Origin: Chitinivibrio alkaliphilus ACht1
GTDB taxonomy: Bacteria > Fibrobacterota > Chitinivibrionia > Chitinivibrionales > Chitinivibrionaceae
DNA: 56,528 nucleotides
Reading direction: 5' to 3'
NCBI RefSeq assembly: GCF_000474745.1
Contig: NZ_ASJR01000015.1
Span: 1 to 56,528 of the forward strand
Notes under the pieces: generated by a model
What the model saw: the letters and a program-made list of their open reading frames with translations, nothing else
What the model was told of the DNA's origin: nothing
The model's database searches: none
Made by a program: the position numbers and the translations under genes
Shown: piece by piece, positions 1 to 56,528 of the stretch
Numbering within the stretch: the stretch's first letter is position 1
Layout of the letters: every line of letters starts with the position of its first letter

Positions 1-32
1 ACTGCTTCATAAAACAGCTTATTCAGTATGCA

Positions 33-722
33 TTACACATACGTATCAAGGAATGTGTTTACCCGTGTAAGTATGTTTCTGATATGTGGAGAAACCTCTG
101 TAGTACTGCATCTTCTGATGGTGTTTCCCCGTTGAATATCAGTAAGTACATCGTGGATGTCTTCAAGGGGAGTCGTCAGGTTCTTTGTTATTTCCCCTTT
201 GAATACCAGGCTTGCCCAGCAGGTGAGTAAGCCAAGAAATACCATAAGCCAGGCGCTGGCATATCCCCTGTGCTGTGCTGTCTGATTTGCCTTCTCCATA
301 GCATGATCATTAATGGTTTTTAGTCGGGTGATTTCCTCCATTAATTGCCCCAAAGGGGAATAGGCCAGATAGTATTCACGGTTAAATTGCTCTTCCTCTT
401 CGAATACAAAAAATTGTAAATACAGGGATTCTATGCGTTTGATGTGTTGTATTTCCTCCTCTTCGGTTATATTGTTTTGTACTGTTCTCAGGGCGTTCTC
501 AAATTCTTTTTTCAGGGAATCGTGGTTTGCTGTTTCCATATTGAGAGACGCAAGGGTGCTTAGCATTGTATAGCAGGCATTTACGGAACGGTGGTTTTCC
601 CTGAGGATGTTTTCCACTGCCGGGGCCATACGGACAAAGCCCCATATGGCAATGGCGGTGATTGACAGGGTAAGAAAGATAAGTCCGTACATACCAATCA
701 ATATGGGGGATTCTGACTTCAT
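33..722 (-). CDS. HAMP-domain membrane protein without an output domain
   Basis: A 229-residue protein with an N-terminal membrane helix (about residues 8-30), a helical extracytoplasmic segment of about 120 residues and a second membrane helix (about 154-172). A short HAMP-like region follows and the protein then stops. The topology is that of a chemoreceptor or histidine-kinase sensor module, but no kinase, cyclase or MCP signalling domain follows. The start overlaps the trkA stop by four bases (ATGA) behind an AAGGAGG ribosome site, so it is the last gene of the trkH-trkA operon. Inferred role: membrane sensor or accessory subunit tuning potassium uptake. No family name is assigned. Confidence 0.75.
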   Translation of the reverse strand: MKSESPILIGMYGLIFLTLSITAIAIWGFVRMAPAVENILRENHRSVNACYTMLSTLASLNMETANHDSLKKEFENALRTVQNNITEEEEIQHIKRIESLYLQFFVFEEEEQFNREYYLAYSPLGQLMEEITRLKTINDHAMEKANQTAQHRGYASAWLMVFLGLLTCWASLVFKGEITKNLTTPLEDIHDVLTDIQRGNTIRRCSTTEVSPHIRNILTRVNTFLDTYV

Positions 723-1387
723 TCGACCTCCTTCATAAATCTGTGTATAGCCGATTCCCGTGATACTATTATAAGGGCATCATCCTGGCGCAGGGCTTCC
801 TCGGGAACAACCGTTTCTGTTTTTCCGGTATTGCTTCGTCGTATAGCGGCGACAATTATGCCGAAGCGTTTTGGCAGTTCCAGTTCTATGAGGCTTTTTC
901 CCGCAATGGATGGCTGGATCTTTACCTCTGTGAGGTGCAGATCATCACTGATTGACGTATCAGCAATAAAATCTTTATAGAGCAGGCGCGTTGCAAAGCG
1001 CACGCCAAACTCTTTTTCAGGGTTTATTATCTGTATCTGGTTTCCACCAATGGATTTCAGGATGCGCATATGCATTGTGTCGTTTGACCGGGCAATTATG
1101 CAGGACGTACCCATTTGCTTTAGTATAGCCGTACACATTATTGATGCCTCACGCCCTTCATCTCCAATGGCACATACAACGGCATCACGGGATTTGGGTG
1201 ATATCTGTGCAAGTTGATGTTCGTTTGTCGCATCCATGACAAGAGCCTCTGTCACGAAGGCTGATGCCTCTTCCACAAGGATTTTTTTTCGGTCAATGGC
1301 TATAACTTCAGCTCCCTTTTCGGAAAGGGACTTTGCAAGGGACATACCAAATTGTCCCAGGCCGATTATGAGTATTTGCTGATTCAT
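719..1387 (-). CDS. trkA: Trk/Ktr potassium uptake regulatory subunit TrkA (RCK protein)
   Basis: Cytoplasmic 222-residue gating subunit of a TrkH-type potassium channel. The N-terminal RCK_N Rossmann domain shows the dinucleotide-binding GLGQFG motif at residues 9-14, and an RCK_C domain covers roughly the last 80 residues. The single N+C pair matches KtrA/short TrkA rather than the duplicated E. coli TrkA. I chose the ATG at 1387 because AAAGGAGC lies just upstream and MNQQILIIG is the typical beginning; the frame stays open 24 codons further upstream. The start is 10 bases after the trkH stop, so the two are co-transcribed. Confidence 0.93.
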   Translation of the reverse strand: MNQQILIIGLGQFGMSLAKSLSEKGAEVIAIDRKKILVEEASAFVTEALVMDATNEHQLAQISPKSRDAVVCAIGDEGREASIMCTAILKQMGTSCIIARSNDTMHMRILKSIGGNQIQIINPEKEFGVRFATRLLYKDFIADTSISDDLHLTEVKIQPSIAGKSLIELELPKRFGIIVAAIRRSNTGKTETVVPEEALRQDDALIIVSRESAIHRFMKEVE

Positions 1388-1397
1388 TGCTGCTCCT

Positions 1398-3407
1398 TTA
1401 GGTGAGAGGGATTTTCGCTGTTGGGTATGGGAGATGTGTTTTGCTACTCTGTTTAGCACAAAGTATGAAGAGAGTGATTGGGGCGATACGGCCGGTAAAC
1501 ATGATGAGCATTACAATGATTTTTCCAACACTGTCAAGTTGGTCCGTTACACCCATGGAAAGTCCCACAGTACCCAAGGCAGAGGTTACTTCAAACAGCA
1601 GGGCTTGAATGGGAATATCCTGGGTAAGCTCCAACAGAAAGAGAGAGCCTATCCACACCACAAAGGCGGCTCCTGCTGTTGCCATGGCCGCGATAATGGT
1701 TTCAGAAAGAATACGCCGGTTTTTTATGTGGTACTCCTTTGCACCAGAAAAATAAGTATAGCACGCAATAGAGAGTACCGCCACGGTAGTTGTTTTTATT
1801 CCGCCGGCGGTGCCGCCGGGACTTCCGCCGATAAACATAAGGAGGAGCATGGTAATAACGGTCGCATTTTGCATCTCTGCTATGCCGAGGGCATTAAATC
1901 CTGCGGTGCGAAGTGTTGCCGAATGAAACCATGCGTTGCTTATCCGTTCTCCCAGAGAGAAAGGGGCAAGCACATTGTGCCATTCAAACACAAGCACAGC
2001 AAGAAACCCGACAAACAGGAGTAGGGCTGACATCTTACAGACCATGGCGGTGGTTGGGGTGAGGGCTTTCTTGGTAAAAAACCGTGGGAGCGCAAGGGTC
2101 GTGACGGGGGCAATGCTGCCAAGAATAATAAGTATGGACACCGTATGGAGTATAATATGATTGCCGTTGTACTCTATAAGGCTTGCGCTTTGCAGGGCAA
2201 AACCGGCGTTGCAGAAGGCTGAAACCGCCGTAAAAACGCCCCGCCACAGAGCGGTAAAAAACGAGTCGCCCAAGCGGATAAACTGAGACGTGAGAATAAG
2301 TGCTCCCACCGTTTCCGCTGTAAAAGTAACAGTGAAGATTTTCCTTAGGGTTGAAGCAATATCCTGGGGGCGTATATCCATCATGGTGGTGATGGTCTTT
2401 TCTTGGCGAACACTAAGACGTTTTCCCATGAGGTGTATTGCCAGGGTTGAGATACTCATTATGCCAAGGCCGCCAACCTGTATTAGCAGAAGGAGCGTGA
2501 GTTGTCCCAGAAAGGTAAAGTCAGTGGGGGTATCCAATACAATAAGCCCTGTGACACAGACGGCACTGACCGCGGTAAATCCGGCGTCAATAATGGAAAT
2601 GGGAGAAGTGGTCATATACGGAAACAGGAGGAGCACCGTGCCGCTTACCGATAAAAAGAGAAATGTACTGAGGAGCGTTTGTTCGGGGTTTGCTGTGAGC
2701 CGATTCCAGAGGCGAGTGGAACTGGGAGTATCTCCTGAGTAGTAGCGGGATGAGGCGTAGAGAATCAAGGCAATAAGTAAGCTCGGCAAAAAGAGGAGAT
2801 TCGCCAGGGAAAAGAGTAATATGGCGGCGCTCATTCCTGCAATTAGCTTGGGCACCGGGGAGGGAGTGACCCGTGCGAGGGCACCATAGGGAATAAGTGC
2901 CAGCAGGGTTGTAGCAGGCAGGGTGAGGCGAAGAACAGGATTATGCAGATAGGGTGATAGGGCAGCTATTACTCCGATACAAATGGCTAGGCAGGCCGAT
3001 GCTGCCGTGCTTTGCGCAGCATGAAAGTAGGAAGAGTCCCCTGGGTTGGTGTGCTGCTCTATCCGTAAACTGAAAAACGTGATATCCGTAATTAAGAACC
3101 CTGTGTGGATAGTTCCCGCGCTGGCAAGGAAGAAAAGCAGAGGAGATTGGAGCAGAAGGGGGAGAGCACAGAAATAGAGCGTTACAAGAGCGATGAAGAA
3201 AAGTGGTTTGCACGAAGTTGATTCTTGTAAAAAGAGTCTCCTTCCTTGTAACAACAGGAGACTGATTGCGGTACTCAGCCCAAGCAGGAGAGGATATCCA
3301 TGGGTTTCGGTGTATGCAGAGAGGATCATTACAGGGAGAAAAAGCACCACGAGAATCGTACTGGCCATGGCTTTTTGATCGAAGTATCGTTTTTTTGCCG
3401 GTTTCAC
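1398..3407 (-). CDS. trkH: TrkH/KtrB family potassium uptake protein with long N-terminal membrane extension
   Basis: Integral membrane potassium translocation subunit, 669 residues from a GTG start preceded by GAGGAG. The C-terminal 480 residues carry the four MPM repeats. Filter-loop motifs are visible in order: VCVTGL, FCNAGF, RTAGFN and LGTVGLS. The first 180 or so residues hold about six additional hydrophobic helices not present in E. coli TrkH, as in the longer TrkH proteins of some Gram-negative phyla. The frame stays open 80 codons upstream, but that part lacks a ribosome site and covers the promoter region. It is first in the operon trkH-trkA-HAMP protein. Confidence 0.92.
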   Translation of the reverse strand: MKPAKKRYFDQKAMASTILVVLFLPVMILSAYTETHGYPLLLGLSTAISLLLLQGRRLFLQESTSCKPLFFIALVTLYFCALPLLLQSPLLFFLASAGTIHTGFLITDITFFSLRIEQHTNPGDSSYFHAAQSTAASACLAICIGVIAALSPYLHNPVLRLTLPATTLLALIPYGALARVTPSPVPKLIAGMSAAILLFSLANLLFLPSLLIALILYASSRYYSGDTPSSTRLWNRLTANPEQTLLSTFLFLSVSGTVLLLFPYMTTSPISIIDAGFTAVSAVCVTGLIVLDTPTDFTFLGQLTLLLLIQVGGLGIMSISTLAIHLMGKRLSVRQEKTITTMMDIRPQDIASTLRKIFTVTFTAETVGALILTSQFIRLGDSFFTALWRGVFTAVSAFCNAGFALQSASLIEYNGNHIILHTVSILIILGSIAPVTTLALPRFFTKKALTPTTAMVCKMSALLLFVGFLAVLVFEWHNVLAPFSLGERISNAWFHSATLRTAGFNALGIAEMQNATVITMLLLMFIGGSPGGTAGGIKTTTVAVLSIACYTYFSGAKEYHIKNRRILSETIIAAMATAGAAFVVWIGSLFLLELTQDIPIQALLFEVTSALGTVGLSMGVTDQLDSVGKIIVMLIMFTGRIAPITLFILCAKQSSKTHLPYPTAKIPLT

Positions 3408-3434
3408 TGCACACTCCTCAGATAAGAAGTGTAT

Positions 3435-3464
3435 AATATATACTGTGTCTGAACGGAGCGACAA
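3435..3464 (-). promoter_or_regulatory. Candidate sigma70 promoter of the trkH operon
   Basis: On the minus strand TTGTCG (3459-3464) and TATATT (3435-3440) are separated by 18 bases, about 30 bases before the trkH GTG. The same hexamer pair and spacing occurs before the rubrerythrin-like gene at 52.7 kb. Predicted by eye only. Confidence 0.4.
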
Positions 3465-3476
3465 AAGAAGGATATA

Positions 3477-3662
3477 ATGAATCAGCGAGTGAGTTGTGTA
3501 CGATGTTCCTATTTTTATACCACGTGGGATCCCCATGCACCTCGGGGATGCCGTGCTCATGGTTTTAAAAGTCGTGAGTATCCCTCGGCTGTGGTATATC
3601 GAACCAGTGGAACAGCATGCGTTTTGTTTCTGCCCAAGCAGGGGCAAAGGGAGTCGGGGTAA
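3477..3662 (+). CDS. Small cysteine-rich protein, possible metal-binding
   Basis: A 61-residue protein with Cys7, Cys10, Cys25 and Cys48, the motif TTWDPHAPRGC and the stretch HGFKSREYPS followed by a TSGTAC segment. I recall a widespread small family with the same WDP...P.GC.A.GFKS pattern and conserved Cys residues, sometimes mislabelled as uracil-DNA glycosylase; nothing here supports that activity. The ATG lies behind AGAAGGAT. It is divergent from trkH, its start lying within 80 bases of the trkH start. A zinc or Fe-S site formed by the four Cys is plausible but inferred. Confidence 0.65.
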   Translation: MNQRVSCVRCSYFYTTWDPHAPRGCRAHGFKSREYPSAVVYRTSGTACVLFLPKQGQRESG

Positions 3663-3743
3663 AAACGCTTTTATCTCTGAGAAGGTGGAAAAGAGTCGTC
3701 GCAGAATGTATACTTATTAAGAGACTTTTTCAAGGTATGTTGT

Positions 3744-3989
3744 ATGGGAATACGATGGATTCGCAATGTCCTTGTAGATGGCGAGGAGACAACCCTAGAG
3801 ATTCAGTTGGGCTATCGTCATATGGGGGACAAATGTTACGTCCGCATTGGAAATGAGTTAGAACATTATTTTGATACAGCTTCGGAAAACAGAGACGAGA
3901 TAGTTCTCCAAGGGCTGCATATTTTACAGGATAAACTACAAAATTCTGTGGTGACAAACCACGACGGGAGCTTATATGAGTGGCAATAA
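3744..3989 (+). CDS. Hypothetical small protein
   Basis: 81 residues, acidic, mixed alpha/beta in appearance, with no signal peptide or membrane helix. I do not recognise the family. It overlaps the start of the GH57 gene by 14 bases and is on the same strand, which suggests translational coupling. The ribosome site is weak (AAGG about nine bases before the ATG). Retained because of its position and overlap, and because no other frame here codes convincingly. Confidence 0.5.
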   Translation: MGIRWIRNVLVDGEETTLEIQLGYRHMGDKCYVRIGNELEHYFDTASENRDEIVLQGLHILQDKLQNSVVTNHDGSLYEWQ

Positions 3990-6462
3990 AGGCAAAAAAT
4001 ATTGTGTAATACATGGGCATTTTTACCAACCGCCCCGTGAGTCTCCCTGGTTTGGAGAGATTCAGCGACAAGATTCGGCACGCCCCTACCATAATTGGAA
4101 TGAACGAATTTATGATGAGTGTTACCGGACCAATGCTTTTTCCCGAATCCTCAATGATTCCGGCGAAATTGTGGGGGTCAATAATAATTACAGCTATATG
4201 AGTTTTAATTTTGGCCCCACGCTCTTCCGGTGGCTTTATCGAAATAAACCCTTGGTGTATCAACGCATTGTTGAGGCAGATCGCCGAAGCTGTGAACGCT
4301 TTAATGGTCATGGAAGCGCCGTGGCGCAAGCCTATAATCACACCATTCTTCCCCACGCCTCATATCGAGACACGGTTACTCAGATTCGATGGGCAAAGAG
4401 CTTTTTTAAGCGGCATTTTGGTCGTATGCCCGAAGGTATGTGGCTGGCAGAAACAGGGATTAACAATCAGACCGTGGAAGTATTAATTAAAGAAAACATC
4501 CGTTTTGTTATTCTTTCCCCCAATCAAGCTGAAGCCTTTCGTGAACGCATTAGTACCAAAAGTATGGAAACGTCGTGGGAGTCCGTTGATGAAAAGGGGC
4601 TTGATCCGCGCTATCCCTATCGCTTATATGCGTATGATAAACGAGGTCGTCGTAAAAAGGGCTTTATCTCTGTATTCTTTTTTGATGAGCCGGTATCGCG
4701 GGCCATTAGTTTTGAAAACCTTCTGGACAACGCCGATATTCTCACGGGCCGCTTAAGTTCATGTCTGGATGAAGCTCCCGAAGAAAATCAATTGGTAAAT
4801 ATTGCCACGGATGGTGAAACCTTTGGTCATCACAAAAAACATTCCGACATGTGTCTTGCCTATTTCTTTCGGAAAAAGGCTGAAGAAGCTGGGTTACAAG
4901 TGGTAAACTATGCGTATTATTTATCGATTAACCCGCCGACGCGAGAGGTGAAATTGCGTAATTTTCGGGGAGAGGGAACTGCGTGGAGCTGTGCCCATGG
5001 CACCGGGCGGTGGATTCGCGATTGCGGATGTAGCACCGGGGGACAGCCGGGATGGAATCAGGCATGGCGCGGCCCCTTCCGTGAAGCCCTCGACTATCTA
5101 AATATTGAAACGGAAATCGAATTTACCCGGGAGTTTGAGAAGTATTTTAAAAATCCAGACATGATTCGTAATCGGTACGAGCCATTCATCGAAGACAAGA
5201 GCGGGGTGGATGCGTTTCTGCAGAAGCATGCCGAGAAGCCTTTGTCTCCAGCAGTGCTTAATCGGCTGGTTATGCTTTTAGAGTCGCAGGTATACATGCA
5301 GTATGCCTATACTTCCTGTGCGTGGTTTTTTAGTGACATCACGGGCATAGAGACAATTCAAAATATTCGCTATGCCTTACGGGCCTGGCAGTTATGCTGG
5401 CCCCGAGACACGGAAAACACGGTGTTGCAACAACTGCTCTCTATGTTACATGAGGCCAAGAGTAATATTCACGGACACACGGGGGCCACAATTCTTCATG
5501 AAGAGGCCGGGAGAATGATCTCTCACATGGAACGAGCAGCCTTTACAGCAGCTCTGAATACCTTCATATATGATAATAAGACAAACTACACCATGGCTGC
5601 CTACCATGTGGAAATTACGGAGCTTCATGCAGAAGAGGTTGGGGACAAACGGTGGCAGGTGTTTTCGGCGAAGGTTGCGCATAGAAGTTCCCGAGAAAAA
5701 CTTTCAATGGTTCTTGCCTTGACTAATAAGGGAAAAGGAGATATCCGGTGTAGAATTTTTGATGATGTGCCGGATTCAATTGCGCAAAAGCTTCGTTCTT
5801 CTCAGGGGCTGGAGACGCTCTTTGAGGAGCCCGTATCGCGGGAGTTCTCCCTTAATGATGCGTTTAAACCGTATTGTGAAGCCTTAACAGATCAACTCAT
5901 AACTGATTTTGCCAATGAAACCCTTCTAAACTATATTTCATGGGCAGATAACGGAAACAATCGTTTGGATATTATTACGGCTCTCAATAACGGACTTCCA
6001 GAGTCTCTTTCAGGAATTGTCTCTTTCTTTCTTGATGAAGAGTGGGATTTAGGAATTAATCAGTTAGTGAACCAGAATTTTACGGAAGATATTCGTAACT
6101 CCCTTGATGATGTGTACAAAAAGAGCCGGTATTACGACGTTTCTCTTGATATGCGGAATAGTGCTGATCGTTTTGATGATGCTATTATTGATGCGATTAG
6201 TGGTTTAAATATTACCGAAGCATGTACCGAAAAAATGGCATGGCTTGAAGATATGATAACGGCTGTAGAGCGCTATGATATACCGATTCGAAAGATGCAA
6301 ATACAAGATTACTTCTATCTTTTCTATAAACAGGTTCGTCTTCGTATTCAGGAATGCAAGGAGAAAGAAGAGTCCCTTTCCCGCGAGGAGAAGGGGTGTA
6401 TAGAACGGGTAAATGCCTTTGCAGAAAAAATTGGCTTTTGTTCTAAACAATGTCAAATATAA
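3976..6462 (+). CDS. Glycoside hydrolase family 57 protein with DUF3536-type C-terminus
   Basis: 828 residues. The N-terminal half is a GH57 (beta/alpha)7 catalytic domain. It shows the opening HGHFYQPP motif (about 13-20), the segment MWLAETG whose Glu159 is the expected nucleophile, and TDGETFGHH whose Asp279 is the expected acid/base. The C-terminal half has the length and character of the DUF3536 region found in one GH57 branch. No signal peptide, so the protein is probably cytoplasmic and acts on alpha-glucans such as glycogen; the exact substrate cannot be read from sequence. The end overlaps the next gene by 13 bases. Confidence 0.9.
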   Translation: MSGNKGKKYCVIHGHFYQPPRESPWFGEIQRQDSARPYHNWNERIYDECYRTNAFSRILNDSGEIVGVNNNYSYMSFNFGPTLFRWLYRNKPLVYQRIVEADRRSCERFNGHGSAVAQAYNHTILPHASYRDTVTQIRWAKSFFKRHFGRMPEGMWLAETGINNQTVEVLIKENIRFVILSPNQAEAFRERISTKSMETSWESVDEKGLDPRYPYRLYAYDKRGRRKKGFISVFFFDEPVSRAISFENLLDNADILTGRLSSCLDEAPEENQLVNIATDGETFGHHKKHSDMCLAYFFRKKAEEAGLQVVNYAYYLSINPPTREVKLRNFRGEGTAWSCAHGTGRWIRDCGCSTGGQPGWNQAWRGPFREALDYLNIETEIEFTREFEKYFKNPDMIRNRYEPFIEDKSGVDAFLQKHAEKPLSPAVLNRLVMLLESQVYMQYAYTSCAWFFSDITGIETIQNIRYALRAWQLCWPRDTENTVLQQLLSMLHEAKSNIHGHTGATILHEEAGRMISHMERAAFTAALNTFIYDNKTNYTMAAYHVEITELHAEEVGDKRWQVFSAKVAHRSSREKLSMVLALTNKGKGDIRCRIFDDVPDSIAQKLRSSQGLETLFEEPVSREFSLNDAFKPYCEALTDQLITDFANETLLNYISWADNGNNRLDIITALNNGLPESLSGIVSFFLDEEWDLGINQLVNQNFTEDIRNSLDDVYKKSRYYDVSLDMRNSADRFDDAIIDAISGLNITEACTEKMAWLEDMITAVERYDIPIRKMQIQDYFYLFYKQVRLRIQECKEKEESLSREEKGCIERVNAFAEKIGFCSKQCQI

Positions 6463-7682
6463 CCTCTGCGGGAGTTGCTCAGTTTTTCTCTCCCATGGGC
6501 CAGGAACTCTGGGCTAAGGCCCGCGCTGAAGAATACGATGCCGCTTCATTTATGCTGGCATTTCGCAATGCTTATCCCCTTGAGCTTTTACGTGTCGTGG
6601 CGAACCAGCTTGATATATCCACCGGAGTACGCCGGAAATTTCCGAGCCTTGCTCCCCGAGGGGTTGTCCTTGATAGATCTCTTTTTGAGCAAGCCTCCTG
6701 CGAGGCTGTTGCGCGGTTTCGGGCAACCTATATGCAGGGAGACACTCTGTGTGATATCACGGGGGGAGCTGGTATTGACACTTTTTTCCTTGCATCCTCC
6801 TTTAGTACAACTCACTATGTAGAGATCGATCCCGTGCGACATGCCTTGTTTTGTGAAAATAGCCGGCGATGGGGAGCGTCTTCGTCCTCGCTTGAAACGT
6901 TCTGTGCAGACTCTCTATCATATTTGAAAGATTCAAGGCAGACCTATGACTGGATTTTTGTTGACCCGGCACGAAGAAGTGGTGATGGAACCCGCCATGC
7001 CGAAATGAGTGCATGGCGTCCTGATATTGTTGCGCAGCAACAGCTCCTTTGTTCTTCTGCTCGTAAGGTGGGAGTGAAAATTGCGCCTGCATATGATATT
7101 ACACGGTTGCGTAAGGAGATATCTACCATGGAATCACTGAGGGTGATTTCTGTTGGGGGGGAGGTGAAGGAGATTTTTGCTCAGATGTCTGCCCAAGGGG
7201 ATTCAATCCGGTGTACTCTGCACGCGGTTTGTCTTACGAAGGAGGGGACTCCTTTTTTTGAAATTTCCCGTGAAGGGCACGGGGATAGAATGCTGCCCAG
7301 CAGTTCTGAAGCAACCTATCTATATGACCCCGACGCAGCTCTTATTAAGGCGGGGCTTGTTCATGAGACCGGAGCACTTTTTTCTATGAGCTGTGTAGCT
7401 CCCCACGGTGTTTTGCTGCTAAAAAATAGCTATGAAGAAGATTTTCCTGGAAGAGTTCTTCGGATACAACATATTTTTTCGTGGAGTAAGAAACGAACCC
7501 AGACCTATTTGCGGACACATGGGGTTGTTGGAGCCACCATTATCCGCCGTGACTTTCCTCTTTCGGTGCAGGAAATTCGCCGGCGATTTCACCTCTTCGG
7601 GGAGAGTGCCAATACGTTTCTGTACTTTACAACGCGCGGTTGCGGAGAACGTATCGTTATTCACGCAGAAAGGGAATTATAA
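6450..7682 (+). CDS. Class I SAM-dependent methyltransferase with THUMP-like C-terminus
   Basis: 410 residues. The SAM-binding motif I is at about 99-114 (DITGGAGIDTFFLA), and DPARR (172-176), typical of this family, occupies the motif IV position. The C-terminal third resembles the THUMP-like domain, suggesting an RNA substrate. The target is unknown. The start overlaps the GH57 stop and its ribosome site is weak; a second Met at residue 16 is a possible alternative. It shares a TAATG stop/start with the VanZ-like gene, so the three genes probably form one transcript. Confidence 0.8.
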   Translation: MSNITSAGVAQFFSPMGQELWAKARAEEYDAASFMLAFRNAYPLELLRVVANQLDISTGVRRKFPSLAPRGVVLDRSLFEQASCEAVARFRATYMQGDTLCDITGGAGIDTFFLASSFSTTHYVEIDPVRHALFCENSRRWGASSSSLETFCADSLSYLKDSRQTYDWIFVDPARRSGDGTRHAEMSAWRPDIVAQQQLLCSSARKVGVKIAPAYDITRLRKEISTMESLRVISVGGEVKEIFAQMSAQGDSIRCTLHAVCLTKEGTPFFEISREGHGDRMLPSSSEATYLYDPDAALIKAGLVHETGALFSMSCVAPHGVLLLKNSYEEDFPGRVLRIQHIFSWSKKRTQTYLRTHGVVGATIIRRDFPLSVQEIRRRFHLFGESANTFLYFTTRGCGERIVIHAEREL

Positions 7683-8056
7683 TGCGGAGAGGTATTCAAA
7701 TAGTATTCGTAGCATGGTGGGTTGGAATGATCATTGCTACTTCTATTCCCGGTGAACACATTCCACAGGATGTCTTTACCGATGTGTCACGAGGGATTCA
7801 TTTTCTGCTCTATTTCGTCTTTACCATTCTCTTTTGGATTGTCATGGAACCCCATTCCAAGAGGAGCAAATGGTGGACTCCCTTGCGGGCGGTTTTGTTT
7901 TTGGTGGTCTATGCCTCCCTTGACGAAGTGCATCAGCTTTTTATTCCGGGTCGACATGCGTCCATGGCTGATTTTTACGCCAATTGCGCAGGCATTGCCA
8001 CCGCTCTTGTGGTTCTTGCAACGGTGCATCGCCTACTGCAACTTAAGAAAGGGTGA
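7682..8056 (+). CDS. VanZ-like family membrane protein
   Basis: 124 residues with about four membrane helices and the VanZ hallmark segment DEVHQLFIPGRHASMADFYAN near residues 80-100. VanZ-like proteins are small inner-membrane proteins; one member gives low-level teicoplanin resistance, but the function of most is unknown. I chose the ATG of the TAATG overlap with the preceding methyltransferase, behind AAAGGGAA, instead of an upstream in-frame ATG inside that gene. The 3' end overlaps the converging metallo-hydrolase gene by 14 bases. Confidence 0.85.
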   Translation: MRRGIQIVFVAWWVGMIIATSIPGEHIPQDVFTDVSRGIHFLLYFVFTILFWIVMEPHSKRSKWWTPLRAVLFLVVYASLDEVHQLFIPGRHASMADFYANCAGIATALVVLATVHRLLQLKKG

Positions 8057-8876
8057 AGCTTTGATCCTGATGAACGGGGGTAACGGGGAGATCTGTGGTG
8101 AGATTTCCGTAGAGCCGGTCAATCTCAGAATCGGTTCGTTCTATAGAGTAGTGTATGAACCCCACCTGTTTTGCTGCACAGTCATGCCCGAGGGTGAGTA
8201 CATCCTCAATACTTGAGTGTCCCCAGCCAAGATGCCTTGGATACTCTTCCTGGGTAAATTGTGCATCGTGAAGGAGAAGGTCAGCATTGCGGGCAAAGTT
8301 GACATAGCTTTCGTAGGGATGCCCCTGGGGATGGGCATAGAAAAGTTCATTGTCTGTGAGTAGCACAAATTTGGTATCTCCCTCTTCTATGGCGTAGCCC
8401 AAGGCACCACCGTTGGTATGGCTTACGCGAATGGTAGATATGGAAAGTGAGCCGATTTTAAATTCAGTTTCATTTATGGTGTGAAAATGCAGGTTGGCCT
8501 GAATCGCTTTGTTCTCAAGGGCCAGGGGAAAATAGGGAGGAGAGATGGTTGTTTCAAAGGGGGTGCGCACAGTTTGAGCACCTTCCAAGCAGGGGCCAAA
8601 AATATTGAAGGTGTATCGATGATCAAAGAGCTGGCGAATAAAGGGAGTCCCCATAATATGATCAAGGTGGTAGTGGGTAAGAAGGAGATTTACGGTTTTT
8701 GAATCGGCTTCTTTGAGGCTGTTGGATAAACGACGAATGCCCGTTCCAGAGTCAATGATAAGCCGTTCTCCCTTTGTAGAGACAACTTCAATGCATGTTG
8801 TATCACCACCGTACTTTGCATAATCTCTCCCGCTTGCAGGTAGAGATCCCCGTACTCCCCAACAGATAACCTTCAT
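8043..8876 (-). CDS. MBL-fold metallo-hydrolase (Lactamase_B_2 / phosphodiesterase-like)
   Basis: 277 residues, cytoplasmic. The metal-binding THYHLDH motif (HxHxDH) follows the beta-strand Asp-Ser-Gly-Thr-Gly segment, and later HD and His residues complete a dinuclear zinc site. The opening VRGSLPASG and the conserved GGDTTCIEV segment are typical of a branch annotated as MBL-fold or cyclic-nucleotide phosphodiesterase-like; in other bacteria it is sometimes fused to response regulators. Substrate unknown. It is transcribed alone, convergent with the VanZ-like gene and divergent from the tRNA-Ser. Confidence 0.85.
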   Translation of the reverse strand: MKVICWGVRGSLPASGRDYAKYGGDTTCIEVVSTKGERLIIDSGTGIRRLSNSLKEADSKTVNLLLTHYHLDHIMGTPFIRQLFDHRYTFNIFGPCLEGAQTVRTPFETTISPPYFPLALENKAIQANLHFHTINETEFKIGSLSISTIRVSHTNGGALGYAIEEGDTKFVLLTDNELFYAHPQGHPYESYVNFARNADLLLHDAQFTQEEYPRHLGWGHSSIEDVLTLGHDCAAKQVGFIHYSIERTDSEIDRLYGNLTTDLPVTPVHQDQSFTLS

Positions 8877-8964
8877 AGCATTCCACCCGTAGATATAAAT
8901 GGTCGCGTTGACTTCTTTTAATATATTATGCAGGAATAAAAAAACGGTAAATATTGATTTATTG

Positions 8965-8992
8965 TTGAAAAAAAATGATAAGGCTGTATATT
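8965..8992 (+). promoter_or_regulatory. Candidate promoter for tRNA-Ser and SRP RNA
   Basis: TTGAAA (8965-8970) and TATATT (8987-8992) are 16 bases apart, ending 24 bases before the mature tRNA 5' end in an A/T-rich gene-free stretch (8877-9016). Eye-based prediction. Confidence 0.45.
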
Positions 8993-9016
8993 AAGGCCAG
9001 ATTTTTGACAAATTAC

Positions 9017-9107
9017 GGAGAGATGTCCGAGTCCGGCTGAAGGAGCACGCCTGGAAAGTGTGTGTACACCTCGTGTACCGAGGGTTCGAATCCCTCTCTC
9101 TCCGCCA
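9017..9107 (+). tRNA. tRNA-Ser (anticodon GGA)
   Basis: Class II tRNA with encoded CCA. The acceptor arm GGAGAGA (9017-9023) pairs with TCTCTCC (9097-9103). The anticodon stem CACGC/GTGTG encloses loop CTGGAAA with anticodon GGA at 9053-9055. A long variable arm (GTACACCTCGTGTAC) and the T-loop GGTTCGAATCC follow. It reads UCC and UCU serine codons. The SRP RNA follows within six bases, so the two RNAs are probably co-transcribed. Confidence 0.97.
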
Positions 9108-9112
9108 TTCAT

Positions 9113-9218
9113 GCGGGTCAGGTCCTGCTCAATGGTTGCGTCGTGAATCCCGCCAGGTCCGGAAGGAAGCAACGGTAAGCGATTGTGACCATGTGACGCA
9201 GAGTGCTTGGCCCCTTTT
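9113..9218 (+). ncRNA. ffs: Signal recognition particle RNA (4.5S-type, small bacterial form)
   Basis: The domain IV hallmark AGGTCCGGAAGGAAGCA is at about 9155-9171, containing the GGAA tetraloop and the asymmetric internal loop bound by Ffh. The flanks form a roughly 100-nt hairpin: GGGTCAGG near the 5' end faces CTTGGCCCC near the 3' end, followed by TTTT. Placement just upstream of dnaX-ybaB-recR matches the arrangement known in many bacteria. The outer limits are estimated from the pairing. Confidence 0.93.
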
Positions 9219-9296
9219 CTGTATCCCCCCTCTATTTTTATTGTGTTTTTCTCGTCTCTGTACTATTTTATTTCCCATATAACGGAGAGAGGTGTT

Positions 9297-11048
9297 ATGT
9301 CCTATAAGGTGTATGCGCGAAGGTTTCGCCCGGTTGGCTTTGAGGAGGTTATTGGGCAGGAGCATGTGGTTGAGACTCTCAAGCGTGCGCTACAGAAACA
9401 GAGTGTAGCCCATGCCTACGTCTTTTGTGGAACCCGTGGGGTAGGAAAAACCAGCATGGCGCGAATTCTTGCCAAGGCCCTCAACTGTGATTCGGGCCCC
9501 ACGGATACTCCCTGTGGGGTGTGCCCGAGCTGTACAGCTATAGCTGCGGGGAATAGTTTTGATGTGGTGGAAGTGGATGGTGCTTCAAACAACGGGGTTG
9601 AGCAGATTCGCGATCTTCGTGATAGTGTTGCCTATGGTACCTACGAAGGAAAGTATAAGGTGTATGTGATTGATGAAGTTCATATGCTTTCACGGGGGGC
9701 TTTTAACGCGTTTTTAAAAACCTTGGAAGAGCCCCCTGAACGGGTGGTTTTTGTTTTGGCAACAACGGAACCCCATAAAATCCCCGATACGATTCTGTCT
9801 CGATGTCAGCGGTTTGATTTTAAAGCTCTTTCTACGAAGGCTTTGCAAACACATTTAGAAGATCTTTGTACCCAAGAAGATATCCCCTTTGAAAGAGATG
9901 CCATAAGCCTTATTGCAAAAAAAGCTCAGGGAAGTGTTCGTGATTCCCTCTCTCTTTTAGAACAATGTTATGCCTTTTCCGCTAAAGGGTTGACCCGTGA
10001 CAGTGTGGCTTGTGCCCTTGGGGTTATTGCTGATGACGTGTATGGGGCAATTCTCTCGGCAGTTTCAAAAAGAAGTGCTGAAACAGCCTTGGAAGAACTG
10101 CAGGCTGTTCTGGATGCCGGGTATAATCTTAAGGAGTTTGTTCTTGGGTTTATGGAGTATCTTCGACGTATTCTTTGCAATTATGTACAAGATACCACCT
10201 TTTCCTATCTGAGTTTTCGGCAGGGGGATATCCTTCGGTGTATTGAGCTCTTGCGGCAATGTGAATTTGACATGCAGCGAAGTAGTCTTCCTGATTTTCA
10301 AGTAGAGCTTACGGTAATTAAGATGTGCTCCCTTGATACCTTAATAACCCTGGAAGATTTGCTTCAGCAGGGGCAGGACCATACTGCACCCACGGTTCAT
10401 CACAAAGAAGAATCAATACCTTCGGTAGGGTCAAAGGCAGAAAAGGATGTTTCTCCACAGGTGAAAAAAGAGGAGCGTGCTGTTGCATCGGAAACTACCT
10501 ATACACCTGCTCCCATACCACCCGATGAAGCACGGGAGGTTGCTGAAGAACGTGTGCCTTGCGAGGCAGAAGAGCCTGCCGAAACGACGGAGGCTTCCCA
10601 CGCAATGGAGCACGGTGTATACACCCCGGATAACCATGAGAAGGCTCAGGTGTTTTGGCGGGAATTTCTTCAGTTTGCAAGCAATAAAAAGCCAGTTATG
10701 GGTGCCTGGCTTGAGCTGGGGCGTGTCATTGCGTTTACGGAGAATTCCATTGATGTACGGTTTTCTCCTATGCATTCGTTTCAACAGATGGAGCTTGCCA
10801 ATCCGAAAAACAGGGCGGTGCTTGAGGAGCTTTTGCGTGAGTACAGTGGTTCTGCTCTTACCCTGCATATAACGACTGAGGCGGAAGTGCCTCAAGACTC
10901 TTCTGCTCCGCCTGTGTCCGAGGAGAGTGGAGATAGTACTGGGGGGGAACCTGTGTATACAGGGCACGAAGCGTCGTTGCAAGATGAGGTGGCTCGTGAA
11001 CCGATTATAAAGGATGTTCTTGAATTATTTGATGGAGAATTACTTTAA
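9297..11048 (+). CDS. dnaX: DNA polymerase III subunit gamma/tau
   Basis: 583-residue clamp-loader ATPase of the replisome. Walker A GTRGVGKTS is at 45-53, the zinc-binding Cys64, 73, 76 and 79 follow, and Walker B/sensor DEVHML is at 126-131. AAA+ and collar domains occupy about 1-370, then a Glu/Pro-rich linker and a tau-type C-terminal domain (from about 460). Start: ATG behind GAGAGAGG; the frame stays open 30 codons upstream, but that part runs into the SRP RNA tail. It leads the dnaX-ybaB-recR-pgpA-pncC operon. An A6G tract at about 10464 is discussed in the findings. Confidence 0.97.
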   Translation: MSYKVYARRFRPVGFEEVIGQEHVVETLKRALQKQSVAHAYVFCGTRGVGKTSMARILAKALNCDSGPTDTPCGVCPSCTAIAAGNSFDVVEVDGASNNGVEQIRDLRDSVAYGTYEGKYKVYVIDEVHMLSRGAFNAFLKTLEEPPERVVFVLATTEPHKIPDTILSRCQRFDFKALSTKALQTHLEDLCTQEDIPFERDAISLIAKKAQGSVRDSLSLLEQCYAFSAKGLTRDSVACALGVIADDVYGAILSAVSKRSAETALEELQAVLDAGYNLKEFVLGFMEYLRRILCNYVQDTTFSYLSFRQGDILRCIELLRQCEFDMQRSSLPDFQVELTVIKMCSLDTLITLEDLLQQGQDHTAPTVHHKEESIPSVGSKAEKDVSPQVKKEERAVASETTYTPAPIPPDEAREVAEERVPCEAEEPAETTEASHAMEHGVYTPDNHEKAQVFWREFLQFASNKKPVMGAWLELGRVIAFTENSIDVRFSPMHSFQQMELANPKNRAVLEELLREYSGSALTLHITTEAEVPQDSSAPPVSEESGDSTGGEPVYTGHEASLQDEVAREPIIKDVLELFDGELL

Positions 11049-11071
11049 CCAGAGAAATACGAGGTTGATTC

Positions 11072-11383
11072 ATGTCAAAACAGATGAATAAGATGATGAA
11101 AAAAGCTCAAAAAATGCAGGCGCAGATGATGCAGGCGCAAGAGGAGTTGGCAGAGCGTAAAATTGTCGGAACTGCTGGAGGCGGCATTGTGCGGGTAACC
11201 CTCAATGGTGCGCAGGAGATGCAGGGGGTGTCTATTAGTCCTGAGGCTGTAGATCCCGATGATGTGGAAATGCTGGAAGATCTTGTTCTTGCCGCGTATA
11301 ACGATGCAAATAAGCAGGCAAAAGAGATGAGTGAAGATCTTTTTGGAGGTATCACCGGTGGAATGAATATTCCCGGGTTATAA
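11072..11383 (+). CDS. YbaB/EbfC family nucleoid-associated protein
   Basis: 103 residues, the full family length. A Met/Gln/Lys-rich N-terminal helix (about 1-30) precedes the conserved GTAGGGIVRVTLNG segment and a C-terminal helix, the fold of the dimeric DNA-binding YbaB family. It sits between dnaX and recR as in most bacteria, which links it to recombination and repair or general chromosome organisation. Its stop shares bases with the recR start (TAATG), so translation is coupled. Confidence 0.95.
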   Translation: MSKQMNKMMKKAQKMQAQMMQAQEELAERKIVGTAGGGIVRVTLNGAQEMQGVSISPEAVDPDDVEMLEDLVLAAYNDANKQAKEMSEDLFGGITGGMNIPGL

Positions 11384-12009
11384 TGACAGACGCGCTTCAA
11401 GATTTAGTACATCTCTTGCAACGTCTTCCTTCTGTGGGGGAGAAAAGTGCTTGGCGTATGGCCATGCACCTTCTTGAACAGAAAGATACATATGGGCAGG
11501 AGTTGGTTCACGGTGTGAGCAGGGCCTTAGAGAGTATTGGAAGATGTTCTCGCTGCAATACGTGGTGTGAGGGTGATCTCTGTGCGGTTTGTGCCTCATC
11601 CCGACGTAACACACGACTGCTCTGTCTGGTAGAAAAGCCACAGGATATGTGGAGCTTAGAGCGGGAGAGCTCTTTCGACGGAACCTATCATGTCTTGGGA
11701 GGAGTTCTTTCTCCCATGCGTGGTGTCTTGGCAAGTCATCTTTTTTTAGATACCCTTGTAGAGCGCATCTCTTTGCAAGGTGTTGAAGAGGTTATTATTG
11801 GCCTTGGTGGTTCCAGTGAGGCAGAAATTACCTATCACTATATTGTAACCTTACTGGAGCCCATGGAAGGACTGCGGATTAGTCGCTTTGCGCGCGGGCT
11901 TTCGGCTGGTATGGATATCGATTATGCCGACAAGCGCACCTTGGATACCGCCCTGAGCGAGCGTCGAAATATACAGAGACAAGGAGAGTACGGTGATTCT
12001 GAAATGTAA
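11383..12009 (+). CDS. recR: Recombination mediator protein RecR
   Basis: 208 residues. An N-terminal helix-hairpin-helix (RLPSVGEKSAWRMA) precedes a Cys zinc finger (CSRC...CAVC, about 54-69) and a Toprim domain beginning LCLVEKPQDM. RecR loads RecA together with RecO/RecF at gaps. The usual Toprim segment NPTxEGEA is replaced here by GGSSEAEI, while the surrounding framework (IIGL...YHYI) is kept; see findings. Start is the ATG of TAATG with ybaB. The 3' end overlaps pgpA by 17 bases. Confidence 0.93.
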   Translation: MTDALQDLVHLLQRLPSVGEKSAWRMAMHLLEQKDTYGQELVHGVSRALESIGRCSRCNTWCEGDLCAVCASSRRNTRLLCLVEKPQDMWSLERESSFDGTYHVLGGVLSPMRGVLASHLFLDTLVERISLQGVEEVIIGLGGSSEAEITYHYIVTLLEPMEGLRISRFARGLSAGMDIDYADKRTLDTALSERRNIQRQGEYGDSEM

Positions 12010-12505
12010 AAAACTCGTGGGAACATTTTTCTATGTCGGGTGCATTCCCGGTGCGCCTGGAACCTATGGTTCTCTGGCAACAGTGCTTCTTCTCTTTCTG
12101 GTTCGTCAGAGGGCTGATCCTTTTTTTGCGACAGCGTACATGCCCCAGTTTTTCCTGGCACTACTTGGCCTTGTCCTTTTGGGAGTTTGGGCTAGTTCAG
12201 GAGCTGAAGAGATCTATGGATGTCATGATCCTTCCGAAGTGGTGATTGATGAAGTTGCCGGGCAATTGATTAGCTTAGCAGGTATTACAACGGTTCTTGG
12301 GGGGCTTACAGCGGAATCGCTTCTTTTGGCTTTTGTCTTATTTCGGTTTTTTGATATTGTAAAACCGTGGCCAGTGCATCGTTTTGAGCGCTTGCCCGGC
12401 GGTGTTGGGGTAATGCTTGATGACGTGTGTGCCGGTGTGTTAGCTGCAGTCTCCATTCGAATTGGGGCGATGGTCTATGGATCAATTATGTCAGTTATTG
12501 CATGA
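11993..12505 (+). CDS. pgpA: Phosphatidylglycerophosphatase A
   Basis: 170-residue inner-membrane enzyme that dephosphorylates phosphatidylglycerol phosphate to phosphatidylglycerol. Family signatures are PGTYGSL near the N-terminus, the catalytic DPSEVVIDEVAGQ segment (about 79-91), FRFFDIVKPWP, and GGVGVMLDDVCAG near the end, with three to four membrane helices. The GTG start follows AAGGAG with seven bases spacing and lies inside the end of recR. The pncC gene begins inside its 3' end, a known pgpA-cinA type linkage. Confidence 0.95.
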   Translation: MILKCKKLVGTFFYVGCIPGAPGTYGSLATVLLLFLVRQRADPFFATAYMPQFFLALLGLVLLGVWASSGAEEIYGCHDPSEVVIDEVAGQLISLAGITTVLGGLTAESLLLAFVLFRFFDIVKPWPVHRFERLPGGVGVMLDDVCAGVLAAVSIRIGAMVYGSIMSVIA

Positions 12506-12977
12506 AGATCGTGATAGGCTCATAGCAGTCTGTGATTGCCATGGTGAAAGCATTGGGGTGGCGGAATCCTGTACCGGTGGACTTCTGGGGGAGCTGTTAA
12601 CGGAGAAAGCAGGTGCATCGGCATGGTTTCGTGGCGGCGTAATAGCCTATGACAATGACGTAAAAGAACAGCTCTTATCTGTTCCTTCGCACATTCTCGC
12701 TCGTCATGGTGCTGTGAGCCGCGAGACGGCTATGTTTATGGCTTCTGGGGTGCAGAGGTTGCTTTCCGTACGGTGTTCCATGGCGGTGTCGGGTGTTGCC
12801 GGTCCCGGGGGTGCAGTTGCAGGAAAGCCCGTTGGTACGGTGTGTATTGCCGCGGCAACAATGAATCAGATAGTGTCACGAAGCTATTATTTTTACGGTA
12901 ATCGTCGGCGAGTACGTCTTTGTGCCGCCCGTGAAGCCTTTCGTCTCTTGTTGTTTCTTTTACCTTCTCCCCGTTGA
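12477..12977 (+). CDS. pncC: CinA C-terminal domain protein, nicotinamide-nucleotide amidohydrolase
   Basis: 166 residues consisting only of the CinA C-terminal domain. The hallmark VAESCTGGLLGE contains the nucleophilic Ser, followed by GGVIAYDNDVKE and SGVAGPGG...KPVGTVCIA. The enzyme deamidates NMN to nicotinate mononucleotide for NAD recycling. The MoCF-like N-terminal domain of full CinA is absent. I start at the ATG 12477; a TTG five codons upstream is possible. It overlaps pgpA and closes the dnaX operon. Confidence 0.93.
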   Translation: MDQLCQLLHEDRDRLIAVCDCHGESIGVAESCTGGLLGELLTEKAGASAWFRGGVIAYDNDVKEQLLSVPSHILARHGAVSRETAMFMASGVQRLLSVRCSMAVSGVAGPGGAVAGKPVGTVCIAAATMNQIVSRSYYFYGNRRRVRLCAAREAFRLLLFLLPSPR

Positions 12978-13035
12978 TTCTCCATGGTGACCTTATGTAT
13001 TTTCTGCCACAAAGTATCTTTATCAAGGGTGTGGT

Positions 13036-15129
13036 ATGGCAGAAAAAAAATCCTCCATGGAGCAGCTGCGTAATATCGGTATTATTGCGCACATTGATGC
13101 GGGAAAAACCACCACTACAGAACGAATATTGTACTATACTGGGCGTCTCCATCGCATTGGTGAGGTTCACGATGGAAATGCGACCATGGACTGGATGGAG
13201 CAGGAGCGTCAGCGCGGTATAACCATAACATCGGCAGCAACGCGATGTGAGTGGAATGGGACTGTCATTAATATTATTGACACACCGGGGCACGTTGATT
13301 TTACCATTGAAGTGGAGCGTTCTCTACGGGTTCTTGACGGTGCTGTAGCAGTGTTTGACGCCGTAGAAGGAGTAGAGCCTCAGTCTGAAACGGTGTGGCA
13401 CCAGGCTGACACCTACAAGGTTCCACGTATCTGTTTTGTGAACAAAATGGATAAGGTGGGGGCAGACTTTCACCGGGCCGTGGAAACCTTTGGCGATAAG
13501 TTGACAGGGACACAGGTGCCCATACAGATTCCTATTGGTGAAGGGGATGATTTCCGCGGTGTTGTTGATTTGATCTCCATGGAAGCACTGTACTACTCAG
13601 AGGAAGATCATGGGCAGCATGTGCGTCGTGAACCAATACCGGCGGATTTGCAGGATGAGGCTGTGGTATATCGCGATGCTCTTTTAGAGGCCTTGGCTGA
13701 TTATGATGAGGCCATAATGGAGGCTGTTCTTGAAGAGGCAGATATTTCTATTGAAACTGTGCAAAAGGCGATTCGCCGGGCTGTTATCTACGAAAAATTC
13801 TGTCCTGTTATGTGTGGCTCAGCCTTTAAGGATAAGGGCGTTCAGCAGTTGCTCGATGCGGTAGTTGCGTATTTGCCCACACCGCCAGAACGTGGTAGTA
13901 TCATGGGGGTTGATCCAAGCACGGAAAAGGAAATTTCTCGAGCCCCCACAGGCACAGACCCCTTTTCCGCCCTCGTGTTTAAGGTAGAATCAGATGAACA
14001 TGTTGGCACCATTGCTTACATGCGTGCTTATTCCGGGGTTGCTTCTACGAAGGGGCGTCTTCTTAATGGGCGGAATGGGCGGAAGGAAAAAATAAGCAGA
14101 ATCTTTCGCATGCATTCCCATAAGCGTGAGGCAATTACGGAGATACATGCCGGTGATATTGTTGCCGTGGTTGGGTTAAAGTGGACCACCACAGGAGACT
14201 CGCTGAGCAGCGAAGATGCCCCAATTGTTTTTGAAGGGCTTACGTTTCCCACGCCAGTTATCTCTCTTTCCTTTGAGCCACGTAATAGTGATGACTCTCC
14301 TGCCCTCGAAAAGGCGCTTGAGCGGCTTCAAGCGGAAGATCCAACCTGTTCGGTTTCAGAAGACCGGGAAACAGGTCAACGGCTGCTTTCCGGAATGGGA
14401 GAGCTCCACTTGCAGGTGCTTGTAGAACGGCTAAAAAGCGATTTTGGTGTCGATGTTACCGTTGGGAAACAGCGTGTTGCCTATCGGGAGACCATTGCGG
14501 CTTCGGCATCGCAATCCCGGGAGTTTCGTCAGGCCTTGGCAGGAAAAGAGCAGTCGGTTACCCTCTCTATGCGGGTTGAGCCCTTGGATAGTCCTGGTGA
14601 GGATGTTCAGTTTGAAACAGCTCTCTCGCAGGAGTCCGATGTTCCTGAGGAGCTGGTTACGGCCTGTCGCGAAGGGGTGGAGTCGTGCCTTTCAGGAGGA
14701 GAAAAAAGCGGTTTTCCTCTTCGAGGTATTCGGGTGGTTCTTGAAAATGTTGGTGTCAATGAGGAAGAGACAACGCCCTTGGTGTGTCAAGTTGGAGCCT
14801 CTACGGTCTTTCGTGAGCTTTGCATGCAGGCGGGAGGGGTGATCCTTGAGCCAGTGATGAAAATAGAGATCGTTTCCCCTGAAGAGTACGTTGGTGCAAT
14901 AATAAATGACCTAAACAGTAGGCGCGGGGTCGTACGGGGGATTGATATGAAGGAAGGGCGTCAGTACGTTCATGGTCTGGTTCCTCTGGCAGAAATGATT
15001 GGATATGCCACGGATATTCGCTCCATGAGTCAGGGGCGGGCAAATTATACCTTGGCATTTTCTGATTATCAGCATTGTGAATCTCGTATGGAAGAAGATA
15101 TATTAAGGCGGATTGGAAGGGTTTTTTAA
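13036..15129 (+). CDS. fusA: Elongation factor G, EF-G2 (ribosome-recycling type) relative
   Basis: 697-residue translational GTPase. Motifs: AHIDAGKT (18-25), DTPGH (82-86), NKMD (136-139), then domains II-V ending in a typical EF-G C-terminus. Domain IV lacks the GGRGQYG-type segment of canonical EF-G; positions 484-515 instead read ETIAASASQ...[17 protein letters not shown]. That and [28 protein letters not shown] resemble mitochondrial EF-G2 and bacterial spdEFG2 as I remember them. In those systems EF-G2 works with RRF in ribosome recycling and another EF-G translocates. The ATG follows AAGGGTG. tuf starts 57 bases downstream; rpsL and rpsG are not upstream. Confidence 0.9.
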
Positions 15130-15186
15130 GAGGAAACCCTGAAAAGGATCGCAATCAATACAATATTGTGTAGGAGGATTAGACAT

Positions 15187-16374
15187 ATGTCTAAAGCAAA
15201 ATTTGAACGTAACAAGGACCACATGAACGTGGGAACCATCGGTCACGTTGACCATGGTAAAACAACTCTTACTGCGGCTATTTGTACCACTCAGGCTGCT
15301 CGTGGCTTTGGTGATGCGCGTAAGTTTGATGAGATTGATAACGCGCCCGAGGAAAAAGAGCGTGGTATTACAATTGCGACATCGCACGTTGAGTATGAGA
15401 CGGGTAGTCGTCACTATGCACACGTAGACTGTCCTGGTCACGCAGACTATATTAAAAATATGGTTACTGGTGCGGCACAGATGGATGGTGCTATTCTTGT
15501 TGTGTCTGCAGCTGATGGTCCCATGCCGCAAACTCGTGAGCACATCCTTCTTTCTCGTCAGGTTGGGGTTCCTAAAATCGTTGTATTCCTTAATAAGGTA
15601 GATATGGTTGACGATGAGGAGCTTCTCGAGCTTGTTGAGATGGAAGTTCGCGAACTTCTTGCTGAGTATGAGTTTGATGAAGAGACGCCGGTGATTCACG
15701 GTTCTGCTCTGAAGGCTCTTGAGGGTGATGAGTCTGAGATTGGTCAAGGCGCTATTGCACAGCTGATGGACGCTATTGATGAGACCTTTCCTCAGCCCCA
15801 GCGTGATACCGATAAGGATTTCCTTATGCCCATTGAAGATGTTTTTACTATTCAGGGGCGTGGTACTGTTGTAACTGGTAAGATTGAGCGTGGTGTGATT
15901 CACCCCAGTGATGATGTTGAGATTGTTGGTATCAAGGATACTCAAAAAACTACCGTGACTGGTGTTGAGATGTTTAGAAAGCTTCTTGATGAAGGTCAGG
16001 CTGGTGATAATGTTGGGTGTCTTATTCGTGGTATCGACCGTGACCAAGTAGAGCGTGGTATGGTACTGGCAAAACCCGGTTCAATTACTCCCCACACGAA
16101 GTTTAAGGCTGAAGTATACGTTCTTAGCAAAGATGAAGGTGGACGTCATAAGCCATTCTTCAGCGGCTATCGTCCTCAGTTCTATTTCCGTACTACAGAC
16201 GTTACTGGTGATATTACCCTTGAAGAAGGTGTTGATATGGTAATGCCTGGTGATAAGGCGACATTTAATGTTGAACTTATTTGCCCCATTGCTATGGAAA
16301 AAGAGCTTCGCTTTGCGATTCGTGAAGGTGGAAGAACAGTTGGTGCTGGTCTTGTAACTGAGATTGTTGAGTAG
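15187..16374 (+). CDS. tuf: Elongation factor Tu
   Basis: 395-residue GTPase delivering aminoacyl-tRNA to the ribosome. It shows GHVDHGKT (19-26), DCPGH (81-85), NKVD (136-139) and the three-domain EF-Tu length, ending [10 protein letters not shown]. The ATG is preceded by AGGAGG; the open frame reaches seven codons further upstream but lacks support. Codon use is strongly biased (CGT, GTT, GGT, CTT), as expected for a very highly expressed gene. The gap to rpsJ is only eight bases, so tuf leads directly into the S10 operon. Confidence 0.98.
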
Positions 16375-16382
16375 GAGATAAG

Positions 16383-16691
16383 GTGACAGGCGAAAAAATT
16401 AGGATACGATTAAAGTCTTTTGATCACAGTATTCTTGATAAGTCAGCTTCTGATATTGTGCGGACTGCTAAAGGTGCCGGTGCCAGAATTTCTGGTCCGG
16501 TTCCTCTTCCGACAAAGAAGACTGTCTATACTGTGAATCGTTCACCTCACGTGAATTCAAAATCTCGTGAGCAGTTTGAGACACGGGTTCATAAGCGTCT
16601 TATTGATATTGTGGAATCAACCCCTCAAACGGTTGACTCTCTCATGAAGCTTGATCTGCCCGCTGGTGTAGACGTAGAAATAAAAGTGTGA
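16383..16691 (+). CDS. rpsJ: 30S ribosomal protein S10
   Basis: 102 residues, full length. Recognised from [17 protein letters not shown] at the start, GPVPLPTKK in the extended loop and [14 protein letters not shown]10 sits in the head of the 30S subunit and also acts as NusE in antitermination complexes. GTG start behind TAGGAGATAAG. First gene of the S10 cluster, directly after tuf. Confidence 0.97.
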
Positions 16692-16713
16692 ACTAAAGGT
16701 AGGTTGAATTAGG

Positions 16714-17346
16714 ATGCATGGACTATTAGGAAAGAAAATAGGCATGACCCGCATTATTGACCCTGAAACCGGAGTCGTCATTCCAGTTACGGCTATTGAT
16801 GTTTCCGGGAACGTGGTGTTGCAGCGAAAGCGTGCTGACGTTGATGGGTATGAGGCGGTGCAGGTTGGTTTTGAGGCAGTGAAAGAGAAATCTGTTTCGA
16901 AGGCAGAGGCGTGTCATGCAAAAAAGTATGGTTCAGATCCGGTGCGCCACATACGGGAGTTTCCCGTTGATGCGTCTGAAGAACTTACTCCTGGCCAAGA
17001 GCTTGGGGTAGATGTTTTTAAAAATGCGTCTTTTGTGGATGTGACGGGTGTGACTAAGGGTCGTGGTTTTGCCGGTACCGTAAAGCGGTATGGGTTTGCT
17101 ATCGGGCGGATGACGCACGGTAATACCAACAAGAGAGCACGTGGTTCTGTTGGTGCTGGTTCAGATCCGTCGCGTGTGTTTCCCGGGTTGAAAATGGCTG
17201 GGCAGTACGGTAATCAGCAGAAGACGACCATTGGGTTAGAGTTGGTTTCTGTGGATGCTGAGAAGAATCTGATTTTTGTGAAGGGATCTGTGCCCGGACG
17301 CAAAAACGGTCTGCTAAGCATTAGAAAAAACGTAGTAAAGGGTTAG
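16714..17346 (+). CDS. rplC: 50S ribosomal protein L3
   Basis: 210 residues. Opens HGLLGKKIGMTRI; the conserved GVTKGRGFAGTVKRYGF and RARGSVGAGSDPSRVFPGLKMAG segments belong to the L3 loop reaching the peptidyl-transferase centre, and the end KNGLLSIRK is typical. An early assembly protein of the 50S subunit. ATG start; next gene follows after 10 bases. Confidence 0.97.
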   Translation: MHGLLGKKIGMTRIIDPETGVVIPVTAIDVSGNVVLQRKRADVDGYEAVQVGFEAVKEKSVSKAEACHAKKYGSDPVRHIREFPVDASEELTPGQELGVDVFKNASFVDVTGVTKGRGFAGTVKRYGFAIGRMTHGNTNKRARGSVGAGSDPSRVFPGLKMAGQYGNQQKTTIGLELVSVDAEKNLIFVKGSVPGRKNGLLSIRKNVVKG

Positions 17347-17356
17347 GCGAAGAATA

Positions 17357-17989
17357 ATGGAAGCAAAAGTGTATGATGTAAACGGTGTTGAAAAAAGCTC
17401 TGTTTCACTACCTGAAGCTGTATTCGGGTGTGAAGTGAATGAGGCTCTTGTTCATACTGTTGTGAAAGCCTATCTTGCAAATCAGCGTCAGGGTACTGCG
17501 AAGACGAAGGGGCGTTCTGAAGTGAGCGGTGGTGGCCGTAAACCCTTTCGTCAAAAGGGTACTGGTCAAGCACGTGCTGGTTCGAACACTTCTCCTCTGT
17601 GGATTCGTGGTGGTAAAGCTCATGGAGCTCAACCTCGTGATTACCGTCAGGGTCTCACAAAGAAGATGCGTCGTGGCGCCTTGGTGAGTGCTTACTCTGC
17701 TCGGGCAAGTGAAGAGAATGTGGCTGTTCTTGATGGTGCTGATTTTGTCGAGCCGAAGACTTCTCTATTTGCAGGTTTTCTTGACAAGATTGGGTTTTCA
17801 GGCAAAAAAGTTCTTGTTGTTATTTCAGATGACAGTAGGAATGTATATTTGTCGGGTCGAAATGTAAAGGGTGTTACTCTGCGCAGATACTGTGATGTAT
17901 GTACCTATGATGTGGTGCATGCAGACAAAGTTTTGTTTGTAAATGAAGACCTGGTAAACAAGGTCGAAGGAGTAGTAAAAGGTGAGTAG
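17357..17989 (+). CDS. rplD: 50S ribosomal protein L4
   Basis: 210 residues. Contains GRSEVSGGGRKPFRQKGTGQARAGS, the long basic loop that lines the exit tunnel, then the GGKAHGAQPRDYRQGLTKKMRRGAL region. In E. coli L4 represses its own operon; no such leader element is recognisable here because tuf is directly upstream. The 3' end overlaps rplW by eight bases. Confidence 0.96.
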   Translation: MEAKVYDVNGVEKSSVSLPEAVFGCEVNEALVHTVVKAYLANQRQGTAKTKGRSEVSGGGRKPFRQKGTGQARAGSNTSPLWIRGGKAHGAQPRDYRQGLTKKMRRGALVSAYSARASEENVAVLDGADFVEPKTSLFAGFLDKIGFSGKKVLVVISDDSRNVYLSGRNVKGVTLRRYCDVCTYDVVHADKVLFVNEDLVNKVEGVVKGE

Positions 17990-18269
17990 ACTCCATTCTA
18001 TAATCAGTGCCCCTCTCATAACAGAAAAAACTGTAGAGCAGCAGCAAGAAGGCAAGTATGCCTTTAAGGTTCGGAAAGATTCAACTAAGGTTGAAATTAA
18101 GGAAGCTGTAGAGAAGCTCTTTGATGTGACTGTTGTGAGTGTGAATACTGCGAATTATACAGGAAAAACAAAGCGCGTTGGTCGCTCTGTTGGTAAGCGA
18201 TCAGACTGGAAAAAGGCATATGTCCAGCTCCAGGATGGTGAGAGTATTAAAGAATTTGGTGAATTATAA
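17982..18269 (+). CDS. rplW: 50S ribosomal protein L23
   Basis: 95 residues. The IISAPLITEKT opening, the YAFKVRKDSTKVEIKEAVEKLFDV core and the VNTANYTGKTKRVGR loop are diagnostic. L23 forms the docking site for trigger factor and SRP at the tunnel exit. GTG start lying inside rplD, behind AAGGAGTAGTAAAAG; translation is probably coupled. Confidence 0.96.
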   Translation: MSRLHSIISAPLITEKTVEQQQEGKYAFKVRKDSTKVEIKEAVEKLFDVTVVSVNTANYTGKTKRVGRSVGKRSDWKKAYVQLQDGESIKEFGEL

Positions 18270-18289
18270 CATTAGGCGGAAGGAAATCA

Positions 18290-19114
18290 ATGGCTATCAA
18301 AAGTTTTAAGCCGAAAAGTCCTACCCTTCGTTATAAGCGAATCCTGGACAAGAGTGAGCTTTGCAAAGATGCTCCTTGGAAGAGCTTGACAGCTCCAAAG
18401 AAGAGTACTGCCGGACGAAATGATTCCGGTCGTATCACTTCTCGGTTTCGCGGCGGAGGTCACAAGCAAAAGTATCGTATTGTTGACTTTAAAGGTAATA
18501 AGCACGGTGTTCCCGGTGTTGTAGAACGGATCGAATATGATCCTAATCGTACGGCAAATATTGCCCTTGTCAAATATGCTGATGGTGAAAGACGATATAC
18601 CCTTGCCACATTAAACATGTATGTAGGAATGGAAATTATTGCAGGAGAAAACGTAGAGCCCAAAGAAGGCAATCGTCTTCCCCTAGGTAAGATTTATCCT
18701 GGGTATGATGTGTGTAATGTGGAAATGAGAGAAGGTAACGGTGGGAAAATGGTTCGCAGTGCGGGTACATTTGCCACGGTAGTTGCTAAGGATGGTGATA
18801 AGGTACAGCTTCGTCTCCCCTCTGGAGAAATTCGCGCTTTTAGAGAAACACTCTATGCGACAGTTGGTCAAGTAAGTAATGTTGATCATATGAATGAGGT
18901 AGGCGGTTCGGCTGGCCGGTCACGATGGAAAGGTAGAAAACCCCATGTTCGCGGTGTTGTGATGAACCCCGTGGATCACCCAATGGGTGGTGGTGAAGGG
19001 AAAACATCTGGTGGTGGACATCCCGTATCACCTTGGGGCAAGAAAGCCAAGGGACAGAAGACACGTAAGCGTGGAAAAGCTTCTGATAAATATATCGTAA
19101 AGAAAAGAAAATAA
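18290..19114 (+). CDS. rplB: 50S ribosomal protein L2
   Basis: 274 residues, standard length. Contains [23 protein letters not shown], the RNA-binding and SH3-like domains, and the C-terminal [17 protein letters not shown] segment that carries the conserved His near the peptidyl-transferase centre. ATG start behind GGAAGGAAATCA. Ends [14 protein letters not shown]. Confidence 0.98.
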
Positions 19115-19124
19115 GGGTAGAAAA

Positions 19125-19397
19125 ATGTCAAGATCAATTAAGAAAGGGCCATTTGTAGATGAACATCTTGCAAAAAAGGTCCGTAGTGCAGTAGAAAATG
19201 ATGAGAAGTCTGTGATTAAGACATGGTCTCGTCGTTCTACTATTTTGCCTGAGTTTGTCGGTTTGACTTTTTCAGTACATAACGGTAATAAGTTCGTACC
19301 TGTGTATGTAACGGAGAATATGGTGGGGCATAAGCTTGGCGAGTTTGCGCCAACCCGCTCATTTCGCGGACATGCCGGAAGCGTTGCAAGGAGGTAA
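19125..19397 (+). CDS. rpsS: 30S ribosomal protein S19
   Basis: 90 residues. [18 protein letters not shown] opening, [22 protein letters not shown], and ending [12 protein letters not shown]. It binds 16S rRNA in the head with S13. The stop codon TAA shares bases with a possible upstream start of rplV. Confidence 0.97.
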
Positions 19398-19402
19398 TGG
19401 TG

Positions 19403-19753
19403 ATGGAAGCAAAAGCTTTAGCAAAATATATCCGTTCCTCTGCCCAAAAATGCCGTTTAGTCGCTGATGAAGTACGAGGTAAGAAAGTTGGTGATGCCTT
19501 AAATCTTCTACGTTATTCTATGCAGAAAAAGGTATCTCTTGATGTAGAGAAAGTTATTCGTTCCGCTGTGGCAAATCTCGAAGAGATGAACTCAGATGTG
19601 AATGTGGATGTGGAAAACCTTGTAGTTCGGACTATTCAGATTGATGAAGGTCCAACCTTAAAGCGGTTTCGTCCTCGTGCACAAGGAAGAGCGGGAAGAA
19701 TAAACAAACGTATGTGTCACATTAAGGTTACCGTTTCGAGCGAGGAGGCATAG
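19403..19753 (+). CDS. rplV: 50S ribosomal protein L22
   Basis: 116 residues starting MEAKALAKYIRSSAQKCRLVADEVRGK, the usual L22 beginning. I prefer this ATG over the one at 19397 because AAGGAGG lies eight bases before it but only two before the other. The beta-hairpin GPTLKRFRPRAQGRAGRINKR lines the exit tunnel next to L4, where changes can give macrolide resistance. The adjacent rpsC starts immediately after the stop. Confidence 0.96.
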   Translation: MEAKALAKYIRSSAQKCRLVADEVRGKKVGDALNLLRYSMQKKVSLDVEKVIRSAVANLEEMNSDVNVDVENLVVRTIQIDEGPTLKRFRPRAQGRAGRINKRMCHIKVTVSSEEA

Positions 19754-20398
19754 TTGGGTCAGAAGGTTAGTCCAATAGGATTTCGATTAGGATATAATAG
19801 AGAGCACGAGTCAATTTGGTATAGTGATGATAAGTTCGCTGATAATCTAAAAGAAGACGAGTTGGTTCGTGGATATTTGGCAAAACGAATTGGTCAAGCG
19901 GGCTTGTCGCGGGTGTATATCGAACGTACTGCGAGTAAAGTTACTGTTACAATTTGTGCATCTCGTCCCGGTATTGTAATCGGGCGTAAAGGCTCAGAAG
20001 TTGAAAAGCTGAAGGCTGAGTTGCAGCGTATTACTGGCAAGGACGTACATATCAATGTTCGGGAAGTGAAAAAGCCCGAGATTGATGCGCAGCTTGTTGG
20101 TGATAATATTGCAGCACAGATTGAGCGTCGAATCTCGTATAAGCGTGCGGCCAAAAAGGCAATTCAAACAGCAATGCGTCTTGGTGCTGATGGTATAAAG
20201 ATCCGTATTGCCGGTCGTTTGAACGGTTCAGATATTGCTCGCGGGGAAACCTATGGTGAGGGTCGAGTGCCTTTGCATACTCTTCGTGCAGATGTTGATT
20301 TTGCCTACTCCCGTGCATCGACACAGTACGGTGTTATTGGTATTAAAACATGGATTTGCAAGGGTGAAAAATTCTCCTTGAAGTCAAACAATAGCTAA
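19754..20398 (+). CDS. rpsC: 30S ribosomal protein S3
   Basis: 214 residues from a TTG start, preceded by GAGGAGG. Opens GQKVSPIGFRLGYNREHESIWY; the KH domain with the GxxG-type RPGIVIGRKGSEVEKL segment and the C-terminal domain (GVIGIKTWICKGE) follow. Located at the mRNA entry channel. The C-terminal tail after GEK is short. Confidence 0.97.
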   Translation: MGQKVSPIGFRLGYNREHESIWYSDDKFADNLKEDELVRGYLAKRIGQAGLSRVYIERTASKVTVTICASRPGIVIGRKGSEVEKLKAELQRITGKDVHINVREVKKPEIDAQLVGDNIAAQIERRISYKRAAKKAIQTAMRLGADGIKIRIAGRLNGSDIARGETYGEGRVPLHTLRADVDFAYSRASTQYGVIGIKTWICKGEKFSLKSNNS

Positions 20399-20428
20399 CT
20401 ATGATTTGGAAAAAGGACAAAATATAAA

Positions 20429-20842
20429 ATGCTTTCACCGAAAAAAGTAAAATGGCGTAAGCAGCAGCGTGGCCGAATGAGAGGTAAGGCTTCTCGTGGA
20501 AACAGAGTTTCCTTTGGGGAGTATGGTATTCAGGCCCTTGAGTGTGGGTGGATAACTTCTCAGCAGATTGAGGCATGCCGGGTTACCATAATGCGGACTC
20601 TCAAACGGGGCGCAAAGCTATGGATTCGGGTATTTCCTCATAAGTCGGTTACTGCTACTGCAGCGGAAACACGTATGGGTAAAGGTAAGGGTTCTCCAGA
20701 GTATTGGGTTGCTGTTGTAAAGCCTGGTACAATGATGTTTGAGCTTGCAGGTGCAAGCCATGAGAACTCCACGAAGGCTTTAAAGCTTGCTATGGATAAG
20801 CTGCCTATTAAAGCCCAGTTTGTTAAAAATGAAAATAGCTGA
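20429..20842 (+). CDS. rplP: 50S ribosomal protein L16
   Basis: 137 residues. [25 protein letters not shown] opening, [20 protein letters not shown] and [18 protein letters not shown] are all family signatures. It contributes to the A-site region of the 50S subunit. ATG start; the next gene begins eight bases after its stop. Confidence 0.97.
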
Positions 20843-20849
20843 GGTGTAT

Positions 20850-21041
20850 ATGAAATCTGAAGAGTTAAGAGGTCTTTCTGTAGATTCTCTTGAGGAAAAG
20901 ATAGGTGAGTTAGAGGATGAGTATTTCCAGCTCCGTTTCAAAAAAGAGATGGGACAGTTGGAAAATCCTCTTCAGCTTCGGGAAAAAAGAAGAGTTATTG
21001 CACGTGCAAAGACGATTCTTACAGAAAAAAGTAACGCTTAG
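20850..21041 (+). CDS. rpmC: 50S ribosomal protein L29
   Basis: 63 residues, two antiparallel helices typical of L29: KSEELRGLSVDSLEEKIGELEDEY, then QLRFKKEMGQLENPLQLREKRR. ATG at 20850 with GAGGTG just upstream. An in-frame upstream extension overlaps rplP and was discarded. Confidence 0.95.
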   Translation: MKSEELRGLSVDSLEEKIGELEDEYFQLRFKKEMGQLENPLQLREKRRVIARAKTILTEKSNA

Positions 21042-21063
21042 GGTAGACTAATTGGAGAAAGTA

Positions 21064-21321
21064 ATGGCTGAAAGAAATAATCGGAAAACACGAAACGGTG
21101 TAGTAACCAGTGCTAAGGCTGATAAAACTATTGTCGTGAATGTTCAGCGTCAGGTGGTACACCCTAAGTATGGTAAGATGGTGCGACTGAATAAGAAGTA
21201 CAAGGCTCACGATGAACACAATACGTGTAATGAAGGTGATACTGTACGGATTATGGAAACGCGTCCGTTGTCTCGAACCAAGCGGTGGCGCCTTGTTGAG
21301 ATCATCGAAAAAGCTCAGTAG
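21064..21321 (+). CDS. rpsQ: 30S ribosomal protein S17
   Basis: 85 residues. [27 protein letters not shown] and [33 protein letters not shown] are the conserved OB-fold segments. ATG at 21064 behind TTGGAGAAAGTA; a TTG four codons earlier is less likely because it lies within that ribosome site. Confidence 0.96.
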
Positions 21322-21341
21322 CTGAGAGATACGAGGATATA

Positions 21342-21710
21342 ATGTTACAAGTTGGATCAAAAATAAAAGTTGCCGACAACTCCGGTGCAAAGGTTGTTAA
21401 GTGCATTAAGGTGTTGGGCGGTGCAAAAAGACGTTATGCCAGACTAGGTGATGTCATTGTTGTGGCCGTACAGAGTGCTTCCCCTGGTGCGAATGTTGCA
21501 AAGGGTTCCGTGCAAAGAGCAGTAGTTGTAAGAACCGCCAAGGAATTTGGCCGTCGAGATGGTTCTTTTATCAAATTTAGTGATAATGCTGCGGTAATTA
21601 TTAACGAGAATGGTGAAATGAAGGGGACACGCATTTTTGGTCCCATCGCTCGTGAGCTCCGTGAAAAAGGGCTTATGAGAATTGTTTCGCTTGCACCGGA
21701 AGTTCTTTGA
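21342..21710 (+). CDS. rplN: 50S ribosomal protein L14
   Basis: 122 residues, full length. [26 protein letters not shown] opening, [34 protein letters not shown], and the end [13 protein letters not shown]. It forms part of the intersubunit surface with L19. ATG behind GAGGATATA. Confidence 0.98.
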
Positions 21711-21723
21711 TAAGGAGAACAGA

Positions 21724-22038
21724 ATGTTTAGAATAGTTAAGGGTGATACAGTTCAAGTTATTTCGGGGTCTGAAAAAGGTAACCGGGGTAAAGTAATTGA
21801 GCTGACCAAGGATAAAAATAAGGTAAAGGTTCAGGGCCTCAATATGGTTAAACGCCATGTGAAGCCTTCACAATCTAATCCTGAAGGTGGAATTATTGAA
21901 AAGGAAGCCTTCCTTCACATTTCAAATGTGATGATAGTAGATCCTAAGTCGGATAAACCGACACGGATTGGGGCTGGGTACGATAAAGATGGAAAAAAAG
22001 TAAGAGTAGCACAGGTATCTAAGGAGCAGTTAGATTGA
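21724..22038 (+). CDS. rplX: 50S ribosomal protein L24
   Basis: 104 residues. KOW motif region VKGDTVQVISGSEKGNRGKVIEL, then VQGLNMVKRHVKPSQSNPEGGIIEKE. Assembly initiator of the 50S subunit. ATG at 21724 directly after AAGGAGAACAGA; the longer open frame upstream overlaps rplN and is ignored. The stop overlaps the rplE start. Confidence 0.96.
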   Translation: MFRIVKGDTVQVISGSEKGNRGKVIELTKDKNKVKVQGLNMVKRHVKPSQSNPEGGIIEKEAFLHISNVMIVDPKSDKPTRIGAGYDKDGKKVRVAQVSKEQLD

Positions 22039-22592
22039 GTACTGTAGCAAATAAATCTCGTCTTGAAGTAGCCTATGATAAAGATATTAAACTGGCTCTG
22101 AAAGAAGAGATAGGACAATCAAGTGTAATGGCCGTTCCTAAGCTTGACAAAATTGTTGTCAATATGGGTGTTGGTAATGCTACTCAGGATAAGAAATTAT
22201 TGGAAGATGCACTCTACACTCTTACCATGATTTCAGGACAAAAGCCTGTGGTTACTACGGCACGTAAGGCGATTTCAAATTTTAAGTTGCGTGTTGGTAT
22301 GCCCATCGGGTGTAAAGTGACTCTCCGCGGTAAACAGATGTACGAATTTTTCGATCGTCTCGTTTCTGTGGCACTTCCCCGAGTAAAGGATTTTCGTGGG
22401 ATTTCTCCTAAATCCTTTGATGGGCAGGGTAATTATACTCTCGGTATTGAGGAAAATATTGTTTTCCTTGAAGTTGATCGCGATAAAATTTCCCGTATCA
22501 TGGGTATGGATATTACGATCTGTACCACTGCAACTACTGACAATGACGGAAAAGCTCTTCTTGCGAAGATGGGCATGCCGTTTCGGAAGTAA
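22035..22592 (+). CDS. rplE: 50S ribosomal protein L5
   Basis: 185 residues from a TTG start overlapping the rplX stop (AAGGAGCAGTTAGATTG). Signatures: [50 protein letters not shown] and [13 protein letters not shown]. Binds 5S rRNA and contacts the P-site tRNA. Confidence 0.97.
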
Positions 22593-22603
22593 AGAGGTTT
22601 GTT

Positions 22604-22789
22604 TTGGCTAAAAAAGCATTAGTAGAAAAATGTGAAAAAAAGCAGAAGTTTAATGTTCGTGAGTATAATCGGTGCAACAGATGCGGAAGACCTCGTGGAT
22701 ACATGAGAAAATTCGGTATTTGCAGAATCTGTTTTAGAGAACTTGCGAGCGCTGGAAAAATTCCCGGTGTGGTAAAATCCAGCTGGTAG
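22604..22789 (+). CDS. rpsZ: 30S ribosomal protein S14, zinc-binding short form
   Basis: 61 residues, the short C+ form of S14. Four zinc-binding Cys are present at 24, 27, 40 and 43 (CNRC ... CRIC), and the end [18 protein letters not shown] is typical. TTG start 11 bases after the rplE stop. The intact zinc site implies no adaptation here to zinc-free S14. Confidence 0.95.
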
Positions 22790-22807
22790 ATTGGTAAGGA
22801 GAAAAAC

Positions 22808-23203
22808 ATGGTAACTGATCCTATAGCGGATATGTTTACAATAATACGGAATGGGGTACGGGCAGGTCGTCGCTCTGTTTCTATACCTGCTTCTCGTGTA
22901 AAAAAAGAGATTACTGATCTCTTGAGCAGCAATGGGTTTATCTCGAAATATGCCTTTGTTGACGATGGAGTACAGGGTGAGATTAAGATTTTGCTGAAGT
23001 ACGATGATCGTGAACGTGCTGCTATTCAAGATATTCAGCGGGTGAGCAAACCGAGCCGAAGAGTATACTCCTCTGCCGATGAGCTTCCACGTGTACTTGG
23101 TGGTTTAGGGATGTGTATTGTCTCTACCAACAAGGGTGTTATGTCTGATTACCAATGTCGTAAAGAGAATGTTGGTGGTGAAATCTTAGGAAAAATCTGG
23201 TAA
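22808..23203 (+). CDS. rpsH: 30S ribosomal protein S8
   Basis: 131 residues. TDPIADMFTIIRNGVRAGRRSVSIPASR opening and the C-terminal RVYSSADELPRVLGGLGMCIVSTNKGVMSD are diagnostic. S8 binds the central domain of 16S rRNA; in E. coli it represses the spc operon. ATG behind AAGGAGAAAAAC. Confidence 0.97.
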   Translation: MVTDPIADMFTIIRNGVRAGRRSVSIPASRVKKEITDLLSSNGFISKYAFVDDGVQGEIKILLKYDDRERAAIQDIQRVSKPSRRVYSSADELPRVLGGLGMCIVSTNKGVMSDYQCRKENVGGEILGKIW

Positions 23204-23217
23204 CCGGGGAGATTACA

Positions 23218-23751
23218 TTGTCTCGAGTAGGAAAAAAAATAATATCGATTCCTGAAGGTGTTACCGTTACCCTTGACAAAGCGACTGTTTTTGTCAAGGG
23301 GCCAAAAGGTGAGCTTTCTCAGGAAGTTTTTGATGGATATACAGTGCAGATAGATGGTTCTACTGTTTCAGTGGTTGCTGACGGAGAAGATAAATCCTAT
23401 TTCCCCAAGTGGGGGCTTCTCACTCGCCTTATTGAGAATATGGTGACAGGAACGTCCGTAGGGTTTTCAAAGCAGCTTGTCGTGGATGGTGTTGGGTATA
23501 AATCTGCTGTTAAAGGAGATGTTCTCACCATTAATGCGGGTTTTTCACATCCTTTTATGTATAAAGCTCCTGAGGGAGTGGCATTTCAGGTTGAGGGAAA
23601 TACTGTAACAGTATCCGGCTATGATAAACAGGTTGTTGGACAGGTAGCAGCTGAAATACGGGCAATTCGTCCTCCTGAGCCATATAAAGGCAAGGGTATT
23701 CGCTATGCTGACGAACATATTATCCGCAAAGAAGGTAAAACCAGTGCCTAG
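23218..23751 (+). CDS. rplF: 50S ribosomal protein L6
   Basis: 177 residues. SRVGKKIISIPEGVTVTL opening, two tandem L6 folds, and the C-terminal signature RPPEPYKGKGIRYADEHIIRKEGK. TTG start behind GGGGAGATTACA. Near the GTPase centre and sarcin-ricin loop. Confidence 0.97.
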   Translation: MSRVGKKIISIPEGVTVTLDKATVFVKGPKGELSQEVFDGYTVQIDGSTVSVVADGEDKSYFPKWGLLTRLIENMVTGTSVGFSKQLVVDGVGYKSAVKGDVLTINAGFSHPFMYKAPEGVAFQVEGNTVTVSGYDKQVVGQVAAEIRAIRPPEPYKGKGIRYADEHIIRKEGKTSA

Positions 23752-23780
23752 TTAGGCCCTGTGTTAATCAAGGTATATAT

Positions 23781-24143
23781 ATGGCGAAATTAAGCAAAAA
23801 CGCAAAAAGAAAAAAACGAGCATTTCGGGTTCGGAAAAAGATTACCGGGACCGCAGAGAGACCCCGTTTGAGTATCTTTCGAAGCAATAAGAATTTTTCT
23901 GCGCAAATTATCGATGATATGAAGGGCGAAACTCTGTGTTCAGCCAGTAGTCTGGATGCGAAAATTTCTTGTGATGGGAAAACCAAAACAGAAATTTCGC
24001 AAGCCGTTGGTGCATTACTTGCCGAAAAGGCGAAAGAAAAAAATATTACCACCGTCGTGTTTGACAAGAACGGATTTCCCTTTACCAGCAATCGGGTGAA
24101 GATGTTCGCAGATGCTGCACGGGATCAGGGTTTGCAATTTTAA
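23781..24143 (+). CDS. rplR: 50S ribosomal protein L18
   Basis: 120 residues. Basic N-terminus with RKKRAFRVRKKITGTAERPRLSIFRSNKNFSAQIID, ending AKMFADAARDQGLQF-like (here VKMFADAARDQGLQF). Binds 5S rRNA with L5. The ATG has only a weak AAGG upstream. Confidence 0.96.
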   Translation: MAKLSKNAKRKKRAFRVRKKITGTAERPRLSIFRSNKNFSAQIIDDMKGETLCSASSLDAKISCDGKTKTEISQAVGALLAEKAKEKNITTVVFDKNGFPFTSNRVKMFADAARDQGLQF

Positions 24144-24155
24144 TGGAGGCTATCC

Positions 24156-24635
24156 TTGGCTGAAAATAAAACGACTGAACTGAAAGACAGTTTGATAAAT
24201 ATTAATCGTGTATCAAAGGCTGTAAAGGGCGGGCGAAATTTTGGTTTCGCAGCGCTTGTTGCAGTCGGTGATGAAAATGGTACCATAGGACTTGGCTCTG
24301 GTAAAGCTTCGGAAGTTGCTGATGCAATCAAAAAAGCAGTGGATGATGCAAAGAAAAATCTCTTTAAAGTAGCCGTGGTTGACGGTACTATTCCACACCA
24401 GGTGGAAGGGCGTTTTGGATCTGGTCATGTGTTCATGAAGCCGGCAGCAAAAGGTACCGGTGTGATCGCCGGTGGGCCTGTTCGTATTGTTCTCGAGCTG
24501 GCGGGTGTACAGAATATCCTTACCAAAAATCTTGGAAGCCGTAATTTCTACAATGCTTCTAAGGCAACACTGGAAGGCCTGCTTTCTTTGAGAACCAAAG
24601 AAGAGATTGAAAAACTTCGTGGTGTATCGCTGTAA
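24156..24635 (+). CDS. rpsE: 30S ribosomal protein S5
   Basis: 159 residues. [48 protein letters not shown] and the C-terminal [25 protein letters not shown] segment identify it. Important for decoding accuracy and the mRNA helicase site; the region where spectinomycin resistance mutations arise is at the N-terminal loop. TTG start behind TGGAGGCTATCC. Confidence 0.97.
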
Positions 24636-24646
24636 AGGAGTGAAGC

Positions 24647-24835
24647 ATGGCAACAAAGATTAAGATTACAAAAACAAAGAGCGACATAGGAAGCTCTCAG
24701 CGTCAAAAAGATACCTTAAAGGCGCTTGGGCTGGGACGGATGCTTTCTTCCACCGTGAAGGAAAATAGCGATTGCATACGTGGAATGGTTAATAAGGTTT
24801 CACACCTTGTTAGCGTAGAAGAAGTGGAGGCGTAA
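24647..24835 (+). CDS. rpmD: 50S ribosomal protein L30
   Basis: 62 residues. KIKITKTKSDIGSSQRQKDTLKALGLGRM followed by the short C-terminal strand HLVSVEEV, the compact L30 fold. ATG behind AAAGGAGTGAAGC; two bases separate its stop from rplO. Confidence 0.95.
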   Translation: MATKIKITKTKSDIGSSQRQKDTLKALGLGRMLSSTVKENSDCIRGMVNKVSHLVSVEEVEA

Positions 24836-24837
24836 TA

Positions 24838-25299
24838 ATGCTTAAACTGAATGAACTTCATCCGGTTGATGGTGCGGTGAAAAAGAAGAAACGTGTTGGA
24901 CGCGGTAATGGTAGCGGTTTAGGCAAAACAGCAGGCCGGGGTCATAATGGTGCCCGTTCACGGAGTGGATATACGCAAAAGCCCTATTTTGAAGGTGGAC
25001 AGCTTCCTATTATAAAACGTCTACCAAAACGTGGGTTTACAAGTCCCTTCAAGAAATCCTATCAGGTTGTTAACCTTACTGATATAGAGCGAGTTGCTAC
25101 GGCAACCGGTTTAACAGAGTTTACTCTCGAATCCATGGTTGGGTGCGGTTTGGTTAAAAATGAGAAGAAGCTTGTAAAGATTCTTGGTGAAGGAACATTG
25201 TCAACCAGCGTAACCGTTTTGGCTGACGCTTTTTCGAAAAGTGCTCAGGAGAAAATTAGTAAGGCTGGTGGAAAGGCTGAGGTGGTAGACCGTGCTTGA
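24838..25299 (+). CDS. rplO: 50S ribosomal protein L15
   Basis: 153 residues. KLNELHPVDGAVKKKKRVGRGNGSG opening with the basic glycine-rich N-terminal extension GLGKTAGRGHNGARSRSGY, then FEGGQLPIIKRLPKRGF. The C-terminal globular domain is complete. It overlaps secY by eight bases, coupling ribosomal protein and translocase synthesis. Confidence 0.97.
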   Translation: MLKLNELHPVDGAVKKKKRVGRGNGSGLGKTAGRGHNGARSRSGYTQKPYFEGGQLPIIKRLPKRGFTSPFKKSYQVVNLTDIERVATATGLTEFTLESMVGCGLVKNEKKLVKILGEGTLSTSVTVLADAFSKSAQEKISKAGGKAEVVDRA

Positions 25300-26638
25300 T
25301 ACATTTATAAACATGTTTAAGGTACCGGAACTCCGCAAACGCTTGGGTTTTACTGTTCTGATGATATTAATATACCGTGTGGGAGCTCATATTCCCACAC
25401 CTGGTATAGATATCCAGGCTTTGTCCAATGTCTTTGAGCAAGCAAGGCAGGGGGGTGCTGGTGGTTTACTGGATATGTATGACATGTTCGTTGGAGGGGC
25501 CTTTGAAAAAGCAACAATCTTTGCCCTCGGCGTAATGCCGTACATAAGTGCGTCCATTATTGTTCAGCTCTTGGGAACGGTTTTTCCGTATTTCCATAAA
25601 TTACAAAAAGAAGGCGCTGAAGGAAAGAAAAAGATCACTCAGATTACTCGCTATTTAACCCTCGTAATTGCCTTAGTCCAGGCAGTTGGTGCGAGTCTCT
25701 TTCTTGCAGGACGCCCCGGAGGACATGATATCGTCATGGGATCTCTTTCGGGACTCCAGTTTGTACTTTTGACTACCTTAAGTTTAACAACGGGGACACT
25801 TTTTGTTATGTGGCTTGGGGAGCGAATTACCAATAGCGGGATCGGGAATGGTATTTCCCTCATGATTCTTATCGGTATTATTGCGACTATGCCTCATGCA
25901 ACAATTAATGTTCTTTCGGATGTTCAGTCTGGTACAATGCATGTTTTTCGAGCAGGTCTTATATTGGCGATTATACTCGCCCTTACAGCATTTATTGTGT
26001 TTGTACATCAAGCGACGCGACGTATCCCTATTCAATCGCCAAAGCGATCTGTTGGGGGTGGTGTTACAGGAGGGCAAAATACTGTACTTCCTCTTCGCTT
26101 GAACATGGCGGGGGTAATCCCAATTATTTTTGCCTCTTCTGTTATGATGCTTCCAGGTTTTGTTTTTGGTGTGTTTCAAAATAATGAAGGTTTCCTTGGC
26201 AATGTTGTGAATACGTTAAGCCCTTATTTTCAGATGGGTGGTTTCTACTATTCCCTCTTTTTTGCTTTGATCATAATTTTCTTTACTTATTTTTACACAG
26301 CGATTATATTTAACCCGGTTGACATAGCAGAGAATTTAAAACGTTCTGGTGGTTTTATCCCCGGAATAAAGCCCGGATATGATACGTCGCAGTATCTAAG
26401 TGGTGTGCTCAATCGAATTACACTCCCCGGGTCTGTATTCCTTGCATTTGTTGCCATTGTTCCATTTATGTTACGCGGCGCCATGGGCGTTCAGTTTTAT
26501 TTAGGTGGAACAAGTATCCTCATTGTTGTAGGTGTTGCCATAGATACATTACAGCAAATTGAGTCGAAGCTTCATGCAAGAAATTATAGTGGATTTATGA
26601 AAAAGGGATCCTTGAAGGGAAGAATTTCCAATGGCTAA
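25292..26638 (+). CDS. secY: Preprotein translocase subunit SecY
   Basis: 448 residues with ten membrane helices, the protein-conducting channel of the inner membrane. Diagnostic parts: [12 protein letters not shown], the plug/TM2 region [24 protein letters not shown], and [15 protein letters not shown]-like (here [15 protein letters not shown]), plus the cytoplasmic loops that bind SecA and ribosomes. GTG start inside rplO. infA follows with an eight-base overlap, so adk and map, often found here, are absent. Confidence 0.98.
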
Positions 26639-26849
26639 ACAGGAAAATATTCAGGTTGAGGGTAAGGTTGTTGAAACGTTACCTAATGCAAAGTTTAAGG
26701 TTGAATTAGATAACGGCCATGTGATTGATGCGCATATCTCCGGAAAAATGCGGATGTTTTATATTCGTATTCTTCCCGGTGATAAGGTATTGGTTGAGCT
26801 ATCCCCCTATGACCTAAACCGAGGTAGAATTACCTACAGGTATAAGTAA
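26631..26849 (+). CDS. infA: Translation initiation factor IF-1
   Basis: 72 residues, complete OB fold. [57 protein letters not shown] and GRITYRYK are nearly consensus. IF-1 blocks the A site during initiation. ATG start inside the end of secY. Confidence 0.98.
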
Positions 26850-26859
26850 GGAGATTATT

Positions 26860-26979
26860 GTGAAAGTTAGGGCGTCAGTAAAGAAAATTTGTGATGACTG
26901 TAAAATTATAAGAAGAGAAGGCGTTGTTCGGGTAATCTGTAAGAAGAACCCACGTCATAAACAGCGTCAAGGCAAGTAA
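26860..26979 (+). CDS. rpmJ: 50S ribosomal protein L36
   Basis: 39 residues from a GTG start, preceded by AAGGAGATTATT. Reads [15 protein letters not shown], then [20 protein letters not shown] and ends GK. The zinc ligands Cys11, Cys14, Cys27 and His33 are all present (C+ form). Located between infA and rpsM as usual. Confidence 0.96.
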
Positions 26980-26992
26980 AAAAGGAGAAAAT

Positions 26993-27352
26993 GTGGCTCG
27001 AGTTGCTGGTGTAGATATACCTGATAATAAAAGAGCGATCATATCGCTTACGTATATTTTCGGCGTTGGTAAGAGTACAGCGGCTGAAGTTCTTAAAAAA
27101 GCCGGTGTGAGTGAAGATGTAAAGGTAAAAGAGCTTGAAGAGGCAAAGCTTGATGAAATTCGTAACCTTCTTGAGGAGTACCAAACAGAAGGTGAATTGC
27201 GTACCAAAGTTCGTATGGACATTAAACGTCTAATGGATATTGGTTCGTATCGCGGAGAACGTCATAAAAGAAGATTGCCCCTTCGTGGTCAGAAGACTAA
27301 GACCAATGCTAAGACAAGTAAAAACGTAAAAGATTGTTTTAAAAAATTGTGA
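26993..27352 (+). CDS. rpsM: 30S ribosomal protein S13
   Basis: 119 residues. ARVAGVDIPDNKRAIISLTYIFGVG opening with the helix-two-turn-helix, and RHKRRLPLRGQKTKTNAKT near the end. The GTG at 26993 is the start; the ATG two bases earlier is in a different frame. It contacts the P-site tRNA and the B1 bridge. The C-terminal tail NVKDCFKKL is unusual compared with the common basic tail. Confidence 0.96.
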   Translation: MARVAGVDIPDNKRAIISLTYIFGVGKSTAAEVLKKAGVSEDVKVKELEEAKLDEIRNLLEEYQTEGELRTKVRMDIKRLMDIGSYRGERHKRRLPLRGQKTKTNAKTSKNVKDCFKKL

Positions 27353-27367
27353 AAAGGTTTTTAAAAT

Positions 27368-27740
27368 ATGGCAATAAAGAAAATAAAAGAAAGTTCCTGC
27401 TTCCGGTATCGTTCATATCCGGGCAACTTTTAATAATACTATTGTTAATGTTTCTGATACAGATGGAAACATTCTGGCCTGGAGCACTCCTGGTAAAACA
27501 GGGTTTAAGGGTTCACGTAAGAGTACAGCCTTTGCTGCTCGTGTTGCCGCAGAAGAAGTGTCTGAAGCAGCGTTTTACAAGGGAATGAAAACTGTGGAGA
27601 TTCACGTTCGTGGAGTCGGTAATGGTCGTGAAGGTGCTATCAAAGCAGTAGCTGCAGCTGGTCTTAAGGTAACTGCGATAAAAGATCTTACGGCTGTGCC
27701 CCATAACGGGTGTAGACCTCCCAAAAAACGTAGAGTGTAG
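27368..27740 (+). CDS. rpsK: 30S ribosomal protein S11, interrupted by a +1 frameshift in this sequence
   Basis: From ATG 27368 the frame gives [11 protein letters not shown] and stops after about 21 codons. The rest of S11 lies in another frame: [19 protein letters not shown] at about 27387 onward, then [20 protein letters not shown], and the canonical end [13 protein letters not shown] at 27740. Removing one A from the AAAA run at 27385-27388 gives a continuous normal S11 (MAIKKIKKVPASG...). No alternative start exists in the second frame, which is closed by TAA at 27384. S11 is essential, so this is either a base-call error or is bypassed in the cell. Confidence 0.93.
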
Positions 27741-27762
27741 AAGTTAACATCGGAGAAAATAG

Positions 27763-28746
27763 ATGAAGTGGAAATCACTTTTGATGCCCAAGGGCATAAC
27801 TGTTGAAAATCCTAATGATATCCCGAATTATGGCAAGGTAATTGTTGAACCTCTCGAGCGGGGGTGGGGACATACTATCGGAAATGGGCTTCGCCGAGTA
27901 ATGCTCTCTTCTCTGCAGGGTGCTGCTGTGACATCAATACGTATTGATGGAGCTCTTCACGAATTTTCCACCGTTTCCGGTGTAAAAGAAGATGTTACCG
28001 ATATTATTCTGAATATTAAGAAGCTACGCCTTCGTTTGATTGCGGATGAGCCGCAAACTTTGAAGGTTAACTTGAAGGGGTCTGGTGTTGTAACTGCTGG
28101 AGACATTGAGGATAATCCTAATGTAGACGTTTTAAATCCCGATCTTGTTCTTGCTACAGTAAATGAGGATGCAGATTCTTCTATCGAAATGTACGTTTAT
28201 GATGGAAAAGGGTATGTTGCATCAGATGAGAATAAGAAAGAGGATGACGATATTACTTCGATTCCCATTGACGCTATTTTTTCTCCGGTAACCCGTGTAA
28301 ACTATGCCGTGGAAAGTATTCGGGTTGGGCAACGAGCCGATTTGGATAAACTCGTCATGGACGTATGGACCGATGGGTCTTTGTCAATTCATGAAGCTGT
28401 TGGGTATAGCGCAAAGATTTTTTATGACCATCTTGATCGCCTTATCAATATTGACGCCAAATTTGAGTCGATTGAAGAGGAAGTGGTAGATGAGAAAACA
28501 GAGAAATTGCGACAGTTGCTTCTTACCAAAATTGATGACCTTGAATTGTCCGTTCGTTCAAACAATTGTCTCCGTGCGGCGAATATCCGAACTCTTGCTG
28601 ATCTCGTGAGAAATCAAGAGTCAGATATGTTGAAGTATAAAAACTTTGGAAGAAAATCTCTTGTTGAGCTCAATCAAGTCCTCGCTGATAAGGGTCTTGC
28701 CTTCGGCATGGATATTGATGACATTATGGGTGACGACGAAGAATAA
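27763..28746 (+). CDS. rpoA: DNA-directed RNA polymerase subunit alpha
   Basis: 327 residues. The alpha N-terminal dimerisation domain (about 1-235) contains VEPLERGWGHTIGNGLRRVMLSS. A linker follows, and the alpha C-terminal domain (about 250-315) carries DLELSVRSNNCLRAANIRTLADL and NFGRKSLVELNQVL for UP-element and activator contacts. Acidic tail. rpsD, usually between rpsK and rpoA, is missing: only 22 bases separate them. Confidence 0.98.
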   Translation: MKWKSLLMPKGITVENPNDIPNYGKVIVEPLERGWGHTIGNGLRRVMLSSLQGAAVTSIRIDGALHEFSTVSGVKEDVTDIILNIKKLRLRLIADEPQTLKVNLKGSGVVTAGDIEDNPNVDVLNPDLVLATVNEDADSSIEMYVYDGKGYVASDENKKEDDDITSIPIDAIFSPVTRVNYAVESIRVGQRADLDKLVMDVWTDGSLSIHEAVGYSAKIFYDHLDRLINIDAKFESIEEEVVDEKTEKLRQLLLTKIDDLELSVRSNNCLRAANIRTLADLVRNQESDMLKYKNFGRKSLVELNQVLADKGLAFGMDIDDIMGDDEE

Positions 28747-28780
28747 ACAAATTTGTGAAATTAACAAATAGGATCGAATA

Positions 28781-29170
28781 ATGCGTCATTTAAAGGCTGG
28801 AAGAAAACTTAACAGAACGGCAAGCCACCGTAAAGCTATGTTTGGCAACATGGCGGCTTCTTTGTTCAAACATGAGCGTATAACCACTACTTTGCCCAAG
28901 GCAAAGGAATTGCGTGGTGTTGCAGAGCGGTTGATTACTCACGGTAAAAAGGGTAATTTAAACGGTGTGCGGAGTATTGCAAAGGTGATTAAAGACAAGA
29001 AACTCATTCATAAAATCACTGCTGATATTGCTCCCGGATATGCTGACAGAAACGGTGGATATACACGTATTCTGAAGCTTGGGCCTCGCAAAGGAGATAA
29101 GGCTGAAATGGCTATTATTGAACTTGTGGGACGGAGTACATCAGTATCAGAAGAGCCTGCTGAGCAGTAG
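28781..29170 (+). CDS. rplQ: 50S ribosomal protein L17
   Basis: 129 residues. MRHLKAGRKLNRTASHRKAMFGNMAASLFKHE opening, TTLPKAKELRGVAERLITHGK, then GGYTRILKLGPRKGDKAEMAIIELV. Last gene of the superoperon; hairpins just downstream probably terminate it. Confidence 0.97.
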   Translation: MRHLKAGRKLNRTASHRKAMFGNMAASLFKHERITTTLPKAKELRGVAERLITHGKKGNLNGVRSIAKVIKDKKLIHKITADIAPGYADRNGGYTRILKLGPRKGDKAEMAIIELVGRSTSVSEEPAEQ

Positions 29171-29185
29171 ATTTATGTTCAGATT

Positions 29186-30115
29186 CTAGGATGGAGATAT
29201 CCATCCTTCTGCAATGAGTACATCTGTAGCCTCCCTCAGGGAGGCTTCTTTTATGGGGTGAAGCGTAAATCCGCGACGTTCCATCCCTCGAAACCAAGTT
29301 CGCTGGCGTTTTGCAAACTGTCTGATACGTATCGAGAGCAGTTCACGCATCCGCTCTTTGGAGTATTTGCCAGATATATAGTCTCCAATAATCCGATACT
29401 CCAATCCTAATAAATGAAGACGTTCCAGGGGTATTCCACGTGAAATGAGCTCCTGTACCTCTTCAACCATCCCCTCAGAAAGTCGTTGGTCAATACGTGC
29501 CTCAATGCGTTCTATAAGTTTATTTCTATCCCATTCGATAGAAAGTATCAAGGGGTGAGTTTCTACGAAAGAATCGCTACTGTACCGTAGAGGCGAATGC
29601 CGTCTATATTTGCCAATTTCTAAGGCACGAATAATTCGTTTACTACTTGATAGATCTGTATTCTTTGCCAAGTCAGGATAGTTTGAGATGAGGGTACGGG
29701 AGAGCTCCTCCTTGGAATACTCCATGAACCGCTGACGAAAGGAAGGATTTTCAGGGACATTGGGAATTTTATAGCCGCGTAGAATCGCCTCTATGTACAG
29801 TCCTGTACCACCACATACTATTGGATGGTTATACTGTTCTCGTCGAAGTATTGAATAGGCTGATTCAACATAATCATAGAGAGTGAAAACCGTTTCTGGC
29901 TCAGTGATGTCAATCATTTCATAGGGAATAGCTGTTCCTTTGTACCAATATTCTGATAAGTCTTTTCCAGTTCCAAGGTCAAGTCCGTGGTATACTTGTC
30001 GAGAATCGGCAGAGATAATTGTACTCCCTAAAATGTGTGCCAATTTTACCGCGAGAGATGTTTTTCCCGAGGCTGTTGGCCCAAGTAACACAAGAATGTT
30101 ATTTTTTTCTGACAC
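29186..30115 (-). CDS. miaA: tRNA dimethylallyltransferase
   Basis: 309 residues. It transfers the dimethylallyl group to A37 of tRNAs reading UNN codons. P-loop GPTASGKTS at 12-20, ISADSRQVYHGLDLGTGK, and CGGTGLYIEAILRG identify it; RQFAKRQRTWFRGM is the conserved C-terminal motif. Start is the GTG at 30115 behind GGGGAG; the frame continues 81 codons upstream with low-complexity sequence that overlaps the divergent promoter, so it is not used. It converges on rplQ. Confidence 0.96.
   Translation of the reverse strand: MSEKNNILVLLGPTASGKTSLAVKLAHILGSTIISADSRQVYHGLDLGTGKDLSEYWYKGTAIPYEMIDITEPETVFTLYDYVESAYSILRREQYNHPIVCGGTGLYIEAILRGYKIPNVPENPSFRQRFMEYSKEELSRTLISNYPDLAKNTDLSSSKRIIRALEIGKYRRHSPLRYSSDSFVETHPLILSIEWDRNKLIERIEARIDQRLSEGMVEEVQELISRGIPLERLHLLGLEYRIIGDYISGKYSKERMRELLSIRIRQFAKRQRTWFRGMERRGFTLHPIKEASLREATDVLIAEGWISPS
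29229..29252 (+). terminator. Rho-independent terminator of the ribosomal superoperon
   Basis: GCCTCCC (29229-29235) pairs with GGGAGGC (29239-29245) around a TCA loop, followed by TTCTTTT. It lies about 60 bases after the rplQ stop and inside the 3' end of the converging miaA coding sequence. A second hairpin, GGATGGA/TCCATCC with a GATA loop (29189-29206), lies just before it without a T-run. Confidence 0.7.
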
Positions 30116-30131
30116 GTTTCTATTTCTCCCC

Positions 30132-30159
30132 TTGGATTTTTCTTTTGCTATGCTATAAT
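30132..30159 (+). promoter_or_regulatory. Promoter with extended -10, unknown pair-der-gpsA operon
   Basis: TTGGAT (30132-30137) and a consensus TATAAT (30154-30159) are 16 bases apart, with TG at 30151-30152 forming an extended -10. The next start codon is 47 bases downstream. The best promoter match I see in the window. Confidence 0.65.
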
Positions 30160-30205
30160 ATACATTACCCGTACTATTGTAACCCCACACAAGTAGAAGA
30201 GTTGC

Positions 30206-30751
30206 ATGGAACAAAATGAGATAAAAAATTCGTATTGGGATGTTATTCTCAATCTTATAGAAAAGACTCTTGAAGAAGATAAAAATAATATTAAGGGAGT
30301 AATCTCTAAATTTAAGCTTCTTATTGATTTTGCTATTGCGCCTCAACAACTCTCTCATGTGGAAAACGCGCCCTACCCTGATCCTGAGGAATTAAAAAAG
30401 CTTCATGGTCTGCGATTTTATTATGTATCAGATTGGATTATTGAGATTATTGATATTTTCACCATGGTTGAGGAAAAACGTGATATCCTCGATAATTTAC
30501 GCCATTTAAAAACAGCCCTGGCAGAAATTGAAGATAAGATTAAGGAGCGTCAGCAGGAGCGCTATGATTATTTACGTGGGGTTATTGATTTCTCCAGTGA
30601 AGGGGCGTATTTAGCCCGTCGGGTGTTAATGAGCCTTCCCCGTGTTGATGATGTACGATATACGGCTATATACAAAAATGAAAAAACCGCGAGTGGTACC
30701 TACTTTAATGTGAACGAAAAAAAGAGTTTGCCGGTGAACGTATTTGGGTGA
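30206..30751 (+). CDS. Unrecognised helical protein, first of a gene pair
   Basis: 181 residues, predicted cytoplasmic (no signal or membrane segment), rich in charged helix. About residues 90-125 (EEKRDIL...IKERQQERYDYLRG) look like a coiled coil. The C-terminal third contains ARRVLMSLPRVDDVRY. I do not recognise the family. It ends four bases inside the following GTG start, so the two are translationally coupled and probably work together. They precede der and gpsA in one run. Confidence 0.75.
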   Translation: MEQNEIKNSYWDVILNLIEKTLEEDKNNIKGVISKFKLLIDFAIAPQQLSHVENAPYPDPEELKKLHGLRFYYVSDWIIEIIDIFTMVEEKRDILDNLRHLKTALAEIEDKIKERQQERYDYLRGVIDFSSEGAYLARRVLMSLPRVDDVRYTAIYKNEKTASGTYFNVNEKKSLPVNVFG

Positions 30752-31842
30752 TAAAACAGGATCGAAAAATCGAAGAGATGATGCGTCAGATAGAAGATCG
30801 CCGAGATCGGCTTGAAGCACGCCGTCACTTTGAATCTGTGGCAACTCTTTTGCAAGATAAGCTTCGCATAGAACGAGCAATTGATCGTTTACGGAGAAAA
30901 CTGATAGATATCAGTAATGAGGTAGATGGAATTTCCGGAGCTGTTCTTGGAACCACCATTCGAAACAATATGATACGTATTCGCCATCTTTTTGAAAAGA
31001 ATCTCGAAGCAATAAAAGGAAGTAGTGGGTTTTTCTATAATTACGATGAGAATTTTATTTCTATCCGTGAGGTATATGACGTCTTTCGCCATATTATCGA
31101 GTTTATTCAAACAATTTTTGATAATAAGTATGTTACGGCCATGGGGGCTCCAAAAATCCTCATAATTCCGGGAAATGGAAACACTTTATACGATTATCGA
31201 GAGAATCTTTTTGTGGTGCCTCTTACTCCAGTAAGCGATTTAGAGACATCCATAACGGCAGGAATCAGCCAATATATTCGTCACTATAATTATTCAAGAT
31301 CGCTTATTCATGAGTTTAACCAGCTTTTTAACGATGGGGCTATCCATAAAGAAGAAAATGAAATAGAACGGTTTAATACACATTTGGCAAAATGGCTTTT
31401 CTCAGAGTATCGTGGGTTTAAAGTGTTTGATAAGCCGATACGAGAGTATTTTACTACCTACTTTTCCCCACAAAAAGGACTAATCTACTGCCCCATAGAA
31501 CTACTGCCTGGTGTTAAAACACCGCAACAGGAGAATTTATTCATAAAAGATATTAAGGTAGATGTGAATCTGGGAGATCCTTCTCCGGAAAATATTTGGT
31601 ATATCTCAATTATCGAATATCGTCGGGGACGCTTAAAAAAATGCAGGAATTATTTAAAAAAGCTGATACGTACAACTTCAGAGTATATTTTTGCGTATTA
31701 TAATTTGGGCATTGTCTGCCAGGAACTTCGTGAAACGAAGGAGGCCGAACAGTATATGACTCAATTTATTGAGAAAAGTGAGCCTTCGTGGTGGACGATT
31801 CAGGCAAAACACTTTTTAAACAGCAAAAATGAAACTACATGA
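30748..31842 (+). CDS. Unrecognised protein with N-terminal coiled coil and C-terminal TPR-like repeat
   Basis: 364 residues from GTG. Residues 1-60 are strongly charged and heptad-like (RRDRLEARRHFESVATLLQD...). A middle domain of about 200 residues contains ILIIPGNGNTLYDYRENLFVVPLTP and the His/Glu-bearing segment SRSLIHEFNQLFNDG. The last 75 residues (YISIIEYRRGRLKKCRNYLK...YYNLGIVCQELRETKEAEQYM) look like two TPR units. HEFNQ is not a classical HExxH protease site. Function unknown; it overlaps the previous gene and ends 10 bases before der. Confidence 0.75.
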   Translation: MIKQDRKIEEMMRQIEDRRDRLEARRHFESVATLLQDKLRIERAIDRLRRKLIDISNEVDGISGAVLGTTIRNNMIRIRHLFEKNLEAIKGSSGFFYNYDENFISIREVYDVFRHIIEFIQTIFDNKYVTAMGAPKILIIPGNGNTLYDYRENLFVVPLTPVSDLETSITAGISQYIRHYNYSRSLIHEFNQLFNDGAIHKEENEIERFNTHLAKWLFSEYRGFKVFDKPIREYFTTYFSPQKGLIYCPIELLPGVKTPQQENLFIKDIKVDVNLGDPSPENIWYISIIEYRRGRLKKCRNYLKKLIRTTSEYIFAYYNLGIVCQELRETKEAEQYMTQFIEKSEPSWWTIQAKHFLNSKNETT

Positions 31843-31851
31843 GAGGTACGC

Positions 31852-33240
31852 GTGGAACATTTACCCGTCGTGGCTATCGTTGGAGCTCCCAATGTGGGAA
31901 AATCCACGCTATTTAATCGTATTATTCGCAGAAAGATAGCCGTTATTGATGACATGCCTGGTGTTACACGGGATCGTAATTATATAGATTCTGTATGGAA
32001 TGGAGTCCGGTTTACCTTGGTAGATACAGGCGGGATTATTCCTGACACCAAAAAAGAGCTGGATCTTGAAGTTAATAGGCAGGTTGAGATAGCTCTTGAA
32101 GAAGCTGATGTTGTTGTTTATCTTGCTGATGCACAGCAGACTCCAACCTATGCCGATATTGAAATTGCGGCACGGCTACGTCGTGGTATGAATGAAGAAC
32201 AGATTCTTCTTGCCGTAAATAAGTGTGATACCCGTGATGCAGAGTTGACTATTCCCTCATTTTGGGAATTAGGTGTGGGGAAACCCTATGCCATATCAGC
32301 GGCCCATGGTCAGGGGGTCGCGCATTTTCTTGATCGTGTTGTGGAGCGTCTCCATAAAAATTATGATTCTAAGGGGACATACCACTCGTATTCACTCAGT
32401 GTTGCTGTGATTGGTCGCCCCAATGCGGGGAAGTCATCCTTGGTAAACGCGCTGTTACAAAATGAGAGAACCATTGTGAGTGAAGTTGCTGGAACAACCC
32501 GAGACTCCATTGATACTGTTTTTGAGTATGAAGGTGAGGCCGTAAAACTTATTGATACGGCGGGGTTGCGTAAGAAAGCACGGGTAAAGGAGAGTGTTGA
32601 GTATTATTCAAATCTCCGTACGTTGCGCAGTATTTACCGTGCGGATGTTTGCTTATTGTTAATGGATACCACAGAACCACTCACAACCCAAGATATGCGA
32701 GTTATACGCCGGGTTAAACATGATAATCGCGGCTTGATTCTTATTTGGAATAAGTGGGATCTTATCGAAAAGAATTCAAAAACCTTCGATATACTCGTAA
32801 AAGAGACTCGCGCGTCCTTTCCTGAACTCCACAATATCCCCATGATTTCCATTTGCGCTCTTTCAGGGTTGCGGGTACAACGTGTACTTGACATGGCCTT
32901 TGCGGTACAAAAGTCCCTGAATAGACGAATACCACGGTATGAGTTGGAACGTGCCTTTGAATGGTGGGTGAAAACCAACCCCCATCCGTACACGGTGGGA
33001 GAAAAAATAAAATTCTTCAGTATTAAACAGGAAAAAACAAACTATCCTCATTTCATCGTGTTTTGCACGAATCCTCATCGTATGACCGATGCGTATTGCA
33101 ATTATTTACGCAATAAATTGGTGAGTACCTTTGATTTTACGGGTACCTTTGTTAAACTCGATTTCAGACTTCCAGGAAAGGCTCGTAATCGTGGGGGCGA
33201 TGAGGATGTGACCGGTTTTGTGAAGGAGTATACCCTATGA
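31852..33240 (+). CDS. der: Ribosome biogenesis GTPase Der (EngA)
   Basis: 462 residues with two tandem Era-like GTPase domains and a C-terminal KH-like domain. First P-loop GAPNVGKST (11-19) with DTGG; second GRPNAGKSS near 188 with DTAGLRKKARV, NKWD and the C-terminal HFIVFCTNP segment. Needed for 50S subunit maturation. GTG start behind GAGAGGTACGC. Overlaps gpsA by four bases (ATGA). Confidence 0.97.
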   Translation: MEHLPVVAIVGAPNVGKSTLFNRIIRRKIAVIDDMPGVTRDRNYIDSVWNGVRFTLVDTGGIIPDTKKELDLEVNRQVEIALEEADVVVYLADAQQTPTYADIEIAARLRRGMNEEQILLAVNKCDTRDAELTIPSFWELGVGKPYAISAAHGQGVAHFLDRVVERLHKNYDSKGTYHSYSLSVAVIGRPNAGKSSLVNALLQNERTIVSEVAGTTRDSIDTVFEYEGEAVKLIDTAGLRKKARVKESVEYYSNLRTLRSIYRADVCLLLMDTTEPLTTQDMRVIRRVKHDNRGLILIWNKWDLIEKNSKTFDILVKETRASFPELHNIPMISICALSGLRVQRVLDMAFAVQKSLNRRIPRYELERAFEWWVKTNPHPYTVGEKIKFFSIKQEKTNYPHFIVFCTNPHRMTDAYCNYLRNKLVSTFDFTGTFVKLDFRLPGKARNRGGDEDVTGFVKEYTL

Positions 33241-34256
33241 ACGTCGGAATTCTTGGTGCGGGAAGTTGGGCCATTGCCCTTGCGTCACTCATAGGAAGTC
33301 GTGGTCATGCGGTCTCTCTTTGGGAGTATAATCGCGACGAAGCAGAAATGATTCGGCAGAAACGAGAGCACCCTGTGAAACTTCCGGGGGTCTTTCTTGA
33401 TCCGTCCATAGAGATTACTTCACGCGTAGAGGATCTCTTTGAACCAGTTCCCGATATTATTATCATTGCAGTACCGACACAATTTGTTCGGGCCGCTCTT
33501 GCTGCTGTATGGAAGGGGGTTCCACGAGAGACCCTTGAAATGGTCGGTGGTTGGCTTATTGTTTCGAAGGGGATTGAAAATAGCAGTAACGCCCTTCTTA
33601 CGGATGTACTGAAAGATACGATTCCTGTCTGTACTGATGACACCATTGCGGTCCTTTCCGGTCCGTCTCATGCAGAAGAGGTGGGGCGTGGGGTTCCTAC
33701 CACAGTCGTTGCCGCTTCGCAAAATGAAGGCTTTGCAGAAACAATTCAAGAGTATTTCTCAACCCGCTTTTTTCGTATTTATACAAATACCGATATTGTT
33801 GGCGTGGAACTTGCCGGAAGTGTTAAAAATGTCATTGCCCTTGCAGCTGGTATTTGTGATGGTCTTTCCTTTGGAGATAATACCAAGGGGGCTCTTTTGA
33901 CACGGGGTATGGTTGAAATGGCACGGTTAGGACAAGCCCTCGGGGCGAGTGAACATACTTTTAGCGGCCTTGCCGGCTTTGGCGATCTTATTACAACCTG
34001 TTTTTCTCAACATAGTCGTAATCGGCGAATGGGAGAACTGCTTGCCTCCGGTAAAAGTTTAGCCCAAGCCCTTGAAGAAATGACCATGGTGGCGGAGGGG
34101 GTAACAACGGTAACGTCGCTACATGAGTTATCGAAAAAGCATGGTGTTGATATGCCCATAACAGAAAAAATCTACGAAGTGCTGTATTCAGGGGTTTCTC
34201 CCGAACAGGCGGTCATGGATCTCATGTGTCGAACCCACAAGCCAGAACGGTACTGA
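33237..34256 (+). CDS. gpsA: Glycerol-3-phosphate dehydrogenase [NAD(P)+]
   Basis: 339 residues. It makes sn-glycerol-3-phosphate from DHAP for phospholipid synthesis. N-terminal Rossmann motif GAGSWAIALA (7-16), SKGIE and SGPSHAEEV, the catalytic-lysine region AGSVKNVIALAAGICDGLSFGDN, and GLAGFGDLITTCFS are typical. The ATG overlaps the der stop. Confidence 0.96.
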   Translation: MNVGILGAGSWAIALASLIGSRGHAVSLWEYNRDEAEMIRQKREHPVKLPGVFLDPSIEITSRVEDLFEPVPDIIIIAVPTQFVRAALAAVWKGVPRETLEMVGGWLIVSKGIENSSNALLTDVLKDTIPVCTDDTIAVLSGPSHAEEVGRGVPTTVVAASQNEGFAETIQEYFSTRFFRIYTNTDIVGVELAGSVKNVIALAAGICDGLSFGDNTKGALLTRGMVEMARLGQALGASEHTFSGLAGFGDLITTCFSQHSRNRRMGELLASGKSLAQALEEMTMVAEGVTTVTSLHELSKKHGVDMPITEKIYEVLYSGVSPEQAVMDLMCRTHKPERY

Positions 34257-34262
34257 AATAGT

Positions 34263-34871
34263 ATGCAAAAAAGCATCTTTTCTTTTTTTCAAGAAGAACT
34301 TAAAGCGTCGCATATCCCATGGTGGGAGTGGGATCTTCTCACAAATAAGGTCGTTACAAGCCCCTTAAAAGTAACCATGCTCGGGTATGGGCCGGATGAG
34401 TTTGTCGGATGCGGCTACTAAGCATTCACGGATTTGCTTCATCCGGAGGATTATCCCCGTGCCATGGATGCCATGGAAAAGTATCTTCGGGGTGACGCTT
34501 CTCTCTACCGTATTGATTATCGCATTCGTGATGTGTATGGAGAGTACCATTGGTATATGGACCGCGGGGTATGGCAAACGCGTGATGCTGCAGGGAGAAT
34601 ATCCTCAATGCTCGGAGTTGTTATTGACCTTGGGTCATATATTGCCAATGATGCATTTATTCCAGCTATTCGAAAGCTGGTACATGCGGCTGTCCAAGGA
34701 ACAGATACACCCCGACTCTGTGTACAGTGCGGAAGTCTTCATACATCTTCGGGGCAATGGGCTCTGGTTGAAGAGGAGGTCTTGGAACAATTTCCTCAAG
34801 TTGTTGTATCCCATACCATTTGTCCTTCATGTATCCGAAAGCTGTATCCTGAGTTAGCTGATCACGTATAA
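34263..34871 (+). pseudogene. PAS-domain protein with C-terminal CxxC/CxxC motif, interrupted by an in-frame stop
   Basis: Reading from ATG 34263 gives about 52 codons of PAS-like sequence (IPWWEWDLLTNKVVTSP...GYGPDEFVGC), then TAA at 34419-34421. The same frame continues with AFTDLLHPEDYPRAMDAM, the PAS_3 core YRIDYRIRDVYGEYHWY, and a C-terminal CVQC...ICPSCIRKLYPEL motif seen at the end of many PAS signalling proteins. One substitution (for example CAA to TAA) would explain it. Translation from TTG 34434 could yield a fragment. No kinase or cyclase output domain is present. Confidence 0.7.
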
Positions 34872-34956
34872 TTTTTTGGCATGTTCTGTGCTTTCTTGCA
34901 CTGAAGTGTTTTCTAAGATACTCTGTATATGTACCAATAACAGAATGGAGTTGTAA

Positions 34957-37398
34957 ATGGGCAAGAAAATAGTTGTTGTGGGTGGTGTTGCTGGTGGTGC
35001 AAGTTTTGCAGCGAGAATGCGACGTTTAGATGAAACCGCTGAGATCATTCTCTTTGAGAAGGGAGAGTATATCTCCTTTGCCAATTGTGGATTACCCTAT
35101 CATATCGGTGAGACTATTCCTGAGCGGGATGCTTTGATTGTACAAACTCCAGAGAGCTTTTCCGCACGATTTGGTGTTGATATTCGGACAGGAAGCACGG
35201 TTCTTGGAGTAAATCCTGAGAAAAAAGAGATTCAGATTTCCAGACCAGACGGAGAGTATACTGAAAGTTATGAATACCTTCTCCTTTCGCCGGGGGCATC
35301 GCCGATACGACCTCCCTTGCCCGGCATAGATCTTGATGGGATTCACACCCTACGAACAATTCCTGATATGGATGCTATTAAGGCGCAGGTTGATGAGCAG
35401 AACGTGCAGAATGCTGTTGTGATTGGTGGGGGCTTCATTGGGCTTGAAACGGCTGAAAATCTGCGCCATCGCGGTGTATCCGTATCCCTAGTAGAATTGC
35501 GTGATCAGGTGTTTGTTCCTGCAGACCAAGAGCTTGCCCACGTACTCCATGAACACCTTCGTCTTCATGGTATTAAGCTCTTTTTAGAAGATGGTGCGCA
35601 GGAGTTCCGTGAAGATGGAGATGCCCTTTCAGTAGTATTGCAAAGTGGTACAACCCTACAGGCAGACATGGTTATTCTTGCCATAGGGGTAAAACCTGAT
35701 ACGGCGTTTCTGGAAGATTCTGGGATAGAGCGCTCGAAAACCGGTGCGGTGGTGGTTACGAAAACAATGCAGACAAATTATGATAATATCTTTGCTGTGG
35801 GAGATGCCGTAGAAGTACGTGAGTTTATTTCTAAGAAGGCTGTGTCAATCCCCTTGGCCGGCCCTGCAAATAGACAGGGGCGCATTGCTGCTGACTGTAT
35901 CGCCGGGATAAAGAGCACGTATAAAGATACACAGGGAACATCGGTGTGTAAGATATTTGATTTGACCGCTGCCGTAACCGGAGTAAATGAGAAAAATGCT
36001 CGTGCGTGGGGTATTCCATTTACAAAAATATATACACATTCTGCGAACCATGCTTCGTATTATCCGGGAGCATATCAAATGTCTGTGAAAACTCTTTTTG
36101 ATCCTGCAACGGGGAAAATTATTGGAGCCCAAATTGTGGGTAAAGAAGGGGTTGATAAGCGTATCGATGTATTTTCCGTGGCTATTCGGCATGGCTTAAC
36201 AGTGGATGATCTTGCAGAGTTGGAACTTGCCTATGCTCCTCCCTACGGAAGTGCTAAAGATCCCGTAAATATGGCTGGGTTTGTTGCACAAAATTATCGT
36301 GCTGGCCTGAGTGATCTTATGTATGCAGAAGAGGTTCACCATGCGGTGAATCAGGGGAGTATTCTCCTCGATGTGCGGACTTTGGAAGAATATGAGTTGG
36401 GGAGTATTGACGGAGCTTTGCATGTTCCCTTGGATGAGCTGAGAACTCGCCGCCACGAGCTGGATAGCACTCGACCAATTATCGTCTTTTGTCAGGTGGG
36501 CCTGCGAGGTCATGTTGCCTCTCGCATTCTTTCTCAAGCGGGGTTTTCCGTAAAAAATCTTTCCGGTGGATACAAAACCTACCAATGGTATTATGGTATG
36601 GGGGTAGATGCTGCATATGAAGAACCTTTCTCTCAGGGCAGTTGTTCTGCGCCGGACCATGATCCTCAAGAGAAAAAGCCTGACGTATCTATTGATGCTG
36701 GGGGAATACAGTGCCCCGGGCCGGTTATGAAGCTACGTGATGCCTTAGCATCTCTTTCTCCGGGACAAATTGTGGAGATACGGGCAACGGAGTCTGGGTT
36801 TGTCAAAGATCTTCCTGCATGGTGTTCGCGTACGGGACATCGGCTTGTTTCTCTTACCAATGAAGCGGGGGCCTTTCTTGCCCGCGTTGAGAAAGGGGAT
36901 GGGGGGGGAGCCACTCTGCCCATGTTGGTGGGAATAAAAAACCATGGTTATTTTTCCAATGATTTTGATCGACTCATGGCCTCATTTATTATTGCAAATG
37001 GAGCCGTATCTATGGGAAGCGAGGTGACTCTCTTTTTTACCTTTTGGGGGCTGACGTTGTTGCGAAAAGATTCAAAGGAGAAAATAGAGAAAAAGGGTAT
37101 GGAGAAAATGTTTTCTGCCATGATGCCTCGGGGGGCAAAAAAAATGCGCCTTTCAAAAATGAATATGGGCGGAATTGGTACGGCACTTATGCGCCGGGAG
37201 ATGACAAAAAAGCAGGTTTTCTCCTTGGAGCAGCTTATAGAGCAGGCACGTGAAAACGGCGTCAAAATGGTTGCTTGCGCCATGTCAATGGATATTATGG
37301 GGATAAAAAAAGAAGAACTTATTGAGGGGATTGAGTTTGGCGGTGTTGCCTCATATCTGAAGGAAGCTGATGAATCATCGTATAATCTTTTTATCTAA
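34957..37398 (+). CDS. CoA-disulfide reductase / NAD(P)H oxidase fused to rhodanese, TusA and DsrE-like domains
   Basis: 813 residues, four modules. FAD/NAD(P)-dependent reductase (about 1-450): GGVAGGASFAARMRR, redox Cys44 in FANCGLPY, second Rossmann motif VVIGGGFIGLETAEN, and VGDAVEV. Rhodanese (about 455-555): LLDVRTLEEYELG and catalytic Cys in FCQVGLRG. TusA/SirA (about 570-645): GGIQCPGPVMKLRDAL with the CPGP Cys. DsrE-like (about 655-813): MASFIIANGAVSMGSEVTLFFTFWG and ACAMSMDIMGI. Such fusions shuttle persulfide sulfur, with CoA or another low-molecular-weight thiol. ATG behind TGGAG. Confidence 0.93.
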   Translation: MGKKIVVVGGVAGGASFAARMRRLDETAEIILFEKGEYISFANCGLPYHIGETIPERDALIVQTPESFSARFGVDIRTGSTVLGVNPEKKEIQISRPDGEYTESYEYLLLSPGASPIRPPLPGIDLDGIHTLRTIPDMDAIKAQVDEQNVQNAVVIGGGFIGLETAENLRHRGVSVSLVELRDQVFVPADQELAHVLHEHLRLHGIKLFLEDGAQEFREDGDALSVVLQSGTTLQADMVILAIGVKPDTAFLEDSGIERSKTGAVVVTKTMQTNYDNIFAVGDAVEVREFISKKAVSIPLAGPANRQGRIAADCIAGIKSTYKDTQGTSVCKIFDLTAAVTGVNEKNARAWGIPFTKIYTHSANHASYYPGAYQMSVKTLFDPATGKIIGAQIVGKEGVDKRIDVFSVAIRHGLTVDDLAELELAYAPPYGSAKDPVNMAGFVAQNYRAGLSDLMYAEEVHHAVNQGSILLDVRTLEEYELGSIDGALHVPLDELRTRRHELDSTRPIIVFCQVGLRGHVASRILSQAGFSVKNLSGGYKTYQWYYGMGVDAAYEEPFSQGSCSAPDHDPQEKKPDVSIDAGGIQCPGPVMKLRDALASLSPGQIVEIRATESGFVKDLPAWCSRTGHRLVSLTNEAGAFLARVEKGDGGGATLPMLVGIKNHGYFSNDFDRLMASFIIANGAVSMGSEVTLFFTFWGLTLLRKDSKEKIEKKGMEKMFSAMMPRGAKKMRLSKMNMGGIGTALMRREMTKKQVFSLEQLIEQARENGVKMVACAMSMDIMGIKKEELIEGIEFGGVASYLKEADESSYNLFI

Positions 37399-37498
37399 TA
37401 CGCCATGGGAGAGCAGCTACTTCACTATTTGGTGATTTTCTTCTGATTACAAGGGTGTACAAAACATATTTTACACGTGCGTAAAAAGGAGATACTGT

Positions 37499-38302
37499 AT
37501 GGCAATACTTATTCTAATAGTGGCGATGTTTTTAAGTGGATGTGGCGATTCGACCCCCGTCGGAGGCAGTTCCGGCGGGTATTTTGATGGACCCTACTAT
37601 GAAGATCCGTATTGGGATGACGGGTGGTATGAAAGCACCCAGTATGTACGTCAATGGAGCGACTACCGTAATGGTACGTACCGTGCGTACTTACGTTCAA
37701 GCAGTCATCACGGAGCTTTGCTTCCGGTTAATTTTACATCTGGTAAATATTATTTCGAGGTGAATCCACGGACATCGCATACACGGGGAGGCATATTTGT
37801 CTCATATTATGATTATAAGCATCACTATCTTCGTGATAAGAAAATCTATTTACCGAGAGATCAGAATACGGTGTTTGCACTTCCCGGCAATCCTTCTATG
37901 GTACAACTTCATCTGGACGATGATTTTTCGGGCGAATTTGATTTTAAAACCTGGCAACGCCGTGGCAGCGATGATGATATTATTATTGTCGACCCAGATT
38001 CTCCCTCAAAGTTTAGTTGGGTGTTTAATACGGCAGATTTAGAAAATAATTTTATTCGAAGAAATATCCATTTTTCCCGAAGAAAATACCGGTACTCTAT
38101 TCAGTCTTCCCATGTACGGAGCACAGGAACAATTCAGATACGTCTATACGGCTATAATGGAGAGGTAATCCATAATCGTGAATTATCCATAAATGGTGAT
38201 ATGAATGACACGAGTAACTTGACTGGAACTCCTCCTCAGTTTATAGAGATTGATTACAACAACTTTTCCGGTACCATGCGCCTCACTATTGAGGAGCTGT
38301 AG
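37499..38302 (+). CDS. Putative lipoprotein of unknown function
   Basis: 267 residues. A short hydrophobic signal (residues 1-14) ends in lipobox FLSGC, predicting lipidation at Cys15. The mature part starts with a Gly/Tyr/Asp-rich low-complexity stretch (about 20-45), then two beta-rich segments. No conserved domain recognised. ATG behind AAAGGAGATACTGT. The 3' end overlaps the converging Nudix gene by 17 bases. Confidence 0.8.
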   Translation: MAILILIVAMFLSGCGDSTPVGGSSGGYFDGPYYEDPYWDDGWYESTQYVRQWSDYRNGTYRAYLRSSSHHGALLPVNFTSGKYYFEVNPRTSHTRGGIFVSYYDYKHHYLRDKKIYLPRDQNTVFALPGNPSMVQLHLDDDFSGEFDFKTWQRRGSDDDIIIVDPDSPSKFSWVFNTADLENNFIRRNIHFSRRKYRYSIQSSHVRSTGTIQIRLYGYNGEVIHNRELSINGDMNDTSNLTGTPPQFIEIDYNNFSGTMRLTIEEL

Positions 38303-38816
38303 GAGGAAAGTCAGGAGAGGCGGTTATGGAGAGACTAACCATGGTGTCGTCAGAAAAAATAAATTTCCCCTCCACAAAGCGTCCTTCGAGCATGAGTGGA
38401 AGCCAGTATTTATCATCTTCCCACATGTTTTCATAGGGGATCTTTTTGAGGGGACACCAAAAGGGGGTTGCCTCGTCACTTTCTTGAGGGGAACCGGAGA
38501 AGGTATTGGTGAAATAAACAAAGGCTTTTATGGAATAGCCATCCTGAAAAATAAATTGTAGCGACGCAACATAGCGAAGGTGTGTGGGCGTCAGAAAGAC
38601 CTCTTCCTGACACTCTCGTACAGCTGCTTCTTCTGGACTTTCTCCTGCTTCAATTCTTCCGCCCGGAGCGTTGTATTTGCCTGCTCCAAGACCTCGTTTT
38701 TTTTCTATAAGCAAAAGATCTCCCCCAGAACGTTGCATGAACACTAGCACTGCTTCATCAACAAAGGGGTAGGTTTCCCAAGATATGTGCGCACAATTAG
38801 TTATGGTCTGTTTCAT
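38286..38816 (-). CDS. Nudix hydrolase, MTH1-like
   Basis: 176 residues. Nudix box at 53-75 (G-x5-E59-x7-R67-E68-x2-E71-E72), preceded by LLLIEKKRGLGAGKYNAPGG. The C-terminal segment MWEDDKYWLPLMLEGRFVEGKF matches the W.DD.YW.PL pattern of 8-oxo-dGTPases such as MTH1, so nucleotide-pool sanitation is likely. Phe replaces the last Gly of the box. ATG behind AGGAGGATCGT, inside the end of tcdA. Confidence 0.88.
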   Translation of the reverse strand: MKQTITNCAHISWETYPFVDEAVLVFMQRSGGDLLLIEKKRGLGAGKYNAPGGRIEAGESPEEAAVRECQEEVFLTPTHLRYVASLQFIFQDGYSIKAFVYFTNTFSGSPQESDEATPFWCPLKKIPYENMWEDDKYWLPLMLEGRFVEGKFIFSDDTMVSLSITASPDFPPTAPQ

Positions 38817-39519
38817 ACGATCCTCCTACGCAGTTTGTAATGAGGGCTCCTGCCAAGGTAAATCCGAAAATTCCCGTTATGTGAACCAAGGATCCATTCC
38901 CACTCTCTTCAAGGGATGTTTCCATGTTTTTCCCCGGTTCATCACTAAAGACAACGGTGAAATCGAGGGGGATTCTCTGTGCACGTAGTTGTTTTCGAAC
39001 TACCTTGGCAAGGGGACACCCGTGGGTTTTTTTCATGGTGGAGAGGCGTATTCGAGAGGGGTCTTTTTTTAAGGCCGCTCCCATGGAAGATAAAAGAGTT
39101 GCTTCCGATGCAAGACTTTCCCGTATCAGGTGTATTTTATCGGGTACACTATCAATGGCATCAATAATATAGTGATAGTCTGAAAGGGGAAATTGCGGTG
39201 CCGAATCCGGGGTATAGCGTTCCATACGGTGGTGTACCTCTGCTGCGGGAGCTATTTCTTTGAGACGGAGAGAAAGGGTTTGGGCCTTTGATTGACCGAT
39301 GGTGGTTGGAGTGGCGGGAATCTGCCGGTTTATGTTTGATGGTTCAACAACATCGCTATCCACAAGGGTTATATGACCGATTCCAGTACGAATAAGCGCT
39401 TCGGCACACCAGCTTCCCACACCGCCGGTTCCAAAAAGGATAACCCGTGTCTTTTGCAATTGGGCAAAGGCGGCTTCTCCCATGGCACGGACGGATCGAT
39501 TAAATTGACTTGGAATCAT
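38797..39519 (-). CDS. tcdA: tRNA threonylcarbamoyladenosine dehydratase
   Basis: 240-residue ThiF/E1-like enzyme that cyclises t6A37 to ct6A using ATP. N-terminal FNRSVRAMGEAAFAQL, nucleotide loop FGTGGVGSWCAEALIRTG (29-46), the acidic DSDVVEPSNINRQ segment and IDAIDSVPDK are typical of TcdA/CsdL. The TsaC/Sua5 gene needed for t6A itself is at 44.2 kb. It overlaps the Nudix gene by 20 bases and follows the antiporter gene after 68 bases. Confidence 0.93.
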   Translation of the reverse strand: MIPSQFNRSVRAMGEAAFAQLQKTRVILFGTGGVGSWCAEALIRTGIGHITLVDSDVVEPSNINRQIPATPTTIGQSKAQTLSLRLKEIAPAAEVHHRMERYTPDSAPQFPLSDYHYIIDAIDSVPDKIHLIRESLASEATLLSSMGAALKKDPSRIRLSTMKKTHGCPLAKVVRKQLRAQRIPLDFTVVFSDEPGKNMETSLEESGNGSLVHITGIFGFTLAGALITNCVGGSYETDHN

Positions 39520-39587
39520 CTACCGTACTCCTGAATAGAAAAGGAACAGGAGGAAGAGGACGTAGAGTCCCACAAGAATACCTCCAT

Positions 39588-40460
39588 CTATTTTGGTAAT
39601 ATTTTTTTCCGGGTGTAGAGTATAAAAATACAAAGAGCTCCCAAAAAAACGTGCCGAGTGCCTCCTTGGACAGCCGCTCCCACGGCAAGAGGGCCAAAAA
39701 GACGAGCCCCGCCCACAACCACTAAGGAGTTAAAGATCGTGCTTCCGACAATATTGCCGAAAATAAGAGACATATTTCCTCGGCGTGCTGCTGAATAGGA
39801 AACTGCTGCTTCGGGCAGAGACGTTCCCAAAGCGATGGCAGAAAGAGCCATTATTTCCTGCGAGAGCGCTGTTTTTTCTGCCAAGGAAATTACTGCAATA
39901 ATGGTATATTCGGCAGAAAGATAAATACAAATTGGAGCAAAGAAAAGTTTTACCACATCCTGTGCTTTAAGCACAGTGGCAGAGGTGTGTGGTTCAACCA
40001 GAGGGGATATCCCCCTTCGTCCCAGGGTAAGCACGTACAGCACCGCGAGAAGAAGGAGGACCACCCCTGTCCATGAGGGTATGGTTTTGGTTCCGAGAAG
40101 TAGGTAGAGCAGTCCCGCTGAAATCAGGAGAGGGGCAGTATCTTTTCCAAGACGGTGTGGTTTGGCGTCGCTTCCCCTAAAAAAGAGCCCCCCAGTTCCG
40201 AGGACGAGCAGCATGTTTGCAATATTTGAACCGACAACATTACCTGCAACAATTTCTCCGGCATCATGCAGTACTGCAAGTATGGAAGAGGCAAGCTCTG
40301 GTAAGGATGTTCCCACGGCTACAATTATGAGCCCCGTGGTGAATAGGGGAAGATGGAAATAATGCCCTGTTCGCTCAGCCCCATCAAGGAATAGATCTGA
40401 TGCTTTTATTAGCACCGCGAGAGAAGCAATAAGAATTACCGCCCATATAAAGAGGGTCAT
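39588..40460 (-). CDS. Calcium/sodium antiporter (CaCA family, YrbG-like)
   Basis: 290 residues with about ten membrane helices in two inverted halves. Each half has the CaCA alpha repeat: [10 protein letters not shown] (50-59) with [11 protein letters not shown] in the first, and [10 protein letters not shown] with [10 protein letters not shown] in the second. Exports calcium in exchange for sodium or protons across the inner membrane. Start overlaps the dut stop (ATGA). Confidence 0.93.
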
Positions 40461-40900
40461 GCCTCTACTCCGGTATGTCCAAATCCACCGGAACCACGTT
40501 GTGTTTCCTGTAGGGTTTCCTGTTCTGTGTAGCGGGCCTGAACCACGGGCGCCACAACCGCTTGAGCAATGCGGGTACCTTGTTCTATGGAGAAAGGGGT
40601 ATTTCCAAGGTTTATGAGAAGGATTCCTATTTCACCGCGATAGTCAGAATCGATCGTGCCCGGTGTGTTAAGCACCGTTACACCGTGGCGTAGGGCAAGC
40701 CCACTTCGAGGACGAATTTGTACTTCATAGCCACGGGGGATTTCAAAGACAAGTCCCGTAGGGATGAGTGCTCGTTCGCCCGGGGAGAGAGTAATGGGGG
40801 TTGTATTGGCTGCGTGGATATCAGCTCCCGCCGCTTCTTCTGTCATATATCGAGGAAGTTCACTGAGGCCTGATTTTTGTACTTTGATTTCTATCTGCAT
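40457..40900 (-). CDS. dut: dUTP diphosphatase
   Basis: 147 residues, trimeric dUTPase. Motif I AGADIHAA, motif [12 protein letters not shown], motif III with catalytic Asp84 in [13 protein letters not shown], motif IV GTRIAQ and motif [11 protein letters not shown]. It produces dUMP and keeps uracil out of DNA; the dCTP deaminase at 53.3 kb supplies dUTP. ATG behind GGAGGG; the open frame upstream lacks support. Confidence 0.96.
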
Positions 40901-40962
40901 GGGGGACACCCTCCAAAGGGAGAAATATACATTATTAAGGAATGTGCGAGAGATGAGTCTTT

Positions 40963-41664
40963 TTATGCTTTGTACTTTTCGTTGGACGGCCAAAAGGGCG
41001 GGGTTGTCCGAAGGGTATTAAAATAGTGCATAAAGAAAGAGACCACATCCTTTGTATGAAGCTCTCCTTCTGATCCATGTAAAGCATCCCCCACGGCAAC
41101 AGTGGTATGTCCTGCTTTTTTGGCCGCGGTGATGCCGGGAAGACTGTCCTCAAAAACGTAGATAGTGGAGAAGTGCGCTGGTGTAACCCCAAGGCGTATG
41201 GCCGATTCCTGATATGCCTTGGGAGATGGCTTTGGTGCTGAAACAGAATCAAAGCCGGAAAGTACCTGTGGGGTAATCTTATGGAATTGAAAAAACTCTC
41301 GCAGTATCGCCTCCGGTGCGTTGCTTACCACTCCCCAGGGGATATTTCCCTGGGAAAGAAAAGTGAGAATAGTGTGCATGGAGGTGGTTGTTGTAATACT
41401 TGAGATATGATTTCTCAGCTGGTTAGTTTTTTCCTGAAGCAGGGCTTGGGCCTGGAGGGTGGGCTGCTGCATAGAACGACAAATTGCTTCTGCAATCATG
41501 GGAGAGGCACCCCCCCGATGATGCTCAAGAGTCTCTCTTGAGAGGGGGTGGGAGAAAAGACGGAGACACGCATTGTTCCAGCAGACATAATGTGTCTCTG
41601 CTGAATATGCAAGGACACCATCAAAATCAAAGAGTATCCCCTCTAAGGGAGGGTACTTAGGCAA
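40963..41664 (-). CDS. HAD-family hydrolase, beta-phosphoglucomutase-like
   Basis: 233 residues from TTG. Motif [10 protein letters not shown] near residue 10, motif II VVSNAPE, Lys of motif III in KPSPKAY, and motif [11 protein letters not shown]. The helical cap is of the PGMB/phosphatase type. The substrate is unknown. The TTG at 41664 follows GGAGAAAC and overlaps the stop of the upstream FAD oxidase gene; the frame also stays open 56 codons upstream, but only inside that gene. Probably co-transcribed with it. Confidence 0.87.
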
Positions 41665-42955
41665 AGAGTTTCTCCAGATGCGGCGTGAGAAAAACCCCCT
41701 TTGGGTCTTCGGCTCGTCGAAGCTCGATGAAATCATGCCAGCGGGGGTAGAGGCGTGCCAGCTCTTCCGGGCCACAGGAAAATCGTTTTGCCCAGTGAGG
41801 CCGTCCACCATAGGCAAGAAAAAGCTCTTCAATAAGCTGAAAGGCTTTGTATGAATCTGCCTTAGACGCGTTGCGGGTTACGCATCCTACAGTTACCATA
41901 TCACGATTATAGGCGTTGCTTAACCATGCCGTATCCTTTTGAATAAAACGGATATCCATGGGTATATGTGCAAAGTATCGTGAAAAGGGAGAGTGCAGTT
42001 TCTTGCGGAGGGCTTTCATTAGTCGCGGGAAGTCCTTGCGCGCAATGGTCCATTCGGCCAGTTCCAAGGTAGAACTTCGTGATTTTGTGACGGTTGTTTC
42101 GTAGAGGCTTCCCTCTTTCACTTGACGGCGTGTAAAAAAGAGTAGGTAAATACACTTGTTTATCAGTGCAGTAAGGGGGGGTATCTTGGCTGTTTTTCGG
42201 TATAGAAACTGTGACATATTTCGGCGATAGCGGTAATACCATGGGGCTTTTTTTAAGGGGCTTCTTTGGGCAACCGCCGTCGGATCGTTTCCCCGGATGA
42301 CGTAGCCGTGGTTTGTGTGAGGCATCCAGAGAATTCGTAAGAATGGATTTTTTGCAAGCCATTTTTCATACGAACGGACCCATTCGATATCCTTATGCGG
42401 CTCTTCCCATATGTGGAGGGATGATCGTTCTTCTACTTGAAAGGTCATGGTTGAAAATATACCGAGAAGCCCCAAAGAGACCTTTACAGCGTCAAATTTC
42501 GGTGATGATGTATCGATCTGTTCCAGAGAGCCGTCTGCCTTTACAAGGGTGCACCGTATCATGTATTCAGAAAGAAGTTGCGCATCTCTTCCTGTGCCGT
42601 GCGTGCCTGTTGCCACGGCACCGCCCAGGGTGATATCATCGATATCGGGGAGGGCAGGAAAAGAGAGGTCCATTTCCTCGAGGCTTTGACAGAGTTCTTT
42701 CAGGGTGATTCCACTTTGGACAGTAACTTGTTTCGTGGCGCGATCAACTGCGGTAATTTTACGATAGTTTCTCAGTGAAATGAGCGTTTCGGCACCGGCT
42801 GCAATATCCGCAGAAGAGTAGCGGTTTCCAAAAGCTCGAACCCTATTTGGCGCATTTGCAACAATGCGGCAGAGGTCCTCTTCAGTCTCGGGAACATGGA
42901 GTTCTGAGAAGGGGTGGCATATATTTCCATTCCAACTTGTCCAAGTTTCGGTCAT
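41657..42955 (-). CDS. FAD-binding aldonolactone-oxidase-like protein (VAO family)
   Basis: 432 residues. The N-terminal PP-loop FAD-binding domain has VRAFGNRYSSADIA and GGAVATGTHGTGRD. The C-terminal ALO-type domain ends with GRPHWAKRF near residue 385. It resembles D-arabinono-/L-gulono-1,4-lactone oxidases and bacterial alditol oxidases. The His that forms the covalent FAD bond in many members is Tyr46 here, so FAD is probably held non-covalently. Electron acceptor and substrate are unknown. Divergent from the CDGSH gene. Confidence 0.88.
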   Translation of the reverse strand: MTETWTSWNGNICHPFSELHVPETEEDLCRIVANAPNRVRAFGNRYSSADIAAGAETLISLRNYRKITAVDRATKQVTVQSGITLKELCQSLEEMDLSFPALPDIDDITLGGAVATGTHGTGRDAQLLSEYMIRCTLVKADGSLEQIDTSSPKFDAVKVSLGLLGIFSTMTFQVEERSSLHIWEEPHKDIEWVRSYEKWLAKNPFLRILWMPHTNHGYVIRGNDPTAVAQRSPLKKAPWYYRYRRNMSQFLYRKTAKIPPLTALINKCIYLLFFTRRQVKEGSLYETTVTKSRSSTLELAEWTIARKDFPRLMKALRKKLHSPFSRYFAHIPMDIRFIQKDTAWLSNAYNRDMVTVGCVTRNASKADSYKAFQLIEELFLAYGGRPHWAKRFSCGPEELARLYPRWHDFIELRRAEDPKGVFLTPHLEKLFA

Positions 42956-42978
42956 TTCTTTCTCCTTTTCTTTTTTGT

Positions 42979-43007
42979 AGTATATATTTACGGCGTAGTC
43001 CTGTAAA
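42979..43007 (-). promoter_or_regulatory. Sigma70 promoter of the FAD oxidase-HAD pair
   Basis: On the minus strand TTTACA (43002-43007) and TATACT (42979-42984) are 17 bases apart, each five of six matches to consensus, 23 bases before the ATG of the FAD oxidase. Confidence 0.6.
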
Positions 43008-43025
43008 GTTATTTAAGGAGGGACC

Positions 43026-43268
43026 ATGAAAAAACCAATCGTTGCGAAAACCGAACCTGCTCGCCTTACTTTAGACCCTGGAACGTATTCATGGTGTAGT
43101 TGCGGAAAGTCGGAGAATCAGCCATTTTGTGATGGTTCCCATGTCGGAACAGACTTTGCACCGTACATAGTGACTCTCACTGAACAAAAAAAAGTATCCC
43201 TGTGTCAGTGCAAGCAGACAAAAAATCCTCCGTACTGTGATGGAACCCATCGAAGCTTGTCTGAGTAG
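43026..43268 (+). CDS. CDGSH iron-sulfur domain protein, two motifs
   Basis: 80 residues with two complete CDGSH motifs: Cys24/Cys26/Cys35/His39 (CDGSH) and the second CQCK...YCDGTH near 61-76. Each should hold a [2Fe-2S] cluster with three Cys and one His, as in the small mitoNEET-like bacterial proteins. Role likely redox or cluster transfer. ATG behind AAGGAGGGACC. Followed after 13 bases by the alpha/beta hydrolase gene. Confidence 0.92.
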   Translation: MKKPIVAKTEPARLTLDPGTYSWCSCGKSENQPFCDGSHVGTDFAPYIVTLTEQKKVSLCQCKQTKNPPYCDGTHRSLSE

Positions 43269-43281
43269 TATGAGGTAGCTT

Positions 43282-44205
43282 ATGAAACGCCTTGTGTACC
43301 GAGCCTTTCTGGGGGGAGCTTTTTCCCTTGCAGTGGTGGTGATAGGACTCTTTTTCTGGGGCAGGAGTCGTCCGGAGATTAAGGCATCTCACGCAAAAAA
43401 TGAACGTCCCGGATCTATTGCCCATCTTCCCGGGGGATACACCTATTATGAATCACACGGAGCGCAAGATGCTCCCGTGGTTGTATTGGTTCACGGTTCT
43501 CTTTATTACAGTGTAATCTGGGAGAAAAACATCCCCGCCCTTGTAGACGCAGGGTACCGCGTTATTGCCTTTGATCAGTATGGGCGTGGTTTTTCGAGTC
43601 GCCCCGATACTACCTATACTTTTGACTTATTTGTAGAGCAAACGGAAAGCCTTCTTGCGTATCTGGATATTACAGACCCGGTACATATGGTGGGATTATC
43701 CCTTGGGGGCCCTATTGTCATCTCCTTTGCGAACAGGAATCCGGATCTTATACAAAGCATATCTTTATTGGCTCCGGTTACTCCCTCCACGGAAAAACGA
43801 TCGTTCTTTGAAGTGGTGACTGGCTTTTTAAATCGGGCTTATTGCACATTCTCTCATCGAGATTTTGAGCGACAGCGTGCTGAACAGCTTGCCCCGCTGA
43901 AGGAAAAAATGCGTCGGCAGTTTCACTATCGCGGAGTGGAGAAAGCCTTTGCTTCTGCTATTACAAATCGTGACAGGGATAAGGTTGGAGAGATCTATGC
44001 CGAGGCAGAGAAACTTCACCATCCCGTGTTGCTTCTATGGGGAACCCTTGATCGTGTATTGCCCATAGAAAATCACCTTTCTGTGCTTGAAACCTTTGAG
44101 TCGGTACAATACATCCCCCTTGAAGAAACGGGACACACTCTGAATTATGAACAGTATGAGCAGATAAATCGTGCATTGATTTCGTTCTTTTCCCACAATG
44201 AATAG
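43282..44205 (+). CDS. Alpha/beta hydrolase with N-terminal membrane anchor
   Basis: 307 residues. One hydrophobic helix (about 8-27), then an alpha/beta-hydrolase fold: oxyanion HGS (71-73), nucleophile Ser140 in GLSLGG, an acid in WGTLDRVLP and the catalytic His in ETGHTLNYE. The active domain probably faces the periplasm. Substrate cannot be told. It lies between the CDGSH gene and tsaC with short gaps. Confidence 0.9.
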   Translation: MKRLVYRAFLGGAFSLAVVVIGLFFWGRSRPEIKASHAKNERPGSIAHLPGGYTYYESHGAQDAPVVVLVHGSLYYSVIWEKNIPALVDAGYRVIAFDQYGRGFSSRPDTTYTFDLFVEQTESLLAYLDITDPVHMVGLSLGGPIVISFANRNPDLIQSISLLAPVTPSTEKRSFFEVVTGFLNRAYCTFSHRDFERQRAEQLAPLKEKMRRQFHYRGVEKAFASAITNRDRDKVGEIYAEAEKLHHPVLLLWGTLDRVLPIENHLSVLETFESVQYIPLEETGHTLNYEQYEQINRALISFFSHNE

Positions 44206-44215
44206 GAGGCGTTTT

Positions 44216-45217
44216 ATGCCAGCCCGTACTACGAAACTTCTTTCTCCCCATGAAATTGATACCGCCGCGGATATTATTCGTACGGGAGGGCTTGTTGCCT
44301 TCCCCACCGAAACAGTGTATGGTCTTGGTGCAAACGCCTTAGATGCGGCGGCGGCTCGCTCCATATTTACGGCCAAAAAACGTCCCTCCTTTGATCCGCT
44401 TATTGTGCATCTTGCCACTCTGCACGATGTTTCTCGTGTTGCTGCGGACATTCCTGAGAAAGCCCTAAAAGCTTTTGAAGCATTTTGGCCGGGACCGTTT
44501 ACGGCAATTCTTCCCAAAAAAGAGTGTGTCCCCGATGTGGTCACCGCAGGCCTTCCTACCGTTGGGGTCCGCATACCGAGGAATGAACTTGCGCACACAT
44601 TGATAGAACGTTCCGGGTGCGTCGTGGCGGCACCCAGTGCTAATCTCTTTAGTCATACCAGCCCAACAACAGCTGCTGCGGTTGAACAAATGCTTTCCGG
44701 AAGAATTGATGCCATTGTGGAAGGTGGAGCGTGTCATGTGGGCGTCGAATCGACCATTGTTTCGTTTTGCGAAGACCCACCGGTTGTCTATCGTGCGGGA
44801 GGAGTTTCTATTGAAGAGGTAGAGGCGTGTATCGGTCCTGTGCGTACCGCACCATCAAAGGGGGATGAAAAAAAAGCTCCGGGACGTTCTCTGCGTCATT
44901 ATGCACCGCAAACACCCTTGTATCTGAATGCGCAGCAGTCAGATTTTCCCCAAGGTGCTTCCCTGGGATTGTTAGCCTTTGGCCCAGAGGGGAACCGCCA
45001 CGGTTATGAGGTTGTACAGAATCTCTCTTGCACGGGGAATCTCACAGAAGCAGCACGCAATCTATACGCCTTTATGCGTTCCTTCGATGAATACGACCTT
45101 TCGGCAATATTGGTTGAGACTATTCCTTTCACCGGTTTGGGACGTGCCATAAACGACCGTCTTCTTCGTGCGTCCGAGGATGGCTTTAAAAAGGAGGCCT
45201 TCCCTCAGGGCTCGTAA
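44216..45217 (+). CDS. L-threonylcarbamoyladenylate synthase (Sua5/TsaC type)
   Basis: 333 residues, the long Sua5 form. YrdC domain (about 1-205): PTETVYGLGANA (30-41), KKRPSFDPL, FWPGPFTAIL, VGVRIP and AAPSANLFSHTSPT. A linker GRSLRHYAP joins a C-terminal Sua5 domain of about 120 residues. Makes threonylcarbamoyl-AMP for t6A37. I prefer ATG 44216, which has AGGAGG upstream; six codons further upstream is another start inside the hydrolase gene. Confidence 0.95.
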   Translation: MPARTTKLLSPHEIDTAADIIRTGGLVAFPTETVYGLGANALDAAAARSIFTAKKRPSFDPLIVHLATLHDVSRVAADIPEKALKAFEAFWPGPFTAILPKKECVPDVVTAGLPTVGVRIPRNELAHTLIERSGCVVAAPSANLFSHTSPTTAAAVEQMLSGRIDAIVEGGACHVGVESTIVSFCEDPPVVYRAGGVSIEEVEACIGPVRTAPSKGDEKKAPGRSLRHYAPQTPLYLNAQQSDFPQGASLGLLAFGPEGNRHGYEVVQNLSCTGNLTEAARNLYAFMRSFDEYDLSAILVETIPFTGLGRAINDRLLRASEDGFKKEAFPQGS

Positions 45218-45231
45218 TTTCTTTGAGGGAA

Positions 45232-45384
45232 TTATATTTCCTTTGATTTGCACACTTTTTTTTCGTTAGAGGAAACACGGAGACACTTCTTGCAGATGTA
45301 TTTTGGGTTTGCCACTTCCTGCAAAAGCTCCTCTTTCGCCTCTTTGAAACCTTTTACTTTACACATTTTTTTGATTTTTGACAT
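45232..45384 (-). CDS. Small cysteine-containing protein, probably a separate gene
   Basis: 50 residues starting at ATG 45384, preceded by AAGGAGATTTACT, a strong ribosome site. Cys8, Cys31, Cys34 and Cys45 and the segment NPKYICKKCLRVSS suggest a metal site. I recall similar stand-alone small proteins with PKYICKKCGR-like cores. In the literal sequence this is the in-frame C-terminus of the desaturase, but the intervening terminator and ribosome site argue for an independent gene. Confidence 0.65.
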   Translation of the reverse strand: MSKIKKMCKVKGFKEAKEELLQEVANPKYICKKCLRVSSNEKKVCKSKEI

Positions 45385-46989
45385 AGTAAATCTCCTTGGT
45401 AATGTATAAATATACACAGAAGCTCTTCCCATGTCTACAAAAAAAGAAGAGAGCGTAAAACTCTCTTCCGTAAAAGGCTTATTTTTTAGGATGCGTGTGG
45501 CCGTGCTGTACCCCGCTTTTGCTACAGCCGTCATACCCCCACCGGGTGAGCCCCACCCGGAAGCAACATAGAGATTCTTTACAGGGGTTTCCTCCTTGGG
45601 ACGGAAGGGCCCCATTTGCTTTACATCCTGCGCATAGCCGTAAATAGCTCCATCAGGATTGGACGTATAGCGCTGATTGGTGAGTGGGGTTGCTCCTTCC
45701 ACATGGGTGAGGTTATCTCGGAACCCTGGGAGGAATTTCTCTAATCGTGAGAGTATCTCTTCCGTATGTTTCTCTTTTTTTGCTGCATAGGCCTCATGGG
45801 AGAGGTTTTTCCATGCATCCATCGTGTCAATTACCACCACTGTTGCTGTTGGTTTATCTGCAGGGTCAAATCGGTCCAAAATACTGTAGTCAGTAAGATC
45901 CATGATGCGGCTGCCGTAGTCTTCCGAGAGATAGTATGATTTGAAGTCGCGCAGAGAGGTAACTTCATCTGGAAGGATAATGGTGGAGTATTTGGTGCCG
46001 CCCAGTTCTCGTAAGGGGTTTTGTAAACCGAAATAGAGGCAGAACATGGAGCTGCTGAGGGAGTAGGCCCCGTAGCGATCAGTAAATGTGTCTTGGTACT
46101 CTTCGGGAAGAGATTGCACTAGGAGGGGATAGGGTATATTGGCCACAATATGGGTACCATACGCAGTGTTGCGTTGTTTCGTTGTGAGATCGTAATACAC
46201 AGCACCTTCGGCAACCCCTTTGGAAACAAGGGTTTTTTGCACTTCTACGCCATAGCGGATCTCTCCGCCGTGTGCCTGTATATAGGAGGCAAGATGTTTT
46301 GAAATACCAAAAGAACCCTCTTCCAGAAAAGCAGCTCCACCGGAAAGATAACTCCCCGTTGCTGCACAATGATGCACAAAGCTGTATTTGTATGGATCAT
46401 GGTGCCAGTAGTGAGTGAGGGCGCACAGGGTAATTTTGAGATCTTCATTGTCGGTAAGTTCATCCATAAAGGCACCGGTGCTCTTACGGAGATTGCCGAT
46501 CATTTGACGAAAGACAAGGGGAATGAACGGCCCAAGAAGAAAAAGTTTCCACCCGAGTTGTTTATATTTTCTAATCTGATGATAAATTTTCTCAACTGTG
46601 GTAAGATAGGTGTCAATCGCCTTTGCTTCATCGGGAAATGTGGCAAGCAGATCCTCACGAATACCGGTGAGGCTGTCAGAAATAGTAATGTCCACATTTT
46701 TTCCGCGAAGTGCAAAGAATTCCGGTACTCGGAAAAAGTTGAGTGAGTCCATGAGACCGAACTCATTGAATATCTTATAGTTTTGACTGCTCGGTGTGGT
46801 GACGTCGTTGAGGGCGTGCAGGCTTGCCTCAAAGGTGTACCCCTTGCGTTTAAATACGGAGGCATAGCCACCGGGGATGGTGTGTTTTTCCAACACAAGG
46901 ACTGACTTTCCCTCCTTTGCAAGCTTTGCACCTGCAAAGAGACCACCGAGACCAGCGCCGAGTATAAGCGCATCATAGCGTTTTTCCAT
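45232..46989 (-). CDS. Phytoene desaturase-like FAD oxidoreductase (literal frame fused to a downstream small gene)
   Basis: 585 residues as read. FAD-binding GAGLGGLFAG (11-20), EKHTIPGGYASVFKRKGYTFEASLH and the C-terminal VASGWGSPGGGMTAVAKAGYSTATRIL belong to the CrtI/retinol-saturase/carotenoid-isomerase superfamily; substrate unknown. Family members normally end right after ...RILK. Here the frame runs on through a terminator hairpin (45439-45468) and a ribosome site into a 50-codon gene. One extra A in the A6 run (45482-45487) would put TAA at 45479-45481, giving about 503 residues. Starts 14 bases after murA behind AAGGAG. Confidence 0.85.
   Translation of the reverse strand: MEKRYDALILGAGLGGLFAGAKLAKEGKSVLVLEKHTIPGGYASVFKRKGYTFEASLHALNDVTTPSSQNYKIFNEFGLMDSLNFFRVPEFFALRGKNVDITISDSLTGIREDLLATFPDEAKAIDTYLTTVEKIYHQIRKYKQLGWKLFLLGPFIPLVFRQMIGNLRKSTGAFMDELTDNEDLKITLCALTHYWHHDPYKYSFVHHCAATGSYLSGGAAFLEEGSFGISKHLASYIQAHGGEIRYGVEVQKTLVSKGVAEGAVYYDLTTKQRNTAYGTHIVANIPYPLLVQSLPEEYQDTFTDRYGAYSLSSSMFCLYFGLQNPLRELGGTKYSTIILPDEVTSLRDFKSYYLSEDYGSRIMDLTDYSILDRFDPADKPTATVVVIDTMDAWKNLSHEAYAAKKEKHTEEILSRLEKFLPGFRDNLTHVEGATPLTNQRYTSNPDGAIYGYAQDVKQMGPFRPKEETPVKNLYVASGWGSPGGGMTAVAKAGYSTATRILKNKPFTEESFTLSSFFVDMGRASVYIYTLPRRFTMSKIKKMCKVKGFKEAKEELLQEVANPKYICKKCLRVSSNEKKVCKSKEI
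45439..45468 (-). terminator. Rho-independent terminator after the desaturase
   Basis: On the minus strand GAAGAGAG (45461-45468 side) pairs with CTCTCTTC (45446-45453 side) around TTTTACG, followed by seven T (45439-45445). It lies inside the literal desaturase frame, about 10 bases after the position where the stop codon is expected. Confidence 0.8.
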
Positions 46990-47003
46990 GGCAACTCCTT
47001 TTG

Positions 47004-48311
47004 CTACCGTTGTATATCAGCTCCCAGGGCATTGAGTCGAAGGTCAATATCTTCGTATCCCCGATGTATTTGTTCGATATTATGAATCACACTGTCTCCT
47101 TCAGCAGAAAGAGCAGCAATAAGCAGGGCCATCCCCGCACGTATATCCGGCGAAGATATTGATGCGCCGGACAGCTTTGCAGGTCCGACAATTACAGCCC
47201 TGTGAGGATCGCAGAGAATAATCTGTGCGCCCATGGAGATAAGGCTGTCTGTAAAGAACAGACGTGATTCAAACATTTTCTCATGGATGAGGCAGGTGCC
47301 TGCCGCTTGGGTTGCCGTAATAAGCATGATAGAGGTAAGATCAGCTGGAAATCCCGGCCACGGTGAGTCGGCTATACGGGGGATAGCTCCGCCCAAATCA
47401 TTCTTAATACGCATATCCTGATTATCTGGTATATGAATCATCCCATTTTCGCAGTCCGTGCTTACGGTAATACCCAATCGACGGAACTGGTAGAGTATCA
47501 GCCCCATTACAGAAAGGTCTACATTTGTAAGGGTTATGTCTGAATTTGTACAAGCAGCCAGCGAGATAAATGACCCTGCTTCAATGTAATCACAGCCCAA
47601 ACGGTGCTGTACCGAATCATACGATTCGGTCCCGTGAATTTTCAGAATATTTGAGCCGATTCCTTCTATTTTTACACCACACTTTTGTAGAAAACGGCAT
47701 AACCCCTGCACGTGGGGTTCACAGGCTGCATTTGTTATGGTGGTAGTGCCCTGTGCTCCCGACGCAGCAATGAGGGCATTTTCTGTGGCGGTAACGGAGG
47801 CCTCATCGAGGTAAATATCTGTTCCAATAAGCCCCTGTGGCGCAGTAAGTATGTAGGTAAAGCATTCATCTCCGCTTTCTGTCATTTTTCGCTGTGAGCT
47901 GATACGTGCACCGAGTTTTTCAAAAACAAGAAAGTGAGTATCAATACGCCGGCGACCAATCCTGTCTCCGCCGGGTTGGGGGATAATTGCTTCTCCTGTT
48001 CGAACCAGCAGGGTCGAGGCAAAGAGGATAGATCCGCGTATTTTCTGAGAGAGTTCAAGGGGAAGGGTTGCTGTACGTATATGATCTGAGTGAATTGTGA
48101 CGGTGTGGTCCTTTGTCTCAATGAGAGCACCAAGATGTGTTGCAATAGCACACATTCCTTCCACGTCTCCAATGGCAGGAACATTGGTAAGAACGGTTTT
48201 TTTCTTCGTCAACAGGGCAGCAGCAATGAGAGGAAGGGCTTCGTTCTTATTTCCGGATATCGCCAGTTTCCCTGAAAGCCGTTTTTTTCCTGTTACCTTA
48301 AATTTACTCAT
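47004..48311 (-). CDS. murA: UDP-N-acetylglucosamine 1-carboxyvinyltransferase, Asp-type active site
   Basis: 435 residues. First committed step of peptidoglycan synthesis, adding enolpyruvate from PEP to UDP-GlcNAc. [20 protein letters not shown] carries the conserved Lys-Asn pair. The active-site loop reads [14 protein letters not shown]: residue 116 is Asp (codon 47964-47966), where E. coli has Cys115, the target of fosfomycin. The rest of the EPT fold is intact, including EASVTATEN and [10 protein letters not shown]. Divergent from guaB and followed by the desaturase gene. Confidence 0.96.
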
Positions 48312-48358
48312 ATCCTGAACCTCAGGGTTGATTTTTAATTTTTTTGCTATCTTGTTAC

Positions 48359-48387
48359 TTGAAATGGTTGTTCGTAGAAATTATATT
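48359..48387 (+). promoter_or_regulatory. Promoter of the guaB leader
   Basis: TTGAAA (48359-48364) and TATATT (48382-48387), 17 bases apart, both five of six consensus. A start near 48394 would give a 5' leader of about 245 bases before guaB. Overlaps the murA promoter. Confidence 0.5.
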
Positions 48388-48408
48388 ATGATAGGAATCG
48401 CCTGCTAA
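48380..48408 (-). promoter_or_regulatory. Promoter of murA
   Basis: On the minus strand TTAGCA (48403-48408) and consensus TATAAT (48380-48385) are 17 bases apart, about 70 bases before the murA ATG. Its -10 overlaps that of the opposite guaB promoter. Confidence 0.55.
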
Positions 48409-48423
48409 TTTTGCGAAAAATAA

Positions 48424-48585
48424 CCTATTGCCTCGCGTTGTATGGCGTTTACCGAACAATTTATCCGAGGTAACCGACTCTGTTGCGGGATGCCACGCTG
48501 TCTTGCAGAAGGCTGAACAGAGCAGGCGGAATACCACCATATTAATTATGCGGGATAAACTGATTACTAATGGCGGGGCAATAGG
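48424..48585 (+). ncRNA. Candidate structured leader RNA upstream of guaB
   Basis: The 328-base gap 48312-48639 holds no credible gene but a strong fold. 48424-48436 pairs with 48573-48585 over 13 pairs (one G-U). Inside it, TTTATCC (48460-48466) pairs with GGATAAA (48553-48559), GGTA (48469-48472) with TACC (48532-48535), and CTCTGTT (48478-48484) with AACAGAG (48516-48522). The result is a rod of about 162 nt with internal loops. I cannot match it to a known riboswitch; a 6S-like RNA is possible. On the minus strand the same stem is followed by TTATTTTT, so the direction is not certain. Confidence 0.45.
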
Positions 48586-48639
48586 CCTATATATATCGAT
48601 ACTAGTCACTTTAATATTTTTAACAGATCGTATGGTGTT

Positions 48640-50154
48640 ATGGCAAAAGTAATCTCCGATGTGTCCAGAACGTTTTCCGAATATTTGCTTCTCCCCGGAT
48701 TGACAAAGCGTACAGCTTCTCCGGCGAAGGTGTCTTTATGTACACCAATCTCACGCTATGGTACGGGAGAAACCCCGCGGTTATCTTTGAATATCCCCTT
48801 CGTTTCTGCGTCTATGCAAGCGGTGTCTGGAGTTGATATGGCGACCGCCTTGGCTCGTAAAGGGGGAGCCGCCTTTATTTTTGCCTCGCAGTCCATAGAT
48901 GATCAGGCTGCCATGGTGCGAGCAGTAAAAAAATATAAGGCTGGGTTTGTTCTCAGCGACACCAATGCAACCCCGGATACTCCCTTGTCGGCGGTGTTGG
49001 AGAAGATTGCTCAGACGGGACACTCCACGGTTGCCGTTACTGATGATGGTTCAGCCACAGGTCGTTTTTTAGGGATTGTTACAGATAAGGATTACTGGGT
49101 TAAGGAGGACGATTTATCTCGCCCTGTTTCTGCCTATATGACCCCTGTGGAGAACGTTTATTTAGCCCATTCGGGTGTGTCTCTTCATGAGGCAAATTGC
49201 TTGTTGCGAAAATATCGGAAAGACTGTCTGCCTGTTATTAACGCAGAGGGGCATCTTGATTCTTTGGTATTTCGGAAAGACTTTATTGAACACACGGATA
49301 ATCCTCTTGAACTGATCGATTCTGAGAAACGTTTAATTGCAGCAGCTGGTATTAACACGCACGATTATAAAGAGCGTGTACCTGCTCTTGTTGCGGCGGG
49401 CGTAGATGTTCTGACAATTGATTCTTCTGATGGGTATTCAGAGTATCAGCGTGATTGCGCATTGTGGATTCGAGAAAAATATGGCGACTCCCTTGTTGTG
49501 GGGGGTGGTAATGTTGTTTCGGCCGATGGGTTTCGGTATCTTGCAGAAGAGGCCCAGCTTGACTTTGTAAAAGTTGGGATCGGCGGCGGCTCTATTTGCA
49601 TTACCCGTGAGCAAAAAGGTATTGGCCGTGGCCAGGCATCGGCTGTGCTTGAGGTGGCTGCTGCACGTGATGAATATTATGAAAAGACCGGCGTCTATGT
49701 ACCCATCTGTTCAGATGGGGGCCTCTCCAATGATACGCAAATTATTATTGCTACGGCCATGGGGGCCGATTTTGTCATGATGGGCCGCTATTTTGCCATG
49801 ACCGATGAGTCTCCCACGGAAAAGCTTTCTATTCGCGGTCAACGGTACAAAGCGTACTGGGGAGAAGGGTCAAACCGTGCACGCAATTGGCAGCGGTATA
49901 GCGATGAGAAAAATTCCAGCGGTAAGATGAAGTTTGAAGAGGGGGTTGATGCTTATGTTCCTGCTTCAGGGCCTTTGTCGGAGGTGCTGGATGTTACCTT
50001 GGCAAAACTACGATCTACCATGTGTAATGTGGGGGCGGATAGCCTCAAAGACTTTTCCCAAAAGGCTGTGTTAACACGGATTTCTGAGCAATCCTTTGTA
50101 GAAGGAGGAACTTCCAATGTGGTACAGCTTGACCAAACTCATTCTGAAGGGTAG
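48640..50154 (+). CDS. guaB: IMP dehydrogenase
   Basis: 504 residues. NAD-dependent conversion of IMP to XMP, the entry to guanine nucleotides. TIM-barrel catalytic domain with two inserted CBS domains (about 95-215). Catalytic Cys320 lies in [20 protein letters not shown], and the flap region [17 protein letters not shown] follows. [10 protein letters not shown] and [13 protein letters not shown] are typical. The ribosome site is weak. A long structured leader precedes it. Confidence 0.95.
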
Positions 50155-50230
50155 ATTTTGTTGAAGGATCTCTTATTTCCTTTTATGTAACGTTGGAAGA
50201 GTAACTGCTGTCCCCGTGGAGATATATATC

Positions 50231-50923
50231 ATGAGACCGTTGGCCCACAGGATGGGCGAGAGTCTTTTTATGACCTTTAAGAAGAGCCAATTTTATCTTC
50301 GTGACCTTTACAATACTGTACGGTATGGTGGTTCCTGCCCTCTTTCGGCGCAGCGTATTTATATTGATCCCCGAAAGATTACTTACTACACGAGTTACTC
50401 TAAAACCGGAATGAAACGCCGCTTTACCGGAAAAGTTATGGGGGGAGATTGGGATATTCGGGTGAGCAGGATTGAAGAATCGGACAAGTATCGCGCATGC
50501 TATCGTCATTTTATTCAAAATACTCCGTGGAGTGAAAGCGGTGTGTATGAGAGTTTTGCACGGCGCTTTTCCCGTCATAGCTCGCCAGATGGCTGTGCTT
50601 CTTGGAGTGATGTGGAAGAACGATATGCCGGGGTTGATGCCTTGTTTTCCTCTCTTCAATCGGGGGGGGAGTTTAAAACGCAGAAACAGTTGAAGGGGAA
50701 GAGGGCTTTTCGAGAGTATGGCGGTGTTCTCATACATATCGATCGTCATGGTCTTCCCCTTTTTGGTGCTGGAGGATGGCATCGGATGATCATGGCACAG
50801 CTGTTGCATTTAGAACGAATTCCCGCGCAATTAGGGGTGGTTCATACGGAGGCGTTGCGAAACAACCGATTTTCCTTATCTCCCACGGGAGCACTTATTT
50901 CATATCGTGAGCAGACCGAATGA
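50231..50923 (+). CDS. Conserved hypothetical protein of a surface-glycan cluster, ParB-like fold suspected
   Basis: 230 residues, cytoplasmic. The C-terminal part GVLIHIDRHGLPLFGAGGWHRMIMAQLL..RIPAQLGVVH resembles the ParB/sulfiredoxin-like modules found in hypothetical proteins near capsule and sulfotransferase genes. ATG 50231 chosen; GTG 50216 is possible. A GGAG lies upstream. Coupled to the Stealth gene by an ATGA overlap. Function unknown. Confidence 0.7.
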   Translation: MRPLAHRMGESLFMTFKKSQFYLRDLYNTVRYGGSCPLSAQRIYIDPRKITYYTSYSKTGMKRRFTGKVMGGDWDIRVSRIEESDKYRACYRHFIQNTPWSESGVYESFARRFSRHSSPDGCASWSDVEERYAGVDALFSSLQSGGEFKTQKQLKGKRAFREYGGVLIHIDRHGLPLFGAGGWHRMIMAQLLHLERIPAQLGVVHTEALRNNRFSLSPTGALISYREQTE

Positions 50924-51938
50924 GGTATCTCGATACGCTCCCGGTCGATTTTGTATATACCTGGGTAAACGATCAAGATCCTGCGTGGCAGCGGCGAAAA
51001 CAGCGTGCGCTGGGGGGCTCTACCGTGGAGGCTGCTGCAGTAGAATCATGCCGCTTTGTAAATAGTGATGAGCTCCGATACTCCTTGCGCTCAATTTATA
51101 CGTATTGTCCATGGTTTCGCAAGATCTTTATTGTAACGGATCAGCAAATACCTCCGTGGCTGTGCCTCGATGACCCTCGAGTGGAAATAATTGATCATCA
51201 AGAGATCTTTCAAGAAGAAGGAACCCTTCCCTGCTTTAATTCAAGCGCTATCGAGTGTCGATTACACCATATCCCGGATTTGGCGTCACATTGGATTTAC
51301 CTGAACGATGATTTTTTTATTGGTCGGTCTGTAGAAAAATCGTTTTTTTTCACCCCGAAGGGGCTCCAAAACTCTTTTTCCCCCCCGCCATGAGAGAAGA
51401 GCATGTTTGTGAGCTGATTCAAGACCGTTCCCGTGCAACTCAAAGCCAGTATTTTAGCAGAATGAATTATACACGTAAGATTTTATATGATGAGACCGGT
51501 TGGTTGGATTTGCATGAACCCAAACATACACCACGTGTTTTTTATACACCGCAGGTGCGCACGGTTGAAGCACGGTTTTGGCAGTATATAGAACCAACCT
51601 TGCATCATCAGTTTCGGTCTCGTCACGGGATTCACTTTTTAAATCTGGTGTCATTCTATGCTCATATGAAAGGGACGGTGCCACATGAGATGTGCTACCG
51701 TATGAGACGGAGAGGAGCCTCCTTTCTTTCTCGGTTCGACTATATCAAAATATCTCCGCGGGACTCCGTTGTAAATAGAGTGGAGTATGGAGCAATCTCG
51801 TGGTTACGGCCGGCCTTTTTCTGTATTAATGATAATGGATCCACTACGGATATGGATCGGGTACGGATGCAGCGCTTTCTGCACCGCTACTACCCTGTTC
51901 CGGCACCGTGGGAACGGGAAGAGACAGATAAAGAGTGA
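50920..51938 (+). CDS. Stealth-family sugar-phosphate transferase, frameshifted at a poly-T run
   Basis: All four Stealth regions are present but in two frames. First frame (50920-51393): CR1 DFVYTWVNDQDPAW and CR2 FVNSDELRYSLRSIYTYCPWFRKIFIVTD...YLNDDFFIGR. Second frame (to 51938): CR3 HTPRVFYTPQVRTVEARF...FRSRHG and CR4 FFCINDNGSTTD...HRYYPVPAPWE. The join is best made at the T8 run 51343-51350: one more T gives SFFFHPEGAPKLFF, which fits the family. Stealth proteins transfer hexose-1-phosphate to sugars in capsule-like polymers. May be error, slippage or phase variation. Confidence 0.85.
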
Positions 51939-51987
51939 TTGTAATGAAGGGGTTTTACAAAGGATCTCAGATCGTATAAGGAGAAGT

Positions 51988-52689
51988 ATGGATATAAGAT
52001 ATTACGTTATTAATATGGATAAAGATGGGGATCGTCTGGAACGTTTCCGTCAGCAGATGGATGCGCAGGGACTTTCCTTTACACGTCATGCCGGGCCGTT
52101 GCTCCAGAAGAATACAGTCTCTCTTTTTGGAAAAACCTTTCGTGTTACAGCCCCCGGTTATGCCGGTGTTGCCCTTGCCCATATTCGGTTGTGGCAAAAA
52201 ATTGGACAGTTAGAGAATGATGCGTGTCTCTGTAACGTTTTTGAAGATGATGAAATTCTCCGTGCCAACTATGCAGAAAATCTACATCGTGAAATAGAAA
52301 AAATACCCGGAGACATAGACTTTTTTAATTTGAATGTCATACGTCCTTTGGGAAAAAAGGTTGCTCCGGATATCCTCAAGGTTGTCCATCCTACCTTTTC
52401 GCGAAAGCGATATCCTAATATTTGGCTCAGCAATTACGTTATCACCCCCGGCGGAGCTCGACGCATTTTGAAGTTGTTGGAACAGAATATGAAACACCTC
52501 AATATGAATTTTGACAAAACCTTTGTAGAAACAATTCATAGGTCGTGTGACCAGCTTAATTGTTATATCTTGGCCCCTATGAACAAGCTGTCTATTCATG
52601 ATGAGGACGAATCATCAAAAAAAGAGATGAACAACAAGAACTGGGTACTTCGAATGTATGGTGCTGTGCGAGACCTCTTTAGAGGCTGA
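51988..52689 (+). CDS. Glycosyltransferase family 25 (LPS-type) protein
   Basis: 233 residues. YYVINMDKDGDRLERF opening, GYAGVALAHIRLWQKI, the acidic metal-binding FEDDEIL (85-91) and a C-terminal half with LSNYVITPGGARRIL are typical of GT25 enzymes that add sugars to lipooligosaccharide. ATG 51988 behind AAGGAG; the longer open frame upstream overlaps the Stealth gene. Third gene of the glycan cluster. Confidence 0.88.
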   Translation: MDIRYYVINMDKDGDRLERFRQQMDAQGLSFTRHAGPLLQKNTVSLFGKTFRVTAPGYAGVALAHIRLWQKIGQLENDACLCNVFEDDEILRANYAENLHREIEKIPGDIDFFNLNVIRPLGKKVAPDILKVVHPTFSRKRYPNIWLSNYVITPGGARRILKLLEQNMKHLNMNFDKTFVETIHRSCDQLNCYILAPMNKLSIHDEDESSKKEMNNKNWVLRMYGAVRDLFRG

Positions 52690-52700
52690 TGGCGTTTTTT

Positions 52701-52730
52701 TTGTCGTGTCCTTTTATTATTATTTATATT
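52701..52730 (+). promoter_or_regulatory. Candidate promoter of the rubrerythrin-like gene
   Basis: TTGTCG (52701-52706) and TATATT (52725-52730), 18 bases apart, 40 bases before the ATG. T8 just upstream may belong to a weak terminator of the glycan cluster. Confidence 0.4.
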
Positions 52731-52770
52731 CAATCAAAGTATATTAGTTTGAAAATTGGAGAATAGGCTT

Positions 52771-53265
52771 ATGCAAAGTGTGTGGAATACGGCCATTGAA
52801 ATGGAAAACAAGGGTATTGCCTTTTTTGAAGCTCGTGCAAAGGAAACAAAGAGTGAGGCCCTTGCGGGGATTTTTACTTTTTTGCAGAATCAAGAAGAGA
52901 AGCATCGTAATTTCTTTATGAGGATTTCTAACTCTGAACCTGCTGATATGCAGAGTGACGATGATGCTATTGCCTATGCGCGGAGTGCTTTTGATAGCCT
53001 AAAAGACAATTTTCCGGCTCTTCAAGAAGAATTAGAATATTCATCTGAGGTATATGCTCAGGCAAAGCAAATGGAACGTGATGCCATTGAGTTTTATACA
53101 TCTCTTCTTGATGAGGCTGAAACGGAAGAGCAAAAGCGCATTATTAGAGTTATTATCGGTGAAGAAGAGAAGCATGAACAGCTAATGCAGGCCATGATGG
53201 ATTTTGTTGCGCGTCCTCAGCAGTGGATTGAAAATGCAGAGTGGAATCATCTCGAAGCGTACTAG
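52771..53265 (+). CDS. Rubrerythrin-like ferritin-superfamily diiron protein
   Basis: 164 residues, a four-helix bundle. The ligand pairs are visible: Glu in AIEMENKGIAFFE, EEKHRNF, ERDAIEFY, and the final EEEKHEQL. No C-terminal rubredoxin domain. Likely peroxide detoxification or iron handling, consistent with low-oxygen life. ATG 52771 behind TTGGAGAATAGG; a TTG five codons earlier lies in that ribosome site. Confidence 0.9.
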   Translation: MQSVWNTAIEMENKGIAFFEARAKETKSEALAGIFTFLQNQEEKHRNFFMRISNSEPADMQSDDDAIAYARSAFDSLKDNFPALQEELEYSSEVYAQAKQMERDAIEFYTSLLDEAETEEQKRIIRVIIGEEEKHEQLMQAMMDFVARPQQWIENAEWNHLEAY

Positions 53266-53306
53266 GGGTTTACGGCGTGTAGTCTTTTTAGAGAAAGGGT
53301 TGATAC

Positions 53307-53834
53307 ATGATATTATCAGGACGTGAAATAGAAAAACGCTTAGGAACAGATATCGTTCTCGATCCATTCACTCCGTCGCAGGTAAATCCGAATAGCTATA
53401 ATCTGCGTTTGCACAATACGATGATGGTATATCGCAATCATACCCTCGATATGCGTGAACCAAACGCTGCCGAAGAGGTGGTTATTCCGGAAAAAGGTAT
53501 GATTCTGGAGCCGGATAAGCTCTATTTGGGTCGAACCGTTGAGTATACAGAGACGGATAATTTGGTTCCCATGCTTGAAGGGCGCTCTTCTATCGGGCGT
53601 CTTGGTTTGTTTGTGCATGTGACTGCAGGGTTCGGGGATGTTGGTTTTAAGGGGTTTTGGACGCTTGAGATATTTTGCGTACAGCCCGTTCGTATTTATC
53701 CGAATATTGAGGTATGTCAAGTCTATTTTCACACGCTTGAAGGAGACTATGAACGCTATGAGTCCGGTAAGTATCAGGGTAATAATGGGATTCAACCAAG
53801 TTTGTTGTATAAGGATTTTCACTCCTCACAATAG
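53307..53834 (+). CDS. dcd: dCTP deaminase
   Basis: 175 residues. ILSGREIEKRL opening, NPNSYNLRL, EGRSSIGRLGLFVHVTAGFGDVGFKG and the catalytic Glu in FWTLEIF. Converts dCTP to dUTP, then dut makes dUMP. Since a separate dUTPase exists in this window, a bifunctional DCD-DUT is not needed, although the segment is also compatible with one. ATG behind a weak AAAGGG. Confidence 0.95.
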   Translation: MILSGREIEKRLGTDIVLDPFTPSQVNPNSYNLRLHNTMMVYRNHTLDMREPNAAEEVVIPEKGMILEPDKLYLGRTVEYTETDNLVPMLEGRSSIGRLGLFVHVTAGFGDVGFKGFWTLEIFCVQPVRIYPNIEVCQVYFHTLEGDYERYESGKYQGNNGIQPSLLYKDFHSSQ

Positions 53835-53963
53835 TTGAAAAAAGAGTACCAACACGAATAGGGAGTTATTTTTGTGTGGGAATATAGTGTATTTTGTCAT
53901 TTCACACAGTGTGGCGAATAGTATTTTAGAACATCATTATCTTTGCCACAGGAATATTAGGGT

Positions 53964-55235
53964 ATGAAAATTCTGCTCCTTCTTTGGGCACCCTTATGGT
54001 GTGTATCATTCTGCTCCGTCGCCTGCGGCTCGGAGATAGCCACTCCCTCATGGGTGGAATCGCGGCCGGTAGAGGATGGGTGGTATATCGGTATTGGACG
54101 GGGACGTCGCCACTCTCTTACGGAGGTCGGTGTTGATGTGGCTCGCCGCGATGCCTTTAAGCAGATATCAAGGGAGACGGGGATTTCTCTGGACACACTC
54201 ACCCAACTGCCAGATATCACTCGCATAGCTACTTGGGAGTCTACCGATGATATTTGGGTGTACTATCGAATGGAGCGAGATCATCCGTATCTGCGCCGTC
54301 ATGCTGTACAGGAAGAGCTGTACTCTATTGAAAAACGGCTGGATCGTAGCAGTGTTCTCTTGAAACGAGGGGAAATATCCCGCGCTCTTGGTCATGCCAC
54401 TCGGGCCTTTGCAGAGGTGCAGATGCTGCAAGATAACAGAGTTGGTGAAGATCTTTCCCGTCATATTTCTCGTGTGTCGGAGCGAACAGAATCTGTCTTA
54501 GAAACGCTCTTCGATAATATTTCTTTTATTGCAGAGACACCCTATAGGGGGCCTCTGACTAACATTGCATCGCACCCGCCGGTGACCCTCATATGGACTG
54601 AGAAACAGCCTTTACCACATATTCCTGTACGCTTTTCCATTACCCAGGGAAATGCCTCTATTCCCCGTATGCGAACATCTGAACAGGGGGAAATTGCGAT
54701 ACGACCGCAAGAGATAGTGTTTTCAGAACAACTTGTCATAGAAGCATCCATAGATGTTGAGCCATATTTATCTGGTTTTTCCTCTGAGTTCCGGGAGCGT
54801 ATTGTTACAGAGGTGGATCTCTTGTCTCCACCCGTCACAAATGTGGTGTTTGAGTTAACCCCTATACCAATTCAGCTTGTGGGGAAAGAGGCTTTTTTTG
54901 GCGAAGAAAAGAAAAATAAGGAGTTGTTTTCTTCTCTTCAGGAGTTTCTCTCGACACAGGGATATATGCTTTCTCGTGATTCGTCGAAGTTTACCTTTTA
55001 TTATACTGCTGATACACGGTTTCGCGGAGAACAGTTTGGGGTTGTGACGGTTGATCTTCTATTTACCCTTTCCGTTGAGTGCAGAGAAACCGACACGCAG
55101 GTTCTGACTGCTTCTGTACCAAAGATTAGGGTAAATGGTGCGACAAAAGAAGCGGCGGCTGAATATGCTTATTCTCAGGGAAAGAAAATGGTGATTCCTG
55201 TTCTTGAAAAGGCGCTCTTCCAAAGTGGGTTATAA
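53964..55235 (+). CDS. Exported LPP20-like envelope protein
   Basis: 423 residues. Signal peptide (about 1-20) ending SVACG, a possible relaxed lipobox. PSWVESRPVEDGWYIGIGRG and the following ARRDAFKQISRETG helix resemble the LPP20 module. A helical region (about 110-185) precedes two beta-rich Ig-like or carboxypeptidase-regulatory-like segments. It is followed by a CsgG/PEGA protein, so envelope assembly or stress is plausible. The 129 bases before it contain no gene. Confidence 0.8.
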   Translation: MKILLLLWAPLWCVSFCSVACGSEIATPSWVESRPVEDGWYIGIGRGRRHSLTEVGVDVARRDAFKQISRETGISLDTLTQLPDITRIATWESTDDIWVYYRMERDHPYLRRHAVQEELYSIEKRLDRSSVLLKRGEISRALGHATRAFAEVQMLQDNRVGEDLSRHISRVSERTESVLETLFDNISFIAETPYRGPLTNIASHPPVTLIWTEKQPLPHIPVRFSITQGNASIPRMRTSEQGEIAIRPQEIVFSEQLVIEASIDVEPYLSGFSSEFRERIVTEVDLLSPPVTNVVFELTPIPIQLVGKEAFFGEEKKNKELFSSLQEFLSTQGYMLSRDSSKFTFYYTADTRFRGEQFGVVTVDLLFTLSVECRETDTQVLTASVPKIRVNGATKEAAAEYAYSQGKKMVIPVLEKALFQSGL

Positions 55236-55303
55236 TATGAATGTATCGTGTAGAAAATCGAAAAGAAGCGTATTCAACAAATAAGATTTTGCAAGGATGT
55301 AGC

Positions 55304-56317
55304 ATGATAACAAGTAAATCTTTTCTGTGTATTATCTGTCTGTTTCTCTTTGTCCATGGTGGTCATCGTATTGCTATTATGGATATTGAGTATACGGGCC
55401 TCACGGCGGGGCAGGGTGTAATGATTACTGATAAAATACGCGATGAAGTTGGTGGACGGGATGTGTTTGTGGCCATCAGCCGGAGCGATATGCGTAGTAT
55501 CATGGAGGAGTCTCAGTTTCATACCAGTGGTGTGGTACGGGGCGAAGATCTTGTGGAAATGGGGAGTATCTATGGTGCAGAATATATTGTTGTAGGCAGT
55601 GGTGTTGCTGAAGGCGGTCGCTTTCAAATATCTCTTCGCGTTGTCAACGTCTCCACGGGGGAAGAGATCACCGTTACCGAGGCTAATCCAACAACATTTT
55701 CAGCCTTTCTTGATGAAACAATACCTGTAGCGGTGAATCGCCTCGAAACATTGGTAAAGAAACGGGTGTATGGGAAACTGGCGCTTAAAACAACACCTCC
55801 CAATGCAGAGGTTTCTTTGCGTGGAACCTCCGTGGGAAAGACCCCGTTTGAAAGCGATTTTCTTTCACCAAATACATACCCTATTTCTCTTTCACTCCGC
55901 GGGTATGAGACAGTATATGACACCTTGTCTGTTGCAGCTGGGGCGGTGCGGGAATATTCATATCAGATGATTCCTATTGACGAGATAGTATCATCTGAAG
56001 AACATGGTCGGCAAGACGTTTCTCGTGAAAGGTTTGGCCGTGGACGTCGTCCGGTCCGTATTGGCCTCAGTGTTGTTTCTGCGGGGTTCTTAATTGGTGG
56101 AATTATCAGTAATAACGAGATGGAAGATGATATAGACACACAGCAAGGGCTTATCGAGGAATTAAGCGGAACCACCGATCCACACAGGCGATCTCAATTG
56201 AAACATGAGATTCGTGATCTTGATGGTTGGATAAATGATTTCGAGAGACAGCGTAATATCTTCTATAGTATTTCCGGTGCGGCAGCCCTTGGACTTACCC
56301 TTACCTTTGTTTTTTAG
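55304..56317 (+). CDS. Exported protein with CsgG/FlgO-like and PEGA domains
   Basis: 337 residues. Signal peptide (about 1-20), then a CsgG/TolB-N-like domain (RIAIMDIEYTGL...LVEMGSIYGAEYIVVGSG, about 20-140). A PEGA domain follows (GKLALKTTPPNAEVSLRGTSVGKTPFE, about 155-220). Near the C-terminus there is one hydrophobic segment (GLSVVSAGFLIGGII), a helical piece and a last hydrophobic stretch. ATG 55304 behind AAGGATG; 21 upstream codons are ignored. Same operon as the neighbours. Confidence 0.82.
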   Translation: MITSKSFLCIICLFLFVHGGHRIAIMDIEYTGLTAGQGVMITDKIRDEVGGRDVFVAISRSDMRSIMEESQFHTSGVVRGEDLVEMGSIYGAEYIVVGSGVAEGGRFQISLRVVNVSTGEEITVTEANPTTFSAFLDETIPVAVNRLETLVKKRVYGKLALKTTPPNAEVSLRGTSVGKTPFESDFLSPNTYPISLSLRGYETVYDTLSVAAGAVREYSYQMIPIDEIVSSEEHGRQDVSRERFGRGRRPVRIGLSVVSAGFLIGGIISNNEMEDDIDTQQGLIEELSGTTDPHRRSQLKHEIRDLDGWINDFERQRNIFYSISGAAALGLTLTFVF

Positions 56318-56327
56318 GAGCGACATT

Positions 56328-56528
56328 GTGACAGGTAAATACTTCAAATTACTGATTTTTTTGTCCTGTATTTTCGTGCTGTGCATGTCCTGTGCAGAAC
56401 AGGAAAACAGCCTCGATACAATATTTGGATCAGATGTTCGGTATCCCATATTTTTAGAGATGGATACCTATGTACCAGATCGAGGTGAAGTATTTATTGC
56501 TCCTGAAGGTCCTGGTGGAAAACTGTTG
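56328..56528 (+). CDS. Putative lipoprotein, 3' end beyond the window
   Basis: 67 codons visible from GTG 56328, preceded by AGGAGCGACATT and only 10 bases after the PEGA gene. Signal peptide KYFKLLIFLSCIFVLCMSC predicts lipidation at Cys22. The mature start AEQENSLDTIFGSD and later DTYVPDRGEVFIAPEG match no family I know. Confidence 0.75.
   Translation, partial: MTGKYFKLLIFLSCIFVLCMSCAEQENSLDTIFGSDVRYPIFLEMDTYVPDRGEVFIAPEGPGGKLL

Follow-up and report, generated by a model that had tools for sequence, protein, structure and literature searches.

The window analyzed here is the whole 56,528-nucleotide stretch of contig NZ_ASJR01000015.1 from Chitinivibrio alkaliphilus ACht1. Within it the divergent genes murA and guaB (IMP dehydrogenase) are separated by a gap of 328 bases, in which a preliminary description had placed a structured RNA between a sigma70-type promoter and guaB; gap, stem and promoter were all present. 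Two readings had been offered for this RNA: a cis-regulatory leader of guaB serving guanine nucleotide synthesis, or a free RNA of the 6S type. 6S RNA, a well-known small RNA, mimics an open promoter and restrains RNA polymerase. The features of the locus are given below, with the parts of the RNA positioned by alignment to the Rfam 6S consensus (RF00013) and to R1, a covariance model derived from 22 Fibrobacterota 6S sequences with the window excluded.

47004..48311, minus strand: murA, divergent neighbour (start 48311)
48359..48387, plus strand: promoter-like site TTGAAA-17-TATATT; a similar box lies upstream in most relatives
48403..48411, plus strand: alternative extended -10-like element TGCTAATTT, read from its sequence only
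48420..48590, plus strand: predicted 6S RNA gene, ends from the R1 match (48419-48591 by Rfam 6S)
48424..48436, plus strand: closing stem, 5' arm CCTATTGCCTCGC, 13 pairs with 48573-48585
48437..48473, plus strand: central bubble, 5' strand, from alignment to R1 and the Rfam 6S consensus
48444..48457, plus strand: predicted pRNA template, start opposite C48457, adjoining base A48458
48447..48451, plus strand: GUUUA, predicted to pair with UAAAC at 48556-48560 as an intra-bubble helix in the unbound RNA
48474..48529, plus strand: apical arm, outer pairs 48474-48484 with 48521-48529, end hairpin 48498-48501 with 48505-48508
48530..48572, plus strand: central bubble, 3' strand, with conserved ACCA, from the R1 alignment
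48573..48585, plus strand: closing stem, 3' arm GCGGGGCAATAGG, followed here by CCTATATATATC
48640..50154, plus strand: guaB (IMP dehydrogenase), downstream of and codirectional with the RNA, ATG at 48640

Folding of the single sequence reproduced the long closing stem reported previously, with 13 pairs, one G-U among them, and 136 bases separating the arms. The fold energy of the plus strand corresponded to z = -3.19, and none of 200 shuffles was equally stable. When the gap was shuffled 300 times with dinucleotide composition preserved, nine of the shuffles contained a helix of at least 13 pairs (G-U allowed) with comparable span; the 13-bp stem by itself is therefore only modestly unusual and could be due to chance, and its significance comes from the comparative evidence. 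The minimum-energy helices of the single sequence differ from the conserved helices; in the conserved form an open central bubble separates the closing stem from the apical arm. Imposing this conserved shape on the window RNA gave -48.0 kcal/mol versus -56.2 for the unconstrained optimum, an energy gap resembling that of its relatives (L111: -49.6 versus -56.9).

At curated thresholds, Rfam matched an SRP RNA and one tRNA in the whole window and nothing else. These two genes lie at 9017-9215, where the tRNA gene comes first and the small SRP RNA gene begins 11 bases after it in the same orientation. A relaxed threshold applied to the murA-guaB gap yielded a full-length plus-strand match to Rfam 6S at 48419-48591, covering model positions 1-187 with 20.2 bits (cut-off 46.4; E of 0.036 in the 349-base stretch searched). 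Matches in the gap to RAGATH-6 and TeloSII_ncR49 were far under their cut-offs and were discarded. R1 matched the gap at 48420-48590 on the plus strand, with 45.8 bits and E = 2.1e-8 within the window. Searched across the 2.59-Mb genome, R1 returned this single plus-strand match (E = 9.8e-7), and no second 6S candidate was found there. The window copy had the lowest R1 score in its own family, 45.8 versus 97-109 bits for the other three, all of which were R1 training sequences. Against E. coli ssrS, R1 gave a weak match of 11.6 bits, spanning the whole length in the correct orientation; an unrelated hairpin scored equally high. A BLASTN search of 100 relatives with the gap sequence returned short chance matches only.

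By its guaB relatives the window was assigned to Fibrobacterota, close to Chitinivibrionia. A search of 150 relatives revealed one full-length Rfam 6S match in most members of the order, with scores above the cut-off in three of 151 genomes (G024, 60.4 bits; G030, 55.4 bits; G023, 49.7 bits). R1 matched 36 of the 40 genomes of the order, nearly always exactly once in each, including genomes outside its training set (G005, G006, G009, G012, G014, G018, G022, G027, G028, G031, G032 and G039). Two 6S-like matches were observed in G036, on two contigs (L133, 453-630, and L152, 297-470), which reflects duplication of the gene or else mixing in the assembly; a contamination value of 6 is listed for this genome. 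On the Fibrobacter side of the phylum (f8, G040-G150), many genomes searched showed no convincing match to Rfam 6S or R1, suggesting that 6S RNA there has been lost or is too divergent to detect.

Gene order around the RNA was examined as well. The RNA is head-to-head with murA in 19 of 33 loci, murA being 73-400 bases upstream on the opposite strand, as it is in the window, and no locus among the 33 shows murA in any other arrangement. This synteny provides independent support. A codirectional guaB follows the RNA in the window and, at distances of 76 and 118 bases respectively, in L132/L031 and L118, all of one family; in another member of that family (L032) guaB is located approximately 2.7 kb downstream of the RNA. 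Outside the family, the RNA was absent from the examined flanks of approximately 30 other Fibrobacterota guaB loci (L033-L062 and others). With the RNA mostly beside murA and guaB linkage confined to one family, guaB is a family-specific neighbour and the RNA is probably a free-standing gene.

Compensatory changes were sought in the closing stem, and all 12 closing-stem pairs of the family were found to covary. In a 33-sequence alignment (A3), 93.2% of cells were paired and 30 of 33 pairs had changed on both sides, figures that are favoured by the fitting of this alignment to the model structure; none of 500 shuffles scored as high, and slid controls reached 38-49%. A MAFFT alignment made without such fitting gave a concordant result (26 of 33 pairs covarying). 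Strong covariation is seen in the family in the closing stem, the central bubble and the apical arm alike. The window RNA forms 27 of the 33 consensus pairs with a closing-stem sequence quite unlike that of its relatives, and its apical loop is shortened. The intra-bubble helix occurs as CUUGA/UCAAG in the order and as GUUUA/UAAAC in the window's family, with 92.7% of cells paired in the order's register. Taken as a whole, the RNA has the architecture of 6S RNA, i.e. a closing stem, a large central bubble and an apical arm within about 160-200 nt.

Known 6S RNAs share pRNA hallmarks, namely GG at positions 5/6, AA at positions 9/10 and a neighbouring A (PMC8414754). The pRNA predicted for the window, 5'-GUUCGGUAAACGCC, has GG at 5/6, AA at 9/10 and an A beside the start. 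The column of the start holds C in 30 of 33 sequences and U in three, with A next in most, and the corresponding pRNA of a relative (G009, L161) reads GUUCGGUCAAAAAA. In B. subtilis the 6S-1 pRNA is 5'-GUUCGGUCAAAACU, started opposite C40 (PMC8876501, PMC12005410), and the first seven bases, GUUCGGU, are common to this proven pRNA and the predicted one. Judged by these features, the 5' strand of the bubble qualifies as a putative pRNA template.

The sigma70 promoter described previously was recovered as TTGAAA-17-TATATT. A TATATT-type box is present in most relatives, lying 6-26 bases ahead of the matched RNA, in agreement with the strand and promoter originally proposed; the window's own box (48382-48387) is somewhat farther from the stem than theirs. 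The alternative element TGCTAATTT would tentatively place the RNA start near 48418. Furthermore, the 6S matches of relatives, with loci set to the match strand, all agree with the plus strand of the window. On the opposite strand a promoter-like site, TTAGCA-17-TATAAT (48380-48408), uses the same AT-rich core as the 6S promoter; divergent transcription of murA and 6S RNA may thus start from -10 boxes that overlap. Downstream, a T-rich tract follows the closing stem in all 32 aligned relatives, whereas the window has CCTATATATATC instead and is alone in lacking a U-run. The missing U-run or terminator suggests read-through into guaB, by which 6S RNA and guaB would share a transcript in this genome.

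A purine-sensing riboswitch or attenuator controlling guaB would show the layout seen here, in which the RNA is codirectional with guaB, a promoter precedes it and no terminator intervenes, yet this reading is extremely unlikely. No riboswitch family matches the window at gathering score, and the earlier failure to recognize a known riboswitch core was borne out by the lack of any cis-regulatory Rfam family in the gap at E up to 10. Moreover, the same RNA recurs across the order mostly by murA and, outside the window's family, not beside guaB, the examined flanks of guaB loci elsewhere in the phylum are without it, the RNA of relatives (including three of the window's own family) ends in its own terminator-like U-run, and what is conserved is characteristic of 6S RNA. 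The proposal of a leader for guanine nucleotide synthesis is not supported.

Loss of function would be compatible with the low score of the window copy, its shortened apical loop and its missing U-run, but a decaying, non-working 6S relic is very unlikely given that the closing stem is perfectly paired despite its altered sequence, that 27 of 33 pairs are retained, that the predicted pRNA template is intact and that the genome has no other 6S RNA. An RNA encoded on the minus strand as a murA leader has next to no probability: the minus strand folds well too (z of -3.43) and its closing stem runs on into TTATTTTT, but R1 and Rfam match the plus strand only, the promoter boxes and U-runs of relatives all orient the RNA divergently from murA, and a U-G pair of the plus-strand closing stem turns into a C-A mismatch.

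The full-length but sub-threshold Rfam match, the R1 match, covariation, the putative pRNA template and synteny all favour the free RNA of the 6S type that had been named as the alternative. The interval 48420-48590 on the plus strand thus very probably encodes a 6S RNA (ssrS type), the only copy detectable in the genome. It is an ordinary 6S gene, not a new guanine-sensing switch, and was previously unlabelled because its sequence has drifted too far for Rfam to call it.

By analogy with the 6S family, whose members are abundant in stationary phase, the rod-shaped RNA would mimic an open promoter, with sigma70/sigmaA holoenzyme binding the central bubble, and the bound polymerase would be kept off DNA promoters under low nutrients. 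On return of NTPs, the polymerase would copy the bubble's 5' strand, with GTP as the first nucleotide, placed opposite C48457. The short pRNA (GUUCGGUAAACG...) would then be made, its synthesis remodelling the RNA and releasing the enzyme. The 3' end of this 6S RNA may be made by processing of the transcript shared with guaB. A single 6S-guaB unit could conceivably couple GTP-started pRNA release to the GTP supply provided by IMP dehydrogenase, with processing choosing between 6S RNA and mRNA, although we consider such coupling rather unlikely.

Recognition of this gene fills a gap in annotation, as 6S RNA of the Chitinivibrionia mostly scores under the Rfam cut-off and nonetheless occurs in 36 of the order's 40 genomes; R1 could serve to annotate 6S RNA in this group. 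A full-text literature search for 6S RNA in Fibrobacter returned nothing beyond passing co-mention. In one paper mentioning both 6S RNA and guaB, the RNA linked to guaB is Yfr1, which is unrelated. The local 6S-guaB gene order appears not to have been described before in the literature searched.

Compared with Rfam 6S/SsrS (RF00013), the window RNA is similar in length, closing stem, bubble, apical arm, pRNA-template motif and occurrence as one copy per genome, and differs in its score under the gathering cut-off, its divergent sequence and its murA/guaB neighbourhood. With B. subtilis 6S-1 (bsrA) it shares the predicted pRNA start GUUCGGU, a start opposite C followed by A, and a helix, predicted here, within the bubble of the free RNA (PMC8876501, PMC12005410), while pRNA bases 8-14 (AAACGCC here versus CAAAACU in 6S-1) and the gene neighbours differ. 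In E. coli a codirectional metabolic gene likewise lies close downstream of ssrS, that gene being fau (ygfA). After purD and purK, the guaB of the window is a further purine gene found adjoining a 6S RNA. Cyanobacterial 6Sa/Yfr7, which is distant in sequence, adjoins purK but lies downstream of it (PMC1242208). In Campylobacter jejuni and Helicobacter pylori, 6S RNA is located directly upstream of purD (PMC3847290), so that a purine gene follows as it does here, although that gene is purD and not guaB, and the RNA there is expressed and pRNA-bearing. The C. jejuni 6S RNA was originally predicted as a purine riboswitch (PMC3847290), which makes the present locus the second at which a 6S RNA was initially taken for a possible purine switch.
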